Positions 1 through 60,435 of a stretch of 60,435 bases of DNA are shown here, piece by piece. Within the stretch, counting starts at the first letter, position 1; every line of letters starts with the position of its first letter. Below the pieces are notes generated by a model. It was not told where the DNA came from and ran no database searches. It saw only the letters and a program-made list of their open reading frames with translations. The DNA comes from Myxococcales bacterium (GTDB taxonomy: Bacteria > Myxococcota > Myxococcia > Myxococcales > JAKAPL01), in assembly GCA_021807105.1 (NCBI GenBank), contig JAKAPL010000016.1:1-60435 (forward strand), written 5' to 3'. Position numbers and translations under genes: made by a program.

Positions 1-252
1 AGACGAGCGGCCGTCTGGGCGAGACGAGCGGCCGTCTGGGCGAGACGAGCGGCCGTCTGGGCGAGACGAGCGGCCGTCTAGGCGAGACGAGCGGCCGTCT
101 GGGCGAGACGAGCGGCCGTCTGGGCGAGACGAGCGGCCGTCTAGGCGAGACGAGCGGCCGTCTGGGCGAGACGAGCGGCCGTCTAGGCGAGACCAGCGCT
201 CGTCTAGGCGAGACCAGCGCTCGACAGGCAGAGACCAGCGCTCGGCAGGGCG
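1..252. repeat. 21-bp tandem repeat array, about 12 units
   Basis: Unit 1-21 reads AGACGAGCGGCCGTCTGGGC plus G and repeats in perfect 21-bp register. The first nine units are nearly identical (G/A change giving CTGGGCG or CTAGGCG). Units 10-12 (190-252) are diverged, with AGACCAGCGCTCG cores. The arms AGACG/CGTCT make each unit a small hairpin. The array reaches the window edge, so its true length is unknown. Because 21 is divisible by 3, two plus-strand frames stay open as heptad repeats, but no gene is assigned. Positions 253-317 hold nothing recognisable. The array is downstream of the TPR-like gene. A second 21-bp array of different sequence is at 58890-59153. Confidence 0.95.
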
Positions 253-317
253 GCCTCTCCGGCCGGTGCTCCGAAGGGGCGGCAGCGATTGCCGGGCCGG
301 CGCCCCTCGACGCCACG

Positions 318-992
318 TCACCTCGAAAGCCAGTAATCCAGCAGGCCACCGACGCCGAGCGCCGCGCCGGCGGCGTAACAGACGATGGCCGCCGTGAAGA
401 GCCCCTGCGCGCGCGGGTTCTGCGCCGAGACGACCGCCGGCGGCTCGGCGAGCGCGTCGGGAGAGCCGACCTGCTGCGCGGCGAGGAGGTTCAGGACCCC
501 GCCCCCGATGAGGGCCGCCGCCCCGGCGCCGAGGAGAGACCAGGCGAGGAGGTGGCTCCTGCCGGGCGTCTCCCCGGGCGGCGCCGCCCCGGGAGCGCGG
601 GGCTCGCCGGACGGACCGGACGGGCCTGCCGCCTGCCGGCCGCCGCTCCCCGGCGCGGAGGTCACGTCGCCGAGCGTCAGCCGGGCGTCGATCGACGCGA
701 TCGCGGCGTCGACCTCGTCGCGGTCCGGCGCCCCGGGCGCCCGGCGCAGGACCTCGAGGTAGGCGCGGCGGGCGGAGAGGAGGTCGCCGAGCTGCTCGTC
801 GCAGCGGGCGATGTCGTAGGCGAGGTTCGCCGAGGGGCGGAGCCGGTCGGCCGCCCGGAAGTGTTCGAGCGCCTCGAAGTAGCGCTTCTCGGCGAAGTCG
901 CGCGCCCCGGCGGCGTACTCGCGCTGCGCGGCGAGGGGCGCGTCGGCGAGCTGGGCGGGCGCGGCGAGGAGGAGGAGCGTGGCGAAGAGCAC
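318..992 (-). CDS. TPR-like secreted or membrane protein
   Basis: 224 aa, GTG start at 992. The N-terminus (LFATLLLLAAPAQLADA) looks like a signal peptide. Residues about 22-105 form helical TPR-like repeats (REYAAGARDFAEKRYFEALE, then a second unit with NLAYDIARCDEQLG). A Gly/Pro/Ser-rich linker follows at about 110-145, then two hydrophobic segments at about 148-170 and 197-220. This layout of signal peptide, TPR, low-complexity linker and C-terminal membrane segments is common among uncharacterised myxobacterial envelope proteins. It lies downstream of lon on the same strand with a gap of about 130 bp. There is no clear Shine-Dalgarno. Exact function is unknown. Confidence 0.7.
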   Translation of the reverse strand: MLFATLLLLAAPAQLADAPLAAQREYAAGARDFAEKRYFEALEHFRAADRLRPSANLAYDIARCDEQLGDLLSARRAYLEVLRRAPGAPDRDEVDAAIASIDARLTLGDVTSAPGSGGRQAAGPSGPSGEPRAPGAAPPGETPGRSHLLAWSLLGAGAAALIGGGVLNLLAAQQVGSPDALAEPPAVVSAQNPRAQGLFTAAIVCYAAGAALGVGGLLDYWLSR

Positions 993-1124
993 CGGGCGAG
1001 TATCGCGCGGCAGAGAGGCGCGTCCAAGGGGGAGCCACCCCTCTTCTGGACCCCGAGCGGGCGCGAGCGCTACGGGAGCTCCGCGGCGGCCGAAAGAGCC
1101 CTGCGAGGGCCGCCGGCGGCTCCC

Positions 1125-3542
<2,418 letters not shown>

Positions 3543-3828
3543 GCGTACTCCTTGAGGTGAAAGCTCCCCGACGTTCGCCGTTTATAACAAGGCAACCGCG
3601 CCCGATACTACCGGGAAGCGATCGCGACGCGGGAGGAGCTATCCCCCGGGGAGGCAGGGAGGCGGGCGGGCAGGCGCGAGCCCGCCCGGGCGGCCGTATC
3701 GCCCCCGATCCGTCTGCTCCCAGGGCCAAGAGCGAAGCCGGGGAGCTCCACCCTTCCCGCCGGAAAGGGCCGCGCCTCACACGGGTGGGGCGGACTGGGG
3801 CTTCGCCTCGCCGCCCCCCCCGGGCTCA

Positions 3829-4004
3829 GCCCGTCTTATTCACGGTCCGGCTGCTGCGGCGTCCGATCCCGCGCCTGCGAAGGGCGTGCTCGCTCCTTCC
3901 TCCTGCGGCGTGCTTTACGCACGCCTCGTCGGTCGTCGCTGCGCTTGCCCTTCTCGGCTGCGGTCTCGAACGCCTCGCTACGCCGTACCGTGAATAAGAC
4001 GGGC
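3829..4004. mobile_element. Family A inverted-repeat element (MITE-like), copy 1
   Basis: A 176-bp element bounded by GCCCGTCTTATTCACGGT and its inverse complement (ACCGTGAATAAGACGGGC). It is flanked by a TCA duplication at 3826-3828 and 4005-4007. The right TCA is the complement of the clpX stop codon TGA, so the element abuts clpX exactly and leaves the stop intact. A near-identical copy is at 17098-17274 and another runs off the window end at 60310. No coding capacity was seen. The remaining clpX-lon spacer (3543-3828) holds the lon upstream region and nothing else recognised. Confidence 0.9.
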
Positions 4005-5288
<1,284 letters not shown>

Positions 5289-5369
5289 GCGCGCCTCGAT
5301 CGGCTTGCATCACCACCCCAATCTTAGCCCCGCGCCGCGCGTCCGTCACGGCCCCCACCTCCCCTTTCG

Positions 5370-5999
<630 letters not shown>

Positions 6000-6035
6000 G
6001 TTCGTCCTCTGGCCGGGTCGCGGGCCGAGGTGACC

Positions 6036-7322
6036 CTAGGGCTGGCCTTTGTCGATGTTAGCCTCGGCGGCGAGGAAGGCAAGGGTCTTCTCCTCGCGCA
6101 GCTTCGCGACGAGCGCGGCGCGCGCCGGCGCGCGCGCGAACCGGGCCTTCGCCTTGGCGAGCGGCACCTCCTCGTCGCGGGCGACCTTCTCGAGGTAGGC
6201 ATCGACCTCCGGTTCGCCCACGGTGATGCCCTCCCGGTCGGCGATCGCCGCGAGGATCATCTCCCCCTTGATCCGCTGCTCGGCCATCGCGCGCAGCTTC
6301 GCCTGGTCCACCCGCAGCTCTTTCGGATCGGCGCCTGCCTCGACGATCCGCTCGGCGATCCGGCGGAGCATGCCTTCGGCCGCCCGATCGATGAGCGCCG
6401 TCGGGGCCTCGAAGCGGTTCTTCTCGAGGAGTTGAGCGACGATCTGCTCCCGGCGGTCGTGCGCGGCCTCCGCCTCCGCCGCCTGGGCCAGCCGCTGGCC
6501 GATCCGCGCGCGGAGGGCGGAGAGCGTCGTGAGGCCGGGCTCATCCAGGTCCTTGACCATCTCGTCGTCGAGGGCGGGCACGTCGCGGCGGCGAAGCGCC
6601 TTGAGCGTCACCCGGCACGTCGCCTGGACGCCGCGGAGCTTCTCGACGGGGTGGTCGACCGGGAAAGCGACCGGGACATCGATCCTCTGTCCGATCTCGA
6701 CGCCTTTCAGCTCGACGAGGAAACCAGCGAGGATCGAGCCCGGCGCGACCTCGACCGCCGTGTCGCGGTTGCCCTCGGCCTTCGGGGCGCCCTCCGGCAG
6801 GCCGGAGAAGTCGTAGTCGATGATCGCGACGTCGCCTTCGAGCGCGACCTTCCGGTCCGGCACGGGATCGAGCGTGGCGAGCGACTCCCGGATCCGCGCG
6901 AGCTCGGCCTCCACCGCGTCGTCGCCGGCGGCGGCGCCCTTCGCGACGAGGGAGAGGCCGCGGTAGTCCTTCGGCTCGATCTTCGGCATGACCTCGATGA
7001 GCGCGCGGTAGCGGTAGGGCTGGCCCTGCACGAGGCGGTCCTGCTCGATCACGGGCGTGGCGACCGCGGCGATCGCCTTCTCGGCGAGCGCGCCGGCGAG
7101 CGACCCCTCGACGAGACGGGTCGAGACGTCGCGCTCGACCTGGTCCTTGTAGAGCTCCTCCAGGATGCGGCGCGGGGCCTTCCCCGGCCGGAAGCCGCGG
7201 ATCTTCACGGTGCGGCCGAGGGACCGATAGGCGTCGGCGAGCGCCTCGTCGACCCGGACGGGAGGCAGCTCGACGGTCAGCCGGCGGACGATGGGCGAAA
7301 GCTCTTCGAGTTGGACCTTCAC
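6036..7322 (-). CDS. tig: Trigger factor, ribosome-associated chaperone
   Basis: 428 aa from the GTG at 7322 (family about 430). It binds nascent chains at the ribosome exit. The ribosome-binding signature appears as FRPGKAPR near residue 45. The PPIase-like domain (about 155-230; GDVAIIDYDFSG) is followed by the helical C-terminal chaperone domain (about 240-425). An in-frame extension to 7370 would run into the tRNA-Leu gene and is rejected. GGAAGG at 7329-7334 sits 6 bp ahead of the GTG, and the protein then begins VKVQLEELSP as expected. Only 21 bp separate the tRNA-Leu 3' end from this start, so the tig message is probably co-transcribed with the tRNAs. Confidence 0.96.
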   Translation of the reverse strand: MKVQLEELSPIVRRLTVELPPVRVDEALADAYRSLGRTVKIRGFRPGKAPRRILEELYKDQVERDVSTRLVEGSLAGALAEKAIAAVATPVIEQDRLVQGQPYRYRALIEVMPKIEPKDYRGLSLVAKGAAAGDDAVEAELARIRESLATLDPVPDRKVALEGDVAIIDYDFSGLPEGAPKAEGNRDTAVEVAPGSILAGFLVELKGVEIGQRIDVPVAFPVDHPVEKLRGVQATCRVTLKALRRRDVPALDDEMVKDLDEPGLTTLSALRARIGQRLAQAAEAEAAHDRREQIVAQLLEKNRFEAPTALIDRAAEGMLRRIAERIVEAGADPKELRVDQAKLRAMAEQRIKGEMILAAIADREGITVGEPEVDAYLEKVARDEEVPLAKAKARFARAPARAALVAKLREEKTLAFLAAEANIDKGQP

Positions 7323-7343
7323 GTTCGACCTTCCGGCGAGGGT

Positions 7344-7425
7344 TGCGAGAGGGGGGACTCGAACCCCCATGGGATTACCCGCCAGATCCTAAGTCTGGTG
7401 CGTCTACCGGTTCCGCCACTCTCGC
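7344..7425 (-). tRNA. tRNA-Leu (anticodon UAG)
   Basis: On the minus strand the acceptor arm GCGAGAG pairs with CTCTCGC. The anticodon stem CCAGA/TCTGG encloses the loop CTTAGGA, giving anticodon TAG. The D arm (GGAACCGGTAGACG) and T arm with GGTTCGAGTCC are present. The variable region after TCTGG is moderately long, as in tRNA-Leu. The discriminator base is A and CCA is not encoded. It lies between tRNA-Lys and tig, all on the same strand. Confidence 0.95.
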
Positions 7426-7479
7426 ACGAGCGTATCGGAGCGATAAAGGCACCTTCGCGAGGCGTTCTCCGACAGCCCG

Positions 7480-7555
7480 TGGTGAGCGCCGAAGGAATCG
7501 AACCTTCAACCAACGGATTAAGAGTCCGTTGCTCTGCCAATTGAGCTAGGCGCCC
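7480..7555 (-). tRNA. tRNA-Lys (anticodon CUU)
   Basis: Acceptor GGGCGCC pairs with GGCGCTC (one G-U). The D arm TAGCTCAATTGGCAGAGCA is typical. The anticodon stem ACGGA/TCCGT encloses CTCTTAA, giving anticodon CTT. The T arm includes GGTTCGATTCC. The 3' CCA is encoded (7482-7480), unlike the neighbouring tRNA-Leu. Confidence 0.95.
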
Positions 7556-7669
7556 TTCCGAAGCGCCGGAGCATCTACCGAAAACGGCCGGGCGCGTCAA
7601 CGGGGGCGCGCGAGAGGGGCAGGGCCCGCTCCCGAACTCGGCAGGCCGGCGCCCCGCCTTCGCGGCTGA

Positions 7670-8044
7670 GCCCGCCGCACCCAACGGTCCGGCGACCGCG
7701 GCGTCCAAAGCTGCGGCTGCGAAGGGGGCTGGCCGCGCCTCCAACGACACGAGGGCTCGCCCCCCGCCGACTGCGGGGGCTTGCCTCCCTTACGACGACC
7801 TGGGGGGAGGTGCTCCGGTGCGCCTCGGCGGTCGTCGCCCGCGCTCGCCCTCCCCGGCTGCGGTCTCGAACGCCCCGCCGCTCCAGGGCCCCGGCAAAGT
7901 CGTGCAGCGAGCGAAACTTTGATGAGGAAACCAGGAAGGCAGGAGGAAAACCTCCTGGTTTCATGGATTCCTCATAGCCAGGTTCGCGCGCCGCGACTTT
8001 GCCGGGGCCCTGCCCCCCACTCCGTCCCGTGAATCAGGAGGGGC
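7670..8044. mobile_element. Diverged Family A element with a nested palindromic insertion
   Basis: The left part, GCCCGCCGCACCCAACGGTC, aligns with the Family A end. The core matches CGGTCCGG...GCGGCGTCC...CTGCGAAG and CGGCTGCGGTCTCGAACGCC. The right end, CCGTGAATCAGGAGGGGC, aligns with the other inverted repeat. A TGA precedes the left end (7667-7669) and TCG follows the right end. It is longer than the 176-bp copies because of extra internal sequence and a second element at 7884-8012. It fills the tRNA-Lys/DUF2723 intergenic region, and no gene was seen there. Confidence 0.6.
7884..8012. mobile_element. 129-bp palindromic element (third inverted-repeat type)
   Basis: Perfect 19-bp terminal inverted repeats: CAGGGCCCCGGCAAAGTCG at 7884-7902 and its complement at 7994-8012. 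Inner inverted repeats (ATGAGGAA/TTCCTCAT, GAAACCAGG/CCTGGTTTC and AGGAGG/CCTCCT) make the whole segment foldable into one long hairpin. Its centre is notably AT-richer than the surroundings. It interrupts the diverged Family A element between its CGGTCTCGAACGCC core and its right end. No ORF and no clear target duplication were seen. Confidence 0.75.
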
Positions 8045-8058
8045 TCGGAGCGGCTACA

Positions 8059-10203
8059 ATGCGCGGCAGTCCCCCGAGAATGCTCTCGCCGCTCACAGAT
8101 CCAGGGCTGCTCCTAGGGGGGCGGGGGGGGGTGGGGGGAACCGGGCTCCCCCGCGCCAGCCTGTCGTCCCGGGCGCCGCCGCCCCTGCTCGCGCTCGCGG
8201 TCTTCGCCGGAGCCTTCGCGGTCTACGCGGCGACGGCCTTCCCCGGCCTGCCCGGGGGCGACGCGGGCGAGCTCATCGCCGCGGCGGCCTCGGGAGGCGT
8301 CGCGCATCCTCCGGGATTCCCGCTCTGGCTCCTGCTCGGCCGCCTGGCGGCGCGGCTGCCCTGGGGCGCTCTCGCGTGGCGTGAGAACCTCCTCTCGGCC
8401 GGCTGCGGGGCGGGCGCGACCACGCTCCTCTTCCTCGCCGCCGCCCGGCTGACCGCCTCGCCGGGCGCCGCGCTCGTCGCCGCCTCGCTCTTCGCGTCCT
8501 CGCCGGTCGTCTGGCGCTACGCGCAGGGCGCGGAGGTCTTCGCGCTCGACAACCTGCTCGTCGCGGCCGTGCTCTACTGCGCCGTCCGGCTGGAGGAGGC
8601 GGCGAGGCACGCCCGGATCGCCCCCGCGGGCGAGGCGGAGGACGGACCGGCGAGCCCAAGGGCACGGCGGGGCCCCGGCGAAGCCGCGACGAGGGCGCCG
8701 CTGGCCTGCCGGCGCCGCTTCGCGCTCCTCTGCGCCCTCTTCTTCGGCCTCGCGCTCGCCGATCACCCCGAGAGCCTCCTCTCCGCGCTGCCCCTCGCCG
8801 TCTTCGCCGCCGCCCGCGATCCGTCGCTCGTGCGCGGGCGGCGTCTCTTCGCGCTCGCCGGGGCCTTCGCGGCCGGTCTCTCCCCCTACCTCTACTTGCC
8901 GATCGCCGGCGCGCACCCCGCCGTCGTGACGTGGGGGGCGACCGACACCTGGTCGGGCTTCTGGATCCACGTCCTGCGGCGGGAGTACGGAACCTTCCGG
9001 CTCTCGACCGACGCTGGCGGGCCGGGCGCCGGCTCCCTCCTCCTCGCCTGGGCGCTCTCGATGGGCAAGAACCTCGGCGCCGTCGGAGTCGCCGCCGCTC
9101 CGGCAGGCGTGCTCGTCCTCTGGCGGAGCGACCGGGGATTCGCGATCGCGCTCCTTGGGGCGATGCTCCTGCCCGTCGCCGTCTTCGCGGCCCTCGGAAA
9201 CCTCCCGCTGGCCGACGCGCTCAAGGTCGCGACCTACGCCCGCTTCTGGCAGCAGCCGCTCCTCGTGGCCTGCCTCTTCGCGGCCCCGGCGATCGCCCTG
9301 CTCGCGGCCCGGATGCCGTCGCGCCGGCTCGCCGCGGCCCTCATGGTCCTCCTCGGGCTCCCCGCTCCCGCGCTCCGCTACCCGGAGATGGACCGCGGCC
9401 ACGATCGGATCGTGGAGGGCTATGGGCGCGACATCCTGCGGATCGCGCCGCCGGGCGCGCTGCTCATCGCCCGCGGCGATCTCATCGTCAACTCCGTGCG
9501 CTACCTCCAGGTCGCCGAACAGCTCCGCCCGGACGTGCGCGTGGTCCCCGACGGCTTCCTCGCCCTTCCCTGGGGGCGGCGCCGCGTCACGGAGATCCTC
9601 CCCGATGTGATCGTCCCCCCGAATGTCGCGCGGCCGGGAGGGCCTGGCCGCGTCGATCCCGCGGCGCTCGTCGCGGCGAACTTCGATCGCTATCCGGTGA
9701 TGCTCTGCGGCGGCGTCGAGGAGGGGAATCCGGCGCTCCTCGCCCGCTTCTCGCTCTGGCCGTGGGGGTTGTGCGACCTCGTCCGGCCCCGGAGCGACAC
9801 GCCGGACGTGCCGGCGTGGGTGGCCGGGAGTCTCGCGGCGCTGCCGGCAATCCCCGCGGGGCCGCTCCGCCCCGGGACCTGGGATGAGGTCGTCCGGGAC
9901 GACGCCTTCGCGGCCCGGCAGATGAGGGCCATCAAGCTCATGGACCTCGCGGGCCACGACCCCGACAAGCGCGCGTGGCTCCTTTCGGCCGCCGCCATCC
10001 TCGACGGGATCGTCCGGCAGGACCCCCATCCAGCGCCGCAGTTCTTCCGGAGCCTCGCGGTCGCCCTCGGGCGGCTCGGGACGGAGACGCCGCGCCAGAA
10101 GGCGCGCACGGCCGCGGCGTGGCGCCGCTACCTCGCCGTCGCGCCGGACACCGACCCGCAGCTCCCCGCCATTCGCCGGGAGCTCGCCCGCCTTCAAGAG
10201 TGA
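8059..10203 (+). CDS. DUF2723 integral membrane protein, glycosyltransferase-like
   Basis: 714 aa from the ATG at 8059 (GGAG at 8047-8050). The DUF2723 signature is clear near the N-terminus: GGDAGELIAAAASGGVAHPP followed by GFPLWLLLGRL. Around ten hydrophobic segments fill about the first 450 residues. A soluble C-terminal part (about 450-714) contains ALLIARGDLIVNSVRYLQ and helical repeats. The family (TMEM260-like) is linked to lipid-dependent protein mannosylation, but the substrate here is unknown. A G-rich run at 8116-8139 with a stretch of nine G lies between the start and the first membrane segment. It could be slippage-prone or a sequencing risk. The FHA gene follows after 24 bp. Confidence 0.85.
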   Translation: MRGSPPRMLSPLTDPGLLLGGRGGVGGTGLPRASLSSRAPPPLLALAVFAGAFAVYAATAFPGLPGGDAGELIAAAASGGVAHPPGFPLWLLLGRLAARLPWGALAWRENLLSAGCGAGATTLLFLAAARLTASPGAALVAASLFASSPVVWRYAQGAEVFALDNLLVAAVLYCAVRLEEAARHARIAPAGEAEDGPASPRARRGPGEAATRAPLACRRRFALLCALFFGLALADHPESLLSALPLAVFAAARDPSLVRGRRLFALAGAFAAGLSPYLYLPIAGAHPAVVTWGATDTWSGFWIHVLRREYGTFRLSTDAGGPGAGSLLLAWALSMGKNLGAVGVAAAPAGVLVLWRSDRGFAIALLGAMLLPVAVFAALGNLPLADALKVATYARFWQQPLLVACLFAAPAIALLAARMPSRRLAAALMVLLGLPAPALRYPEMDRGHDRIVEGYGRDILRIAPPGALLIARGDLIVNSVRYLQVAEQLRPDVRVVPDGFLALPWGRRRVTEILPDVIVPPNVARPGGPGRVDPAALVAANFDRYPVMLCGGVEEGNPALLARFSLWPWGLCDLVRPRSDTPDVPAWVAGSLAALPAIPAGPLRPGTWDEVVRDDAFAARQMRAIKLMDLAGHDPDKRAWLLSAAAILDGIVRQDPHPAPQFFRSLAVALGRLGTETPRQKARTAAAWRRYLAVAPDTDPQLPAIRRELARLQE

Positions 10204-10227
10204 CCGCCGCCGTGGTATTCTACGGGG

Positions 10228-10806
10228 GTGACGTTCGAGGACCTGGTGCGGCGGTGGCGCACCCGGGGGTTCACCGGGTTCACGGAGGAGTACGGAGGGC
10301 CCCTGCTCATCCCGCTCGCTCCCTGGGATCGGCCGTCGGCGGGCCAGCACACGATCAGCGTCGGCAGGCAGGGGCTCGGGGCCGTGGGGCCGCGGCTCGA
10401 AGACGACGAGGATCCCACGGCCTCCGGCGTCTCGATGCTCGAGCTGGTCCACTCCGCGCTCGGCGGGCGGATGCCGGCGCCGGGGGCGCAGGTCCTCGTG
10501 GCGATCGCGACCCGTCGCGGCGGCGCCGGCGTGTCGATCGGCCGGTCCGCGCAGAACGACGTGGTGATCGACCAGGAGTCGGTCTCCCGCTTCCACGCGA
10601 CGCTGCGAGGGGGCGGGATCTCATGGTCGATCGAGGACGCGAGGAGCCGCAACGGCACGCTGCGCAACGGGGTCCCGGTGGGGACCGGCCGGGGAACCCC
10701 GCTGCGGGTGGGCGACGTGCTGACGTTCGGCGAAGCCGCCTGCCTTTACTGCCCCGTCGACCCGGTGGCGATCGACAGCGTGCTCGCGGCGTTCCGAGCG
10801 GCGTGA
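10228..10806 (+). CDS. FHA-domain protein
   Basis: 192 aa, GTG start. Residues about 100-178 carry a complete FHA fold: GVSIGRSAQNDVVI (101-114), SVSRFHA (118-124) and RNGTLRNG (141-148). These hold the conserved Gly-Arg, Ser, His and Asn residues used to bind phosphothreonine. The N-terminal 90 residues are not recognised. No membrane segment or signal peptide was seen, so it is probably cytosolic. It would read phosphorylation by Hanks-type kinases. The only one in the window is at 50278-51516, and no direct link is shown. It lies 24 bp after the DUF2723 gene and 45 bp before the protease, all on the plus strand. Confidence 0.85.
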   Translation: MTFEDLVRRWRTRGFTGFTEEYGGPLLIPLAPWDRPSAGQHTISVGRQGLGAVGPRLEDDEDPTASGVSMLELVHSALGGRMPAPGAQVLVAIATRRGGAGVSIGRSAQNDVVIDQESVSRFHATLRGGGISWSIEDARSRNGTLRNGVPVGTGRGTPLRVGDVLTFGEAACLYCPVDPVAIDSVLAAFRAA

Positions 10807-10851
10807 GGCCCGGGAAGGCTCCGGCGGCCGGCGGGGTTAGAATGGGCTGGA

Positions 10852-12357
10852 ATGCTCGCCGTCCTCGCCCTCCTCGCGGTCGCCGCGGCCGGCAAGCCGC
10901 CCGTGGCCGTCCGGCCTTCCCAGGCCCCCGCGCGCGCGGCCCCACCCCTGGCGTCGGCGCCCGCGGCCCCGGCCGAGACCGCGCCGCCGGAGGGGAGGCT
11001 CTGCCGGTCCCGCTACGCGGATGGTCTCGCCGTCGAGAGCGCGTCGGCGGAGTCCTACGAGAGGCTCCCGGACCACAACTACGTCTACTGCATCCGGGAC
11101 GACGCGACCTACGAGCATGTTTACTACGGCGCGGACGGCAAGCTGCGGCGGACGTACCTGCACAGCCAGATCCACGGCACGGGCTTCGCGTTGCGGGTGG
11201 ACAAGAACGGCGACACGCTCCTCGTCACCAACCGCCACGTCGCCGACCAGCCCGAGGTGACCGACGACGCCCACACCGTGGACGGCGTCCCGGCGGGCAG
11301 CCGCAAGGTCCGGGAGGTGGTGAGGCTCGTCCGGAACCAGGAGGACGACTACGAGCCCGGCCAGACCCTCGCCTCCCGCGTGCTCGCCGACCCGGCGATG
11401 GACCTCGCCGTGATCAAGGTGCACAAGAAGCTCGAGGTGATGCCCTGGCGCGTCGGCGACTCCTCCGCGCTCAAGACCGGCAACGCGGTGCTCGTGCGCG
11501 GCTATCCCCTGGGCGCGTTCTCGGCGTCGAACAACGGAAAGGTGATCAGCACCGGCCAGTGGGACAGCGACCGGGGATGGGCGCACGAGGATTTTGTGAC
11601 GGACGCCCTCCTGAACCAGGGCAACAGCGGCAGCCCGGTCTTCGCCATCTCCTGTCAGACCGGCGAGCTGGAGCTGGTGGGCATCTACCATGCCGCCTAC
11701 GCCGACGCCGCCGCGCTCAACGTCGTGATCGCGATCGACCAGGTGAAGAACGAGATCGCCTCGCTTCGGGTCCCGCGCCGCGACTCCTTGCGCAACGTGG
11801 AGGTCACGCCCGCCGATCGCGAGCGGGTCATCAACCTCCTCTTCGCCGAGCGGTCCCACCGGCTGCTCTTCCCTTACGCGGACCGGACGGCGCGGGTCGA
11901 GCTGACCGATCCCGGGCGCCTGCGCTTCTCGATCCTGGGTGACGATTTCCCGCTCTCGGAGGCGAGCGCCGTCGTGCTCTGGGACGACCGGGGAGAGAGC
12001 GGCTTCGGGACGCTCGACGCGGTCGGCTTCCGCGTGGAGGGACAGGGCGACACCGTGCCCGTGGCGGCGCTCGACGCCGCCACGCGCGACCACTTCGATC
12101 GGCTCTACGCGGACCTCTGGCGCCAGCTCATGGGGGTCCTCGACTACCGCGCCGTGGCCCTGCGCGCCGGGCTCGATCCCGTCGCCCACGACCGGGCGGC
12201 CACGGAGCGCGCGGCGCTGCGCGCGCGGGCCGGTGACCAGCACGACCTCTGGAGCCAGGTGAGCTTCGATCTCGACCAGCTCGTCGGCGCGGCCGAGAGT
12301 GGACATCTGCCCGTGGCCGCGGCCAAGCCGGGCCTCCCGCTCCCGGCGCGGCGTTGA
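10852..12357 (+). CDS. Secreted trypsin-like serine protease
   Basis: 501 aa with a short hydrophobic leader (LAVLALLAVAAAG) and an Ala/Pro-rich stretch to about residue 45. The chymotrypsin-fold triad is visible: His129 in NRHVAD, Asp184 in AMDLAVIKV and Ser259 in GNSGSPV. Gly-rich segments typical of HtrA/DegP-like catalytic domains precede them (HGTGFAL). No PDZ domain is evident. Residues about 300-480 form an unassigned C-terminal region. Export is likely. The substrate is unknown. It is on the same strand as the upstream FHA gene, 45 bp away. Confidence 0.85.
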   Translation: MLAVLALLAVAAAGKPPVAVRPSQAPARAAPPLASAPAAPAETAPPEGRLCRSRYADGLAVESASAESYERLPDHNYVYCIRDDATYEHVYYGADGKLRRTYLHSQIHGTGFALRVDKNGDTLLVTNRHVADQPEVTDDAHTVDGVPAGSRKVREVVRLVRNQEDDYEPGQTLASRVLADPAMDLAVIKVHKKLEVMPWRVGDSSALKTGNAVLVRGYPLGAFSASNNGKVISTGQWDSDRGWAHEDFVTDALLNQGNSGSPVFAISCQTGELELVGIYHAAYADAAALNVVIAIDQVKNEIASLRVPRRDSLRNVEVTPADRERVINLLFAERSHRLLFPYADRTARVELTDPGRLRFSILGDDFPLSEASAVVLWDDRGESGFGTLDAVGFRVEGQGDTVPVAALDAATRDHFDRLYADLWRQLMGVLDYRAVALRAGLDPVAHDRAATERAALRARAGDQHDLWSQVSFDLDQLVGAAESGHLPVAAAKPGLPLPARR

Positions 12358-12433
12358 AGCCGTCGGCTGGGCGGCTTGCAGCCGCGCGGCAGGCGTGCCA
12401 GGATCCGTCCCGCCGCCAACGCGGGAGGACCGT

Positions 12434-14425
12434 ATGAGGACGCCTACCTGGATCGCCGTCGCCGCTGGGATGCTGGTCGCCTGCTCGGCGGCGGCGCCGG
12501 CCGGTTCGACCGGCGCGGACGCCGGCCCGGGGGGCCTGTGCACCGCGGAGATCCCCAACTGCACCGTGACCGGGAGCTGCGCGAACGGGGCGTACTGCCC
12601 CGCGGGCAGCGAGTGCGATGGCTGCACCCAGAAGTGCTGCGTGAACGGCGGGACGAGCGGGTCGGGGACGAGCGGATACGGCGCGTCCAGCGGCATCGTG
12701 GGGAGCTGCGCCAACAACACCCCCTGCCCGACCGGGAGCTGGTGCGCCGCGGACGGCAACTGCTACGCGGGCGGGGCCAGCTCCGGCGCGGCGAGCGGCG
12801 GCTCCGGCGGAGCATCGGGCGGCGTCGTGACCGGGAGCTGCGTGGGCGGCGCCCCCTGCCCGACCGGGAGCTGGTGCGACACGCAGAACTCGGTCTGTTA
12901 CCAGAACGGGACCGGCAGCTCCTCTTCCTCTTCCGGCACGGGATCGACCTCGGGCGTCACGAGCAGCTCGAGCGGCAGCGCCGTCGGGGCCTGTTATGGC
13001 GGGGCGGCGTGCCCGCCGGGCAGCGTCTGCAACTCGTCGAACTACCTCTGCTATTCGACCGGCGGCGCATCCGGGGGGGCGTCCTCGGGAGGTTCCTCCG
13101 GGAGCATCGTCGTCACCGGTTCCTGCACGGACGGCGGCACCTGCCCGCTCGGCGGCACCTGCCAGCCCGTCGCCGGGACGACCGGCGTCTGCGTGGAGCA
13201 AGGCGGCACGAGCGGAGCCAGCGGGACGAGCGGCGCGTCGGGCACGAGCGGAACCAGCGGCACCAGTGGTTTCGGGACGAGCGGGACGAGCGGCTACACC
13301 TGGACGGGGTCGAGCAGCGGGCTCGGCGCGAGCGGGGGCGCGAGCAGCGGCACGCCCGGCTATCTGGCGGACGGGGGCGAGACCTACCCCGGCACCGTGA
13401 TGGGCACCTGCCTCGACGGCGGGAGCTGTCCGGCCGGGGCGACCTGCGAGCCCAACGGGATGTGCTACGGCCAGCCGTTGGGTGGAAGCTCGGGTACCGT
13501 TGGCTGCTGGTTCCCGGGCGCCTGCGGCGGGACGAGCGGGTCGAGCGGCGGGAGCGGGACGAGCGGATCGAGCGGCGGCAATGGGACGAGCGGCGGCAGC
13601 GGGTCGAGCGGCACCGGCGCCTCGTGCACGCTGGGTCAGTACCCCGATCCCTGCATGCCGTCCGGCCTGTTCTGCGACCCGACGACCAACACCTGCCAGC
13701 TTCCCACGGTCGGCGAGCCCTGCCAGCCGAACGTCGGCTGCCAGTCGCTCGCGAACGTCCCGATCCAGTGCGTGGCGGCCAGGGGAGGGGATGGATCCCA
13801 GTACCTGTGCTACCAGACGTGCAACTCCAACGCGGACTGCAAGTCCCTGTACACGAGCTGCCAGGACTCGCTGGTCGTGCAGGCGAAGACTTGCCAGGAA
13901 GACGAGTGCAAGAACTACTTCGGATCCTGCTCGGTCCCGGGGAGTCCCAACGGCACCTGCGTGCTGCCCCCCGACCTGACCGAGCTCCTGAACTGCCAGC
14001 TCCCCAACGGATGCGGCCAGTGTCTCGCGGGCGGCAGCGTCGACAACTTCGGGAGCTGCGATCCGATGCGGGGCGAGAACTTCTGCAAGCCCGGATCCAT
14101 CTGCGTCCAGTCGCCGGACAACGGCAGCACGAACACGACCTGCCTGCCGATGTGCAGCCCGTTCAACGGCCCGACGCTCTGCCCGTACGGCTACGGCTGT
14201 TACTGGCCGTTCGGGCAGAACATCGGCCTCTGCGTGGCCACATGCCCGGTCGACGTCATGTGCCTGGGGCCCATCGTCGACGCCCCGGACTGCAACAAGA
14301 TCTGCCAGGGCGACGCGTGGCTGGACTGGCTCTTCTGCGGGGGCACCTGCTGCATCACCTTCTGCCCCGGCAGCGCCCACTGCCAGTTCCTCCCCGGCAC
14401 GCCGATCCCCGCCTGCCTGCCGTAG
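12434..14425 (+). CDS. Large Cys-rich lipoprotein with GTSG low-complexity linkers
   Basis: 663 aa from the ATG at 12434, with GGGAGGA at 12423-12429. The leader ends in a lipobox (MLVACS). The body repeats short Cys modules of the form TGSC-x(n)-CPxGSxC at least five times. They are separated by Gly/Ser/Thr runs such as SGTSGASGTSGTSGTSG (residues about 70-400). The C-terminal half (about 405-663) is denser in Cys and looks folded. Modules of this kind occur in many myxobacterial cell-surface proteins. Binding or structural roles are possible, but no enzyme motif is seen. It converges on 14435-15661 with a 9-bp gap. Confidence 0.75.
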   Translation: MRTPTWIAVAAGMLVACSAAAPAGSTGADAGPGGLCTAEIPNCTVTGSCANGAYCPAGSECDGCTQKCCVNGGTSGSGTSGYGASSGIVGSCANNTPCPTGSWCAADGNCYAGGASSGAASGGSGGASGGVVTGSCVGGAPCPTGSWCDTQNSVCYQNGTGSSSSSSGTGSTSGVTSSSSGSAVGACYGGAACPPGSVCNSSNYLCYSTGGASGGASSGGSSGSIVVTGSCTDGGTCPLGGTCQPVAGTTGVCVEQGGTSGASGTSGASGTSGTSGTSGFGTSGTSGYTWTGSSSGLGASGGASSGTPGYLADGGETYPGTVMGTCLDGGSCPAGATCEPNGMCYGQPLGGSSGTVGCWFPGACGGTSGSSGGSGTSGSSGGNGTSGGSGSSGTGASCTLGQYPDPCMPSGLFCDPTTNTCQLPTVGEPCQPNVGCQSLANVPIQCVAARGGDGSQYLCYQTCNSNADCKSLYTSCQDSLVVQAKTCQEDECKNYFGSCSVPGSPNGTCVLPPDLTELLNCQLPNGCGQCLAGGSVDNFGSCDPMRGENFCKPGSICVQSPDNGSTNTTCLPMCSPFNGPTLCPYGYGCYWPFGQNIGLCVATCPVDVMCLGPIVDAPDCNKICQGDAWLDWLFCGGTCCITFCPGSAHCQFLPGTPIPACLP

Positions 14426-14434
14426 GCGAGCCGG

Positions 14435-15661
14435 TCAGGGCGCGACGACCGCGGCGGAGATGAGCCAGTAGCCCCCGGCGGTCGCCGAACCGGGGGCCAC
14501 GAAGTGGACGGCGTGGCGCCCGGCCTCGAGATCCCCCACCGGGAAGAGATACGCGGGCGCGGGCTTTCCCGGGCACCATCCCTCGCGCCCGACGCCCGAC
14601 GCCCCGCAGCAGCCCGACGCGGCGTCGCAGGACATCGTGGCGCCGCCGCACGCGCCTCTCTGTTGCTCCTGGCCGCACCAGCCCGCGTTCGCCGCGCAGC
14701 CCCCCGGCCCCCCGCAGCCGTCGCAGCAGCCGACGCAGGACGGATCGCCCTGTCCCAGGCTCGGCTTCACCGTCCCCGCGTCCGCGCCGTCCACGGCGAA
14801 GGAGATCGCGTGCCCCGGGCAGAACTCCTCGCAGCCCGTCCCCTGGTTGTTGTGACCGGTCGCGAAGACGAGCAGCCGCGCGCTCGGGAAGGCCGCGGGC
14901 AGATCGACCCACGCCTGCGCGCCGCTCCCCTGCGCGGACGGGTCGTCGGCGATCCGCTGGAGGGTGAAGGCGGGCGCGGCCCGCGAGAACGCGGAGGAGG
15001 AGGAGGGGCCGGGTACGAGGCGGACCGAGGCCGAGACCGCCCAGCCGCCTTTGGTGCAACCGTTTTCGAGCAGGAGGCGGAACGTCGTCTCGCCCGAGAG
15101 GAGCGGCGCGGCGAACGAGATGTCCTGCTCGTAGGCCGTCGTCCCCCCGTAGGTCGTCACGCCACGATTGAGCTCCAGGTAGAAGCCGCCGTCCGCCATG
15201 CCGGCGTCGCCCTGCTCGGGCGGAAGGACGATCCCGTTCGAGATGACCCGGTCCACGTGGTCGCCGCTCGGGCTGCAGATCCCCGAGTACCAGCCCGCCG
15301 GGATCGCGCAATCCGCGCCCGAGCCGCCCACGGCCTGATACCGCAGGAAGGCCTGCGCGAACGGTCCCGGTGGCAGGCAGACGGTGAAGTCCTGCGGGGC
15401 CGAGCTGCCGAACTCTGCGCCGGAGACGATGACCACGTCGATTCCGCCGTCCGGATCCGGCGCCGTCAGCGGCGTGCACGAGGAGGCGGCGGGCAGGCCC
15501 CCGTCGGGCCCTGCGTCGGCCGGCGTCCCCGCGCCGCCGCTCTTCGCCCCGGTGGGGCCGGAGGCTCCCGTGGCACCCGAGGCCGCGCCCGCGTCCCCCG
15601 GGCCGCTGCCGCCCGAGCAGGAGAGAAGGACCACGAGGGGCGCCGCCGCGAGGGTGCGCAT
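14435..15661 (-). CDS. Predicted lipoprotein, unknown function
   Basis: 408 aa. The leader LAAAPLVVLLSCSGG has a lipobox Cys. A Gly/Ala/Ser-rich linker runs to about residue 60. The remainder looks like a beta-rich extracellular protein with paired Cys (CVGCCDGCGGPGGCAANAGW near 290). The stretch YEQDISFAAPLLSGETTFRL suggests a jelly-roll domain as in PNGase F-like proteins, but this is only a resemblance. It is divergent from the DUF4476 gene, with 109 bp between the starts. Confidence 0.65.
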   Translation of the reverse strand: MRTLAAAPLVVLLSCSGGSGPGDAGAASGATGASGPTGAKSGGAGTPADAGPDGGLPAASSCTPLTAPDPDGGIDVVIVSGAEFGSSAPQDFTVCLPPGPFAQAFLRYQAVGGSGADCAIPAGWYSGICSPSGDHVDRVISNGIVLPPEQGDAGMADGGFYLELNRGVTTYGGTTAYEQDISFAAPLLSGETTFRLLLENGCTKGGWAVSASVRLVPGPSSSSAFSRAAPAFTLQRIADDPSAQGSGAQAWVDLPAAFPSARLLVFATGHNNQGTGCEEFCPGHAISFAVDGADAGTVKPSLGQGDPSCVGCCDGCGGPGGCAANAGWCGQEQQRGACGGATMSCDAASGCCGASGVGREGWCPGKPAPAYLFPVGDLEAGRHAVHFVAPGSATAGGYWLISAAVVAP

Positions 15662-15770
15662 GGTCGATCTCCCTACACCCGGCCATGGGGGGGCCGCAAC
15701 CGCTGGCGGGGCCCTCGTCGATCGGCTAGAAGGGAACGCGGCCGGTCAAGTTCCGGCCAAGGAGGAGTTC

Positions 15771-16550
15771 ATGCGCTCGATGTTGGCCGCCGCTCTCGTC
15801 GCGTCGTCGGCGCCCGCCTTCGCCCAGGTCACGATCCAGATGGGCGGATATCCGGGCGGCGTCATGGAGATCCAGGGAGGCGCGGCCACGGTCGCGTATC
15901 GGCCGAGCGAGATGGGGGGCAGCGGCATCCAGGTCTTCGCGCCCGCGGGCGCCCGCATCCGCATCCTGCGCGGAGCGCAGCCTCTCGCGGAGGGTGTCTC
16001 GTCGCTCTGGGTGCCGGCCGTGCCGGGCCTCGAGTACGGCGTCACCCTGCACAATCCGGACGGTTCCGCGTGGAACCAACCCGTCGTCGCCCAGCCGGGC
16101 ATGACCGCGGTCGTCAATGTGAGCGGAGCCGTCGCCATGGCTGCGCCGTCGCCCACCTATGTCGCTCCGGCACCCGCGCCCAGCTACGTCGCTCCCGCGT
16201 ACCAGCCGGCGCCTTCCCCCCCGGCGGCCTACGCGCCCCCGCCGCAGCCGGTCGCGGCCGGTCCCGGGCCGATGGACCCGGGCGCCTTCGGCAGCCTGGT
16301 CTCGGCCATCAACGCCGAGGCGTTCCCGAGCAACAAGCTCCAGGTGCTGCGGACGGCCGCCCAGGGGGCCTTCTTCACCTGCGCCCAGGTCGGCCGGCTC
16401 ATCGACCTCTTCGCCTTCCCGGACGACAAGGTGAAGGTGGTGGCCATCACCCATCGCAGCCTGGTCGACCCGCAGGACTCCTTCACGTTGTACGGCCACT
16501 TCGCGTTCCCCGACGACAAGGCGAAGGTTCGCCGGATCCTCGCGCAGTAG
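15771..16550 (+). CDS. Secreted DUF4476-domain protein
   Basis: 259 aa, ATG at 15771 with GGAGG at 15762-15766. Signal peptide SMLAAALVASSAPAFAQ. An N-terminal beta-rich domain (about 20-120) is followed by a Pro/Ala/Tyr linker (SPTYVAPAPAPSYVAPAY). The C-terminal DUF4476 domain (about 165-259) has two related sub-repeats, CAQVGRLIDLFAFPDDKVKV and LYGHFAFPDDKAKVRRIL. The family has no assigned biochemical role. Upstream in-frame sequence to 15384 is antisense to the neighbouring lipoprotein gene and is not part of this gene. Confidence 0.8.
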   Translation: MRSMLAAALVASSAPAFAQVTIQMGGYPGGVMEIQGGAATVAYRPSEMGGSGIQVFAPAGARIRILRGAQPLAEGVSSLWVPAVPGLEYGVTLHNPDGSAWNQPVVAQPGMTAVVNVSGAVAMAAPSPTYVAPAPAPSYVAPAYQPAPSPPAAYAPPPQPVAAGPGPMDPGAFGSLVSAINAEAFPSNKLQVLRTAAQGAFFTCAQVGRLIDLFAFPDDKVKVVAITHRSLVDPQDSFTLYGHFAFPDDKAKVRRILAQ

Positions 16551-16561
16551 TCGAGGGTGTC

Positions 16562-16603
16562 GTAGCGCGGCCAAGCACCGCCGCAACCAAACGCGGCCAA
16601 GGG
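16562..16603. repeat. 42-bp dispersed repeat, copy 1
   Basis: GTAGCGCGGCCAAGCACCGC and the following bases match 33014-33056 at most positions. It lies just after the DUF4476 stop codon. The rest of 16551-16937 (about 340 bp) shows nothing recognisable, apart from a short less GC-rich stretch near 16690-16765. Confidence 0.55.
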
Positions 16604-16941
16604 GCTCGGCCGCGCACCCTCTTCCGGACCGCCTGGCGGCGGTCCTCTGGCCGGGGGAGCCTACCTCGCCCCGCACCCCCCATCGACTCTCGCCCTCGCT
16701 TCAGCCTGCAAGAATCTTCGTGCCGCACGAGCATTCTCGGAAGTAGTAGACCAGTATCAGACGGCGGGGGCGGTGAGGCGCGGGAGCGCCAGCGCCCTAT
16801 GGATCCTCGCGGCGAAGGACTGGCGCGAGACCGCGCCCCCGTTCCAGTGCCGCGCGCAGGTCGTTCTTCGCCGCAGCGGCGCCCCACGGCGCCGGCCCGT
16901 CGAACCTAGACCTCTCCCCTGTCGCGTCCTGCTCGCCCTAG

Positions 16942-17320
16942 GAGGCTGGTGTGAAATGGCTGCCTGCTGCGAAAGCCGATCCCTTCGCTGCGACGGGCGG
17001 CCTCGTCGCTTCGCTGCTCAACGTACTGCAAAGAGTACGTTGTACTGCAAAGAGTACGTTTGACGCTGCTTACTCCTCGGGCACCCGTCTCGCCTTAGCC
17101 CGTCTTATTCACGGTCCGGCTGCTGCGGCGTCCGATCCCGCGCCTGCGAAGGGCGTGCTCGCTCCTTCCTCCTGCGGCGTGCTTTACGCACGCCTCGTCG
17201 GTCGTCGCTCTCGCTTGCCCTTCTCGGCTGCGGTCTCGAACGCCTCGCTACGCCGTACCGTGAATAAGACGGGCTTAGGTCTCGGTTTTCTCGCGACGGC
17301 ACCCATTTCACACAAGCCTC
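16942..17320. mobile_element. Family B inverted-repeat element, interrupted by a Family A element
   Basis: Ends GAGGCTGGTGTGAAATGG and CCATTTCACACAAGCCTC are inverted repeats. They are flanked by CTAG at 16938-16941 and CTAG at 17321-17324. The right CTAG contains the complement of the sucD stop TAG. Internal sequence (GCGAAAGCCGATCCCTTCGC, then CTCGGTTTTCTCGCGACGGC) matches the copies at 24845-25022 and 52181-52359. The element is split by the Family A copy at 17098-17274. It also has a small internal direct repeat (TACTGCAAAGAGTACGTT twice near 17021-17060). No ORF. Confidence 0.9.
17098..17274. mobile_element. Family A inverted-repeat element nested in Family B
   Basis: 177 bp with perfect 18-bp ends GCCCGTCTTATTCACGGT. 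It is flanked by TTA on both sides (17095-17097 and 17275-17277). It is almost identical to the copy beside clpX (differing around TCGTCGCTCTCGCTTGCC). Uninterrupted Family B copies show the empty site as CGTCTCGCCTCGGTCTCGG, so the insertion point is clear. Confidence 0.93.
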
Positions 17321-18364
17321 CTAGCCGCGCCGACGCCTTGCGGCGGCCCGGCGCGCGGTCTTCTTCCGCGCACCCCCGGCCGGCTTCGCAGCCTTCCTGC
17401 GGTGTTTGGCGGTCGCGGCGGGGCGGCTCGCCGACTTCGCCCGGAGGGAACGCGGCTTGCTACGGGCAAGACGCCGCTCGAGCACCCGCTTCATCTCGGC
17501 CCCCATGTCCGCCGGACTCTCGACTACGCGCACCCCCGCCGCCCGCAGTGCGTCGACCTTATCCGCGGCGGTCCCCTTGCCGCCGCTGATGATCGCGCCC
17601 GCGTGCCCCATCCGCCGGCCAGGCGGCGCGGTCCGTCCGGCGATGAAGCCCACCACCGGCTTGGTCATCTCCGAACGAATATACGCAGCCGCCTTCTCCT
17701 CGGCGGTTCCGCCAATCTCGCCGATCAGCACGACTCCGTCCGTCTCGGGGTCGGCCTGGAAACGCTCAAGACAATCGACGAAGTCGGTCCCGTTGACCGG
17801 GTCGCCGCCGATGCCGACGCAGGTGGACTGGCCGATGCCGGCGAGGGTGAGCTGGTGGACCGCCTCGTAGGTCAAGGTCCCCGAGCGCGAGACCACGCCG
17901 ATCCGCCCGCGCCGGTGGATGGGACCGGGCATGATGCCGATCTTGCACGCGCCGGGCGTGATGACGCCCGGACAGTTCGGCCCGACGAGCCGCACGTCCT
18001 GGCTCGCGAGCGCCCGCTTGACGCGAACCATGTCGAGGACCGGTATGCCTTCCGTGATCGCGACGACGAGCCGGATGCCCGCATCCGCGGCCTCCAGGAT
18101 CGCGTCGGCGGCAAAAGGTGGCGGCACGAAGAGGACCGACGCGCTGGCGCCGGTCGCGGCGACCGCCTGGCCGACGGTGTCGAAGATCGGGACTTCCTTG
18201 CCCGGCGCGGCGGGCGAGGTGAACCTGCTGCCGCCCTTGCCCGGCGTCACGCCCCCGGCGAGCTTCGTCCCGTAGGCGAGCATCTGGCCGGCGTGGAAGC
18301 TGCCGGCCGAGCCGGTGATCCCCTGGCAGAGGACCTTGGTGTTCCTGTCGACGAGGATGGACAT
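17321..18364 (-). CDS. sucD: Succinyl-CoA synthetase alpha subunit with a basic C-terminal tail
   Basis: 347 aa, while the family is usually about 290. With SucC it interconverts succinyl-CoA and succinate with nucleotide phosphorylation in the TCA cycle. The CoA-binding Rossmann part ([14 protein letters not shown]) and the phospho-histidine loop [11 protein letters not shown] (His254) are intact. The catalytic body ends near residue 298. Residues about 300-347 form an added Lys/Arg/Ala tail ([20 protein letters not shown] and similar), like histone H1 or HU tails. The start ATG at 18364 lies 21 bp after sucC. The stop codon sits in the CTAG duplication of the Family B element. Confidence 0.96.
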
Positions 18365-18385
18365 GCGCTCTCCTTGAGTTGTCGG

Positions 18386-19573
<1,188 letters not shown>

Positions 19574-19612
19574 GTCGGGACGCCTCGGGAGGGTTCGGGG
19601 GAGGCCACGCGC

Positions 19613-20392
19613 CTACCGGTAGCGCGGGTCGTCGTGCGTCTGTTCGCCGTGGTCGGAGTAGATCAGGTCGCGCGCCGCCTGGCCGAGCGTCGCGCGCGAC
19701 ATGGCGGTGATCGAGCTGGTGAGCGGGATGTGCTTGGGGCAGACGCGCACGCAGTTCTGGTTCTTGTTGCAGTCGCCGACCCCGCCCGGCCCCATGAGCC
19801 CGCGCAGCCGCTCGGCCGCGAGGAGCTTCCCGGTCGGGTGGAGGTTGAAGAGTCGGACCTGCGAGATGGGCGCCGCGCCGATGTACGGCGAATGGCCGTT
19901 GACCTGCGGGCAGGCTTCCAGGCAGCAGCCGCACGTCATGCAGGTCGAGAGCACGTACCGGTCCGCCTGGACATCCGGGTCGACGCGCGGGCCCATGCCG
20001 AGGTCGTAAGTCCCGTCCAGCGGGATCCATGCCTTGACGCGCTTCAAGCTGTCGAACATGAACTGCCGGTCGACGATCAGGTCGCGGACGAGCGGGAACT
20101 TCGTCATCGGCTCCAGGGAGATTGGCTGCGAGAGCTTGCTGACCAGGGCCGAGCAGGCCTGCCGGACCCGCCCATTGATGACCATGCTGCACGCCCCGCA
20201 GACCTCTTCGAGGCAGTTGCTGTCCCAGACGACCGGCGTCGTCTTCTTCCCCTCGGCGGTGACCGGGTTCTGCTGGATCTTCATGAGGCAGGAGATAACG
20301 TTCGCGCCGCGGTCCACCTCGACGGCGAACGATTCCCAGAACTGCGCCCCCGGCGTGCCGCGCTTGATGCGAAGCAGAATCTTCTCGGCCAT
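19613..20392 (-). CDS. sdhB: Succinate dehydrogenase/fumarate reductase iron-sulfur subunit
   Basis: 259 aa from the ATG at 20392, with AAGGAG upstream. [2Fe-2S] ligands lie in SNCLEEVCGACSMVINGRV plus a later Cys (RQAC). Two further clusters are bound by CMTCGCCLEACP and CNKNQNCVRVCPKHIP. The subunit carries electrons from the flavoprotein subunit to quinone at the inner membrane. The N-terminus MAEKILLRIKRGTPG is natural, and the longer in-frame reading to 20536 is rejected. The flavoprotein and membrane-anchor subunits are not in the window next to it, so they must be encoded elsewhere. Confidence 0.95.
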   Translation of the reverse strand: MAEKILLRIKRGTPGAQFWESFAVEVDRGANVISCLMKIQQNPVTAEGKKTTPVVWDSNCLEEVCGACSMVINGRVRQACSALVSKLSQPISLEPMTKFPLVRDLIVDRQFMFDSLKRVKAWIPLDGTYDLGMGPRVDPDVQADRYVLSTCMTCGCCLEACPQVNGHSPYIGAAPISQVRLFNLHPTGKLLAAERLRGLMGPGGVGDCNKNQNCVRVCPKHIPLTSSITAMSRATLGQAARDLIYSDHGEQTHDDPRYR

Positions 20393-20728
20393 GGCGTCCG
20401 TCTCGCTCCTTGTGGAGCGGGTAGTCTTCAACGATTCGGGCGAGATGGCAAGAGATTTCGTTCCGGCCGCGATTCGGAGTAGGGGTTTCCGCTTCGCAAT
20501 CGCCCGACAATCACACGCCGACCTCCTGCCGTCCACGACCTCTCGGCTCGATCGCGAGCGGCAGCCGAGGGTTTAACCCGTTGAAATCGCGTCCCGCTGC
20601 CCTCGCCCTGGACGTGCGCCACGTCACCCGTACGGACCTACTCCGAATCTCAGGTTCCGGATGCGGCGGGGACGCCGCGCGTGGAATAGACGCGGCGGAC
20701 GCGGGTTACTCCGCCAAGGAGATCCGAG
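20393..20728. other. Divergent intergenic region, sdhB / DUF3014 gene
   Basis: 336 bp between divergent starts, so promoters in both directions are expected. On the minus strand TTGCCA, a 17-bp gap and AAGACT are a weak promoter-like match upstream of sdhB. AAGGAG at 20716-20721 serves the plus-strand gene. No ORF, repeat or RNA was recognised. Confidence 0.4.
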
Positions 20729-21529
20729 ATGGATCAGGAGCCCTGGTATCCCGACCGTCAGTCGCCGCAAGAACCGCGCCGTCACGCCGCGGTGATGGTG
20801 GTCCTAGTGGCCGCCGCGGCGGTCGCGGCCGGCCTCTTGTGGTGGCGCGGCCGGCAGCCGGCGCCCCTGCCGGCCACACCCGTCGCCCCGCCCGCCGCCC
20901 CTGCGCTCCCCGAGATCGACGCGGGCGAGCCGCCGCCGCCGGCGCCGCCGGCCAACATCGACGCCGCGACCGCGCTCCGGCGGGCCGCTGGCGGCCTTTC
21001 CCGGCGCGCCGAATGGGCGAGGTGGCTCGACGAGGCGCAGCTCATCTCCCGCCTCGCGGCCGCGGCGCGGCGCGTCGCGGAGGGGGAGAACCCGCGCCCG
21101 CTGCTCCTCTTTCTCGCCCCGGACGGACCGTTCACGGTCGTCTCTCGCGGCGACGAGCGGTTCGCCGCGCCCCGGACGTACGCGCGCTACGACCTCGTCA
21201 CGGGCATCCTCACCGCCATCGATCCGGTCCGGGCCGCCCGCGTCTACGGCCGGCTCGCGCCGTACTTCGAGGCCGCCTATCGCGAGATCGCCCGGCCGGG
21301 TGAGCGCTTCACGCCCGTGCTGCACCAAGCCGTCCGGGAGTTGCTCGCGACGCCTGTCCCGGTCGAAGCGCCGGAGCTGAACGCGAGCGGAAGCACCTTC
21401 TTCTACGCGGACCCGGCGCTGGAGAGGCTCGCCCCGCCCCAGAAGCAACTCCTGCGCATGGGCCCCGAGAACGCCCGCGCGCTGCATCGCTGGCTCGCCG
21501 CCTTCGACCGCGCGCTGCCGGCACGGTGA
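20729..21529 (+). CDS. DUF3014-like membrane-anchored protein
   Basis: 266 aa. A short charged N-terminus is followed by one membrane segment (about 21-38, VMVVLVAAAAVAAGLLWW). A Pro/Ala-rich linker runs to about residue 75, and the helical domain begins near 80. Motifs such as RTYARYDLVTGILTAIDPVR and GRLAPYFEAAYREI match my memory of DUF3014. The C-terminal domain is probably periplasmic. Function is unknown in this family. It is followed by the convergent alpha/beta hydrolase gene. Confidence 0.75.
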   Translation: MDQEPWYPDRQSPQEPRRHAAVMVVLVAAAAVAAGLLWWRGRQPAPLPATPVAPPAAPALPEIDAGEPPPPAPPANIDAATALRRAAGGLSRRAEWARWLDEAQLISRLAAAARRVAEGENPRPLLLFLAPDGPFTVVSRGDERFAAPRTYARYDLVTGILTAIDPVRAARVYGRLAPYFEAAYREIARPGERFTPVLHQAVRELLATPVPVEAPELNASGSTFFYADPALERLAPPQKQLLRMGPENARALHRWLAAFDRALPAR

Positions 21530-21554
21530 GCCGAGCCCTGCCCGCGGGTCGCCG

Positions 21555-22313
21555 TCAAGCAGGACCGCGTCGCCGGCGGAAGTGGGCGATGACTCGGTCC
21601 GCCGCCTCGCCGCGGGCCACGTCCAGCGGGATCACATGGCCGCTCTCCCCGAGCAGCCGCAGCTCGCAGTCGGGGATGGCGGCGGCGAGGGCGCGCGCGG
21701 CGTCGTTGTCCACGGTCCGGTCCCGGCCGGCGAGCAGGACCAGCGTGGGACAGCGTACGCGGGCGGCCCACGCGCGCGCCTCGCCGGAGAGCGACCGGAG
21801 GCCCGCCAGACCGCGCGTGGAGATGGACCTCCCGCTCGGGTTCCAGCGGCGCGCGGCCGGGTCGCGCATGTCGCTTCCTCCGATCTTGGGCAGCCGCGGC
21901 AACAGGCGCTGGAAGCCGGGATGGCGGGCGAGGCGAGCCGCCGTGCGTCCGGGTTCCGCGAGCCCGACGGCCGGCGCTAGGAGGGCGAGAGCGGCGATCT
22001 CGTCTGGCCGCCCTGCCGCGAGCGAGAGGGCGAGGAGCGCGCCCATCGAGAGGCCCGCCACGCAGATCGGAGGTTGCAGCTTCGCGGCGGCCGCGCGGGC
22101 CGTGGTGAGCCAGTCCGCGGACTCCGCGTCTCGCCCGGCGTCCTCGCCGTGACCCGGCAGACAGGGCACAGCGACGGAGAAGCCGTCCTGCGCGAGCCGC
22201 GCCGCGAGGTAGACCATCTCGGCCGGGCTTCCCGTGAAGCCGTGCAGCAGCAAGCAGTGGGGAGCGCCGGACCCGAGGCGGAAGCCGGCCGCGGGATCGG
22301 AGGAGGCGCGCAT
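21555..22313 (-). CDS. Alpha/beta hydrolase (carboxylesterase/monoacylglycerol lipase-like)
   Basis: 252 aa from the ATG at 22313, preceded by AAGAAAGG. Oxyanion HGFTGSP follows the first strand (PHCLLLHGF). The nucleophile elbow is GLSMGA, the acid lies in LAGRDRTVD and the His in GESGHVIPLD. The order and spacing fit Est30/YvaK-type esterases that hydrolyse small acyl esters. No signal peptide was seen, so it is probably cytosolic. A longer ATG start at 22334 is possible but lies against the Family B relic. It is convergent with the DUF3014 gene, 25 bp apart. Confidence 0.85.
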   Translation of the reverse strand: MRASSDPAAGFRLGSGAPHCLLLHGFTGSPAEMVYLAARLAQDGFSVAVPCLPGHGEDAGRDAESADWLTTARAAAAKLQPPICVAGLSMGALLALSLAAGRPDEIAALALLAPAVGLAEPGRTAARLARHPGFQRLLPRLPKIGGSDMRDPAARRWNPSGRSISTRGLAGLRSLSGEARAWAARVRCPTLVLLAGRDRTVDNDAARALAAAIPDCELRLLGESGHVIPLDVARGEAADRVIAHFRRRRGPA

Positions 22314-22346
22314 CGGACCTTTCTTGACACACATGGAATCGCTCTG

Positions 22347-22388
22347 CTACTGCTTTCGCAGTAGGCAGTCATTGGACAGCAGCCTACC
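22347..22388. repeat. Solo end of a Family B element plus hairpin
   Basis: Read on the minus strand, AGGCTGCTGTCCAATGACTG followed by CCTACTGCGAAAG matches the left end of the Family B copy at 24845. It then diverges. CTACTGC TTTC GCAGTAG (22347-22364) forms a 7-bp hairpin. Only one end is present, so it is a relic or a very short derivative. It separates the divergently transcribed hydrolase and DUF4398 genes. Confidence 0.6.
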
Positions 22389-22476
22389 AGGCAGCCCGTT
22401 GAAGATCCTGGCTTTTTCGCTCGGCGCCGCTGTGGCGCAAAGGTTCGGATTCCTGCCTAAAGAGGTCACGGTGGGG

Positions 22477-22860
22477 ATGAGAGACTATCGACCGCCGAAG
22501 ATCGAGCCCAGGGACGGAGAACCGCGCGTCGCCGCTCCGTCGCTGCCTCCTGCGCCGCGGGTGAGACACGCCCGGCTCGTGATCGCCACCCTGCCGCTGA
22601 TGTGCGCCGCCTGCATCGGGCCGGCGATGGCCCTGTCGGACCTCTCGGACGCGAAGGCGGAGATCGCTGCGGCGAAGAGCGCCGACGCCGAGAAGTGGGC
22701 GCCTTACGAGTACACCTCCGCCACGCTCTACCTCGCGCACGCCAAGGCACTGCTCGGCCGCTCCGGCAGCTACTACCAGGAGGCGTTCGAGGACGCCGAA
22801 AAGGCGGAGGACTTCGCCCACCAGGCGAAGGAGAAGGCCGAGAACCATCCGAAGGACTGA
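22477..22860 (+). CDS. DUF4398-like envelope lipoprotein
   Basis: 127 aa from the ATG at 22477 (AAAGAGGT upstream). A GTG at 22561 gives a more conventional lipoprotein leader, RHARLVIATLPLMCAACIG, and may be the true start. After the lipobox Cys, the helical domain LSDLSDAKAEIAAAKSADAE with YTSATLYLAHAKALL resembles DUF4398, often found beside OmpA-type proteins. It ends 3 bp before the OmpA gene, which suggests translational coupling and a shared envelope role. Confidence 0.75.
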   Translation: MRDYRPPKIEPRDGEPRVAAPSLPPAPRVRHARLVIATLPLMCAACIGPAMALSDLSDAKAEIAAAKSADAEKWAPYEYTSATLYLAHAKALLGRSGSYYQEAFEDAEKAEDFAHQAKEKAENHPKD

Positions 22861-22863
22861 CGC

Positions 22864-23916
22864 GTGGCCCGTATCCATCGCCCGCTCATCTGGCTCGCGG
22901 CGCTCTTCTTCACGGCCTGCGTGTCGGGTGAGCAGGTCGAGCGCCGCGACGAGGTCATCGACCACGATGTCGCGCAGGCGCGCCACAGCGGGGCTTACCG
23001 CTGCGCGCCGCGCGAGCTGGCGACCGCCGAGGCCGACCTCGCGTTCTCGCGCCACGAGCTCTCCGACGGCCACTCCACCGCAGCCGACGAGCTCGCGGAC
23101 ACGGCGGAGGGGGCGGCGAAGAAGGCAATCGAGCTTTCGAAGAACTGCGGGCCGAAGCAGGTGGTGATCGCAAAAGCGACGCCGAAGGACACGGACGGCG
23201 ACGGCATCCCCGACGACATCGATCGCTGCCCGACGATCCCCGGACCCAAGGAGAACTTCGGCTGCCCCTGGGGCGACCGGGACCACGACGGGATCCCGGA
23301 CAACCTCGACAAGTGCCCGGACGTGCCGGGCATCCCCGAGCTGCAGGGCTGCCCCGACGTCGACACGGATGGCGACGGCATTCCCGACCGCCTCGACAAG
23401 TGCCCGACCGTGAAGGGCATCCCGGAGCTGCAAGGCTGCCCCGACGTGGATACCGACGGCGACGGCATCCCCGATCGGCTCGACAAGTGCCCGACCGTGC
23501 CGGGCGTCCCGCCGGACGGCTGTCCGAAGGTCTACAAGCTCGTCGTGGTCAAGCAGGACCGGATCGAGATCAAGCAGCAGGTCCACTTCGCGACCGGCCG
23601 GTGGCGCATCCTGCCCGACAGCTATGAGCTGCTCAACGAGGTCGCGGACGCGATTCGCAGCAGCCCGAAGCTCCGGGTGCGCGTCGAGGGGCACACCGAC
23701 AACGTCGGCGGCGCCTCCTTCAACGAGAAGCTCTCCCAGCACCGCGCCGAGTCGGTCGTCGAGTACCTGATCGAGCGCGGCATCGATGCCGATCGGCTGA
23801 TCGCGCGGGGCTATGGCTTCTCCCGGCCGATCGCGTCCAACGCGACGCGGATCGGCCGCGCGAAGAACCGGCGCGTCGAGTTCCACATCGTGAAGACCGG
23901 CGAGAGCGACGAGTGA
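22864..23916 (+). CDS. OmpA-family lipoprotein with thrombospondin type 3 repeats
   Basis: 350 aa, GTG start 4 bp after the DUF4398 stop. The leader LIWLAALFFTACVS has a lipobox. Residues about 30-95 are a helical DUF4398-like region. About 105-215 hold four calcium-binding repeats of the form DTDGDGIPDxxDxCP. The OmpA peptidoglycan-binding domain (about 235-345) contains VEGHTDNVGGASFNEKLSQH and NRRVEF. It would tether the outer membrane to peptidoglycan. The pair with the upstream gene is probably one envelope-stability unit. Confidence 0.9.
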   Translation: MARIHRPLIWLAALFFTACVSGEQVERRDEVIDHDVAQARHSGAYRCAPRELATAEADLAFSRHELSDGHSTAADELADTAEGAAKKAIELSKNCGPKQVVIAKATPKDTDGDGIPDDIDRCPTIPGPKENFGCPWGDRDHDGIPDNLDKCPDVPGIPELQGCPDVDTDGDGIPDRLDKCPTVKGIPELQGCPDVDTDGDGIPDRLDKCPTVPGVPPDGCPKVYKLVVVKQDRIEIKQQVHFATGRWRILPDSYELLNEVADAIRSSPKLRVRVEGHTDNVGGASFNEKLSQHRAESVVEYLIERGIDADRLIARGYGFSRPIASNATRIGRAKNRRVEFHIVKTGESDE

Positions 23917-23947
23917 GCAAGCCGCCGGTGGGAGCACCACCCCTGAC

Positions 23948-24844
23948 GTGACGCCGAACGGCGACTCCCGCGCGCCCGCGACGTTCCGGCAGGGCGTCGC
24001 CACGACGCCCGACGACATGGGCCTCACCTACCGCGTCTACGGCGACACCGGGACGTTCCTGGTCTGCGCAAACGGTCTCGGCGTCTCGACCTTCTTCTGG
24101 GAGGTCTTCGCCGCCTCCTTTGCTCCCCGCCACCGCGTCGTGTTGTGGGACTACCTCGGCCACGGACGTTCGAGCGATCCCCCTGACGGATCACGGGCGA
24201 CCATCGCCGCGTTCGCCGAGGACGAGATCACGGTCATGGACGCGGTCGGCGCCGGCCAGGCGGTCCTCCTCGGTCACTCGATGGGCACGCAGGTGAACTT
24301 CGAGCTGTGCCGCCGCCACGCCGGCCGTGTGCTCGCCCTGATCCCCACCCTCGGCACCTACGGGCGCGCGGTCGAGACCTTCTTCGGACAGCCCGCGATC
24401 GCCCGCCGGGTCGCGAAGCTCGCGAGCCGGACCCTCCCGCGGCTCGAGCGCGTCCTGCCCCTGGCGATCTCGCCGCTCGTCCGCCGGGATCTGCTGGAGC
24501 GCCTGGCGCGCCTGACCCACATCGTCGATCCGCATGGCCCGCCCCTGCGCGAGTACTTCGAGCACATGACCCGGCTCGATTACCGCGTCTTCGGGAACCT
24601 CGTCGGCGACCTGCTCACCCACGACGCGGCCGACGTCCTGCCGGCCCTCCGGGTCCCGACCCTCATCATCGGCGCCGAGCGCGACCTGTTCGTGCCGATC
24701 GAGGTCGCCCGGCGCATGGCGACGATGATCCAGGGGTCCGAGCTCGAGATCCTCCCCGGCGGCACCCACGCCGCCCTCTTCGAGCAGTCCGCCCTCTTCC
24801 ACGCGCGCGTGGAACGCTTCCTCGCGGAGCGGGTGGCGTGCTAG
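23948..24844 (+). CDS. Alpha/beta hydrolase
   Basis: 298 aa, GTG start at 23948. An ATG at 24018 would shorten it by 23 residues. The fold is clear: LVCANGLGVSTFFWE, RVVLWDYLGHGRS, nucleophile elbow LLGHSMGTQ (Ser), acid near IIGAERDLFVP and His in GGTHAALFEQ. It resembles soluble epoxide hydrolase/haloperoxidase-like members, but the substrate cannot be told. The stop TAG lies inside the CTAG target of the Family B element that follows directly. Confidence 0.85.
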   Translation: MTPNGDSRAPATFRQGVATTPDDMGLTYRVYGDTGTFLVCANGLGVSTFFWEVFAASFAPRHRVVLWDYLGHGRSSDPPDGSRATIAAFAEDEITVMDAVGAGQAVLLGHSMGTQVNFELCRRHAGRVLALIPTLGTYGRAVETFFGQPAIARRVAKLASRTLPRLERVLPLAISPLVRRDLLERLARLTHIVDPHGPPLREYFEHMTRLDYRVFGNLVGDLLTHDAADVLPALRVPTLIIGAERDLFVPIEVARRMATMIQGSELEILPGGTHAALFEQSALFHARVERFLAERVAC

Positions 24845-25022
24845 GAGGCTGGTGTCCAATGGCTGCCTACTGCGAAAGCCGAACCCTTCGCTGCGACGGG
24901 CGGCCTCGTCGCTTCGCTGCTCAACGTGCTGCAAAGAGTCCGTTTCCGCTGTTCACTCCTCGGGCGCCCGTCTCGCCTCGGTCTCGGCTTTCTCGCGACG
25001 GCACCCATTTGACACCAGCCTC
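24845..25022. mobile_element. Family B inverted-repeat element
   Basis: 178 bp with ends GAGGCTGGTGTCCAATGG and CCCATTTGACACCAGCCTC. The left flank CTAG (24841-24844) includes the stop codon of the hydrolase gene. The right flank reads CAGA, so that side of the target has changed. Internal sequence matches 16942-17320 without the nested insert. Its plus strand is open and reads into the aminopeptidase gene, but no translation of the element is supported. Confidence 0.9.
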
Positions 25023-25067
25023 CAGAGGGGGGCCGCTCGCCTGCCGGTGAGCGGAACGGAGATCGAG

Positions 25068-27575
25068 ATGGCCACGTGTTCCTGCGGCGGCGAGAGGCTG
25101 CCGCGCTTCGATGTGCAAGGGGAGGGGTCGCATCCGGCCGCGGAGACGCGGGTCCGGATGCGCCATCTCCGGTTGGAGCTGGACCTGCTCGTCGCGCAGC
25201 GATCGATCCGCGGGCGCTGCACCGTGACCCTGGAGGCCGCCGCGCCGGGGACGACCGAGGTCTCCTTCGACGCGGTCGAGCTTGCCGTCTCGGCGGTGGA
25301 GACGATGGGGACGCCCGCCCAATTCCACGTCGAGGAGAGGAAGGTGCGGATCGAGCTGCCGCGATCGCCGGCGGCCGGAGAGGCGTTCACGGTCGCGATC
25401 GACTACGCGGCGACGCCGCGCTTCGGCCTCTTCTTCCTCGGCCCCGACGAGGGCTACCCGGACCGCCCGCGGCAGGTCTGGAGCCAGGGGGAGGACGACT
25501 ACAGCCGTTACTGGTACCCCTGCCTCGACGCGCCGAACCAGAAGGCGACGACCGAGCTGATCGTGAACGTCCCGGCCGAGGACGCCGCCTTCGAGGTCGT
25601 GAGCAACGGCGCGCTTATCGAGCGGCGCGTGCTCCCGGACGGCCGCGTCCGCTGGCACTGGCGGCAGGAGTCGCCCCACAGCCCGTACCTCGTCTCGCTC
25701 GTCGCGGGCGAGATGGAGACCTGGCGCGAGGAGCGGGACGGGGTCGCCTTCGCCTACCACGTGCCGAAGGGGCGTACGGAGGACGGGCATCGCTCGTTCG
25801 ACCGGACCCCGGAGATGGCCCGCTTCTTCGGGACCTTCACTGGGGAGCCATACGCCTGGGCCAAGTACAGCCAGGCCTGCGTCGCGGACTTCATCTTTGG
25901 GGGGATGGAGAACACCTCGGCTACGACTCTGACCGACCGGACGCTGCACGACGCGCGCGCGCACCTCGACTTCTCGAGCGAGCCGCTCGTCGCCCACGAG
26001 CTGGCCCACCAGTGGTTCGGAGATCTCCTCACCTGCCGCGCCTGGAGTCACGGCTGGCTCAACGAGGGCTTCGCGACCTACTTCCAGATGCTCTGGACGG
26101 AGGAGAGCCAGGGGCGTGAGGAGAGGGACGCGGAGCTGTGGACCGCAGCCGACGCCTACTTCGACGAGGACTCCTCGCGCTACCGGCGGCCGATCGTCGA
26201 AACGCACTACCACACGCCCTCCGACCTCTTCGATCGCCACCTCTATGAGAAGGGGGCGTGGGTGCTGCACATGCTCCGCGCCTCGCTCGGCGACGAGGCG
26301 TTTCGTGCCGCCATCCGCGAGTATGTCCGCGGGAACCGGCACGGGACCGTCGAGACGGTCGATCTCGCCCGCGCGATCGAGCGGGCGACCGGCCGCAACC
26401 TCGATCCGTTCTTCGAGCAGTGGATCTTCCGGCCCGGCCACCCGAACTTGAAGATCGCGGTCGAGCGCGAAGGCGCCGGCCTGCGCGTACGCGTCGGGCA
26501 GCCGAAGGGCGAGGAGCCCTTTCACCTCGACCTCGCGCTGCGCGCCGTGGGCGGCGCCTTCGACCGGACGGTGGTACTCCCCGTTCGCGGGCGCGAGGAC
26601 GTGTTCGACGTCCCGCTCCCCGGCCGCGCCCGCTGGGCCGCGCTCGACCCGGAGGGCGTGGTCCTCTTCGGGGGCGAGATCGTCAAGCCTCGCGATCTCT
26701 GGGACGCGGAGCTGCGCGAGGGGCCGACCGCGGTCTGCCGCGCTCGCGCCGCCCGCGCGCTCGGGGCGGCGGTCGCGGTGGCGTCCGTGCCCGCGCTGCG
26801 CGAGGCGCTACTTTCCGATCCCTTCTGGCTCGTCCAGGCGCAGGCCGCCGCGGCGCTCGGCGCGATCCGTGGTCCGGCGGCGCTCGAGGCGCTCGGCGAG
26901 GGGCTCGCGATCCGCCACCCGAAGGCGCGCCGCGCGGTGGTCCGCGCGCTCGGCCAATTTCGCGAGAAGAGGGCGGCCGAGCTGCTCGGCAAGCCCGCCG
27001 CCGGAGACCCGTCGTACTTCGTGGAGGGACAGGCGCTTTGGGCGCTCGCCCGTACGCGCCAGCCCGGCAGCCGGGAGGCTGTCATCGCCGCGCTGGCGCG
27101 CGAATCCTGGTGCGCGACCGTCCGCGCGCTCGCCCTCGATGGGCTCGGCGAGAGCCGCGACCCGGCGGCGCTGCCGGCGGTGTTCGAGCGGGTCCGCTAT
27201 GGAGAGCCGATGCAGGCGCGCGTCGCGGCCACGCGTGCGCTCGGCAGGATCGCCGAGGGCCGGCCCGAAATGGCCGAGGCGATCGACCGGCTCGTCCAAC
27301 TCGTCGACGACCCGGACTTCTACGTCCGGCTCGCCGCCTGCGAGGCCATCGGCCAAGGGCGCTTCTCGCAGGGACGCGCGGCGCTCGAGCGGCTCGCCCG
27401 CCGCGACCCCAGCGGGCGGGTGCAGCGCGCCGCGCTCGAAGCGGCCGCCCGGCTGCGCGGTGAGGGGGGGCCCGGCGACGCGGGCGGCCTGCGTGCCGAG
27501 TTGGACGCCTTGCGCAGCGAGGTCGGCGCCCTGCGCGCCGAGGTCGCGAGGCTGCGGGGAACGAGCCCCCCTTGA
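25068..27575 (+). CDS. M1-family aminopeptidase with C-terminal HEAT-like repeats
   Basis: 835 aa from the ATG at 25068 (GGAG at 25058-25061). The M1 metallopeptidase removes N-terminal residues from peptides. The exopeptidase motif is GGMEN (about 278-282, GAMEN in most members), and the zinc site is HELAH (about 310-314) with Glu about 333 in NEGFATY. Residues about 1-165 form the N-terminal beta domain. From about 560, Ala/Arg/Leu-rich helical repeats (REALLSDPFWLVQAQAAAAL and similar) match HEAT or PBS-lyase repeats, ending in a short coiled coil (RAELDALRSEVGALRAEVAR). No signal peptide. The region 24852-25067, also open in this frame, is element sequence and not part of the gene. Confidence 0.93.
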   Translation: MATCSCGGERLPRFDVQGEGSHPAAETRVRMRHLRLELDLLVAQRSIRGRCTVTLEAAAPGTTEVSFDAVELAVSAVETMGTPAQFHVEERKVRIELPRSPAAGEAFTVAIDYAATPRFGLFFLGPDEGYPDRPRQVWSQGEDDYSRYWYPCLDAPNQKATTELIVNVPAEDAAFEVVSNGALIERRVLPDGRVRWHWRQESPHSPYLVSLVAGEMETWREERDGVAFAYHVPKGRTEDGHRSFDRTPEMARFFGTFTGEPYAWAKYSQACVADFIFGGMENTSATTLTDRTLHDARAHLDFSSEPLVAHELAHQWFGDLLTCRAWSHGWLNEGFATYFQMLWTEESQGREERDAELWTAADAYFDEDSSRYRRPIVETHYHTPSDLFDRHLYEKGAWVLHMLRASLGDEAFRAAIREYVRGNRHGTVETVDLARAIERATGRNLDPFFEQWIFRPGHPNLKIAVEREGAGLRVRVGQPKGEEPFHLDLALRAVGGAFDRTVVLPVRGREDVFDVPLPGRARWAALDPEGVVLFGGEIVKPRDLWDAELREGPTAVCRARAARALGAAVAVASVPALREALLSDPFWLVQAQAAAALGAIRGPAALEALGEGLAIRHPKARRAVVRALGQFREKRAAELLGKPAAGDPSYFVEGQALWALARTRQPGSREAVIAALARESWCATVRALALDGLGESRDPAALPAVFERVRYGEPMQARVAATRALGRIAEGRPEMAEAIDRLVQLVDDPDFYVRLAACEAIGQGRFSQGRAALERLARRDPSGRVQRAALEAAARLRGEGGPGDAGGLRAELDALRSEVGALRAEVARLRGTSPP

Positions 27576-27679
27576 GCGGGGCTCAACGCCGGCTTCCCCC
27601 CCGGCCGCCGTGCTCCTGCAGTGGCTCCTTGCGGCGCGCCCGTGGGTCGATTACTTTCGCGCGACCGGAGGATTCAGGA

Positions 27680-28276
27680 ATGCACGAACGCCCGTGGGAC
27701 GAGGTCTATCGCAGCCGGCCGCCCGAGGAGCTGCCCTGGTACACGCCGGCGCTCGACGCCGACTTCGCGCGGGCGCTCGATCGGCTGGAGATCGCGTCCG
27801 GGAGGGCGCTCGACATCGGCTGCGGCCCCGGCACCCAGAGCATCGGCCTCGCCGAACGAGGCTTCGAGGTGGTCGCGACCGACCTCTCGCCGGCTGCGCT
27901 CGCCGGGGCGCGCCGGCGGGCGGAGGAGCGGAAGGCCCGCCTCCAGTTCGTGGAGAACGACATCCTGAAGAACGATGTCGACGGGCCGTTCGTCCTCGCC
28001 ATCGACCGTGGCTGCTTCCACGTCTTCGATCCCCCGGCGCGGCCGGTCTACGCGCGGACCGTCGCCGGACTCCTCGCGCCCGGCGGCTGGCTCTTCCTGA
28101 AGTGCTTCTCCGAGGAGCAGCCCGGGACGGAGGGACCCCATCGGCTCAGCCCGCTGGAGCTTCGCGGCGCCTTCGCCGGGGCGCTCGACGTGGTTTCGAT
28201 CGATCGGTCGATCTTTGAGGGTACCATCGAGCCCCACCCGAAGGCGCTCTTCTGCCTTCTGCGCAAGCCCCTCTGA
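27680..28276 (+). CDS. SAM-dependent class I methyltransferase
   Basis: 198 aa from the ATG at 27680 with GGAGGA at 27667-27672. The SAM site ALDIGCGPGTQSIGLAERG is motif I, with VVATDLSP (acidic end of strand 2) and FVENDIL following. The N-terminus WDEVYRSRPPEELPWY resembles the thiopurine/tellurite-resistance-like and TehB-type branch, which methylates small molecules. The substrate is unknown. The gene lies about 100 bp downstream of the aminopeptidase on the same strand. Confidence 0.88.
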   Translation: MHERPWDEVYRSRPPEELPWYTPALDADFARALDRLEIASGRALDIGCGPGTQSIGLAERGFEVVATDLSPAALAGARRRAEERKARLQFVENDILKNDVDGPFVLAIDRGCFHVFDPPARPVYARTVAGLLAPGGWLFLKCFSEEQPGTEGPHRLSPLELRGAFAGALDVVSIDRSIFEGTIEPHPKALFCLLRKPL

Positions 28277-28340
28277 CCCCATTGGCGTCCGGTCCGGTTT
28301 GGCGGTAAGAGTCTCCCCGGCGGTCGAAGCCGCCGGGACG

Positions 28341-29135
28341 GTGAACGTGCTCGACATCCTCAAAGCCCTGCACGAATCCGAGGTCCGGGAGAGCTGGGAG
28401 GCCACGCTCGAACTCTTGAGTCTGGATCGAGCGAGGCCCTTCTGGAAGGATCTGGGGCTGCCGCTCAAGGACCCCGACGAGGCGTTCGCGGCGGTGCGGC
28501 GGTTCATCTCCTCCCGCGAGAGCCTGGACATGGACATGACCGAGGACGACGACGAGGCGAAGCTCCTCTGGCGTTCGTGGCGATTCCTCGGAGAGCTTGG
28601 CCTCTCGCAGGGCGAGGCGGCGGTCCGGGCGCTCTGGGATTGGGCCCAGGCCTCCGGTGAAAACGAGCCCCGGTGGCACTGGATGTGGCGGATCCTGCTC
28701 TACCACCTGGGGAAGGAGACCCCCGCGGACATCGAGAGCTGGGCGATCCCCGCCAAGAAGGCGGGGCCCTTGATCGCCATCGGCGGGGAGTGGGTCCGCT
28801 GGATCGACGATCTGGAGGCACGGCTCGAACGCGCGAAGCAGGAGAAGAAGACCACCTGGGACGAGACCCGCAACTCGGAGTACCAGTTCGCGAACGACGA
28901 CGACGAGGGCGACCTGTTCGACGCCCTCCAGGTCGCCCTCGAGTGGATCCCGTTCGACCGGCACTGGGCGCGTGTCGTCGCCCTGCTGTCGCCGGACGAG
29001 ATGGAGGCGCTCATCCGCTGGGGCAAGGCGCGGTACGCGGACCTCCAGGACCCCGAGTCCGACGAGGAGCCCGACGAACTCGCCCTGACCCCGAAGGACG
29101 CGATCGTTCCGCTCGAGATGCGGATGCGCAATTAG
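28341..29135 (+). CDS. Conserved-looking Trp-rich acidic protein, unknown
   Basis: 264 aa if the GTG at 28341 is used (a second GTG is at 28347). The open frame extends upstream but overlaps the methyltransferase end and has no better start. The protein is helical, acidic and unusually rich in Trp (for example RWHWMWRILLY, EWVRWIDDLEARL, LLWRSWRFLGE). No signal peptide, membrane segment or catalytic motif was seen. Codon usage fits neighbouring genes. Function cannot be assigned. Confidence 0.6.
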   Translation: MNVLDILKALHESEVRESWEATLELLSLDRARPFWKDLGLPLKDPDEAFAAVRRFISSRESLDMDMTEDDDEAKLLWRSWRFLGELGLSQGEAAVRALWDWAQASGENEPRWHWMWRILLYHLGKETPADIESWAIPAKKAGPLIAIGGEWVRWIDDLEARLERAKQEKKTTWDETRNSEYQFANDDDEGDLFDALQVALEWIPFDRHWARVVALLSPDEMEALIRWGKARYADLQDPESDEEPDELALTPKDAIVPLEMRMRN

Positions 29136-29246
29136 AGGTGGCCGGGGGAAGCAGGGACCTCTCACCCCGGTGCTCGTCCCCGGCGGGGGAGAGGTCAGGA
29201 CCAGCCGTGGTTGACCCGCGGGGCGCCCGGGCATACATCCGCGGCA

Positions 29247-30680
29247 ATGAAGAACGAACGGGCGGCGAAGGTCCAGGCCACGCGCCAGGCGGGCGCGCGG
29301 CGGGCGCGGGCTGGAGAGGGCCGGGAGGCGCTCGGCCGGCTGCGCGACGAGTTCGCGCGGCGGGGGATCCGGCGGGTCAAGGTCGGCGGCTTCGACGTGG
29401 ACGGGGTCTTCCGCGGCAAGTACCTCGCGCTCGACAAGTTTTGGGGGGCCGCGCAGGGCGGGTTCGGCTTCTGCGACGTGGTCTTCGGCTGGGACGTGGG
29501 CGACGCGCTCTACGACAACGCCAAGGTCACGGGCTGGCACACCGGCTACCCGGACACCCTCGCCCGGATCGACCTGTCCACCTTCCGGGTCATCCCCTGG
29601 GAGCCGGCGACCGCCGCGTTCATCCTCGACTTCTGTGAGCCCTCGGGCGCGCCGCTCCCGGTGAGCCCGCGCCAGCTCCTCCAGCGGATCGACGCCCGCG
29701 CTCGCGAGCAGCGGCTGCGGGTCAAGTGCGGCGCGGAGTACGAGTTCTTCTTCTTCCGCGAGACGCCGGCGACGCTGCACGAGAAGGGCTTCCGCGACCT
29801 CGTCCCCCTCTCCCCGGGGATGTTCGGTTACTCGTGGGTCCGGTCGAGCGAATCGGCCGCGCTCGTCCATGCCCTGCTCGACGGGCTCGCCGACTTCGGC
29901 GTCCCGGTCGAGGGATTCCACACGGAGACGGGCCCCGGCGTCTTCGAGGCCGCGATTGCCTACGACGACCTCCTGCCCGCCGCGGACAAGGCCGCCCTCT
30001 TCAAGACCGCGGTCAAGGAGATCGCGGCGCGCCACGGCCTCACCGCCTGCTTCATGGCGAAGTGGAACGAGGCGCTGCCGGGCTGCAGCGGCCACCTCCA
30101 CCAGTCAGTCTGGGACCTCGCCGGCGAGCGGAACCTCTTTGCCGGGGAGGGCGGGCCGCACGGGCTCTCGGCGGATCTCGCTGCCTATGTCGCCGGTCAG
30201 CTCGCGCTCCTGCCCGAGCTGACGGCGCTCGCCTGCCCGACGGTCAACAGTTATAAGCGCGCGGTCCCCCATACCTGGGCGCCGACCGCCGCGACCTGGG
30301 GTGTCGAGAACCGGACTTGCGCGCTGCGCGTCATCCGACCGTCGGAGTCCGCGACCCGCGTCGAGTTTCGCGTCCCGGGCGCCGACATGAACCCTTACCT
30401 CGCGCTGGCGGCGTCCGTCGCCTCGGGGCTCTGGGGCCTTCGGACCCGGCCCGAGCTGCCCCCACCCGTGACGGGCAATGCTTATGACGACGGGAAAGCC
30501 AAGGCGCTGCCGCGCGACCTCGGCGAGGCGGCGGTGGCGCTGCGCGACGGCCGCGCCGCCCGTGATCTGCTCGGCGCCGAGTTCGTCGACCATTACGCGC
30601 GCACGCGGGAGTGGGAGTGGAACAAGTACCGGCGCGCGGTGACCGACTGGGAGCTCGCGCGTTACTTCGAGGCGGTGTGA
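29247..30680 (+). CDS. Glutamine synthetase-family ligase (gamma-glutamyl-amine synthetase-like)
   Basis: 477 aa from the ATG at 29247. The GS catalytic core is present: EYEFFFF (metal Glu), GCSGHLHQS (His loop), NSYKRAVP, NRTCALRVI and VEFRVPGADMNPYLALAA. The adenylylation Tyr loop of GlnA is not apparent, and the N-terminus (FARRGIRRVKVGGFDVDGVF) resembles PuuA/GlnA3-4-type enzymes that glutamylate amines. The downstream gene starts on this gene's stop codon (TGATG) and encodes an iron alcohol dehydrogenase. This supports a catabolic role such as amine use rather than ammonium assimilation. The substrate is inferred, not shown. Confidence 0.85.
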   Translation: MKNERAAKVQATRQAGARRARAGEGREALGRLRDEFARRGIRRVKVGGFDVDGVFRGKYLALDKFWGAAQGGFGFCDVVFGWDVGDALYDNAKVTGWHTGYPDTLARIDLSTFRVIPWEPATAAFILDFCEPSGAPLPVSPRQLLQRIDARAREQRLRVKCGAEYEFFFFRETPATLHEKGFRDLVPLSPGMFGYSWVRSSESAALVHALLDGLADFGVPVEGFHTETGPGVFEAAIAYDDLLPAADKAALFKTAVKEIAARHGLTACFMAKWNEALPGCSGHLHQSVWDLAGERNLFAGEGGPHGLSADLAAYVAGQLALLPELTALACPTVNSYKRAVPHTWAPTAATWGVENRTCALRVIRPSESATRVEFRVPGADMNPYLALAASVASGLWGLRTRPELPPPVTGNAYDDGKAKALPRDLGEAAVALRDGRAARDLLGAEFVDHYARTREWEWNKYRRAVTDWELARYFEAV

Positions 30681-31813
30681 TGGCGACTTACGAGATGGCT
30701 TTCCCTACCCGCATCGTCTTCGGCGCGGGCGCGCTGGCCGAGTTGCCCGCGCGGCTCTCCGAGCTCGGCGCCGCCGCGCCGCTCGTCGTCACCGACCCCG
30801 GCGTCGTGAAGGCCGGTCTTCACGAGCCCGTCCAGGAGACCCTCTCGCGGGCCGGCTTCTCGCCCGCGCTCTTCTCCGGCGTCCAGGAGAACCCGCTGGA
30901 GGAGGACTGCCTCCGCGCGGCGGAGGCGTACCGGCGGGCGGGAGCGGATTCGGTCGTCGGCCTCGGCGGCGGCTCGGCCATGGACGCGGCCAAGCTCGTC
31001 CGGCTGCTTTCGACCCACGACGGGCCGCTCGCCCAGTATGACGACCTCGCGGGCGGAGGCCAGCGCGTCGTCCGCCCGCTGCCACCCATGATCGCGATCC
31101 CGACGACCGCGGGCACCGGGAGCGAGGTCGGGCGGAGCGCGGTCGTCACGATCGGTGAGAGGCCGGGGCGCAAGATCGTCGTCTTCGCCCCGGCGCTGAT
31201 CCCCTCGGTCGCGCTCTGCGACCCGGAGCTGACGGTGGGACTGCCGGCGCGGATCACGGCGGCGACCGGCATGGACGCTTTCGTCCACTGCCTCGAAGCC
31301 TACTGCGCGAGGGGCACGCACCCGCTCGCGGACGCCATCGCGATCGACGGGCTCGCCCGGGCGGCGCGCGCGCTGCCGGTCGCGGTCGCCGAGCCGGGAA
31401 ACCTCGCGGCGCGCGGGGAGATGATGACCGCGGCGCTCATGGGCGCGGTCGCCTTCCAGAAGGGGCTCGGGGCGTGCCACAGCCTCGCGCACGCCCTCAC
31501 CCCCACCTGCGGAGTCGCCCACGGACTCGCGAACGCCATCCTGATCCAGCACGTTGCGAGATTCAACGCGCCGGCCGCGCCGGAGCGAATCGAGAAGGTC
31601 GCGGCAGCGATCGGCGGGCGGGGGACGGCGGCCGAGCAGATCGCCGCGCTCGTCGGCTCGCTCGGGATCCCGACGAGGGTGCGCGACGTCGGTCTCGTGG
31701 AGGCGCGGATCCCCGAGGTCGCGGCCCGCGCGCTCGCCGACGGCTGCCACGCGCAGAACCCCCGCCCGGTCGCGCTCGCCGACTTCGAGGCGCTCCTGCG
31801 CGCGGCCTGGTAG
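30680..31813 (+). CDS. Iron-containing alcohol dehydrogenase
   Basis: 377 aa. The start ATG at 30680 overlaps the previous stop (TGATG). NAD-binding GGGSAMDAAK and IPTTAGTGSEV are intact. Iron ligands are found in GMDAFVHCLEAYC, CHSLAHALTP with CGVAHGLAN, and DGCHAQNPRP. The family oxidises primary alcohols or reduces aldehydes in the cytosol. Coupling with the GS-like ligase suggests both act on one amine or amino-alcohol pathway. No regulator is adjacent. Confidence 0.9.
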   Translation: MATYEMAFPTRIVFGAGALAELPARLSELGAAAPLVVTDPGVVKAGLHEPVQETLSRAGFSPALFSGVQENPLEEDCLRAAEAYRRAGADSVVGLGGGSAMDAAKLVRLLSTHDGPLAQYDDLAGGGQRVVRPLPPMIAIPTTAGTGSEVGRSAVVTIGERPGRKIVVFAPALIPSVALCDPELTVGLPARITAATGMDAFVHCLEAYCARGTHPLADAIAIDGLARAARALPVAVAEPGNLAARGEMMTAALMGAVAFQKGLGACHSLAHALTPTCGVAHGLANAILIQHVARFNAPAAPERIEKVAAAIGGRGTAAEQIAALVGSLGIPTRVRDVGLVEARIPEVAARALADGCHAQNPRPVALADFEALLRAAW

Positions 31814-31892
31814 CCCGCGGGATTCCCCGGACGATGCGGCCCGGCGTTCGAGGAGGGCGGGCGAGGAGGGCGGCCGCGGAGACGACCGCCGG

Positions 31893-32855
31893 TCAGTAGA
31901 GCCGCAGGACCGCGGAGAGCGAACCCGCGATCGCCAGGGCGGGGCTCGTGAAGGCGAGCGCGTCGCCGACCAGGACGTTCTCCCGGGTGAGCGGCGCCGT
32001 CAAGTCCGCCGCCGCCCTCACCGCGAAGGGACCCGCGATCGTCCACTCGCCCAGCAGCCGCGCCCCGGCCGCGGCGTAGAACGCCGCGCGGGGCGTCGAC
32101 CCGGGCAGGCCGGACGCGGCGGCCGTCTCCGACCCGACGAGCGCGAGCGCGCAAGCTCCGAAGCCGCCGGCCCGGAAGCACGGCGCGATCTCGCCGGTGA
32201 GCAGCGCGGTGGAGACGTTCCCTCCTCCGAAGGACGCGGAGGCCGGCCAGTCGGCGCGCCCACCGAGCATGAGCGCGAAGCGCGGGAAGCGTAGCGTCAG
32301 GTCGAGCAGCGCCCCCGGGTTGAGCCGCGGCGCAGCGCCCAGCGCGCCCAGCGCGCCCAGGCTGGCGGTCAGCTCGGGTGGCGGGGCCGCCGGGCGCGGG
32401 GGCGCGGGCGGCGGGGCCTGGGCCTCGCAGACCGGGGCGGGGGCCGCGGGTGAGGCAGGAGCGGCGGGAGCCGGCGCGACGGGAGCCCTCGCGGCCAAGC
32501 GGACGGGATCGATGGCGGTCGCGAGCGCGAGCGCGAGAGCCTCGGTCAGGTCCTCGCAGCCGCCGGCCATCACGGCGAGGGTCCGCTCGCCGAGGAAGGT
32601 GCCCCGCGCGTCGCGCAGCGTCAGCCGTGCCGAGAAGCCGTTCGCCTCCGGGGTGATCGAAAGCTCGACCTCTCGGTCGGGCGCGGCTCTGCCCGCGAAC
32701 GGGTCGTAGCCCAGCAGGGCCGAGATCGCGCCCTCGAGCGCCGCCTGCGGGACGCACGCCTCCGCGCCCGCCCGCGAGAATGCGATCCGCACGTGCGCAG
32801 GCGGCGTCGGGGCGCACAGGAGCCCCGCGCAGAGAAGAGAGGGGAGAGCGGCCAT
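31893..32855 (-). CDS. Secreted protein of unknown function, possible outer-membrane component
   Basis: 320 aa with signal peptide MAALPSLLCAGLLCAPTPPA. Residues about 20-120 form a small alpha/beta domain (VRIAFSRAGAEACVPQAALE). A Pro/Ala linker (about 120-160) leads to a C-terminal region of alternating hydrophobic residues (about 165-320) that resembles a beta-barrel or membrane-associated domain and ends in Leu-Tyr. The protein layout is common in myxobacteria and unassigned. Confidence 0.6.
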   Translation of the reverse strand: MAALPSLLCAGLLCAPTPPAHVRIAFSRAGAEACVPQAALEGAISALLGYDPFAGRAAPDREVELSITPEANGFSARLTLRDARGTFLGERTLAVMAGGCEDLTEALALALATAIDPVRLAARAPVAPAPAAPASPAAPAPVCEAQAPPPAPPRPAAPPPELTASLGALGALGAAPRLNPGALLDLTLRFPRFALMLGGRADWPASASFGGGNVSTALLTGEIAPCFRAGGFGACALALVGSETAAASGLPGSTPRAAFYAAAGARLLGEWTIAGPFAVRAAADLTAPLTRENVLVGDALAFTSPALAIAGSLSAVLRLY

Positions 32856-33013
32856 CGGGGCGGGATCCTCATATCACAGCCGCGGGCGCGGCCAGGCTCA
32901 CCTACCCGGGCGCCTCGGGCTGCGGAGAAGACGCCCTGGCGGGGCACCCGTCGTCGATCCGAAGCCAACCCGCCGTCGGAGCGGGGCGCCCGTGGGTTCG
33001 GAGGTCCGTCCCT

Positions 33014-33056
33014 GTAGCGCGGCCAATCATCGCCGTAACCCAACACGGCGGAAGGG
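33014..33056. repeat. 42-bp dispersed repeat, copy 2
   Basis: GTAGCGCGGCCAATCATCGC and the following bases match the copy at 16562-16603 with roughly 36 of 43 positions in common by eye. Not related to the Family A or B ends. Role unknown. Confidence 0.55.
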
Positions 33057-33282
33057 CCGTCTTTGGTCTTCGATGATTCAGCCCTCCAAGTCCGCAGAAT
33101 TTCCGGAACCCCCCTTCCCCCCGCCCTCTCCCTCCATCGCCCTGTACCTTTTGGACGGATCCGGGGGGGAAGGAAGCCAATCGGCCCGTCGGTCAGTTCG
33201 ACCGACGCGACGCTTGGGCTCCGCGCAAACCCTGCGCCATTTCGCGATCCATGTGAGCCGTTAAAGCAAAAACCGGCAAGCC

Positions 33283-33311
33283 TTGCATTTATCGTGACTG
33301 AAGGCTATCCA
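33283..33311 (+). promoter_or_regulatory. Possible promoter of the 33320-38056 operon
   Basis: TTGCAT (33283-33288), a 17-bp spacer and TATCCA (33306-33311), in a locally AT-richer stretch. Both hexamers match the housekeeping consensus at only three positions. A transcript starting about 7 bp further on would leave almost no leader before the ATG at 33320, which also lacks a good Shine-Dalgarno. Confidence 0.25.
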
Positions 33312-33319
33312 GACAGCCC

Positions 33320-34291
33320 ATGCGCTCCCTCATTACCTCGGCTGCCATTCTCCTGGCGGCAGTGTCGTGTCTCTCCTGCGGCTCCGGCCCGGGTAGCAGT
33401 TGCCTCGAGGACGTCGACTGCGTGAAGGGGGAGGCCTGCGTCGGCGGCGTTTGCCAGCAGCTCATCCACGGGGCCTGTCGAACTGCCGCGGACTGCCCTT
33501 CGGGTGAGTTCTGCCCCTATGGTCAGTGCATCTCCGATTGCAGTCTGTCGGGCTGCCTCGCCGGCGAGACGTGCGATCCCGCGACTCATCTCTGCGTGCA
33601 AGTCGATGCGCCCGGCGGCCCGGCGAGCTCGTCGGGGAACGTGGCCACGAGCAGCGGCGGCGTGGGAGACGGCAACGGCGGGAGCGGAGGCGTCCCCGTC
33701 GGGGGGGCGTCGGGAGGCTCATCCGGCTCGGAGACCTCTGGGAGCGGTTCGGGGAGCGGGGGCGGCGGGGAGTCGAGCGGCGTCACGGGCGGGTCGAGCG
33801 GAACGACTTCAGGCGGTTCGGGCAGCGTCACGAGCGGGACGAGCGGGACAAATGGGACGAGCGGAACGACCTCCGGTGGCTCCAGCGGTGGTTCGAGCGG
33901 GACGAGCGGGACGACCTCCGGCGGCTCCAGCGGCTCCAGCGGTGGTTCGAGCGGGACGACCTCTGGCGGCTCGAACGGATCCTCGGGCAACGGTTCCGGC
34001 AGCTCCGGCTCGGGCTCTTCGAGCGGATCCGCCTCCGGCAGCTCCGGCTCCGGCAGTAGCTCGGGTACCCCGCAGTGTACGCCCGACACCTGGAGCAACT
34101 ACGCTCACGCCTTCTTTGACAACAACTGCACCCAGTGCCACTCGTATTTCGACAGCTACTCGAGCGTGCAGGGTGACTCGTCGCGGATCGAGCAGAAGCT
34201 CCAGGACGGCTCGATGCCGCCTTACGGAGGGGTGAGCAGCCAAGACGTTCAGCGCATCACGACTTGGATCAATTGCGGAATGCCCCAGTGA
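33320..34291 (+). CDS. Lipoprotein with Cys-rich head, Gly/Ser linker and monoheme cytochrome c-like tail
   Basis: 323 aa. Leader ITSAAILLAAVSCLSCGSG has a lipobox. Residues about 28-95 hold Cys pairs resembling the lipoprotein at 36326. A very long Gly/Ser/Thr linker spans about 100-250. The C-terminal 70 residues contain CTQCH (c-type heme site) and a downstream GSMPPYGG whose Met is a candidate sixth ligand, ending ITTWINCGMPQ. The same mini-cytochrome occurs at 52376-52642. Its stop TGA overlaps an in-frame GTG of the next gene. It is the first gene of a seven-gene run. Confidence 0.75.
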   Translation: MRSLITSAAILLAAVSCLSCGSGPGSSCLEDVDCVKGEACVGGVCQQLIHGACRTAADCPSGEFCPYGQCISDCSLSGCLAGETCDPATHLCVQVDAPGGPASSSGNVATSSGGVGDGNGGSGGVPVGGASGGSSGSETSGSGSGSGGGGESSGVTGGSSGTTSGGSGSVTSGTSGTNGTSGTTSGGSSGGSSGTSGTTSGGSSGSSGGSSGTTSGGSNGSSGNGSGSSGSGSSSGSASGSSGSGSSSGTPQCTPDTWSNYAHAFFDNNCTQCHSYFDSYSSVQGDSSRIEQKLQDGSMPPYGGVSSQDVQRITTWINCGMPQ

Positions 34292-34323
34292 CGCTGCCCC
34301 GAACCCAGGGGCTTCCATCCAGA

Positions 34324-35289
34324 ATGATGCTCATCGCCGCGGCGCTGGCCGTCGCGAGCGCCCTGCCTGCCGCCGCGCAGGAGGACGACGACCTCGACTC
34401 GTTGCCGATGCCGACGTCCCATCACGTCGTCCGGCCGTCCGGGAAGGCCAGTCCCGAGACCCCATTACCGGCACCGGCCCCCGCGGCGCCGCCTTCCGCG
34501 CCGAAGAGCGACGATGTGTCCACGGAGAAGCCGGCGCCATCGGTCAAACGGGTGCGGCATCGGCATGAGCCGAAGAAGAGGCGACGGCACGCGAAGCGCG
34601 AGCGCCATCATCGACAGAAGGCCGCTCCTCCGGCGCCGCCACCGCCGTCACCGGAGGAGGCGATCCCCGAGCCCCCCCGGCACGTCGTTCAAGGCGCCGC
34701 CGGAGCCGAGGCGGGTGAAGAGGCCCCGGCCACCTTGCCCGTTGGATCCGGCGAGGCGAGGCGTCCCGAGGCCGCGCAATCCGGCATGGACTTCGACCTG
34801 CTGCCGCAGAGCCAGCCGACCGCATCCGCCGCCACGGACGTCGAGAAGAGGATCAAGCGCCGCCGCACGATGCTCCAGGTGCACCAGGGCTTTGGCATCG
34901 CCACCGCGGCGCTGATGGCGGGAACGGTCATCACTGGACAGCTCAACTACAGCGACCGGTTCGGTGGGGGCGGCAGCAGCGGCCGGTTCGAACTCCTGCA
35001 CGACGGCCTCGAGGCGGCCACGACCGTCAGCTTCGCGACCGCTGGCCTGCTCGCGCTGCTCGCCCCCGTTCCGTTCGACCGCGAGAAGGAGGGGGTCGAC
35101 ACCGTGACGGTCCATAAGTGGTCGATGCTGGTGGCGACGATCGGCATGGCCTCGGAGATTCCGCTCGGCATCTACACGGTGTCGCGCGAGGGGTACGTCA
35201 ACCAGGGGACGATGGCCTTGACGCACCTCGTGGTTGGTTACGTGACCGCGGCGGCGCTCGCGACCGGCGCGACCGCGCTCTTTTTCTAG
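34324..35289 (+). CDS. Four-helix membrane protein with one His per helix, b-type cytochrome-like
   Basis: 321 aa from the ATG at 34324. A GTG at 34288 would overlap the previous stop. Signal peptide MLIAAALAVASALPAAAQ. A long Pro/Ala/Lys/Arg-rich periplasmic part (about 20-180) includes KRVRHRHEPKKRRRHAKRER. Four hydrophobic helices follow, each starting with a His: LQVHQGFGIATAAL, LLHDGLEAATTVSF, TVHKWSMLVATIGM and LTHLVVGYVTAAAL. This pattern suggests a cytochrome b561-like heme-binding bundle. It lies between a monoheme lipoprotein and YceI, and YceI is paired with a b561 protein in E. coli. Heme binding is inferred. Confidence 0.65.
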   Translation: MMLIAAALAVASALPAAAQEDDDLDSLPMPTSHHVVRPSGKASPETPLPAPAPAAPPSAPKSDDVSTEKPAPSVKRVRHRHEPKKRRRHAKRERHHRQKAAPPAPPPPSPEEAIPEPPRHVVQGAAGAEAGEEAPATLPVGSGEARRPEAAQSGMDFDLLPQSQPTASAATDVEKRIKRRRTMLQVHQGFGIATAALMAGTVITGQLNYSDRFGGGGSSGRFELLHDGLEAATTVSFATAGLLALLAPVPFDREKEGVDTVTVHKWSMLVATIGMASEIPLGIYTVSREGYVNQGTMALTHLVVGYVTAAALATGATALFF

Positions 35290-35305
35290 ACAGACCGGAG
35301 ACCCC

Positions 35306-35842
35306 ATGATCCTCTCGCTCGCCGCCGCCCTCGTCCTCGCCTCCCCTCAGACCTGGACTCTCGACGCCTCCCGCTCCCAGGTGAGCTACCAACTTGTTCA
35401 CAAGCTCCACCAGTTCACCGGGACGGATCACCGGCTTCAGGGAAGAGCGCGGGTGCTCCCCGATGGGACGGTCCAGGTCGAGATCCGCGGCCAGGTCAAG
35501 GACTTCGATTCCGGCAACTCCAACCGCGACGAGCACATGCTCGAGACGGTGGAGGCCGAGAAGTTTCCGGAGGTCTTGGTCAGGGCGCTCATGAAGGGAT
35601 TGGTCGCCTCTGGAACTCGGGATGGGACAGCCCGGGTCGAGGCCAAATTGCACGGCGTGAAGCAGACGGAGGACGTGCCGCTCACGGTCAGCTTCCCGAC
35701 GCCGGGCGCGGCCCACGTGACTGGCGTCTTCAACGAGAGCGTCGAGGGGTTTGGCATCAAGCGCCCCACGCTGCTGTTCATCCCCATCAACGACGCGATG
35801 AAGATCACCGTCGACATCTGGTTCAACCGTGACGGCGCGTAA
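35306..35842 (+). CDS. YceI-family periplasmic lipid-binding protein
   Basis: 178 aa. Short signal peptide (ILSLAAALVLASPQ), then the YceI lipocalin-like fold beginning WTLDASRSQVSYQLVHKLHQ with FPEVLVRA and VSFPTPGAAHVTGVFNES. YceI proteins bind long isoprenoid or fatty molecules in the periplasm, and some carry isoprenoid quinones. The gene starts 16 bp after the membrane protein and overlaps the next gene by 14 bp. Position next to a possible b-type cytochrome supports a redox or quinone-linked role. Confidence 0.85.
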   Translation: MILSLAAALVLASPQTWTLDASRSQVSYQLVHKLHQFTGTDHRLQGRARVLPDGTVQVEIRGQVKDFDSGNSNRDEHMLETVEAEKFPEVLVRALMKGLVASGTRDGTARVEAKLHGVKQTEDVPLTVSFPTPGAAHVTGVFNESVEGFGIKRPTLLFIPINDAMKITVDIWFNRDGA

Positions 35843-36329
35843 GCTGGCGTTCTTCTTCGTCTTCGCCGGGGGTTGCTCCGACGTCGCGGGTTGGAGCGGC
35901 ACCCCGGATATGTGGCCAGGCCAGGACTGCATGGCGTGTCACTCCGCGGGGGGCCTTGCGTCCGGGCGGCAGTGGACGGTTGCTGGCACGGTCTTTCCTG
36001 CCCCCGACGCACCGCCCGACGCAGGCGTCGCGAACGCCGAGGTCCTGGTCACCGACGCCAACGGCACCGCCCTCACCCTACTCACCAACTCCGCGGGCAA
36101 CTTTTACACCGCCGAAACGCTGCAGCCACCGATCCACGTGGAGGTACAGTACGGCGGCAAGCGAATGCGGATGGCGGAGCCGCCCCCCGCCACCGGTCCC
36201 GGCGGGACGGCGGTTTCCTGTAATGCCTGCCATGTCTTGCCGCCGCCGCAGGTCCCGCCGGTCGCGAACTTCCTGCCGGCCCCAGGCCGAATCTTCGTGC
36301 CGATCGAGAGCGACGGAGGCTCCGAATGA
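35829..36329 (+). CDS. Lipoprotein-like protein with two CxxCH heme motifs
   Basis: 166 aa, GTG start overlapping yceI by 14 bp. The leader KLAFFFVFAGGCSD has a possible lipobox. CMACHS (about 37) and CNACHV (about 130) are two c-type heme sites. Between them is a beta-sandwich, carboxypeptidase-regulatory-like domain (VANAEVLVTDANGTAL, NSAGNFYTAE). The arrangement suggests an extracytoplasmic electron carrier. The stop overlaps the next start (ATGA). Confidence 0.7.
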   Translation: MTARKLAFFFVFAGGCSDVAGWSGTPDMWPGQDCMACHSAGGLASGRQWTVAGTVFPAPDAPPDAGVANAEVLVTDANGTALTLLTNSAGNFYTAETLQPPIHVEVQYGGKRMRMAEPPPATGPGGTAVSCNACHVLPPPQVPPVANFLPAPGRIFVPIESDGGSE

Positions 36330-36802
36330 GTATGGCTGCCCGAAGCGGCGGGTGGATCGCCGCGTTGCTCCTCGGCTGTTCGGCTCCGCCCGTGCAATCA
36401 GGGATCAACCCCGTTGACGGCTGCGCTACGGACCAGGACTGCCCGAGGGGCTATCACTGTGCCGGCGGCGGATGCCAACTCTTCCCCCGGCCGTGTCTCG
36501 TCGACCCGCAGTGCGATCCCGGCCAGAGCTGCCAGAAGGGCAACTGCCTACCCGCGAACCACGGCTTCTGTGAGCCCTGCGCGACGACCGCCGATTGCGC
36601 CTCAGGGGGCCTCTGCCTTTCCTTCCCTGACGGCGGCGACTATTGCAGCGAACCCTGCGGGAAGGCGTGCAGCGCCGCCCAGGGGCAGTGCGTCGTCGCG
36701 ACGGACGCGCAAGGGAATGACGCGGGCGAGACGTGCGTCCCGGAGAGCGGGGTCTGCGCGAACACGCCGGGCGGGCTGGACGGCGGTGTTGTAGGCGGAT
36801 AA
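36326..36802 (+). CDS. Small Cys-rich lipoprotein
   Basis: 158 aa, ATGA overlap with the preceding gene. Leader GGWIAALLLGCSAP has a lipobox. At least 18 Cys occur in short modules (CATDQDCPRGYHCAGGGC, CDPGQSCQKGNC, CEPCATTADCASGG), similar to the head of the 33320 lipoprotein. They are probably disulfide-bonded. No enzyme motif was seen. It ends 10 bp before the small HicB-like gene. Confidence 0.75.
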   Translation: MSMAARSGGWIAALLLGCSAPPVQSGINPVDGCATDQDCPRGYHCAGGGCQLFPRPCLVDPQCDPGQSCQKGNCLPANHGFCEPCATTADCASGGLCLSFPDGGDYCSEPCGKACSAAQGQCVVATDAQGNDAGETCVPESGVCANTPGGLDGGVVGG

Positions 36803-36812
36803 CGTCCCGAGC

Positions 36813-37052
36813 GTGGAGTTCCCCGCGACGATCAAGCGGCTCATCGATGGCCAATGGCTGGTCCGCTCCCTGGGCACCGTTGCCGGTGATGTCACCGTCG
36901 TGGGCGAGACGCGTGAGCAGGCGCTCGAAAAGGCCCGTCTGGAGATTCGCTACCGGGTCGAGTGGTGTCCCTGCTCGGCCGTCAGCGGCGAGTTCGTCGA
37001 TCTCGTCGTGACTGATTCCAGGGATAGCCGATGGGCCGGCAGCGTTTTCTGA
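36813..37052 (+). CDS. Small HicB-like protein
   Basis: 79 aa, GTG start. The strand-helix pattern (IKRLIDGQWLVRSLGTVAGD, then VVGETREQALEKARLEIRYR) resembles the small RNase H-like fold of HicB/UPF0150 proteins, without a DNA-binding tail. It also has CPC. No HicA partner is adjacent. It overlaps the radical SAM gene by 22 bp, so the two are probably co-translated. Confidence 0.55.
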   Translation: MEFPATIKRLIDGQWLVRSLGTVAGDVTVVGETREQALEKARLEIRYRVEWCPCSAVSGEFVDLVVTDSRDSRWAGSVF

Positions 37053-38056
37053 GCCAGGCCTTCTCGCTCCCGACGGAGCGGGACGCTCACCCGTCGTCCG
37101 TGGCGGACAGGCCGTCAGGGCCGGAGCGAGGGGTCGGGAGCCCCCTCACCCTGGTCACCGCGCGTGGCGAAGGGGCGCGGGTGTTCACCGCTCGGACGGG
37201 GGATGGTCACCTCGTCGAGTTTTCGGAGACGTTCGAGGCCGGGCAGCGTGTGCTGTCGGTCGCTACGCTCCTCGGGTGCCCCGCCCGGTGCGCCTTCTGC
37301 GACGCCGGGGGCCATTACGAAGGGCGGCTCACGGCGTCGGAGATCCTCGATCAAGCCGACTGGCTCATCGAGCGAGCGCGTGCGGCGGAGACCGCCTCCA
37401 CCGGCTCCAACATCGAGCTTCACCTTACCCGCATGGGCGAGCCGTCGTTTAATCCCGATGTGCTCGTCGCGTTGCGGGCCCTGCTCGGTCGGCACGCCCT
37501 GCCCGATCTCGGGGTGGTCGTCTCGACGATCGCGCCGGCGCAGACCGAACGTTTCCTGGAGGCGCTCATCGGGCTCGCGTCGCTCTACGCCCCGGGGAGG
37601 CTGCGGCTCCGAATCTCGCTGCAGACGACCGACGAGGTTGCGCGGTCCCGGCTCGTGCCGGTCCGAACGCAGGGGCTGGCGGAGGTCGCCGCATACGGGG
37701 AACGCTTCGCCGCGGCGAGCGGATCCAAGGTGACACTCGTGTTCCTGGCCGCGGAGGGGCTGCCCATCGACGCGAGGGCGATCTCACGGCGGTTCTCACC
37801 GGCCTTCTTCCGTGTTCGCCTGCAGGCGCTCCTTCCGACCGTGGCGGGCCAGCACAGCGGCCTTTCCGCCTTGACGGCCGTCGGCGATGCGGCGGCACTC
37901 GAAGGGCTGGCCGGCGGGTTCCGCGAGGCCGGCTACGAGGTGGAGGCCGTGCCGGGAAGCGTCGCGGAGGTCGCGGCGGGCGCCGGTTGCGGGCAGTACG
38001 TTTCGGGGGGCCGCGAGCAGCTTCGGCCGCGGCGAACCGCCGGCGTCACGCGGTAA
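37031..38056 (+). CDS. RlmN-like radical SAM protein
   Basis: 341 aa. The [4Fe-4S] motif is Cys83-x3-Cys87-x2-Cys90 (LGCPARCAFCDAG). TRMGEPSFN at about 133-141 matches the RlmN SAM motif. A late GCGQ (Cys320) aligns with the methyl-carrying Cys of RlmN/Cfr. Unlike true RlmN, the N-terminal helix-hairpin-helix domain is missing or reduced to about 70 unrelated residues. It may methylate a different RNA or act on a protein or small molecule. Last gene of the 33320-38056 run. Its stop TAA directly abuts the convergent small gene. Confidence 0.75.
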   Translation: MGRQRFLSQAFSLPTERDAHPSSVADRPSGPERGVGSPLTLVTARGEGARVFTARTGDGHLVEFSETFEAGQRVLSVATLLGCPARCAFCDAGGHYEGRLTASEILDQADWLIERARAAETASTGSNIELHLTRMGEPSFNPDVLVALRALLGRHALPDLGVVVSTIAPAQTERFLEALIGLASLYAPGRLRLRISLQTTDEVARSRLVPVRTQGLAEVAAYGERFAAASGSKVTLVFLAAEGLPIDARAISRRFSPAFFRVRLQALLPTVAGQHSGLSALTAVGDAAALEGLAGGFREAGYEVEAVPGSVAEVAAGAGCGQYVSGGREQLRPRRTAGVTR

Positions 38057-38233
38057 TCAAAGGCCGAGGAGGCGGCGTAGGAGGCCGCCGCCTTTGTTCC
38101 GCACCGTGCGCTGGTTCTCCCGGCAGCGGCAGCGCCGCTCGGGGGCCACGCCGGCGAGCACCTGTTCGACATGGCGGCCGCAGCCGGAGTAGGTGGGCTT
38201 GCCGCAGCGGCGGCAGGTGACACGCGTGCACAT
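38057..38233 (-). CDS. Small Cys-rich protein (58 aa)
   Basis: ATG at 38233, TGA at 38059-38057, too short for most ORF cut-offs. The protein starts MCTRVTCRRCGKPTYSGCGR and continues HVEQVLAGVAPERRCRCREN, then a basic tail RNKGGGLLRRLLGL. Cys at 2, 7, 10, 18, 35 and 37 look like a zinc ribbon. The motif CGKPTYSGCGRHVEQVLAGV strongly resembles a conserved family of small proteins I recall from actinobacteria and other bacteria, function unknown. Its stop is next to the radical SAM stop (convergent, no gap). Confidence 0.8.
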   Translation of the reverse strand: MCTRVTCRRCGKPTYSGCGRHVEQVLAGVAPERRCRCRENQRTVRNKGGGLLRRLLGL

Positions 38234-38296
38234 GGGGATTGGGTCTCCTGAGCGAGGGTCAGGGAAGGGAGAGCCAGACGGCGGCCGGAGGGTTCG

Positions 38297-39973
38297 CTAT
38301 CCCGGGATCTCACGGCGCCGGAAGGCATGGGCCATGGCCGAGCCGACGCGGAAGCTATTCGCCATGATGGTCAGCGTCGGCGGCACCCCGCCGGGGTTCG
38401 GGATGAAGCTGCCGTCCACGACCCAGAGGTTCCTGACCTCGTGGCTGCGGCAGTCGGCGTCGAGCACCGAGGAGTTCGGGTCCTTCCCGAACCGGCAAGT
38501 CCCGTACTGGAGGATCATCGACTCCGCGAAGGGGTAGGGCGACCAGGTTTCGTCGGGTCGGAGGGCCATCAGGATCTGCATCCCCTTCTCGTGGACCGCC
38601 TCGGCGGCGAGCAGGTCATACCGGTGATGGGCGAGCGTGATCCGCGCCGAGGGAACACCCCAGCGGTCGCGCACGTCCGGATCGATGGTGACGTGCATCT
38701 CCGCGTTGGGCAGGCTCTCGCAGAAGCTCTCGAAAGAGAGGTTCACCGCGCCGCGGATGCGCCGGCGCAGCCGCTCCTTGAGCTGCACGCCGAAAGTGAG
38801 GTCGCCCGCCCCGCTGATCGCCTGGACTTCGGCGTTGCCGATGGGGTTCCTATGGGCGAGGAGGAAGCTGAGCGTTCCGCCCGTCGGGCTGTCCGGGGTC
38901 GGATCGAAGTAGAAGTCCTGGACGCAGCGGTGAACGAACGGCTCCTGACTCGACAACCACGGACGTGCCCCGAGCTGCTTCTCCAGGTCGAAGCGGGCGA
39001 AGCCGTCGCGATGGTTCGAGAAGGTCAGGTTCCTGCCCACCTGGCCGTTCCCGTTGCCGAGGCCGTCCGGGAAGAGTGAGCAGCGGGAGTTGAGGAGGAG
39101 GCGCGCCGACTCGATGGCGCTGCACGAGACCACGACGGCTCGCGCCCGGGCCCGCTGCGTCTTGCCGTCCGCGTCGAAATAGAGGACGCCCGTCGCGCGG
39201 CCCTTCCCATCGGTCTCGACCTGGTAGGCCATACAGCGCGGCCGGATCTCGCAGCGCCCGGTGGCCTCAGCGAGCGGCAGCACGGTCTCGGCCGTGCTGC
39301 TCTTGGCACCGTTTTCACAACCGTAGGAACCGCAGAGCGCGCAGTAACTGCAAATGCCGCGGCCGGGGAGCGCCGCCATCGGGCGGCTCAGGATCGCGCG
39401 GGGCAGCGGGAAAGCGTGATAGCCGAGCCCGGCGCAGGCCCGGTCGATCTCCTTCGCGATGGGGTGTTCGTCGAGAGCGGGGAAAGGGAACGGCCCGCTC
39501 CGCGGCTCCTCGAAGGGGTTGACGCCCGCCGTACCCGAGACTCCGACGATCTCTTCGACGCGATCGTAATAGGGCGCGAGGTCGCCGTACGAAATTGGCC
39601 AGTCGATGATGTCCGCGCCGTCGACGTCCCCGAGCCGGCTGTGGAGCTTGAAATCCTCGGGCTTGAGCCGCAGGAAGAAGCCGCTCATGTGGACGGTGCC
39701 GCCGCCGACGCAGGAGGCGATCCAGCCCTGCTTGCTCCGCACGGGCTTTCCCCCCCCGTAAACGAGCACGTGTGGCTCGTCGCCCTCGTAGGGGACGAAG
39801 AAGTTCTCCCGGCAGATCTTGATCTCGTCGTGGATGAGATCCCCGCGGGAGTAGCGCGGCCCCTTCTCCAGTACGAGCACCCGGGCGCCGGCGCGTGCGA
39901 GCTCGTAGGCGAGCGGCCCCCCACCGGCGCCGCTGCCGATGACCAGGACATCGTGAACGTCTGGGAAGGCCAA
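38297..39973 (-). CDS. GMC-family FAD-dependent dehydrogenase, Cys-rich type
   Basis: 558 aa. FAD-binding GSGAGGGPLAYELARAGARV and VLEKGPRYSRGD are intact. The C-terminal GMC signature GTCRFGKDPNSSVLDADCRS and NLWVVDGSFIPNPGG are present. A Cys cluster (CSYCALCGSYGCENG, about 206-220) resembles the Fe-S-containing alpha subunits of FAD-GDH/gluconate dehydrogenase. The His expected three residues before GTCR is Leu (ILQYGTCR), and the Asn expected in VNPxLT is Pro (VPPTLT). The substrate and even activity are therefore uncertain. It is 9 bp downstream of its small subunit. Confidence 0.85.
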   Translation of the reverse strand: MAFPDVHDVLVIGSGAGGGPLAYELARAGARVLVLEKGPRYSRGDLIHDEIKICRENFFVPYEGDEPHVLVYGGGKPVRSKQGWIASCVGGGTVHMSGFFLRLKPEDFKLHSRLGDVDGADIIDWPISYGDLAPYYDRVEEIVGVSGTAGVNPFEEPRSGPFPFPALDEHPIAKEIDRACAGLGYHAFPLPRAILSRPMAALPGRGICSYCALCGSYGCENGAKSSTAETVLPLAEATGRCEIRPRCMAYQVETDGKGRATGVLYFDADGKTQRARARAVVVSCSAIESARLLLNSRCSLFPDGLGNGNGQVGRNLTFSNHRDGFARFDLEKQLGARPWLSSQEPFVHRCVQDFYFDPTPDSPTGGTLSFLLAHRNPIGNAEVQAISGAGDLTFGVQLKERLRRRIRGAVNLSFESFCESLPNAEMHVTIDPDVRDRWGVPSARITLAHHRYDLLAAEAVHEKGMQILMALRPDETWSPYPFAESMILQYGTCRFGKDPNSSVLDADCRSHEVRNLWVVDGSFIPNPGGVPPTLTIMANSFRVGSAMAHAFRRREIPG

Positions 39974-39982
39974 GCGACTCTC

Positions 39983-40549
39983 CTATTCGCAGCGCGGATT
40001 CGGGCAAGGCGCGTCGAACCCGATGATCTTCCAGCCCCCCCGGTCGCGATTGCCCCCGTATGCGGGGTCGCAAAGGACGCCCTCCACCGTCAGCACCAAG
40101 AGCTGGCGGACAAACCTGTAGCCATCGTCGCCTCCTTCGGCGGCGAGCGAGGCCAGCGCCACGTCCTGGCTGGCCGGCTCGAGATCCAGGAAGTGCGCGC
40201 CCTGGCGCTTACGGCTCCAATCGACGAGAAGGGCGAGGCCCTTCTTGAGCTTACGCCGGACGCGGCGCGCCCTCGGACCCGGGCGGGAGAGGCGCCGGTC
40301 GATGTAGTCCACGGCACCGAGCCGCGTCGCGCCGGGATCGGCGTCCGCAGGGAAGATGCGCTCGCAGGCTGCCTCGCAGACCGCCAACTCCTCTGCGCCG
40401 AGCGCGCGGCCCGGGGCCCGGCCCTGGATGTGGCCGCGGGGATGGGACTTCCGGCTGCAACCATACGCGGCGATCGCTCCGCCCGCGGCCCCCAAAAATG
40501 CCCGTCGCGTCAAGGGGCTTCCCGGCATCCGTCGCGTCTCTCGCCGCAT
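39983..40549 (-). CDS. Gluconate 2-dehydrogenase subunit 3-like small subunit
   Basis: 188 aa with a twin-arginine leader (LTRRAFLGAAGGAIAAYGCS). The body matches the GMC small-subunit family (gluconate dehydrogenase gamma/FAD-GDH gamma), which carries its catalytic partner through Tat. It also has VLCDPAYGGNRDRGGWKIIG typical of the family end. It is immediately upstream of the GMC gene on the same strand. The third, cytochrome c subunit of gluconate dehydrogenases is not adjacent. Confidence 0.85.
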   Translation of the reverse strand: MRRETRRMPGSPLTRRAFLGAAGGAIAAYGCSRKSHPRGHIQGRAPGRALGAEELAVCEAACERIFPADADPGATRLGAVDYIDRRLSRPGPRARRVRRKLKKGLALLVDWSRKRQGAHFLDLEPASQDVALASLAAEGGDDGYRFVRQLLVLTVEGVLCDPAYGGNRDRGGWKIIGFDAPCPNPRCE

Positions 40550-40746
40550 GGCGGTGAACTCTATCCGACGCCGACTCGCGCGGCAACGTGCGGTGAATGA
40601 ACCACCCGCTGGTCGCGTCGGTCTCTCGTGGAGACCTTGACCGGGGAAGAAGTGGCCGAGCTTCTTGACAGGAATACGATCGGGCTGCTACCGATACCCA
40701 TGGTGGGCGACATGCCCCGCTGCGGTTGCCCGAAAGGAAATCGCCG

Positions 40747-41280
40747 ATGAAGTGCTTGCGTTACGCTCTGCTGGCCGTCCTGACCTCGTCTTCTTCTCTG
40801 GCGTTCGCACAGGCGGCGCCCATGCCGTCCGCCCCGCCGGCCGCCCCGCCGGCCGCGGCGAACGCCGGTCCGCCGGCCATCGTCACAGACTGGGATCAGC
40901 ACCACCCGGACGCGGCCCGCGCCCTGGGCGATTGGGTCCACCAGCACCCAGCGGGCGCCCGTCGGGTCTTCAAGTGGGATCGCCGCCATCCCCTGCGCAC
41001 GAAGGCCTTAGTCGCCTGGGCGGCCGACCATCCGGGCCAGCGGTTCGAGGACTTCGCGGCGAGCCACGCCGACTGGCCGGTGCTGGACCGGTTCATGCGC
41101 GCCCACCAGGACGCGATGGACGGCCTGATTGTATGGATTCAGGCCAATTCCAGTGCGGCCCGCGAGCTGGTGCAGGTCCCGCGCGGCCTCGCCTGGGTCG
41201 GCTTCCACGTCTACCGCCCGCTCTGGGCGCCCGCCGGGGAAGAGGCTCCCGGGGCAGACGCCGTCCCCGAGGACAAGTGA
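40747..41280 (+). CDS. Secreted helical protein with W-x-HP repeats
   Basis: 177 aa from the ATG at 40747 with AAAGGAAA upstream. Signal peptide CLRYALLAVLTSSSSLAFAQ. The mature part has roughly 17-residue repeats with Trp and His-Pro (TDWDQHHPDAARALGDWVHQ, FKWDRRHPLRTKALVAWAAD). These suggest short helical hairpins. Function unknown. It ends 1 bp before the next small lipoprotein gene, so the two are co-transcribed. Confidence 0.65.
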   Translation: MKCLRYALLAVLTSSSSLAFAQAAPMPSAPPAAPPAAANAGPPAIVTDWDQHHPDAARALGDWVHQHPAGARRVFKWDRRHPLRTKALVAWAADHPGQRFEDFAASHADWPVLDRFMRAHQDAMDGLIVWIQANSSAARELVQVPRGLAWVGFHVYRPLWAPAGEEAPGADAVPEDK

Positions 41281-41281
41281 C

Positions 41282-41659
41282 ATGAGCGTGACCCATCGTC
41301 TTCTTCCCGGCGCCGCCATCCTCGCGATGGCCTTCGGTACCGCCTGCGGTTCGCCCAGGCCGACGGTCTCCCGTACCTACCGCTGCGAGTCGGACGGCGG
41401 CTGCACCGTGACCGTGTCCGGCAGGCAGCAATACTACCCTTACGGAGTCATCGTTCCCGTGGCGTGTGCGGGCGTCGTCTTCGTGGGCTGCGGCTGCGGG
41501 CCGGTCGTCGTCGGACCTGCCTGCGGGCCGGGCGTCGTCGTTTCCTGCGGCGCGTGCGGTGGCGCCTGCGGCGCGGCGGTCGCCGCTTGTGGCGCCTCGT
41601 GCGGCGGTGGCGCCTGCGGTGGCTGCGGCGGCGGCGGCGGCTGCGGCGGCTGCAGTTAG
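41282..41659 (+). CDS. Small lipoprotein with Gly/Cys-rich tail
   Basis: 125 aa, ATG at 41282. Leader LLPGAAILAMAFGTACGS has a lipobox. A short domain with RCESDGGCTVTVSGRQQYYP follows. Residues about 60-125 are dominated by Cys, Gly and Ala and end CGGCGGGGGCGGCS, with about 19 Cys. A metal-binding or crosslinking role is possible. The tail also explains several spurious overlapping frames. Confidence 0.65.
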   Translation: MSVTHRLLPGAAILAMAFGTACGSPRPTVSRTYRCESDGGCTVTVSGRQQYYPYGVIVPVACAGVVFVGCGCGPVVVGPACGPGVVVSCGACGGACGAAVAACGASCGGGACGGCGGGGGCGGCS

Positions 41660-41856
41660 CCGAGACTCGCACGAGGTCCGGGGCTGGGAGGGGGCGGCCG
41701 CGGGCCTGAGCCGGTAAACCGTTCAGGGTAGGGCGCGAAAAGCCGTCGAGCCGGGGCGAGGTCGCGTAGCCAGACAACGGGGGAAGACCTTCGCCCGGAT
41801 CGTCGCGCCCTGAAGCCGTCTCAGGCGGTTGGCCCCCCGCGGCCCGCCCGCCGTTA

Positions 41857-42074
41857 CCCCGTCTTATCGGCGTTCGAGACCGCAGCCGAGAAGGGCGAGC
41901 GAGAGCGACGACGGACAGGCGGGCTTAAAGCCCATCCTCCCGAGTTGTCGTAAGGGGGGGCAAGGCTCCCGCAGGGAGGGGTGAGCAGCCCCCCGGTCGT
42001 TGCAGGGGTGGCAAGCCCCCCTGCGCGAGCGGGGGATCGGACGCCGCAGCAACCGGACCGTAAATAAGACGAAG
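41857..42074. mobile_element. Diverged Family A element, reverse orientation
   Basis: 218 bp. Ends CCCCGTCTTAT and CCGTAAATAAGACGAAG are weathered forms of the Family A inverted repeats. Flanking TTA occurs on both sides (41854-41856 and 42075-42077). The right TTA is the complement of the TAA stop of the next minus-strand gene. The core GTTCGAGACCGCAGCCGAGA matches other copies in reverse. Unmatched internal sequence near 41930-42020 suggests expansion or exchange of the middle. Confidence 0.8.
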
Positions 42075-43802
42075 TTAAGGCGAGGCGTTCGTGAGGCCGG
42101 GCTTGGAGGTCGCCACTTCCGTCGATTGGGCCGGCTGTTCCGACCGGACCGTCACGTCGCGGATGGTCGGATGGGCCTCACCGATGAGCAGGTGGATGAT
42201 GCCCACCACGTCCAGGCTCAGGCTGACGAAGTATCCGGCCCCGATCGGGCCCGGCGCGGTCACGTGCGAAAGCTCGATGGGCGACGTATTGAACTGGTAG
42301 CAGGCCCCGTTGCCGCCGCTCACCGATGAGGTGCACGCCGGCGCCGAGGTGGCCGGCGTCCGTGTCAAGGCTAGGTGGGCCCCCGCGTCGATCGACCCGA
42401 TCCATTTGAGGCCGATGCCGCCGCCGATGAAGTAGTTCTGGTCGGGCCGTTCCGTGAACGGGATGATCACGGTCGGCAGGCGGAGCAGCGAGGCCCAGGG
42501 GTCGGAAAGGTTCGTGAAAGAGAGCGGGATCAGGCTCGCGGAGACGCCACCCAGGAATCCTTCGGTCGGCGTCATCTGGAGCTGCTGCTCCCCCACCCGG
42601 CCGAGGAGCGCGGGATGATCCGGGAGGCCTGCTGAATAGACAACCGCCACACCCAGCGAGAAGTAATCGCGGGGGACCGGCTGGAAGTGGTCGGTCAGGA
42701 TCTCGCGCTCCTCCGGGGCGGCCGAGGGGGCCTCCCCAAGGTCGAAGAGCGGGGACGCCTCCTTGAGCACGCGGAGCTGATAGATGTCCGGCGCGGAGAA
42801 GATGCCGTTCGCCGGGAAGCGGCCCAGGTGGACTCGCTCGGGCTCGGTGCTCGCAGGGAAGGAGAGGGCGGCGCGCAGGAACTCGACGTCGCGGCCGAAT
42901 CGACCGACGGCGAGGGCGGCCGCGTCGGCGTCCACGATGACCTTGCGCGCCGCTGCCTCGGCGGCGCCGAGCTTCGCGACGACCTCGCGGGCGGCGGCGT
43001 CCTGCTCCTGCGGGGACGAGGGGGTGAGGGCGAGGTTGAGCACGGCTTCCTTGGCCGGCTCCCGGGCGGCGAAGAACGCCTTCACCTCGCCGGCGAAGGG
43101 CCGGAGCCCCTCGAGAAGCTTCTCGCCGGGGCCCTTGCCCGCGCACAGCTTCACCACCGCGTCGCGAAGCTTGCCCTCGTGCACGCGGTCAACCGAGATC
43201 GAGCAGACGAGGTCGACGCGCTCGGCGGCGGTCTCGACCTTCCCGAAGCTCCGGTGAATCTCATGAAACGCTTTCACGAAGGCGGGCGTGACGAGGCTCT
43301 GGTAGCGCGCTTCCATCGCGTTGGCCTGGAGCAGGTCACGGCTCTCCGCCGTCGGGGCCGGAGCTGGCGCGGCGCGACCCTTCGCCTCCGCGGCCTCGCC
43401 CTGGGCGGCCTCGACGGGCTGGAGGTGGGAGAGCGCCTCGCCGACGCTCTCCGGGGAGGTCGCGAGGTCGTGGAGCGCCTCGGCGTAGCCCTGGATGACG
43501 GCAAGCTGGTGGCGCAGCATGTGCTTGTGGCCATGGGCCGTGCCGGCGCCGCTCGGGTAGTAGAGCCGGTACCGGTAGGGCGAATCCGGGTCCGACGCCG
43601 GGAGTTGCAAGACGACCCGCTGGTGGGACAGCGGCTCCTCGTCCGTCGAATCCTCGCCGAGGCAACGCACGAAGCGGCCGTCGGGTTGGACCAGGATCGT
43701 GAAGGTCCTGGGCGACTTGCTGGCGTTGGCCTGGCAGGGATCGGCCGCCTGCGCGAGCCCCATCGAGAACGTCATCCCTAGCACCGCGAGAACCGAGGTC
43801 AT
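42075..43802 (-). CDS. Secreted protein with possible outer-membrane domain, unknown
   Basis: 575 aa from the ATG at 43802. The in-frame ATG at 43832 would add 10 residues. Signal peptide TSVLAVLGMTFSMGLAQA. The middle (about 90-280) is helical and charged. The last 220 residues alternate like beta strands (DYFSLGVAVVYSAG, YFIGGGIGLKWIGSIDAGAH, GYFVSLSLDVVGIIHLLIGE). The stop TAA belongs to the TTA target of the adjoining element. No close family is recognised. Confidence 0.65.
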   Translation of the reverse strand: MTSVLAVLGMTFSMGLAQAADPCQANASKSPRTFTILVQPDGRFVRCLGEDSTDEEPLSHQRVVLQLPASDPDSPYRYRLYYPSGAGTAHGHKHMLRHQLAVIQGYAEALHDLATSPESVGEALSHLQPVEAAQGEAAEAKGRAAPAPAPTAESRDLLQANAMEARYQSLVTPAFVKAFHEIHRSFGKVETAAERVDLVCSISVDRVHEGKLRDAVVKLCAGKGPGEKLLEGLRPFAGEVKAFFAAREPAKEAVLNLALTPSSPQEQDAAAREVVAKLGAAEAAARKVIVDADAAALAVGRFGRDVEFLRAALSFPASTEPERVHLGRFPANGIFSAPDIYQLRVLKEASPLFDLGEAPSAAPEEREILTDHFQPVPRDYFSLGVAVVYSAGLPDHPALLGRVGEQQLQMTPTEGFLGGVSASLIPLSFTNLSDPWASLLRLPTVIIPFTERPDQNYFIGGGIGLKWIGSIDAGAHLALTRTPATSAPACTSSVSGGNGACYQFNTSPIELSHVTAPGPIGAGYFVSLSLDVVGIIHLLIGEAHPTIRDVTVRSEQPAQSTEVATSKPGLTNASP

Positions 43803-43890
43803 GAATAGCCTCCCGCGTGCGCTCGCGCGCACGCTTGGTCAATCGTCAATCATCAAACCGCTGTCTCCGCCAAAAATGCACGCGCTTCGC

Positions 43891-44127
43891 CTACCAGACC
43901 CGAACGATCGGCCGGTACGCGTACGGGTGATAGACGTACGGGCGGTAGATGTAGGGGTGGTACACATAGGGCCGATAAACGGGGACGACCGGCCGATACA
44001 CGTACGGGTGATAGACCCAGGGCCGGTAGACCACCACCTGGGCCCGCGCCGGGCGGGCGGGCGCGAGCGCGAGCCAGCCCGCGAGCAGCCCCGCCGCCAA
44101 GAAGCCATGCTTGATGATGCTCTTCAT
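43891..44127 (-). CDS. Small secreted protein with Tyr-Arg-Pro/Tyr-His-Pro repeats
   Basis: 78 aa from the ATG at 44127. Signal peptide IIKHGFLAAGLLAGWLALAP to RARAQ. The mature 46 residues are a repeat of YRP and YHP tripeptide units (YRPYVYHPYIYRPYVYHPYA). A Tyr/Pro/His-rich extended peptide of this sort is likely extracellular or cell-wall-associated. No known family is claimed. Confidence 0.7.
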   Translation of the reverse strand: MKSIIKHGFLAAGLLAGWLALAPARPARAQVVVYRPWVYHPYVYRPVVPVYRPYVYHPYIYRPYVYHPYAYRPIVRVW

Positions 44128-44219
44128 AGGCCGCCAGACTAACGCCCTTCGCGAGAGAAGATCAAGGATCTCGTCGTTCCTCGCGCGCTCGGGCGTGGCA
44201 ACGAGTATAGTGGCCCTCA

Positions 44220-45407
44220 ATGGCCGTGCGAAAGCCTCTCCTGCCCGGGGGGCCCGGCGCCGGCTCCTCGCGCCGGGAACTGCTCGGGAGCCTCGTGGCC
44301 CTGGCACTCGGCGACGCGGCCTGCCGCAGGCTCGGCTTCCCGCGCCAAGTCCGCCGGGAGGGCGCCCGCTTCGCAGGATTCCCGATCTGGCGGGTCGACA
44401 GCTTCCTCACCCCGACCTCGGACTTCTTCGTCCGCGACCACTTCGGGGTGCCGGCGGCCGCGCACCACCTTCACCCCTGGACCCTCCGCGTGGAGGGCGA
44501 CGTCGACCGGCCGTTCACGCTCTCGCTCGAAGAGCTCGCCCGCGAGACGCCGGTCGAGCTGCCCGTGACGCTCGAATGCGCGGGCAACGCCGGCCGCAAC
44601 GGCGTCGGCTGGCCCGGCGCCGGTCGCGCGTACGGCGGCGCGAGCAGCGCGCTGTTCCAGGGCTTCCCCATCGCGCCGCTGCTCGCGCGGGCGGGCGTGC
44701 GGCCGGGCGTCGTCGAGGTTGTCTTCGAGGGCGCGGACGAGGGCACGGAGCGGGGCGACGCGCGTGCGCGCACGTTCGCCGAGGCCGTGCCGCTGGAGGC
44801 GGCCCTGGCCCCCTCGGCCATGCTCGCCACGCGGATGAACGGCGCCCCGCTGCCCGCTCTACACGGAGGACCGGTGCGGGCGCTCTTCCCGGGCCGCTAT
44901 GCGACGGATTCGGTCAAGTGGCTCGCGCGGATCCGGGCGATCGACCAGCCGTTCGACGGCTACTACGCGACCCGGCGCTACCGGCGGGCCTCGCCCGCGG
45001 ACCCGGTGGGCAGGCCCGTCGGCGAGCTGCGCGTCCAGTCGGAGATCGCGCATCCGCGCCCTGGGGACAAGCTGCCCGCGGGACTCGCGGTCGACGTGCT
45101 CGGCGTCGCCTGGGGCGGCCATGGGGGCGCCGCCCGGGTGGAGATCAGCGTCGACGGTGGCCGCTCCTTCGCGTCGGCGACCTTCCTCGACCCGGCCAAC
45201 CCCTTCTGCTGGCGCCGCTTCCGCTATACCTGGATCCCGAGGGTCCCCGGGCCGCGTCTCGTCCTCGCTCGGGCGACCGACGCGGGCGGCACCAGCCAGC
45301 CGTTCGCCTCCGACGAGGATCTCGGCCTCGGGTACAGCATCTCCGGCCCGGACCGGATGGAGTACGAGAACAACTCGGCGCCGATCGTGCCGGTGACCGT
45401 GGGCTGA
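44220..45407 (+). CDS. Sulfite oxidase-family molybdopterin enzyme
   Basis: 395 aa, start 44220. A twin-arginine-like leader (SSRRELLGSLVALALGD) suggests export with cofactor. The molybdenum-ligating Cys is in TLECAGNAG, preceded by FVRDHFGVP. The C-terminal domain (about 270-390) contains VEISVDGGRSF, typical of the Mo-co dimerisation domain. It resembles periplasmic YedY/SorA-type enzymes that oxidise sulfite or reduce methionine sulfoxide. Its redox partner is not adjacent. Confidence 0.85.
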   Translation: MAVRKPLLPGGPGAGSSRRELLGSLVALALGDAACRRLGFPRQVRREGARFAGFPIWRVDSFLTPTSDFFVRDHFGVPAAAHHLHPWTLRVEGDVDRPFTLSLEELARETPVELPVTLECAGNAGRNGVGWPGAGRAYGGASSALFQGFPIAPLLARAGVRPGVVEVVFEGADEGTERGDARARTFAEAVPLEAALAPSAMLATRMNGAPLPALHGGPVRALFPGRYATDSVKWLARIRAIDQPFDGYYATRRYRRASPADPVGRPVGELRVQSEIAHPRPGDKLPAGLAVDVLGVAWGGHGGAARVEISVDGGRSFASATFLDPANPFCWRRFRYTWIPRVPGPRLVLARATDAGGTSQPFASDEDLGLGYSISGPDRMEYENNSAPIVPVTVG

Positions 45408-45924
45408 GCCCATCTCTTCAACAGGACGGCGCGGCGGGGCGGAGAAGACGCGCAGCCCCGGGACGCGCGGTCGCCGTCCGGGGGCTTCGGCCGGAGCACC
45501 CTCCAGTGGCCGCGGCTCGGCTTCGAGGGCCGCCGCTGATTCACCCGCCCCTACTTGGAGGCGGGCCCTTCGCCGGGGGCCGGCTCGCCCGCTGGCGCCA
45601 AGTCCGAAGCGCCCGGCAGCTTCGCCGGGGCGATCGGAGCCTGGGAGGCCGGGCGCCCGTCTCGATTCGGTCTCGGCTTTCTCGCGACGGCACCCATTGG
45701 ACACGGGTCTCCTGGACCACCGCTCCCTGCGTCCCGTTCGGATCGACGGCCTGAAGACCCGGAGATCCACCAAGGGTGATCGCCCGGAGTTGCCTCTTGC
45801 CCCGGCCGGTCCCCGTGATCGCCTTGGTGCCCTGCGCCCTTCTTCGCGGCGAGCGCCTTCTGCACCGGTGATCGTCCACCACCCGAGGAGGCGGGCGTCC
45901 ATCGCGCTCGGAGGTCACTCCCGG
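45408..45924. other. Intergenic region with a Family B relic
   Basis: About 517 bp between the molybdoenzyme and clpB. Apart from the relic at 45651-45711 it holds no convincing gene. The minus-strand open frames here are low-complexity shadows in GC-rich sequence. Confidence 0.4.
45651..45711. repeat. Right-end fragment of Family B
   Basis: GGGCGCCCGTCTCGATTCGG onward matches 24961-25022 through CTCGCGACGGCACCCATTGG to the terminal GACACGGGTCTC. The left half is missing. CTGG follows where CTAG would be expected. A 61-bp relic. Confidence 0.75.
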
Positions 45925-45952
45925 TTGTCACCCGCCGTTCCTGCGTTAGGTT
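45925..45952 (+). promoter_or_regulatory. Possible clpB promoter
   Basis: TTGTCA (45925-45930), 16 bp and TAGGTT (45947-45952) are a fair match to a housekeeping promoter. Predicted start of transcription would be a few bases before the clpB ATG at 45962, giving little or no leader. No CIRCE or clear heat-shock sigma site was found. Confidence 0.3.
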
Positions 45953-45961
45953 AGCGTCACC

Positions 45962-48588
<2,627 letters not shown>

Positions 48589-48592
<4 letters not shown>

Positions 48593-49104
48593 CCCTTGCG
48601 CGCCCGCCGGCGGGCGACGGCGGCGGCCGCCCACGCGGTCGCGGCGGCGACGGCGATCTGCGCGAGGAACGGGAGGCGGGCGAGCGCGCGGGGCCCCTGC
48701 GTGAGATAGACGAGGAGGGCGAGCCATGCCGCGCCGCCCCCCCCGAGGCCCGCCGCGACGATGGCTGGGGGGAGCTCGATGACGAGGCCGAGGATGAACG
48801 CCACGAGGAGGCCCGCGAGGAAGAAGGACAATCCGGCGACGGCCGGGTTCCAGGACGCCGCCGGAGGGCGAACGAGGAGGTGGACGGCGGGACCCACGAC
48901 CCGGCGGGCGACGGGGCCGGCGAAGAGGACGGACGCGCCGCCGAGGAGGATCGACCAGAGGAGGAGACGGGAGGCGAGGCGGACCGGGCCGGGAGAAGGC
49001 GACGCCCGCGAAGGGGGTTCGTGCGCGGGCGTCGGGGCGGCGGGGCCGGGGGCGGAGACCCCGGCGTCGCCGGGCTCCCGGGGGGCGTGAGCGGCGTCAC
49101 TCAT
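48589..49104 (-). CDS. Small membrane protein, unknown
   Basis: 171 aa from the ATG at 49104. A Pro/Ala-rich N-terminus is followed by about four hydrophobic segments ([56 protein letters not shown] and [15 protein letters not shown]), then a basic end RRRARKG. It overlaps truA by 8 bp (truA TGA inside its first codons), so it is translationally coupled to truA. It is not a recognised family. Confidence 0.7.
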
Positions 49105-49864
49105 AGTAGACCTCGACGAGGCAGAGGCCGTGGGCCGGGGCGGTGGGGCCGGCGAGAGCCCGGTTCCGTCCGGCCAGCAGGCCGGGGACGATGTCCGGGG
49201 CGAACCGGCCGCGGCCCACCTCGACCAGCGTGCCCGCGATGGCGCGGACCATGTGCTTGAGGAACGCGGTCCCTCGGATCTCCAGGACGATCTGCCCGGC
49301 GGGGTCCGCGCAGAGGTCCACGCGATCGAGCCGGCGGACCGCCGTCCGCGCCGGACAGTCGGCCGCGCGGAGAGCGGAGAAGTCGTGCTCGCCCAGGAAG
49401 TCCGTGGCGGCCGCCCGCATGGCCGCGAGGTCGAGCGGCTGGAATACCAGCCAGTGGGTTCGCCGGTCGAGCGGCGCCCGGACGGGCTGGTTGGCGATCC
49501 GGTAGCGGTAGAGCTTCCCGCGCGCCGAGCGGCGGGCGTCGAAGCCCGCGGGCGCCGGGCCGGCGGACCGGACCGCGAGGTCTTCGGGCAGGAGGCCGTT
49601 GAGGCCATGGACGAACGCCCGGGCGGGCAGCCGCTCGCCGGCGGCGAGGGGGAACGAGACCACCTGACCCTCGGCGTGGACGCCCGCGTCGGTCCGTCCG
49701 GCGGCTGTGGCCCGCACGGGCCTGCCCAGGAGCCTGCCGAGTGCGGCCTCCAGCTCTCCCTGGACCGTCCGTTCTCCGGGCTGCACCTGCCAGCCCGCGA
49801 ACTCGGTGCCGTCGTAAGAGACGACCAGCTTGAGGGTCTGCGCGGCCTCCACCCGGCGCATCAT
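49097..49864 (-). CDS. truA: tRNA pseudouridine(38-40) synthase TruA
   Basis: 255 aa, typical length. TruA isomerises uridines in the anticodon stem. The catalytic Asp is in GRTDAGVHA (about 57-65). VSYDGTEFAGWQVQPGERTV near the N-terminus and HMVRAIAGTLVEVGRG near 215 are family hallmarks. The preceding residues MMRRVEAAQ are probably genuine, though the start is not certain. It is transcribed with the small membrane-protein gene that overlaps its end. Confidence 0.96.
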   Translation of the reverse strand: MMRRVEAAQTLKLVVSYDGTEFAGWQVQPGERTVQGELEAALGRLLGRPVRATAAGRTDAGVHAEGQVVSFPLAAGERLPARAFVHGLNGLLPEDLAVRSAGPAPAGFDARRSARGKLYRYRIANQPVRAPLDRRTHWLVFQPLDLAAMRAAATDFLGEHDFSALRAADCPARTAVRRLDRVDLCADPAGQIVLEIRGTAFLKHMVRAIAGTLVEVGRGRFAPDIVPGLLAGRNRALAGPTAPAHGLCLVEVYYE

Positions 49865-50277
49865 AGCGGGCCCGCGAACCTCCGTGGGCCGCGACCGCCG
49901 GCCGCGGCGGAAGGGGGACGCGCCCCGATATGGAGTCGAGGCGCGTCGCCGCGGTCATCGCCCGGCGAGACCTTGGCGGGCGAGAGGACCGGCGCCTTCT
50001 CTCCTCTCGCCGACCCGGACCCAAGGCTTGCGATCCGGCAGCGTGTTCGCCGTGGCCGAGCTTCCGGCCGGCCAGCAGCGCCGGCCGGAATTCCCGACGG
50101 AGCCCCCTCCTCCCAGCTCTCCTCGGGTCCCCCCACCTCGACCTCCGGCCTCTCGTCCGGCCCGCCCCCTCCGCTTCGTGGAGCGCGAACCTCGCGAACC
50201 GCCGCTCGACCCGGGCGTTCCCGCGGCCCTTCCTATCCTTGAAACGCGCGGCGGCGCGCCGCTGTTCCAGCGTCGGA
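49865..50277. other. Intergenic region upstream of truA, downstream of the kinase gene
   Basis: 413 bp. No repeat family, RNA or convincing ORF was seen. Plus-strand open frames in it are Pro/Arg-rich shadows. It presumably contains the truA promoter. Confidence 0.3.
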
Positions 50278-51516
50278 TCAGCGGAATCGGAGGTAGGCGG
50301 CGACGATCTCGCCGACGAGCGCGCCGACCGCCATTTCGTTCCGGTCCGCGAGCGCCTTGAGCGCCTCGAAGTCCTGGGCGTTTAGGTCCAGCGTGAGCAC
50401 CCGGCTCGAGCCCGCGCCCGTCGCCACCCGCGCGCCGTCGCCGCGCGCCCGGCGCGAATGCAAGGGGATCGGCTCGATGTCGGCGTCGTCCAGGACCTCG
50501 ATCCCCTCGGGGGCGGCCTCGCCCTCGGGCGCCGGCGCGGAGGCGCCGCGGACGAGCAGGCGGCGGCGTTCCTCGTCGAGCTCGTCGGAGAAGAGCTGCT
50601 TGAGGAAGTTCGACAGGTGGATGTTCGACGGGGTGAACTCGTACTGGGAAAGGAACTGGTCCAGGTCGTACTGCATGTCCCAGGCGGTCTGGTAGCGGGC
50701 GGTCCGGTCCTTGTCCAGGGCCTTCATGAGGATGTGCTCGACGGCCTCGGGCACGTCCGCCTTGAAGTAGCTCGGAGGGTAGATCTTCCCCTCGGTGATG
50801 CTCTTGAGGATCGCGACCTCGTTCTCGCCGGTGAAGAGCTTGAAACCGGTGATCCATTCGTAGAGGACGACGCCCAGGGAGAAGAGATCCGACCGCTGGT
50901 CGAGGGGCTTGCCGCCGCATTGCTCGGGGCTCATGTACGAAAGCTTGCCCTTGATCTCGCCGGCGCGCGTCTGCTCGATCTGGTTCGCCGCCTTGGCGAT
51001 CCCGAAGTCGAGGATCTTCACCGTGCCGTCGAAGGAGACGAAGATGTTCTCCGGCGTCACGTCGCGATGGACGATGTGCAGGGCGTTGCCGTACATGTCC
51101 GTTCTCTGGTGGGCGTAATAGAGCCCCTCGCAGACGGACGAGGCGATCTTGAGCGCGTAGACCATCGGGAACGGGATGCCCATCCCTTCGGCCTTCGGGA
51201 TGATGCGCCGCATGTCCCGGCCGAAGATGTACTCCATCGCGATGAAGTACGATTCGTTGATCCGGCCGAGGTCGTAGATCTGGACGATGTTCGGGTGGTT
51301 GAGCTGGGCGGCGAGCTTGGCCTCGTTCAGGAACATCTGGACGAAGGCCTTCTGGCTCGACAGGTGCGGGCGTATCCGCTTGATGACGATCGTCTTCTCG
51401 AACCCCTCGAGCCCCTCCTGGCGCGCGAGGAAGATCTCGGCCATCCCGCCCACCGCGATTCGGTCGATGAGGGTGTACTTGCCGAACCGTTGGCCGGCGA
51501 TGTCGGGTTCTTCCAT
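50278..51516 (-). CDS. Ser/Thr protein kinase with ribbon-helix-helix-like C-terminus
   Basis: 412 aa. Hanks-type kinase domain at about 12-285: Gly loop IAVGGMAEIF (20-29), Lys46 in VIKRI, HRDVTPEN (His150, Asp152), DFG (170-172) and YMSPEQ. No membrane segment, so it is cytosolic. After an acidic linker, residues about 371-412 (RVLTLDLNAQDFEALKALAD, then RNEMAVGALVGEIVAAYLRF) look like a CopG/Arc ribbon-helix-helix unit, an unusual partner for a kinase. This could bind DNA or dimerise the enzyme. No substrate is encoded next to it. Confidence 0.9.
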   Translation of the reverse strand: MEEPDIAGQRFGKYTLIDRIAVGGMAEIFLARQEGLEGFEKTIVIKRIRPHLSSQKAFVQMFLNEAKLAAQLNHPNIVQIYDLGRINESYFIAMEYIFGRDMRRIIPKAEGMGIPFPMVYALKIASSVCEGLYYAHQRTDMYGNALHIVHRDVTPENIFVSFDGTVKILDFGIAKAANQIEQTRAGEIKGKLSYMSPEQCGGKPLDQRSDLFSLGVVLYEWITGFKLFTGENEVAILKSITEGKIYPPSYFKADVPEAVEHILMKALDKDRTARYQTAWDMQYDLDQFLSQYEFTPSNIHLSNFLKQLFSDELDEERRRLLVRGASAPAPEGEAAPEGIEVLDDADIEPIPLHSRRARGDGARVATGAGSSRVLTLDLNAQDFEALKALADRNEMAVGALVGEIVAAYLRFR

Positions 51517-51637
51517 CGGCGTGACGGGCAGACCGTTCCTGCCGTCGAGCGCAGTATAGGCCGCGCGCGCGCGGGGTCAAAGAACGGGCCCGAGGGGGGC
51601 GACTGCGGTCGCGATCGCAGGGTGCTAGAATCCGGCC

Positions 51638-52180
51638 ATGGCGCCGACCCTGAAGACCGCGTGGAAGACCATCGAGCCGTGGCTCCTCCCGATCGCCGTG
51701 GCGGTGGGGCTGACGTTCTTCCTCACCCGCGGGTTCGGCTCCGTGGAGCCCCAGCACCGGCCGCTGCCGCCCCTCGCCGGGCGCCTGCTCGGATCGGCGG
51801 CCATGGTCACGAACCAGACGCTCGCCGGCAAGCCGGCGATCCTGGCCGCCTGGGCGCCCGGTTGATGGGTGTGCCGCCGGGAGTTGCCCGGCCTCGACGA
51901 AGTGGCGAGGGAGTACGCCGGGAAGGTCTCGGTGATGGGGGTCCTCGTGGGGGGGAGCGCGCGGGAAGCGACGGGCTTTCTCCAGAGCGCGGGGCTGACC
52001 CACCTGCCGATCGTGGAGAACGCCTGGCCCTTCGTCCAGGCGCTGGACGTCGAGGCGGTCCCGGCGGTCTTCTTCGTGCAGGCCGATGGGACGATCACCG
52101 GGCGCGTCGATGGGCTCGCGCCCCGTTCGCTCTTCGAGAAGCAGGCCCGGAAGCTGCTCGCGCAGGCCGGCGCGCGCTAA
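51638..52180 (+). CDS. TlpA/DsbE-like membrane thioredoxin, probable selenoprotein (UxxC)
   Basis: 180 aa if the in-frame TGA at 51863-51865 is read as selenocysteine (residue 76). Residues 12-30 form an N-terminal membrane anchor (IEPWLLPIAVAVGLTFFLT). The active site reads WAPG-U-WVC-RRELPGLDEV, with Cys79, exactly where TlpA/ScsD-type proteins have WAxxCxxCRxELP. The cis-Pro loop is VPAVFFVQADGTI (Pro142), intact after the TGA. A hairpin starts 10 bp beyond the TGA. The rest of the protein shows no decay. If the TGA were a true stop, a 75-residue membrane peptide without active site would result. A reading as pseudogene remains possible but less likely. The stop TAA is in the CTAA target of the next element. 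Confidence 0.8.
51876..51892 (+). promoter_or_regulatory. Candidate bacterial SECIS hairpin
   Basis: GCCGGG (51876-51881), loop AGTTG and CCCGGC (51887-51892) make a 6-bp stem. The loop starts 16 nt after the TGA and has G in its second position, both within what is known for bacterial SECIS elements. It overlaps coding sequence for RRELPG, as bacterial SECIS elements do. Confidence 0.65.
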
Positions 52181-52359
52181 GAGGCTGATGTCCAACGGCT
52201 GCCTGCTGCGAAAGCCGAACCCTTCGCTGCGACGGGCGGCCTCGTCGCTTTGCTGCAAAACGTACGGAAAAGAGTACGTCTCCGCGGCCCACTCCTCGGG
52301 CGCCCGCCTCGTCTCGGGTCTCGGCTTTCTCGCGACGGCACCCATCGGACATGAGCCCC
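52181..52359. mobile_element. Family B inverted-repeat element
   Basis: 179 bp with ends GAGGCTGATGTCCAACGG and CCCATCGGACATGAGCCCC. Flanks are CTAA at 52177-52180 (containing the selenoprotein gene stop TAA) and CTAG at 52360-52363. The interior matches 24845-25022. It separates the selenoprotein from the monoheme lipoprotein gene. Confidence 0.9.
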
Positions 52360-52375
52360 CTAGCCAGGCGCGCGG

Positions 52376-52642
52376 GTGAGGCTCGGGCGCCTTCTGCTGC
52401 TCTTCCTGCTGCCGTGCGCGGCTTGCTCCGCCGGCGACGGTTGGGACAACTTCGCCGAGACGGTCTTCGACCGGCGCTGCCTCCCCTGCCACGCCGGGTA
52501 CGGCAGCTACGAGATCGTGCGCGAGGATTCGGAGAAGATCGCCGGGAAGATCGAGTCGGGGGCCATGCCGCCCGACGGCGGGCTGCCCCCCGATGTCCGG
52601 CGGCGCGTGCTCGCGTGGATCGACCGGGGCGGGCCGGAGTAG
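52376..52642 (+). CDS. Small monoheme c-type cytochrome lipoprotein
   Basis: 88 aa, GTG start at 52376. Leader RLLLLFLLPCAACSAG with lipobox. One heme site CLPCH, then GAMPPDGGLPP, whose Met may be the second ligand, ending VLAWIDRGGPE. It aligns over its whole mature length with the tail of the lipoprotein at 33320 (NFAETVFDRRCLPCHAG versus NYAHAFFDNNCTQCHSY). Its neighbour upstream is the Sec-thioredoxin, which could keep the heme-site Cys reduced. That link is inferred. Confidence 0.8.
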   Translation: MRLGRLLLLFLLPCAACSAGDGWDNFAETVFDRRCLPCHAGYGSYEIVREDSEKIAGKIESGAMPPDGGLPPDVRRRVLAWIDRGGPE

Positions 52643-52780
52643 ACCGGTCCGGGTGCGCGCCTGGCTGCTCTTCCTGCCTGGGCGGCAGAGGGATCGATCG
52701 AGGGAGATGCGCGGGGACGCCTTCCCGTTGCGGGCGCGCGCGCCGCGCGGTAGTAAGGAGGCCCGGCCCGGAGGTCGTCG

Positions 52781-53059
52781 ATGGCGAGAATCGTTCACTG
52801 CGTCAAGCTCGGCAAGGATCTGCCCGGACTCGACGAGCCGCCCTGGCCCGACGAGTTGGGCGATCGGATCTGGGAGAAGGTCTCGGAAGAGGCATGGAGG
52901 CTCTGGCTCGAGCACCAGAAGATGCTCCTCAACGAGTACCGGCTCAACCCCGCGTCGCAGGAGGCGTACGGGCTGCTCCACCAGGCGTGCGAGGACTTCT
53001 TCTTCGGCGAGGGGGCCCAGCTCCCGCCGGATTACGTGCCCCCGCAATCCAAAGGCTGA
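52781..53059 (+). CDS. yggX: YggX-like Fe(II)-trafficking/oxidative damage protection protein
   Basis: 92 aa, ATG at 52781 with GGAGG at 52770-52774. It begins [20 protein letters not shown] (conserved Cys7), followed by [20 protein letters not shown], as in the YggX family. The protein is cytosolic and protects Fe-S enzymes from oxidation. It ends 3 bp before the likely start of the radical SAM gene. Confidence 0.92.
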
Positions 53060-53062
53060 CCC

Positions 53063-54445
53063 CTGCGCGAGCCCGGCCGGATTCTCCTCGTCTCCTGTTA
53101 CGAGCTGGGGCACCCGCCGGCGGGGCTGTCGAGCCCGCTCGGCTTCTTGCAGGCCGCGGGGTACTCTCCCGCCTGCCTCGATCTCGCGGTCGAGGCGTTC
53201 GACCCGGCGCGGATCGCGCGGGCGCGGCTCGTGGTGATCTCGGCGCCCATGCATACGGCCTTGCGGCTCGGGCTCGCGTTGCTCCCGCGCCTGGCGGCGG
53301 TGAATCCCCGCGCGCCCGTCGTCTTCCAGGGCCTTTACGCGCAGCTCCAGCGGGACCTTCTCTTTTCGCGCGGCGCCTCGGCGGTCACCGCGGGGGAGTG
53401 CGAGGAGACGATCGTCGCCCTCGCCCGCGCGCTCGAATCGGGGCGGGAACTCGCCTCGGTCGCCGGGCTTTCGCTGCCCGGACGTCCCGCAGCGCCGCTC
53501 CTCGCGAAGCTCCGCTTCCCGGTGGCGGACCGGCGTGGCCTGCCGCCGCTCTCCGTCTACGCGAAGCTCGACCCCGGAGACGGGAAGCTCGTCCCGGCCG
53601 CCTACGCCGAGGCGAGTCGCGGCTGCAAGTACCGTTGCCGCCACTGCCCAATCCCGCCGATCTACGGCGGCCGTTTCTTCGTGGTCCCGCGGGCTTCGGT
53701 GCTCGAGGACGTCGAGGCACAGGTGGCCTCGGGGGCCCGCCACGTCACGTTCGGCGATCCCGACTTCTGGAACGGCCCGGGCCACACCGAGGCCATCGTC
53801 CGCGAGCTGCACCGGCGCCATCCGGACGTGACGTACGACGCGACGATCAAGATCGAGCACTTGCTGCGCCATCGCGCCCGGATTCCCATGCTCGTCGCGA
53901 CCGGCTGCGCGTTCGTCACGACGGCGGTCGAATCGCTCGACGACGCAGTCCTCGCCCGGCTCGACAAGGGCCACACCCGCGCGGGCGTCGAGGAGGCCTT
54001 CGACCTTTGCGAGGAGGCCGGCCTGCCGCTGCGCCCCACGTTCGTCGCCTTCACGCCCTGGACGACGGCCGAAGGCTTCGGCGACATCCTCCGGTTCGTC
54101 GAGCGGCGGGGCCTCGCCGCTCGGGTCGATCCGGTCCAGTACGCGCTCCGCCTGCTCGTCCCCCCGGGCTCGGCGCTCCTGACGGGCGCCCTCCCCGGCC
54201 TGCGCCCGCCGCGCGAGGAAGGACTCTCCTACGAGTGGATCCACCCCGACGCGCGGATCGACGCGCTCCAGCAGCGGCTCTGGGCCCTCGCCAAGGAGGC
54301 GCGCCGCGACGGGCGGGGGCGGGCCGACACGTTCGCGCGAATCCGGGATCTCACGTCCGAGACGCTGGGTCTCTCCCTCGCGCGCAGGCCGGTCCCCCGG
54401 AGGCGCGGGCACGTCCCCTCTCTCACCGAATCATGGTTTTGCTGA
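53063..54445 (+). CDS. B12-binding radical SAM protein, probable CTG start
   Basis: 460 aa if started at the CTG at 53063. The first TTG at 53147 would remove the first strand of the cobalamin-binding domain (RILLVSCYELGHPPAGLSSP), so an upstream start is required. Between the yggX stop at 53059 and 53147 there is no ATG or GTG in frame. AAAGG at 53051-53055 is correctly spaced for CTG. The cobalamin-like N-domain (to about 150) is followed by CKYRCRHCP (radical SAM Cys motif) and an elongator-type core (GDPDFWNG, TAVESLDDAVLARLDKGHT). Target unknown. Confidence 0.85.
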   Translation: MREPGRILLVSCYELGHPPAGLSSPLGFLQAAGYSPACLDLAVEAFDPARIARARLVVISAPMHTALRLGLALLPRLAAVNPRAPVVFQGLYAQLQRDLLFSRGASAVTAGECEETIVALARALESGRELASVAGLSLPGRPAAPLLAKLRFPVADRRGLPPLSVYAKLDPGDGKLVPAAYAEASRGCKYRCRHCPIPPIYGGRFFVVPRASVLEDVEAQVASGARHVTFGDPDFWNGPGHTEAIVRELHRRHPDVTYDATIKIEHLLRHRARIPMLVATGCAFVTTAVESLDDAVLARLDKGHTRAGVEEAFDLCEEAGLPLRPTFVAFTPWTTAEGFGDILRFVERRGLAARVDPVQYALRLLVPPGSALLTGALPGLRPPREEGLSYEWIHPDARIDALQQRLWALAKEARRDGRGRADTFARIRDLTSETLGLSLARRPVPRRRGHVPSLTESWFC

Positions 54446-54457
54446 GCGGAGCCCACC

Positions 54458-54476
54458 GAGGACCAGTTGGGTCCTC
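54458..54476 (+). terminator. Possible transcription terminator hairpin
   Basis: GAGGACC AGTTG GGTCCTC is a perfect 7-bp stem. It is enclosed by GAGCC (54449-54453) and GGCTC about 10 bp beyond. It lies just after the radical SAM gene. No T-run follows, so intrinsic termination is uncertain. Confidence 0.35.
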
Positions 54477-54623
54477 TCGCGTGAGGCTCACCCGGGCTCC
54501 ATCGATAAGGGCGCAGCGAACCCCGGGGCTCTTGTACTGCGTCCGAAGCTGCACCCTGCTCGCCGTCCAGGGCCAGGGCCGCGCCTGACACGGGGTGAGG
54601 CTGCCTGCGGGCGGATGGGAGGC

Positions 54624-54923
54624 TCACGAAAGCGCCCGGGCAGCCGCTTCGGCCGTCACGCCCGAGACGTGCACGGCCTTCTGGCGGCCCGTCTCGCCGG
54701 CGACGATCCGCACGGCGCGGCGGGGCACGGAGAGCCGATCGGCGAGGAAGAGGACGAGCGCCTCGTTCGCGGCCCCGTCGACCGGCGGGGCCGCGACCCG
54801 AACCTTGAGGCGTCCTCCGTGCTCGCCGGCGAGGCTCGTTCGGGCCGCCCGCGGCTGTACGTGCACGAGCAGCTCGACGCCGTCCACCACGGAGCGCAAC
54901 CAGCCGGCGGCGCCGTCAGCCAT
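54624..54923 (-). CDS. DUF167/YggU-family protein
   Basis: 99 aa from the ATG at 54923 (an ATG at 54947 would add 8 residues). The family pattern is clear: LLVHVQPRAARTSLAGEHGG, LKVRVAAPPVDGAANEALVL and FLADRLSVPRRAVRIVAGET. The fold is small and cytosolic and the role is unsettled. It is divergent from the SixA gene. Confidence 0.9.
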   Translation of the reverse strand: MADGAAGWLRSVVDGVELLVHVQPRAARTSLAGEHGGRLKVRVAAPPVDGAANEALVLFLADRLSVPRRAVRIVAGETGRQKAVHVSGVTAEAAARALS

Positions 54924-54991
54924 GGCGGGGACGGTAGCACACCCCACCTCCGCCGTTGCACGCGGCCGCTCCCGGGGGCATGCTAAGCGGC

Positions 54992-55477
54992 GTGAAGCTG
55001 GTCCTCCTGCGCCACGGCGACGCCGAGCCCGAGCTGGCCGGACCGCTCGGCGATCACGGGCGCGCGTTGACGAGCCTCGGCCGCCGGCAGGCGCGCGAGA
55101 GCGCCGGGTGGCTCGCGGTCGAGGTCCCGGAGGGCTCCCGGCAGATCTGGACGAGTCCGCTGGTGCGCGCCGTCCAGACGGCGGAGATCCTCGCGCATGG
55201 ATGGAGCGAGGCGCAGGTCGCGGTGGCCGATCCGCTCTCTCCGGGTCGCTCGCTCAACGTACAGGTCGAGTGGGTGCGCGGCCTGCCGGGAGGCGTGGAC
55301 GCGGCGCTCTGCGGCCACGAGCCGTCGCTCGGGGATCTCGCCTCCGATCTCATCGGCCGCCGTTTCCCGCTCCCCTTCGAGAAGGGCGCGGCCCTCGTGC
55401 TGCGGCGCGTGGGCGATCGCCACTACTTCGACGCCTACCGCGCGCCGGGCCACGAGGCCGTGCGCGAGCTGCCGTAA
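54992..55477 (+). CDS. sixA: SixA-like phosphohistidine phosphatase
   Basis: 161 aa from the GTG at 54992 (an ATG at 54980 is possible). It begins KLVLLRHGDAEPE, the RHG catalytic motif of the histidine phosphatase superfamily, with WTSPLVRAVQTAEIL and CGHEPSLGDLA (second His). SixA removes phosphate from Hpt-type histidines in phosphorelays. No partner is next to it. Its stop TAA is followed at once by an inverted repeat. Confidence 0.88.
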   Translation: MKLVLLRHGDAEPELAGPLGDHGRALTSLGRRQARESAGWLAVEVPEGSRQIWTSPLVRAVQTAEILAHGWSEAQVAVADPLSPGRSLNVQVEWVRGLPGGVDAALCGHEPSLGDLASDLIGRRFPLPFEKGAALVLRRVGDRHYFDAYRAPGHEAVRELP

Positions 55478-55557
55478 CCCCGGCTGATTCGCGGGACGGC
55501 GCGGCGAGGCGCGAGCGCGACGGGCTCGCGACCTGCGTCCCGGCGAATCTGCGGGGC
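55478..55557. repeat. Short inverted-repeat element after the sixA stop
   Basis: CCCCGGCTGATTCGCGGGAC directly follows TAA and pairs with GTCCCGGCGAATCTGCGGGG ahead of 55557. The end sequence is vaguely like the Family A ends (CCCGTCTTATTCACGG) but much shorter, about 80 bp. It could be a degenerate Family A copy or a terminator. Confidence 0.45.
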
Positions 55558-55671
55558 GCCTCCTCGCCCCTGGCGGGGGGCGTCGTCGAAAACCCCGCGA
55601 CCGGCGCTCGCGATCCCCGTCCCTTGTGGTATCGGCGGCCCGTACAGAGCTTCCCGCGAGGAGGGCTTCCG

Positions 55672-56277
55672 ATGCGGGGACTTGGGGTCGCGTTGTCGTT
55701 CTTGCTGGCGTGTGGTCATCCGGTCGCCGCGGCCTCACGTCCGGCGGCGGCCATGCCGGCCGTCGAAGCGCGGCCGGCCGACAGCGCGGCCATCGGCCGG
55801 GGGGAGGTCCCGGAGGGCGAACAGGTCCGGATCGAGGGGAGACGCTACGTCGACCCCCGCTACGGCTTCGAGATTACGCGGCCGGGCGGGGAGTGGCTCT
55901 TCGCGCCCGGCCAACCCGTCGTCGAGGGGATCTCGGTGCCCGTGATCGTAGCCCACCCGGGCAGCGGCGCGCAGGTCGTCGTCCAGGTCGCGCCGGCGAT
56001 CGCGACGCCCGCGCGGCTCGCGCGGCGGCTGACCGATGGGCTGCGTGCCAGACCCGGCTTCGTGACCGGCGCGCCCGCGCCCCTGCCCGGCACGGAGGAC
56101 GGCGTGGGCTTCCGCTTCACGCTCGGCGACGCGGTGGCTGGGAGGGTCGCCATCCTGCCGGGGCGGGACCATGTCTACGTGCTGCTCGCGACTTGGCCCC
56201 GCCTCTGCCCGGTCGCGGTGGTTCAGGGCATCGACGGCATCGTCCGCTCGATGCGGATCCGCGCGCCTGCGGGCTAG
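55672..56277 (+). CDS. Predicted lipoprotein, unknown
   Basis: 201 aa, ATG at 55672 with GAGGAGG upstream. Leader RGLGVALSFLLACGHP has a lipobox. The body is an alpha/beta domain (YGFEITRPGGEWLFAPGQPV, then VVQVAPAIATPARLA and GFRFTLGDAVAGRVA). It resembles periplasmic domains of the PsbP/DUF1795 type. The family is not certain. It is on the same strand as the next lipoprotein gene. Confidence 0.65.
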   Translation: MRGLGVALSFLLACGHPVAAASRPAAAMPAVEARPADSAAIGRGEVPEGEQVRIEGRRYVDPRYGFEITRPGGEWLFAPGQPVVEGISVPVIVAHPGSGAQVVVQVAPAIATPARLARRLTDGLRARPGFVTGAPAPLPGTEDGVGFRFTLGDAVAGRVAILPGRDHVYVLLATWPRLCPVAVVQGIDGIVRSMRIRAPAG

Positions 56278-56367
56278 CGACCCACGGTCCGCCTGACACC
56301 CCCGTCCCCCTCGAACCGGTACCTCTCCCCGGTCTCCACGGGCGTGGTGTGTGGTAGGTTACGCGCC

Positions 56368-56949
56368 ATGAAGCTGCACCCGGCCCTGCTCGGCTTCGCC
56401 GTCCTCGCGGGTGGCTGCCGCGCGGCCGTCGCGAGCCACGCGGGCTGGAGCCGGCTCTTCTCGCGGCAGGGATCTCCAGCCGCCAGTCCGCTCCCGGTGT
56501 TGAGCGATCGGGCGCTCAAGCCCTTCCTGCCCGCCACGCTCCTCGGCGAGGCCGGCGGTCCGCTCGAGGGGAGCATGATGCGGATGGGCCCCCGGGCGCT
56601 CTCCGAGGTCACGCGGGTCTACGGGAAGACGCGGGAGACCGAGATCAAGCTCGCCGACGCGCGGTTCGAGCCGCGGGCGACCGACGCCATCCGGGCGATG
56701 GCGGACGGGACGGGCGCCGAGGAGGACGCGGAACGGCTCGTCCTCCCGGGCGCCATCGGCTACGCGCGCTTCGACGAGGACGACCGGGTCGCGGAGGCGA
56801 AGGTCGTGGTGGGCGGCAGGCTCATCGCGAGCGCGACGGTCCGGGAGGCGGAGGACGCGCAGACCGCGGCCGCGGCCCTGCGCGCGCTGGACACGCTGGC
56901 GCTCGCCCGACTCGCGCAGCAGGAGGGCCGCGAGACCGCTTCCCGCTGA
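56368..56949 (+). CDS. Predicted lipoprotein, unknown
   Basis: 193 aa from the ATG at 56368. Leader LLGFAVLAGGCRA with lipobox. The mature protein is charged and helical with VTRVYGKTRETEIKLADARF and LPGAIGYARFDEDDRVAEAK. No domain is recognised. The stop TGA (56947-56949) is followed immediately by a Family A-like inverted repeat. Confidence 0.6.
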   Translation: MKLHPALLGFAVLAGGCRAAVASHAGWSRLFSRQGSPAASPLPVLSDRALKPFLPATLLGEAGGPLEGSMMRMGPRALSEVTRVYGKTRETEIKLADARFEPRATDAIRAMADGTGAEEDAERLVLPGAIGYARFDEDDRVAEAKVVVGGRLIASATVREAEDAQTAAAALRALDTLALARLAQQEGRETASR

Positions 56950-57137
56950 GCCCGTCCTGTTGCGCGCCGCGGTTCGGCGGCCGCGGCGCCCGCTCCCGCG
57001 GCTGCGAAGCGGGCTCGCCGCCCTTGCGACGCCCCGGGAGGGCTCTCTGCCCGCCTCGCCCGCCGCCGCCCCCGCGGCGCCCTCCTCGGCTGCGGCCTCG
57101 AACGCTTGGGCTGCGCCGTCCCGTGAATCAGACGGGG
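56950..57137. mobile_element. Diverged Family A element at a stop codon
   Basis: 188 bp. Left GCCCGTCCTGTTGCGCGCCG and right CCCGTGAATCAGACGGG are eroded Family A ends, and CTCGGCTGCGGCCTCGAACG is the shared core. The left flank is the TGA stop of the lipoprotein gene. The right flank reads GGA, one change from TGA. Confidence 0.75.
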
Positions 57138-57310
57138 GGAGGGCCGCCGGACGGGTACGACCGCGCGCTGGATCTTCCCGTCGTCGCGGGCGGAGCGGGC
57201 GGAGGCGTTCGAGCCGGTCTCGCGGAGCCTCGTGAGGGCTCACGGCGCAGGGCGGCCGCCGGTGGTGGGGTCCTTGTGGACGGCGAGCGGCTCGGGCATG
57301 AGAAGGCTCG

Positions 57311-57511
57311 ATGCCGCTCTTCCCGAAGCTCACCTTCGTCCTCGCCCTCTTCCTCCTCGTGATCGCGCTCAAGGTCGCTTTCGCGAAGCGGACGGCGTTC
57401 CCGGCGCGCCGCCGGCGCCGCCGGGGCCCGCCGCGGCCCCCGGGGCCTTCCCCTTCGTCCGGACCACCCGCACCCGGCGGACTCGGCGCGGACCCCGATC
57501 GACCACGGTGA
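57311..57511 (+). CDS. Possible small membrane protein (weak)
   Basis: 66 aa, MPLFPKLTFVLALFLLVIAL followed by a basic and Pro-rich tail. A single membrane helix is plausible. It overlaps the 3' end of the CorC gene on the opposite strand by about 140 bp. It may be an antisense artefact. GC-rich sequence makes such frames common. Confidence 0.3.
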   Translation: MPLFPKLTFVLALFLLVIALKVAFAKRTAFPARRRRRRGPPRPPGPSPSSGPPAPGGLGADPDRPR

Positions 57512-58721
57512 ACTGGAGGCCGGCCTCGTAGAAGTGGTCGCCCTGCTCCGGGATCGCTCCGGCCTGCGCGTTCAGGAAACCACCGAGCGTCTCGTACTCC
57601 CCCCCCGCCAGCCGCACGCCGAACGCGCGCTCGAACTCACCCAGGGAGATCCCGGCGCGCACGATCGCGCTGCCGCCCTCCCCCACCTGGATGTCGCGCC
57701 CCTCCGGCCGCAGCTCCTCCCCGATCTCGCCGACGATCTCCTCCAGGATGTCCTCCAGGGTCACGACCCCCATCACCCCGCCGTACTCGTCGACCACGAT
57801 CGTGAGGTGGCTGCGCTTACCTTGCATCTCGCGCAGGAGCGCGCCGATGCGCTTCGCCCATGGGACGAACGTCGCCGGCCGCATGGCGTCCTGGATGACG
57901 ATCAGGTCCGGATGCGCGAGGAGCGGCACGAGGTCGCGGGCGTGGAGGATGCCCACGATGTCGTCCATCGTCTCGCGGTAAACTGGCAGCCGGGAGTGGC
58001 CGCGCTCGGAGACGATCCGGACGACCTCCGCGGGCGGCGTCGAAAGCTCCACGCCCACGACCCGCGTCCGGGGCACCATCACCTCGCGCGCCGTCTTCTC
58101 CGAGAACTCGAGCACCGATCGGAGCAGCTCCGGGTCGGTGCTCCCGAGGCGGCCCTCGCCGGCCTCCAGAGCGAGGTACGCTTCGACGTCCTCGATCGAG
58201 GTGAGAGCGGGGGCGAACGTCGGACGCCCGCCGCAAAACCGCCGGGCGATCCGCGCGACGAGCCCCACGGCGGCGAGCCGGACCGGCCTCGCGCCGCTCA
58301 CGGCCGCCGCGAGCGGGCCGGCCAGGGCGCGCGCCCACCGCTCGGCGGCGGTCGCCGCGAAGGCGCGGCCGAACAGATCGAGCCCGAGGGCGGCGGCCAG
58401 CCCGACCGCGCCTCCGGCGATCGTCCACGCGGCCGAGCCCGCCGAGAGGTCCCAGGCGCACCCGGCGGCGAGCGCCGAGACCACGGCGGTGAGCAACTGG
58501 TCGGCCATCCGCGTGGTCCACCACGTCCCCTCGGGGTCGGTCTTGACGGCGAGCATGGCGCGTCCCGCCTCGTTCTCCGCCGCGAGCACGCGCGCGCGGG
58601 CGAGGGGGAGCCGCCCGAGCGCGGCTTCCGCCGCCCCGAACAGACCGCGAAGGAGGGCGGCAGACGCCGCCCCTGCGGCCATCGCGACCGCGCCAGGCCA
58701 AGCCATGGCTCCTGCAATCAC
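57369..58721 (-). CDS. CNNM/CorC-family CBS-domain membrane protein
   Basis: 450 aa from the GTG at 58721 (ATG at 58706 is close by). The N-terminal membrane domain (about 1-165) is Ala/Gly-rich with several helices. CBS pair at about 195-325 (VMVPRTRVVGVELS, HSRLPVYRETMDDIVGILHA, DEYGGVMGVVTLEDILEEIV), then a CorC_HlyC-type domain (about 345-425; AFGVRLAGGEYETLGGFLNA). Related proteins act in magnesium or cobalt efflux. The C-terminus is a Gly/Pro-rich extension. It is divergent from the SRPBCC gene across the repeat array. Confidence 0.88.
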   Translation of the reverse strand: MIAGAMAWPGAVAMAAGAASAALLRGLFGAAEAALGRLPLARARVLAAENEAGRAMLAVKTDPEGTWWTTRMADQLLTAVVSALAAGCAWDLSAGSAAWTIAGGAVGLAAALGLDLFGRAFAATAAERWARALAGPLAAAVSGARPVRLAAVGLVARIARRFCGGRPTFAPALTSIEDVEAYLALEAGEGRLGSTDPELLRSVLEFSEKTAREVMVPRTRVVGVELSTPPAEVVRIVSERGHSRLPVYRETMDDIVGILHARDLVPLLAHPDLIVIQDAMRPATFVPWAKRIGALLREMQGKRSHLTIVVDEYGGVMGVVTLEDILEEIVGEIGEELRPEGRDIQVGEGGSAIVRAGISLGEFERAFGVRLAGGEYETLGGFLNAQAGAIPEQGDHFYEAGLQFTVVDRGPRRVRRVRVVRTKGKAPGAAAGPGGAGGAPGTPSASRKRP

Positions 58722-58889
58722 GGGGGCGCCCGGCTGTCAAACGGGACGGGGGGGAAACGGGGAAGGCGAGGCGCGCCGCTCGTCCACCGGGGAAGCACGA
58801 TCGGCTCCCCACTGGACGTCAGGGCGTCAGCGATGAGACGGGGGCGGGCGGTCTACTTGGGGGAGACCTCTCGGCATCGAGGAGAACGA

Positions 58890-59153
58890 CCTCCGAAGGG
58901 CCCAGCGAGGCCTCCGAAGGGCCGTCAGAGGCCTCCGAGGGGCCCTGAGAGGCCTCCGAGGGGGCCTGAGAGGCCTCTGAGGGGCCCTGAGAGGCCTCCG
59001 AAGGGCCCTGAGAGGCCTCCGAGGGGCCCTGAGAGGCCTCCGAGGGGCCCTGAGAGGCCTCTGAGGGGCCCTGAGAGGCCTCTGAGGGGCCCTGAGAGGC
59101 CTCTCATGGGCCCAGCGAGGCCTCCGAGGGGCCGTCAGAGGCCTCCGAGGGGA
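58890..59153. repeat. Second 21-bp tandem repeat array, about 12 units
   Basis: Units of the form GGGGCCCTGAGAGGCCTCCG plus A repeat from 58890 to 59153, with the palindromes AGAGGCCTCT and GGGCCC inside each unit. Only scattered substitutions occur. Several frames on both strands stay open as heptad repeats (for example LRGLSGP on the minus strand). It lies in the roughly 890-bp gap between the CorC gene and the SRPBCC gene. The rest of this gap holds the 26-bp repeat at 59178-59231 and nothing else recognised. Confidence 0.92.
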
Positions 59154-59177
59154 TGAGAGCGGCCTCCCCGGATCCGG

Positions 59178-59231
59178 CCCCCGGGGCGCGAAGGCCCGGC
59201 GAGCCCCCGGGGCGCGAAGGCCCGGCGAGCC
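59178..59231. repeat. 26-bp direct repeat, two copies
   Basis: A unit beginning CCCCCGGGGCGCGAAGGCCC and ending GGCGAG occurs twice in tandem. It is followed by another C/G run of more than ten bases near 59232-59245. It is possibly a slipped duplication. Confidence 0.7.
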
Positions 59232-59615
59232 CCCGGGGGGGGGGGCACGCACCCTCGCGAGATCCCGCGATCTTCGATCCCCGCCTCCTCCGTTCGGGGG
59301 AGGACGCCGTTCGTTCTTCGGAGAGGCAATACCCAGAGGAGGAAACGAGGAGCCACCCCATCTTTCCCGAGGCAACCGCCCGATTCCTGGACCCGTTCCC
59401 GTTCCCGAGGCTCCGATTCCCAACGCAGGGTCTCCGCGCGGTTTCCTCCGAGCGTTCCGGACCGCAACGGTTCGGGAACGGGGGCGGGTTTGGGCAACGA
59501 CGCGGAGGCGGTGGTCGAAAAGCGGGTCAGCTCCATCGCCCCTCTGCTTGACACGAAGCCTCCTCGCCTGGCAGAGGTTCGCGAGGTCGCGGCGCCTCTG
59601 CCGCGCATCGAGTGG

Positions 59616-60074
59616 ATGGTGACGGAAGGTTTTTCACTCTCGACGGTGATCCCGGCGGCGCCGCTGCGCGTCTATCGCGCCTGGCTCGACGGCCGCGAGC
59701 ACGGCGCGTTCACCGGGCGCAAGGCGGAGGTCGAGCCGGGCATTGGCGGCGCTTTCGTCGCGGGCGATGGCTATATCCGCGGGCGAACGCTCGCCCTCTC
59801 CGGCGGCCGGCGGATCGTCCAGGCATGGAGGACGTCGGACTTCCCGGCGGCGAGCGAGGATTCGGTCGTCGAGATCCTCTTGGAGGAGGCGCCGGGCGGG
59901 ACGAAGCTCACCCTGCACCATACCGGCCTCCCCGAAGGCCAGGGGGCGCGGATCAGGGATGCGTGGATCGACGGCTACTTCGAGCCGATGAAGCGCTTCT
60001 TCTCGCCCCGCCCACGGAGAGGTCGGGCGAAGGGGAAGGAGCCGGCGCGACGTCGCGCTCGGCAGACCCGCTAA
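59616..60074 (+). CDS. SRPBCC/AHSA1-like protein
   Basis: 152 aa from the ATG at 59616, which starts the domain naturally (VTEGFSLSTVIPAAPLRVYR). The open frame upstream to 59490 lacks a good start. It contains VYRAWLDGREHGAFTG and IVQAWRTSDFP, GGTKLTLHHTGLPEGQ and GYFEPMKRFF, all typical of AHSA1-type START-like proteins, which often bind hydrophobic ligands or Hsp90-like partners. A basic tail (RPRRGRAKGKEPARRRARQT) follows. Confidence 0.88.
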   Translation: MVTEGFSLSTVIPAAPLRVYRAWLDGREHGAFTGRKAEVEPGIGGAFVAGDGYIRGRTLALSGGRRIVQAWRTSDFPAASEDSVVEILLEEAPGGTKLTLHHTGLPEGQGARIRDAWIDGYFEPMKRFFSPRPRRGRAKGKEPARRRARQTR

Positions 60075-60309
60075 GTCACTTTCACCACGACGGTGCTCAT
60101 CCAAGGCAGGAGCGCGAGGAGAAAGAGTTCGTGACTTCATCCCCGGACCGAGCCAGGCCATCGAGGCCCTGTCGAAAGATGCGAGGCGCGGCCTCGCTCG
60201 CTGGAGCCAAGGCCGCGGCGGCCGGAACCCCGAATCTTCGATGGGGCCCGGCAAGCAGATGGGCACGGGAGCGGCGGCCGGCCGACGGGAGGGGATGGAT
60301 TCACATTTA

Positions 60310-60435
60310 ACCCGTCTTATTCACGGTACGGCGTAGCGAGGCGTTCGAGACCGCAGCCGAGAAGGGCAAGCGCAGCGACGACCGACGAGGCGTGCGTAAA
60401 GCACGCCGCAGGAGGAAGGAGCGAGCACGCCCTTC
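60310..60435. mobile_element. Family A element running off the window end, reverse orientation
   Basis: Starts ACCCGTCTTATTCACGGTAC after TTA (60307-60309) and follows copy 1 in reverse base for base to the window end (through GCGTAAAGCACGCCGCAGGA). The missing part is about 50 bp. Unlike other copies, it is about 235 bp downstream of the nearest visible stop codon. Confidence 0.9.

Follow-up and report, generated by a model that had tools for sequence, protein, structure and literature searches.

An in-frame TGA in a ResA/TlpA-type thioredoxin-fold gene of myxobacteria is probably read as selenocysteine

Introduction

Reviews count more than 80 families of prokaryotic selenoproteins (PMC9312934). 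Among the listed selenoproteins are the Prx-like thiol:disulfide oxidoreductases, which combine the Pfam domain PF00578 with a UxxC or UxxU motif (PMC9312934, PMC13188914), as well as other UxxC families with a thioredoxin fold and the thioredoxin-like VPGUxxT selenoproteins, NF041383 (PMC13188914). In bacteria, the SECIS element is described as lying directly 3' of the UGA and as ending in a small apical loop that contains a guanosine (PMC1088965). ResA, a thioredoxin-fold protein with cysteine in its active site, is a membrane-anchored reductase of the heme-binding disulfide in apocytochrome c, and CcdA in turn reduces it (PMC3884852). In the open-licence literature we found no myxobacterial selenoprotein of the UxxC ResA-like kind; the part of PMC1794560 that lists the selenoproteins of Anaeromyxobacter does not include such a family, and the main text of PMC13188914 contains no word beginning with Myxococc.

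Here we describe a gene in a 60,435-nucleotide stretch of DNA from a Myxococcales bacterium (assembly GCA_021807105.1), hereafter the window. In all probability the gene encodes a ResA/TlpA-type thioredoxin-fold protein with selenocysteine (Sec), predicted to be a membrane-anchored periplasmic thiol-disulfide reductase. With the Prx-like selenoproteins (reference WP_010940744.1) its product shares a PF00578 match above cut-off and a UxxC motif (U76-W-V-C79), a likeness of domain and motif, whereas the myxobacterial family has a motif of its own, W-x-P-x-U-x-x-C-x-R-(E/K)-(L/F)-P. It resembles ResA of Bacillus (1st9, 4nmu) in its fold, its active site, the Glu and Pro that follow and its predicted N-terminal anchor. 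However, ResA has Cys where the window's protein has Sec, the two are only about 21% identical, the score against the ResA model NF002854 of NCBIfam is 36.3 bits, far under the cut-off of 170, and the window's gene is without conserved cytochrome-maturation neighbours.

Two further families invite comparison. The WAxxUGC selenoproteins (NF041054) carry a ResA-like name and have Sec in their motif, and their model gives a weak match in 14 of the 16 rows of our family alignment, but the window's protein reaches only 25.5 of the 300 bits that the model requires and has UWVC, not UGC. The VPGU of the VPGUxxT selenoproteins recurs in some relatives of the window's gene (L030, L031), but NF041383 has Thr at the resolving place, where all 16 rows have Cys, and it is absent both from the 7 families matched by the window's protein (P0001), which stays below the cut-off of every one of these NCBIfam models, and from the 12 that the 16 rows match (E 0.001). 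UxxC selenoproteins with a PF00578 domain are a kind already known; the myxobacterial family itself seems to be undescribed.

Results

The gene and its in-frame TGA

The genome of the window (G000) is a 94.9% complete draft of 3.76 Mb, split into 129 contigs, and the window is its contig C92. The features of the gene are collected in Table 1. Its frame closes with a TAA at 52178-52180 and contains a single in-frame TGA, the one that the first-pass annotation had described as parting two open frames of the same register; the coordinates and the reading given there are exact. Read through, the gene yields the product MAPTLK...WAPG-U-WVC-RRELP...AGAR. Third-position G+C is 0.97 upstream of the TGA and 0.94 downstream, so that both halves look coding, and dN is smaller than dS on both sides in 7 of 7 pairs, with few changes in each. 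The pattern TGA-6N-TGY-3N-CGGGAGTTKCCCG, with up to two mismatches allowed, matches the window once, at 51863, and none of 100 shuffles.

Table 1. Positions of the predicted features of the gene within the window
Feature	Position	Strand	Basis
Putative selenoprotein gene	51638..52180	+	180 aa with U76; ATG to TAA; TGA read as Sec; PF00578 and PF08534 above cut-offs; 31-member family
Predicted N-terminal membrane helix, residues 3-31	51644..51730	+	AlphaFold2 helix; hydrophobic by eye
Codon TGA of U76, at the first position of the active site	51863..51865	+	TGA also in 28 of 31 members
Codon TGC of C79, the predicted resolving Cys	51872..51874	+	invariant (16-row and 12-row alignments)
Predicted SECIS hairpin GCCGGG-AGUUG-CCCGGC	51876..51892	+	core in 28 of 28 TGA genes; 2 of 6 pairs changed on both sides
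TTG leucine codon in hairpin loop, rare codon	51884..51886	+	sole TTG among the gene's 22 Leu codons
Pro142 codon, predicted cis-Pro	52061..52063	+	invariant (16-row and 12-row alignments); precedes strand 143-147 in the model

Family members with TGA and with Cys

In the orthologue from a sister genus (G001), which is 40% identical, the codon of residue 76 is likewise TGA (WSPG-U-MAC-IREL). When a first profile made of these two proteins was run against the 147 genomes of the class, further TGA genes surfaced, and a 16-row profile over the same genomes gave 31 members at E ≤1.8e-38, the next match standing at 9.7e-27. The nucleophile codon is TGA in 28 of them and TGC in three (G091, G124, G128). 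The TGA genes span 15 genera, and six are in genomes assembled into no more than two contigs, so that a local sequencing error, which the first-pass annotation had named as a possible undoing of its reading, is ruled out. A search of the phylum (195 genomes) added one more member, G157, with the codon TGT. These comparisons uphold the earlier placement of the TGA on the position of the nucleophilic Cys, with the resolving C79 kept. They also agree with the expectation of Cys and TGA at the site, nothing else having been seen there in the relatives read, but not with the forecast of mostly Cys and a few TGA, the family being mostly TGA.

Compared with the protein database, the 16-row alignment found 23 proteins at E ≤1e-15. 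Nine of these are full-length, at 149-171 residues, and all nine have Cys at the site. The other 14 have 93-117 residues; the three examined (P0011, P0016, P0018) take the downstream half's Leu or Met as their first residue and are annotated as hypothetical protein, two of them coming, by their database names, from Myxococcus stipitatus and Corallococcus macrosporus. Searched with the window's protein alone, the database gave no match at E 0.001 among 2046 candidates, and a scan of database genome contigs returned the sister-genus copy only (record JAJXUD010000042.1).

Selenocysteine machinery and the form of the gene

The Sec machinery, whose presence had been proposed as a check, is found in the genome of the window: tRNA-Sec (74.6 bits against an Rfam cut-off of 47, anticodon TCA by ARAGORN), SelA (454.9 bits), SelB (303 bits across its frame against a cut-off of 242) and SelD (359 bits against 125), the last two sharing one contig about 4 kb apart. 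SelD (L090:1501-2421, that is G000:C125:7920-8840) has an in-frame TGA of its own at L090:1531, which makes it a second likely selenoprotein of this genome; the resulting GGG-U-ACK agrees with UxxK, the motif given for SelD proteins that contain Sec (PMC13188914).

Across the class, SelA was detected in 130 of the 147 genomes and tRNA-Sec scored above cut-off in 123. SelA is present in 28 of 28 genomes with the TGA form and in one of three with the Cys form, and tRNA-Sec in 27 of 28 and one of three, respectively (Fisher p = 0.006 and 0.019, uncorrected for relatedness). In G091 and G124, both of the Cys form, neither was found; G124 is only 87% complete, and the absence is therefore less sure there than in G091 (98%). 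Two genomes count against the pairing, namely G128, which has the Cys form despite SelA and tRNA-Sec, and the draft G138, which has the TGA form without a listed tRNA-Sec.

In a tree of 28 Sec, 3 Cys and 14 outgroup rows, in which several long branches were flagged, 29 of the 31 members group together with a support of 99/99. Outside this group lie the gene of the window and the orthologue from the sister genus, so that the tree does not show the Sec form to have arisen once. The Cys rows are nested among Sec rows, G124 beside G084 (94/83) and G091 with G128 beside G088 (87/91), a placement as expected if Sec had been replaced by Cys more than once. G044 and G072 belong to different genera and have a nearly identical gene (L067, L068); the copy of G064 (L062, genus g19) falls within the g33 copies, while the g19 copy of G062 falls outside. 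Transfer between species may possibly account for these two cases.

Another genome of the window's genus, G002, has a thioredoxin with NHL-like repeats, named by eye (L023:1345-3366; G002:C243:4094-6115). A TGA at L023:1579 occupies its first active-site Cys position (FWTYG-U-VNC), a hairpin-forming stretch follows, and its relatives have Cys at the site in the 8 of 9 where our script located the motif; to judge by these features it is likely a second selenoprotein. G002 also has a Cys-type ResA-like gene (L021:734-1213 on G002:C7; LWSPACFACVHEL), about 1.5 kb from its tRNA-Sec (G002:C7:2684-2778). The Sec-type gene was not found in G002, which is only 69% complete.

A conserved hairpin downstream of the TGA

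In all 28 TGA genes, 13 near-identical bases start 15 bases past the first base of the TGA. The sequence at this distance is CGGGAGTTGCCCG in 22 genes, CGGGAGTTTCCCG in five and CGGAAGTTGCCCG in one, and codons +5 to +8 read CGG-GAG-TTG-CCC in 22, CGG-GAG-TTT-CCC in five and CGG-AAG-TTG-CCC in one. Wherever position +7 is leucine its codon is TTG (23 of 23), as against 11 of the 585 other Leu codons in the same stretches (608 less these 23); it is the hairpin sequence, fixed at that distance, that makes this leucine TTG. The three Cys genes have different sequences at the place of the hairpin, some of them also able to fold.

The outer pairs covary. In an alignment of 9 distinct rows out of 15 genes, 98.1% of the cells are paired and 5 cells are changed on both sides, and 0 of 500 shuffles match the paired share, the both-side cell changes or the covariation score; two of the pairs have changes on both sides, a count that 131 of the 500 shuffles reached, and 334 reached the number of pair types. 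Versions of the alignment slid along the sequence are at most 53.7% paired. Folding of the window's 50-base stretch is not unusual, 65 of 200 shuffles being at least as stable, and 4.6% of the synonymous versions of its 21-base core fold as well as the core itself. The same synonymous control gave at most 0.55% in 24 of the 28 genes, the other three beside the window's being G001 (1.45%), G118 (17.1%) and G106 (16.2%). The window's hairpin is thus unremarkable by folding alone, and the case for it rests on conservation. In its place directly downstream of the TGA and in its loop, AGUUG, it agrees with the description of bacterial SECIS elements, and it is a predicted element of this kind.

Fold, membrane anchor and neighbourhood

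The best Pfam matches of the protein are AhpC-TSA (PF00578; 30.1 bits, cut-off 26) and Redoxin (PF08534; 29.7 bits, cut-off 26.6), both running from residue 57 to 154-156. An AlphaFold2 model computed from the 16-row alignment, with C in place of U, has a mean pLDDT of 91.5 and shows the N-terminal helix followed by a thioredoxin fold, with residue 76 immediately before the helix 77-92 and Pro142 immediately before its strand. As far as the model can tell, the downstream fold and the predicted cis-Pro are intact, as had been claimed. Foldseek against solved structures ranked ResA at the top (3c73, 1st9; TM-score by target 0.88-0.90), and a comparison of sequence with structures put ResA first when the profile was used (4nmu) and second, after 2m72, with the window's protein alone. 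In the latter comparison U76 falls on the first Cys of the CEPC of ResA, and E82 and P84 on the Glu and Pro of KKEFP. The label TlpA/DsbE-like given by the first-pass annotation needs one correction, the fold being of the ResA/TlpA type and the solved structure nearest to it that of ResA, not DsbE. Many relatives have, instead of the helix, lipobox-like ends of the signal region (GACD, GGCE and SGCD, by eye), which makes export likely, and we consider the protein likely to be exported to the cell envelope.

Genes in the neighbourhood were called with our own script from third-position G+C, without a gene finder. Around the window's gene and its relatives, no conserved partner was seen that points to a given substrate. 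Just downstream, at 52376-52642 of the window, a short frame encodes a product that resembles a lipoprotein; it contains CLPCH, a CxxCH motif of the heme type, and matches nothing in Pfam. A CcdA-like gene, named by eye, is near the relative L075. The gene of the window is followed by a dispersed repeat of about 180 bases (52181-52360), of which the window has a second full copy, 88% identical, at 24845-25023 and shorter pieces at 16942-17040 and 45650-45703; L008 and L011, from the same genome, contain more matches.

Discussion

The in-frame TGA at codon 76 is very likely read as selenocysteine. The same TGA and the same hairpin recur in 28 related genomes, and a selenium-containing protein is therefore very likely; the machinery in the genome and the pairing of TGA and Cys forms with it likewise favour the selenocysteine thioredoxin that was first proposed.

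Under the standard code, a TGA interrupts the frame, and in a draft of 129 contigs the two halves might be the remnants of a pseudogene or an assembly fault, produced by a nonsense mutation or a sequencing error. We regard this as extremely improbable, given a codon shared by 28 members of 15 genera, six of them from assemblies of at most two contigs, high third-position G+C and dN below dS on either side of it, and a downstream hairpin whose sequence is kept. There is hardly more to be said for a second gene, or a deliberately short product, in which the downstream half is translated from an inner start, either the GTG at 51869 or the conserved TTG. A 103-residue open reading frame does start with that GTG, and the three database pieces that were examined do start at this Leu or Met, but five of the 28 TGA genes have TTT, which is no start codon, at the place of the TTG, the GGGAG touches the TTG with zero spacing, the downstream half is left without the nucleophile, and the Cys relatives are single chains. 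Some bacteria read in-frame UGA as another amino acid, Trp or Cys, and the lineage might have such a changed code. The odds of this are very long: the site in relatives is Cys and not Trp, UGA terminates ordinary genes, for example that of the Fe(2+) trafficking protein at 52781-53059, and the Sec apparatus is present, while the two genomes without it have Cys in place of the TGA. In view of the recurrence, the TTT codons, the Cys relatives and the UGA-terminated genes, these readings were set aside.

A different matter is whether the selenoprotein is a peroxidase of the peroxiredoxin type instead of a disulfide reductase. AhpC-TSA and Redoxin as the best Pfam matches speak in its favour, but we think it rather unlikely, as the UxxC has a Glu and a Pro behind it, like the CEPCKKEFP of ResA, the motif is not the TxxU listed for Sec peroxiredoxins (PMC13188914), and ResA structures rank first.

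As a disulfide reductase, the protein could work in the following manner. From what is generally known of these families, SelB, bound to the hairpin, would bring Sec-tRNA with its UCA anticodon to the UGA. Once exported, the chain would be anchored in the membrane by its N-terminal helix. The selenolate of U76 would attack the disulfide of the substrate and C79 would resolve the selenosulfide, after which a membrane reductase, e.g., CcdA or DsbD, may recharge the protein. A guess at the substrate, after the example of ResA, would be apocytochrome c; it might also be some other disulfide of the envelope.

Taken as a family, these genes probably represent an exported Sec thioredoxin of myxobacteria that has gone unrecognised, with a motif of its own, a SECIS whose 13 bases hardly vary and dictate the choice of codons in the protein, and Cys in place of Sec in hosts without the machinery; they would then form a selenium-based thiol relay of the envelope that annotation pipelines have cut in half. 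A gene that appears broken is in this case very likely a working selenoprotein, recurring in 28 genomes of the class. The family offers a clean test set, with a Sec form and a Cys form of one protein in hosts that either have or lack the Sec machinery, and its relatives in Myxococcus and Corallococcus, which can be cultured and engineered, make the claim directly testable. The conservation of the hairpin, in turn, shows which bases the SelB of myxobacteria likely needs.
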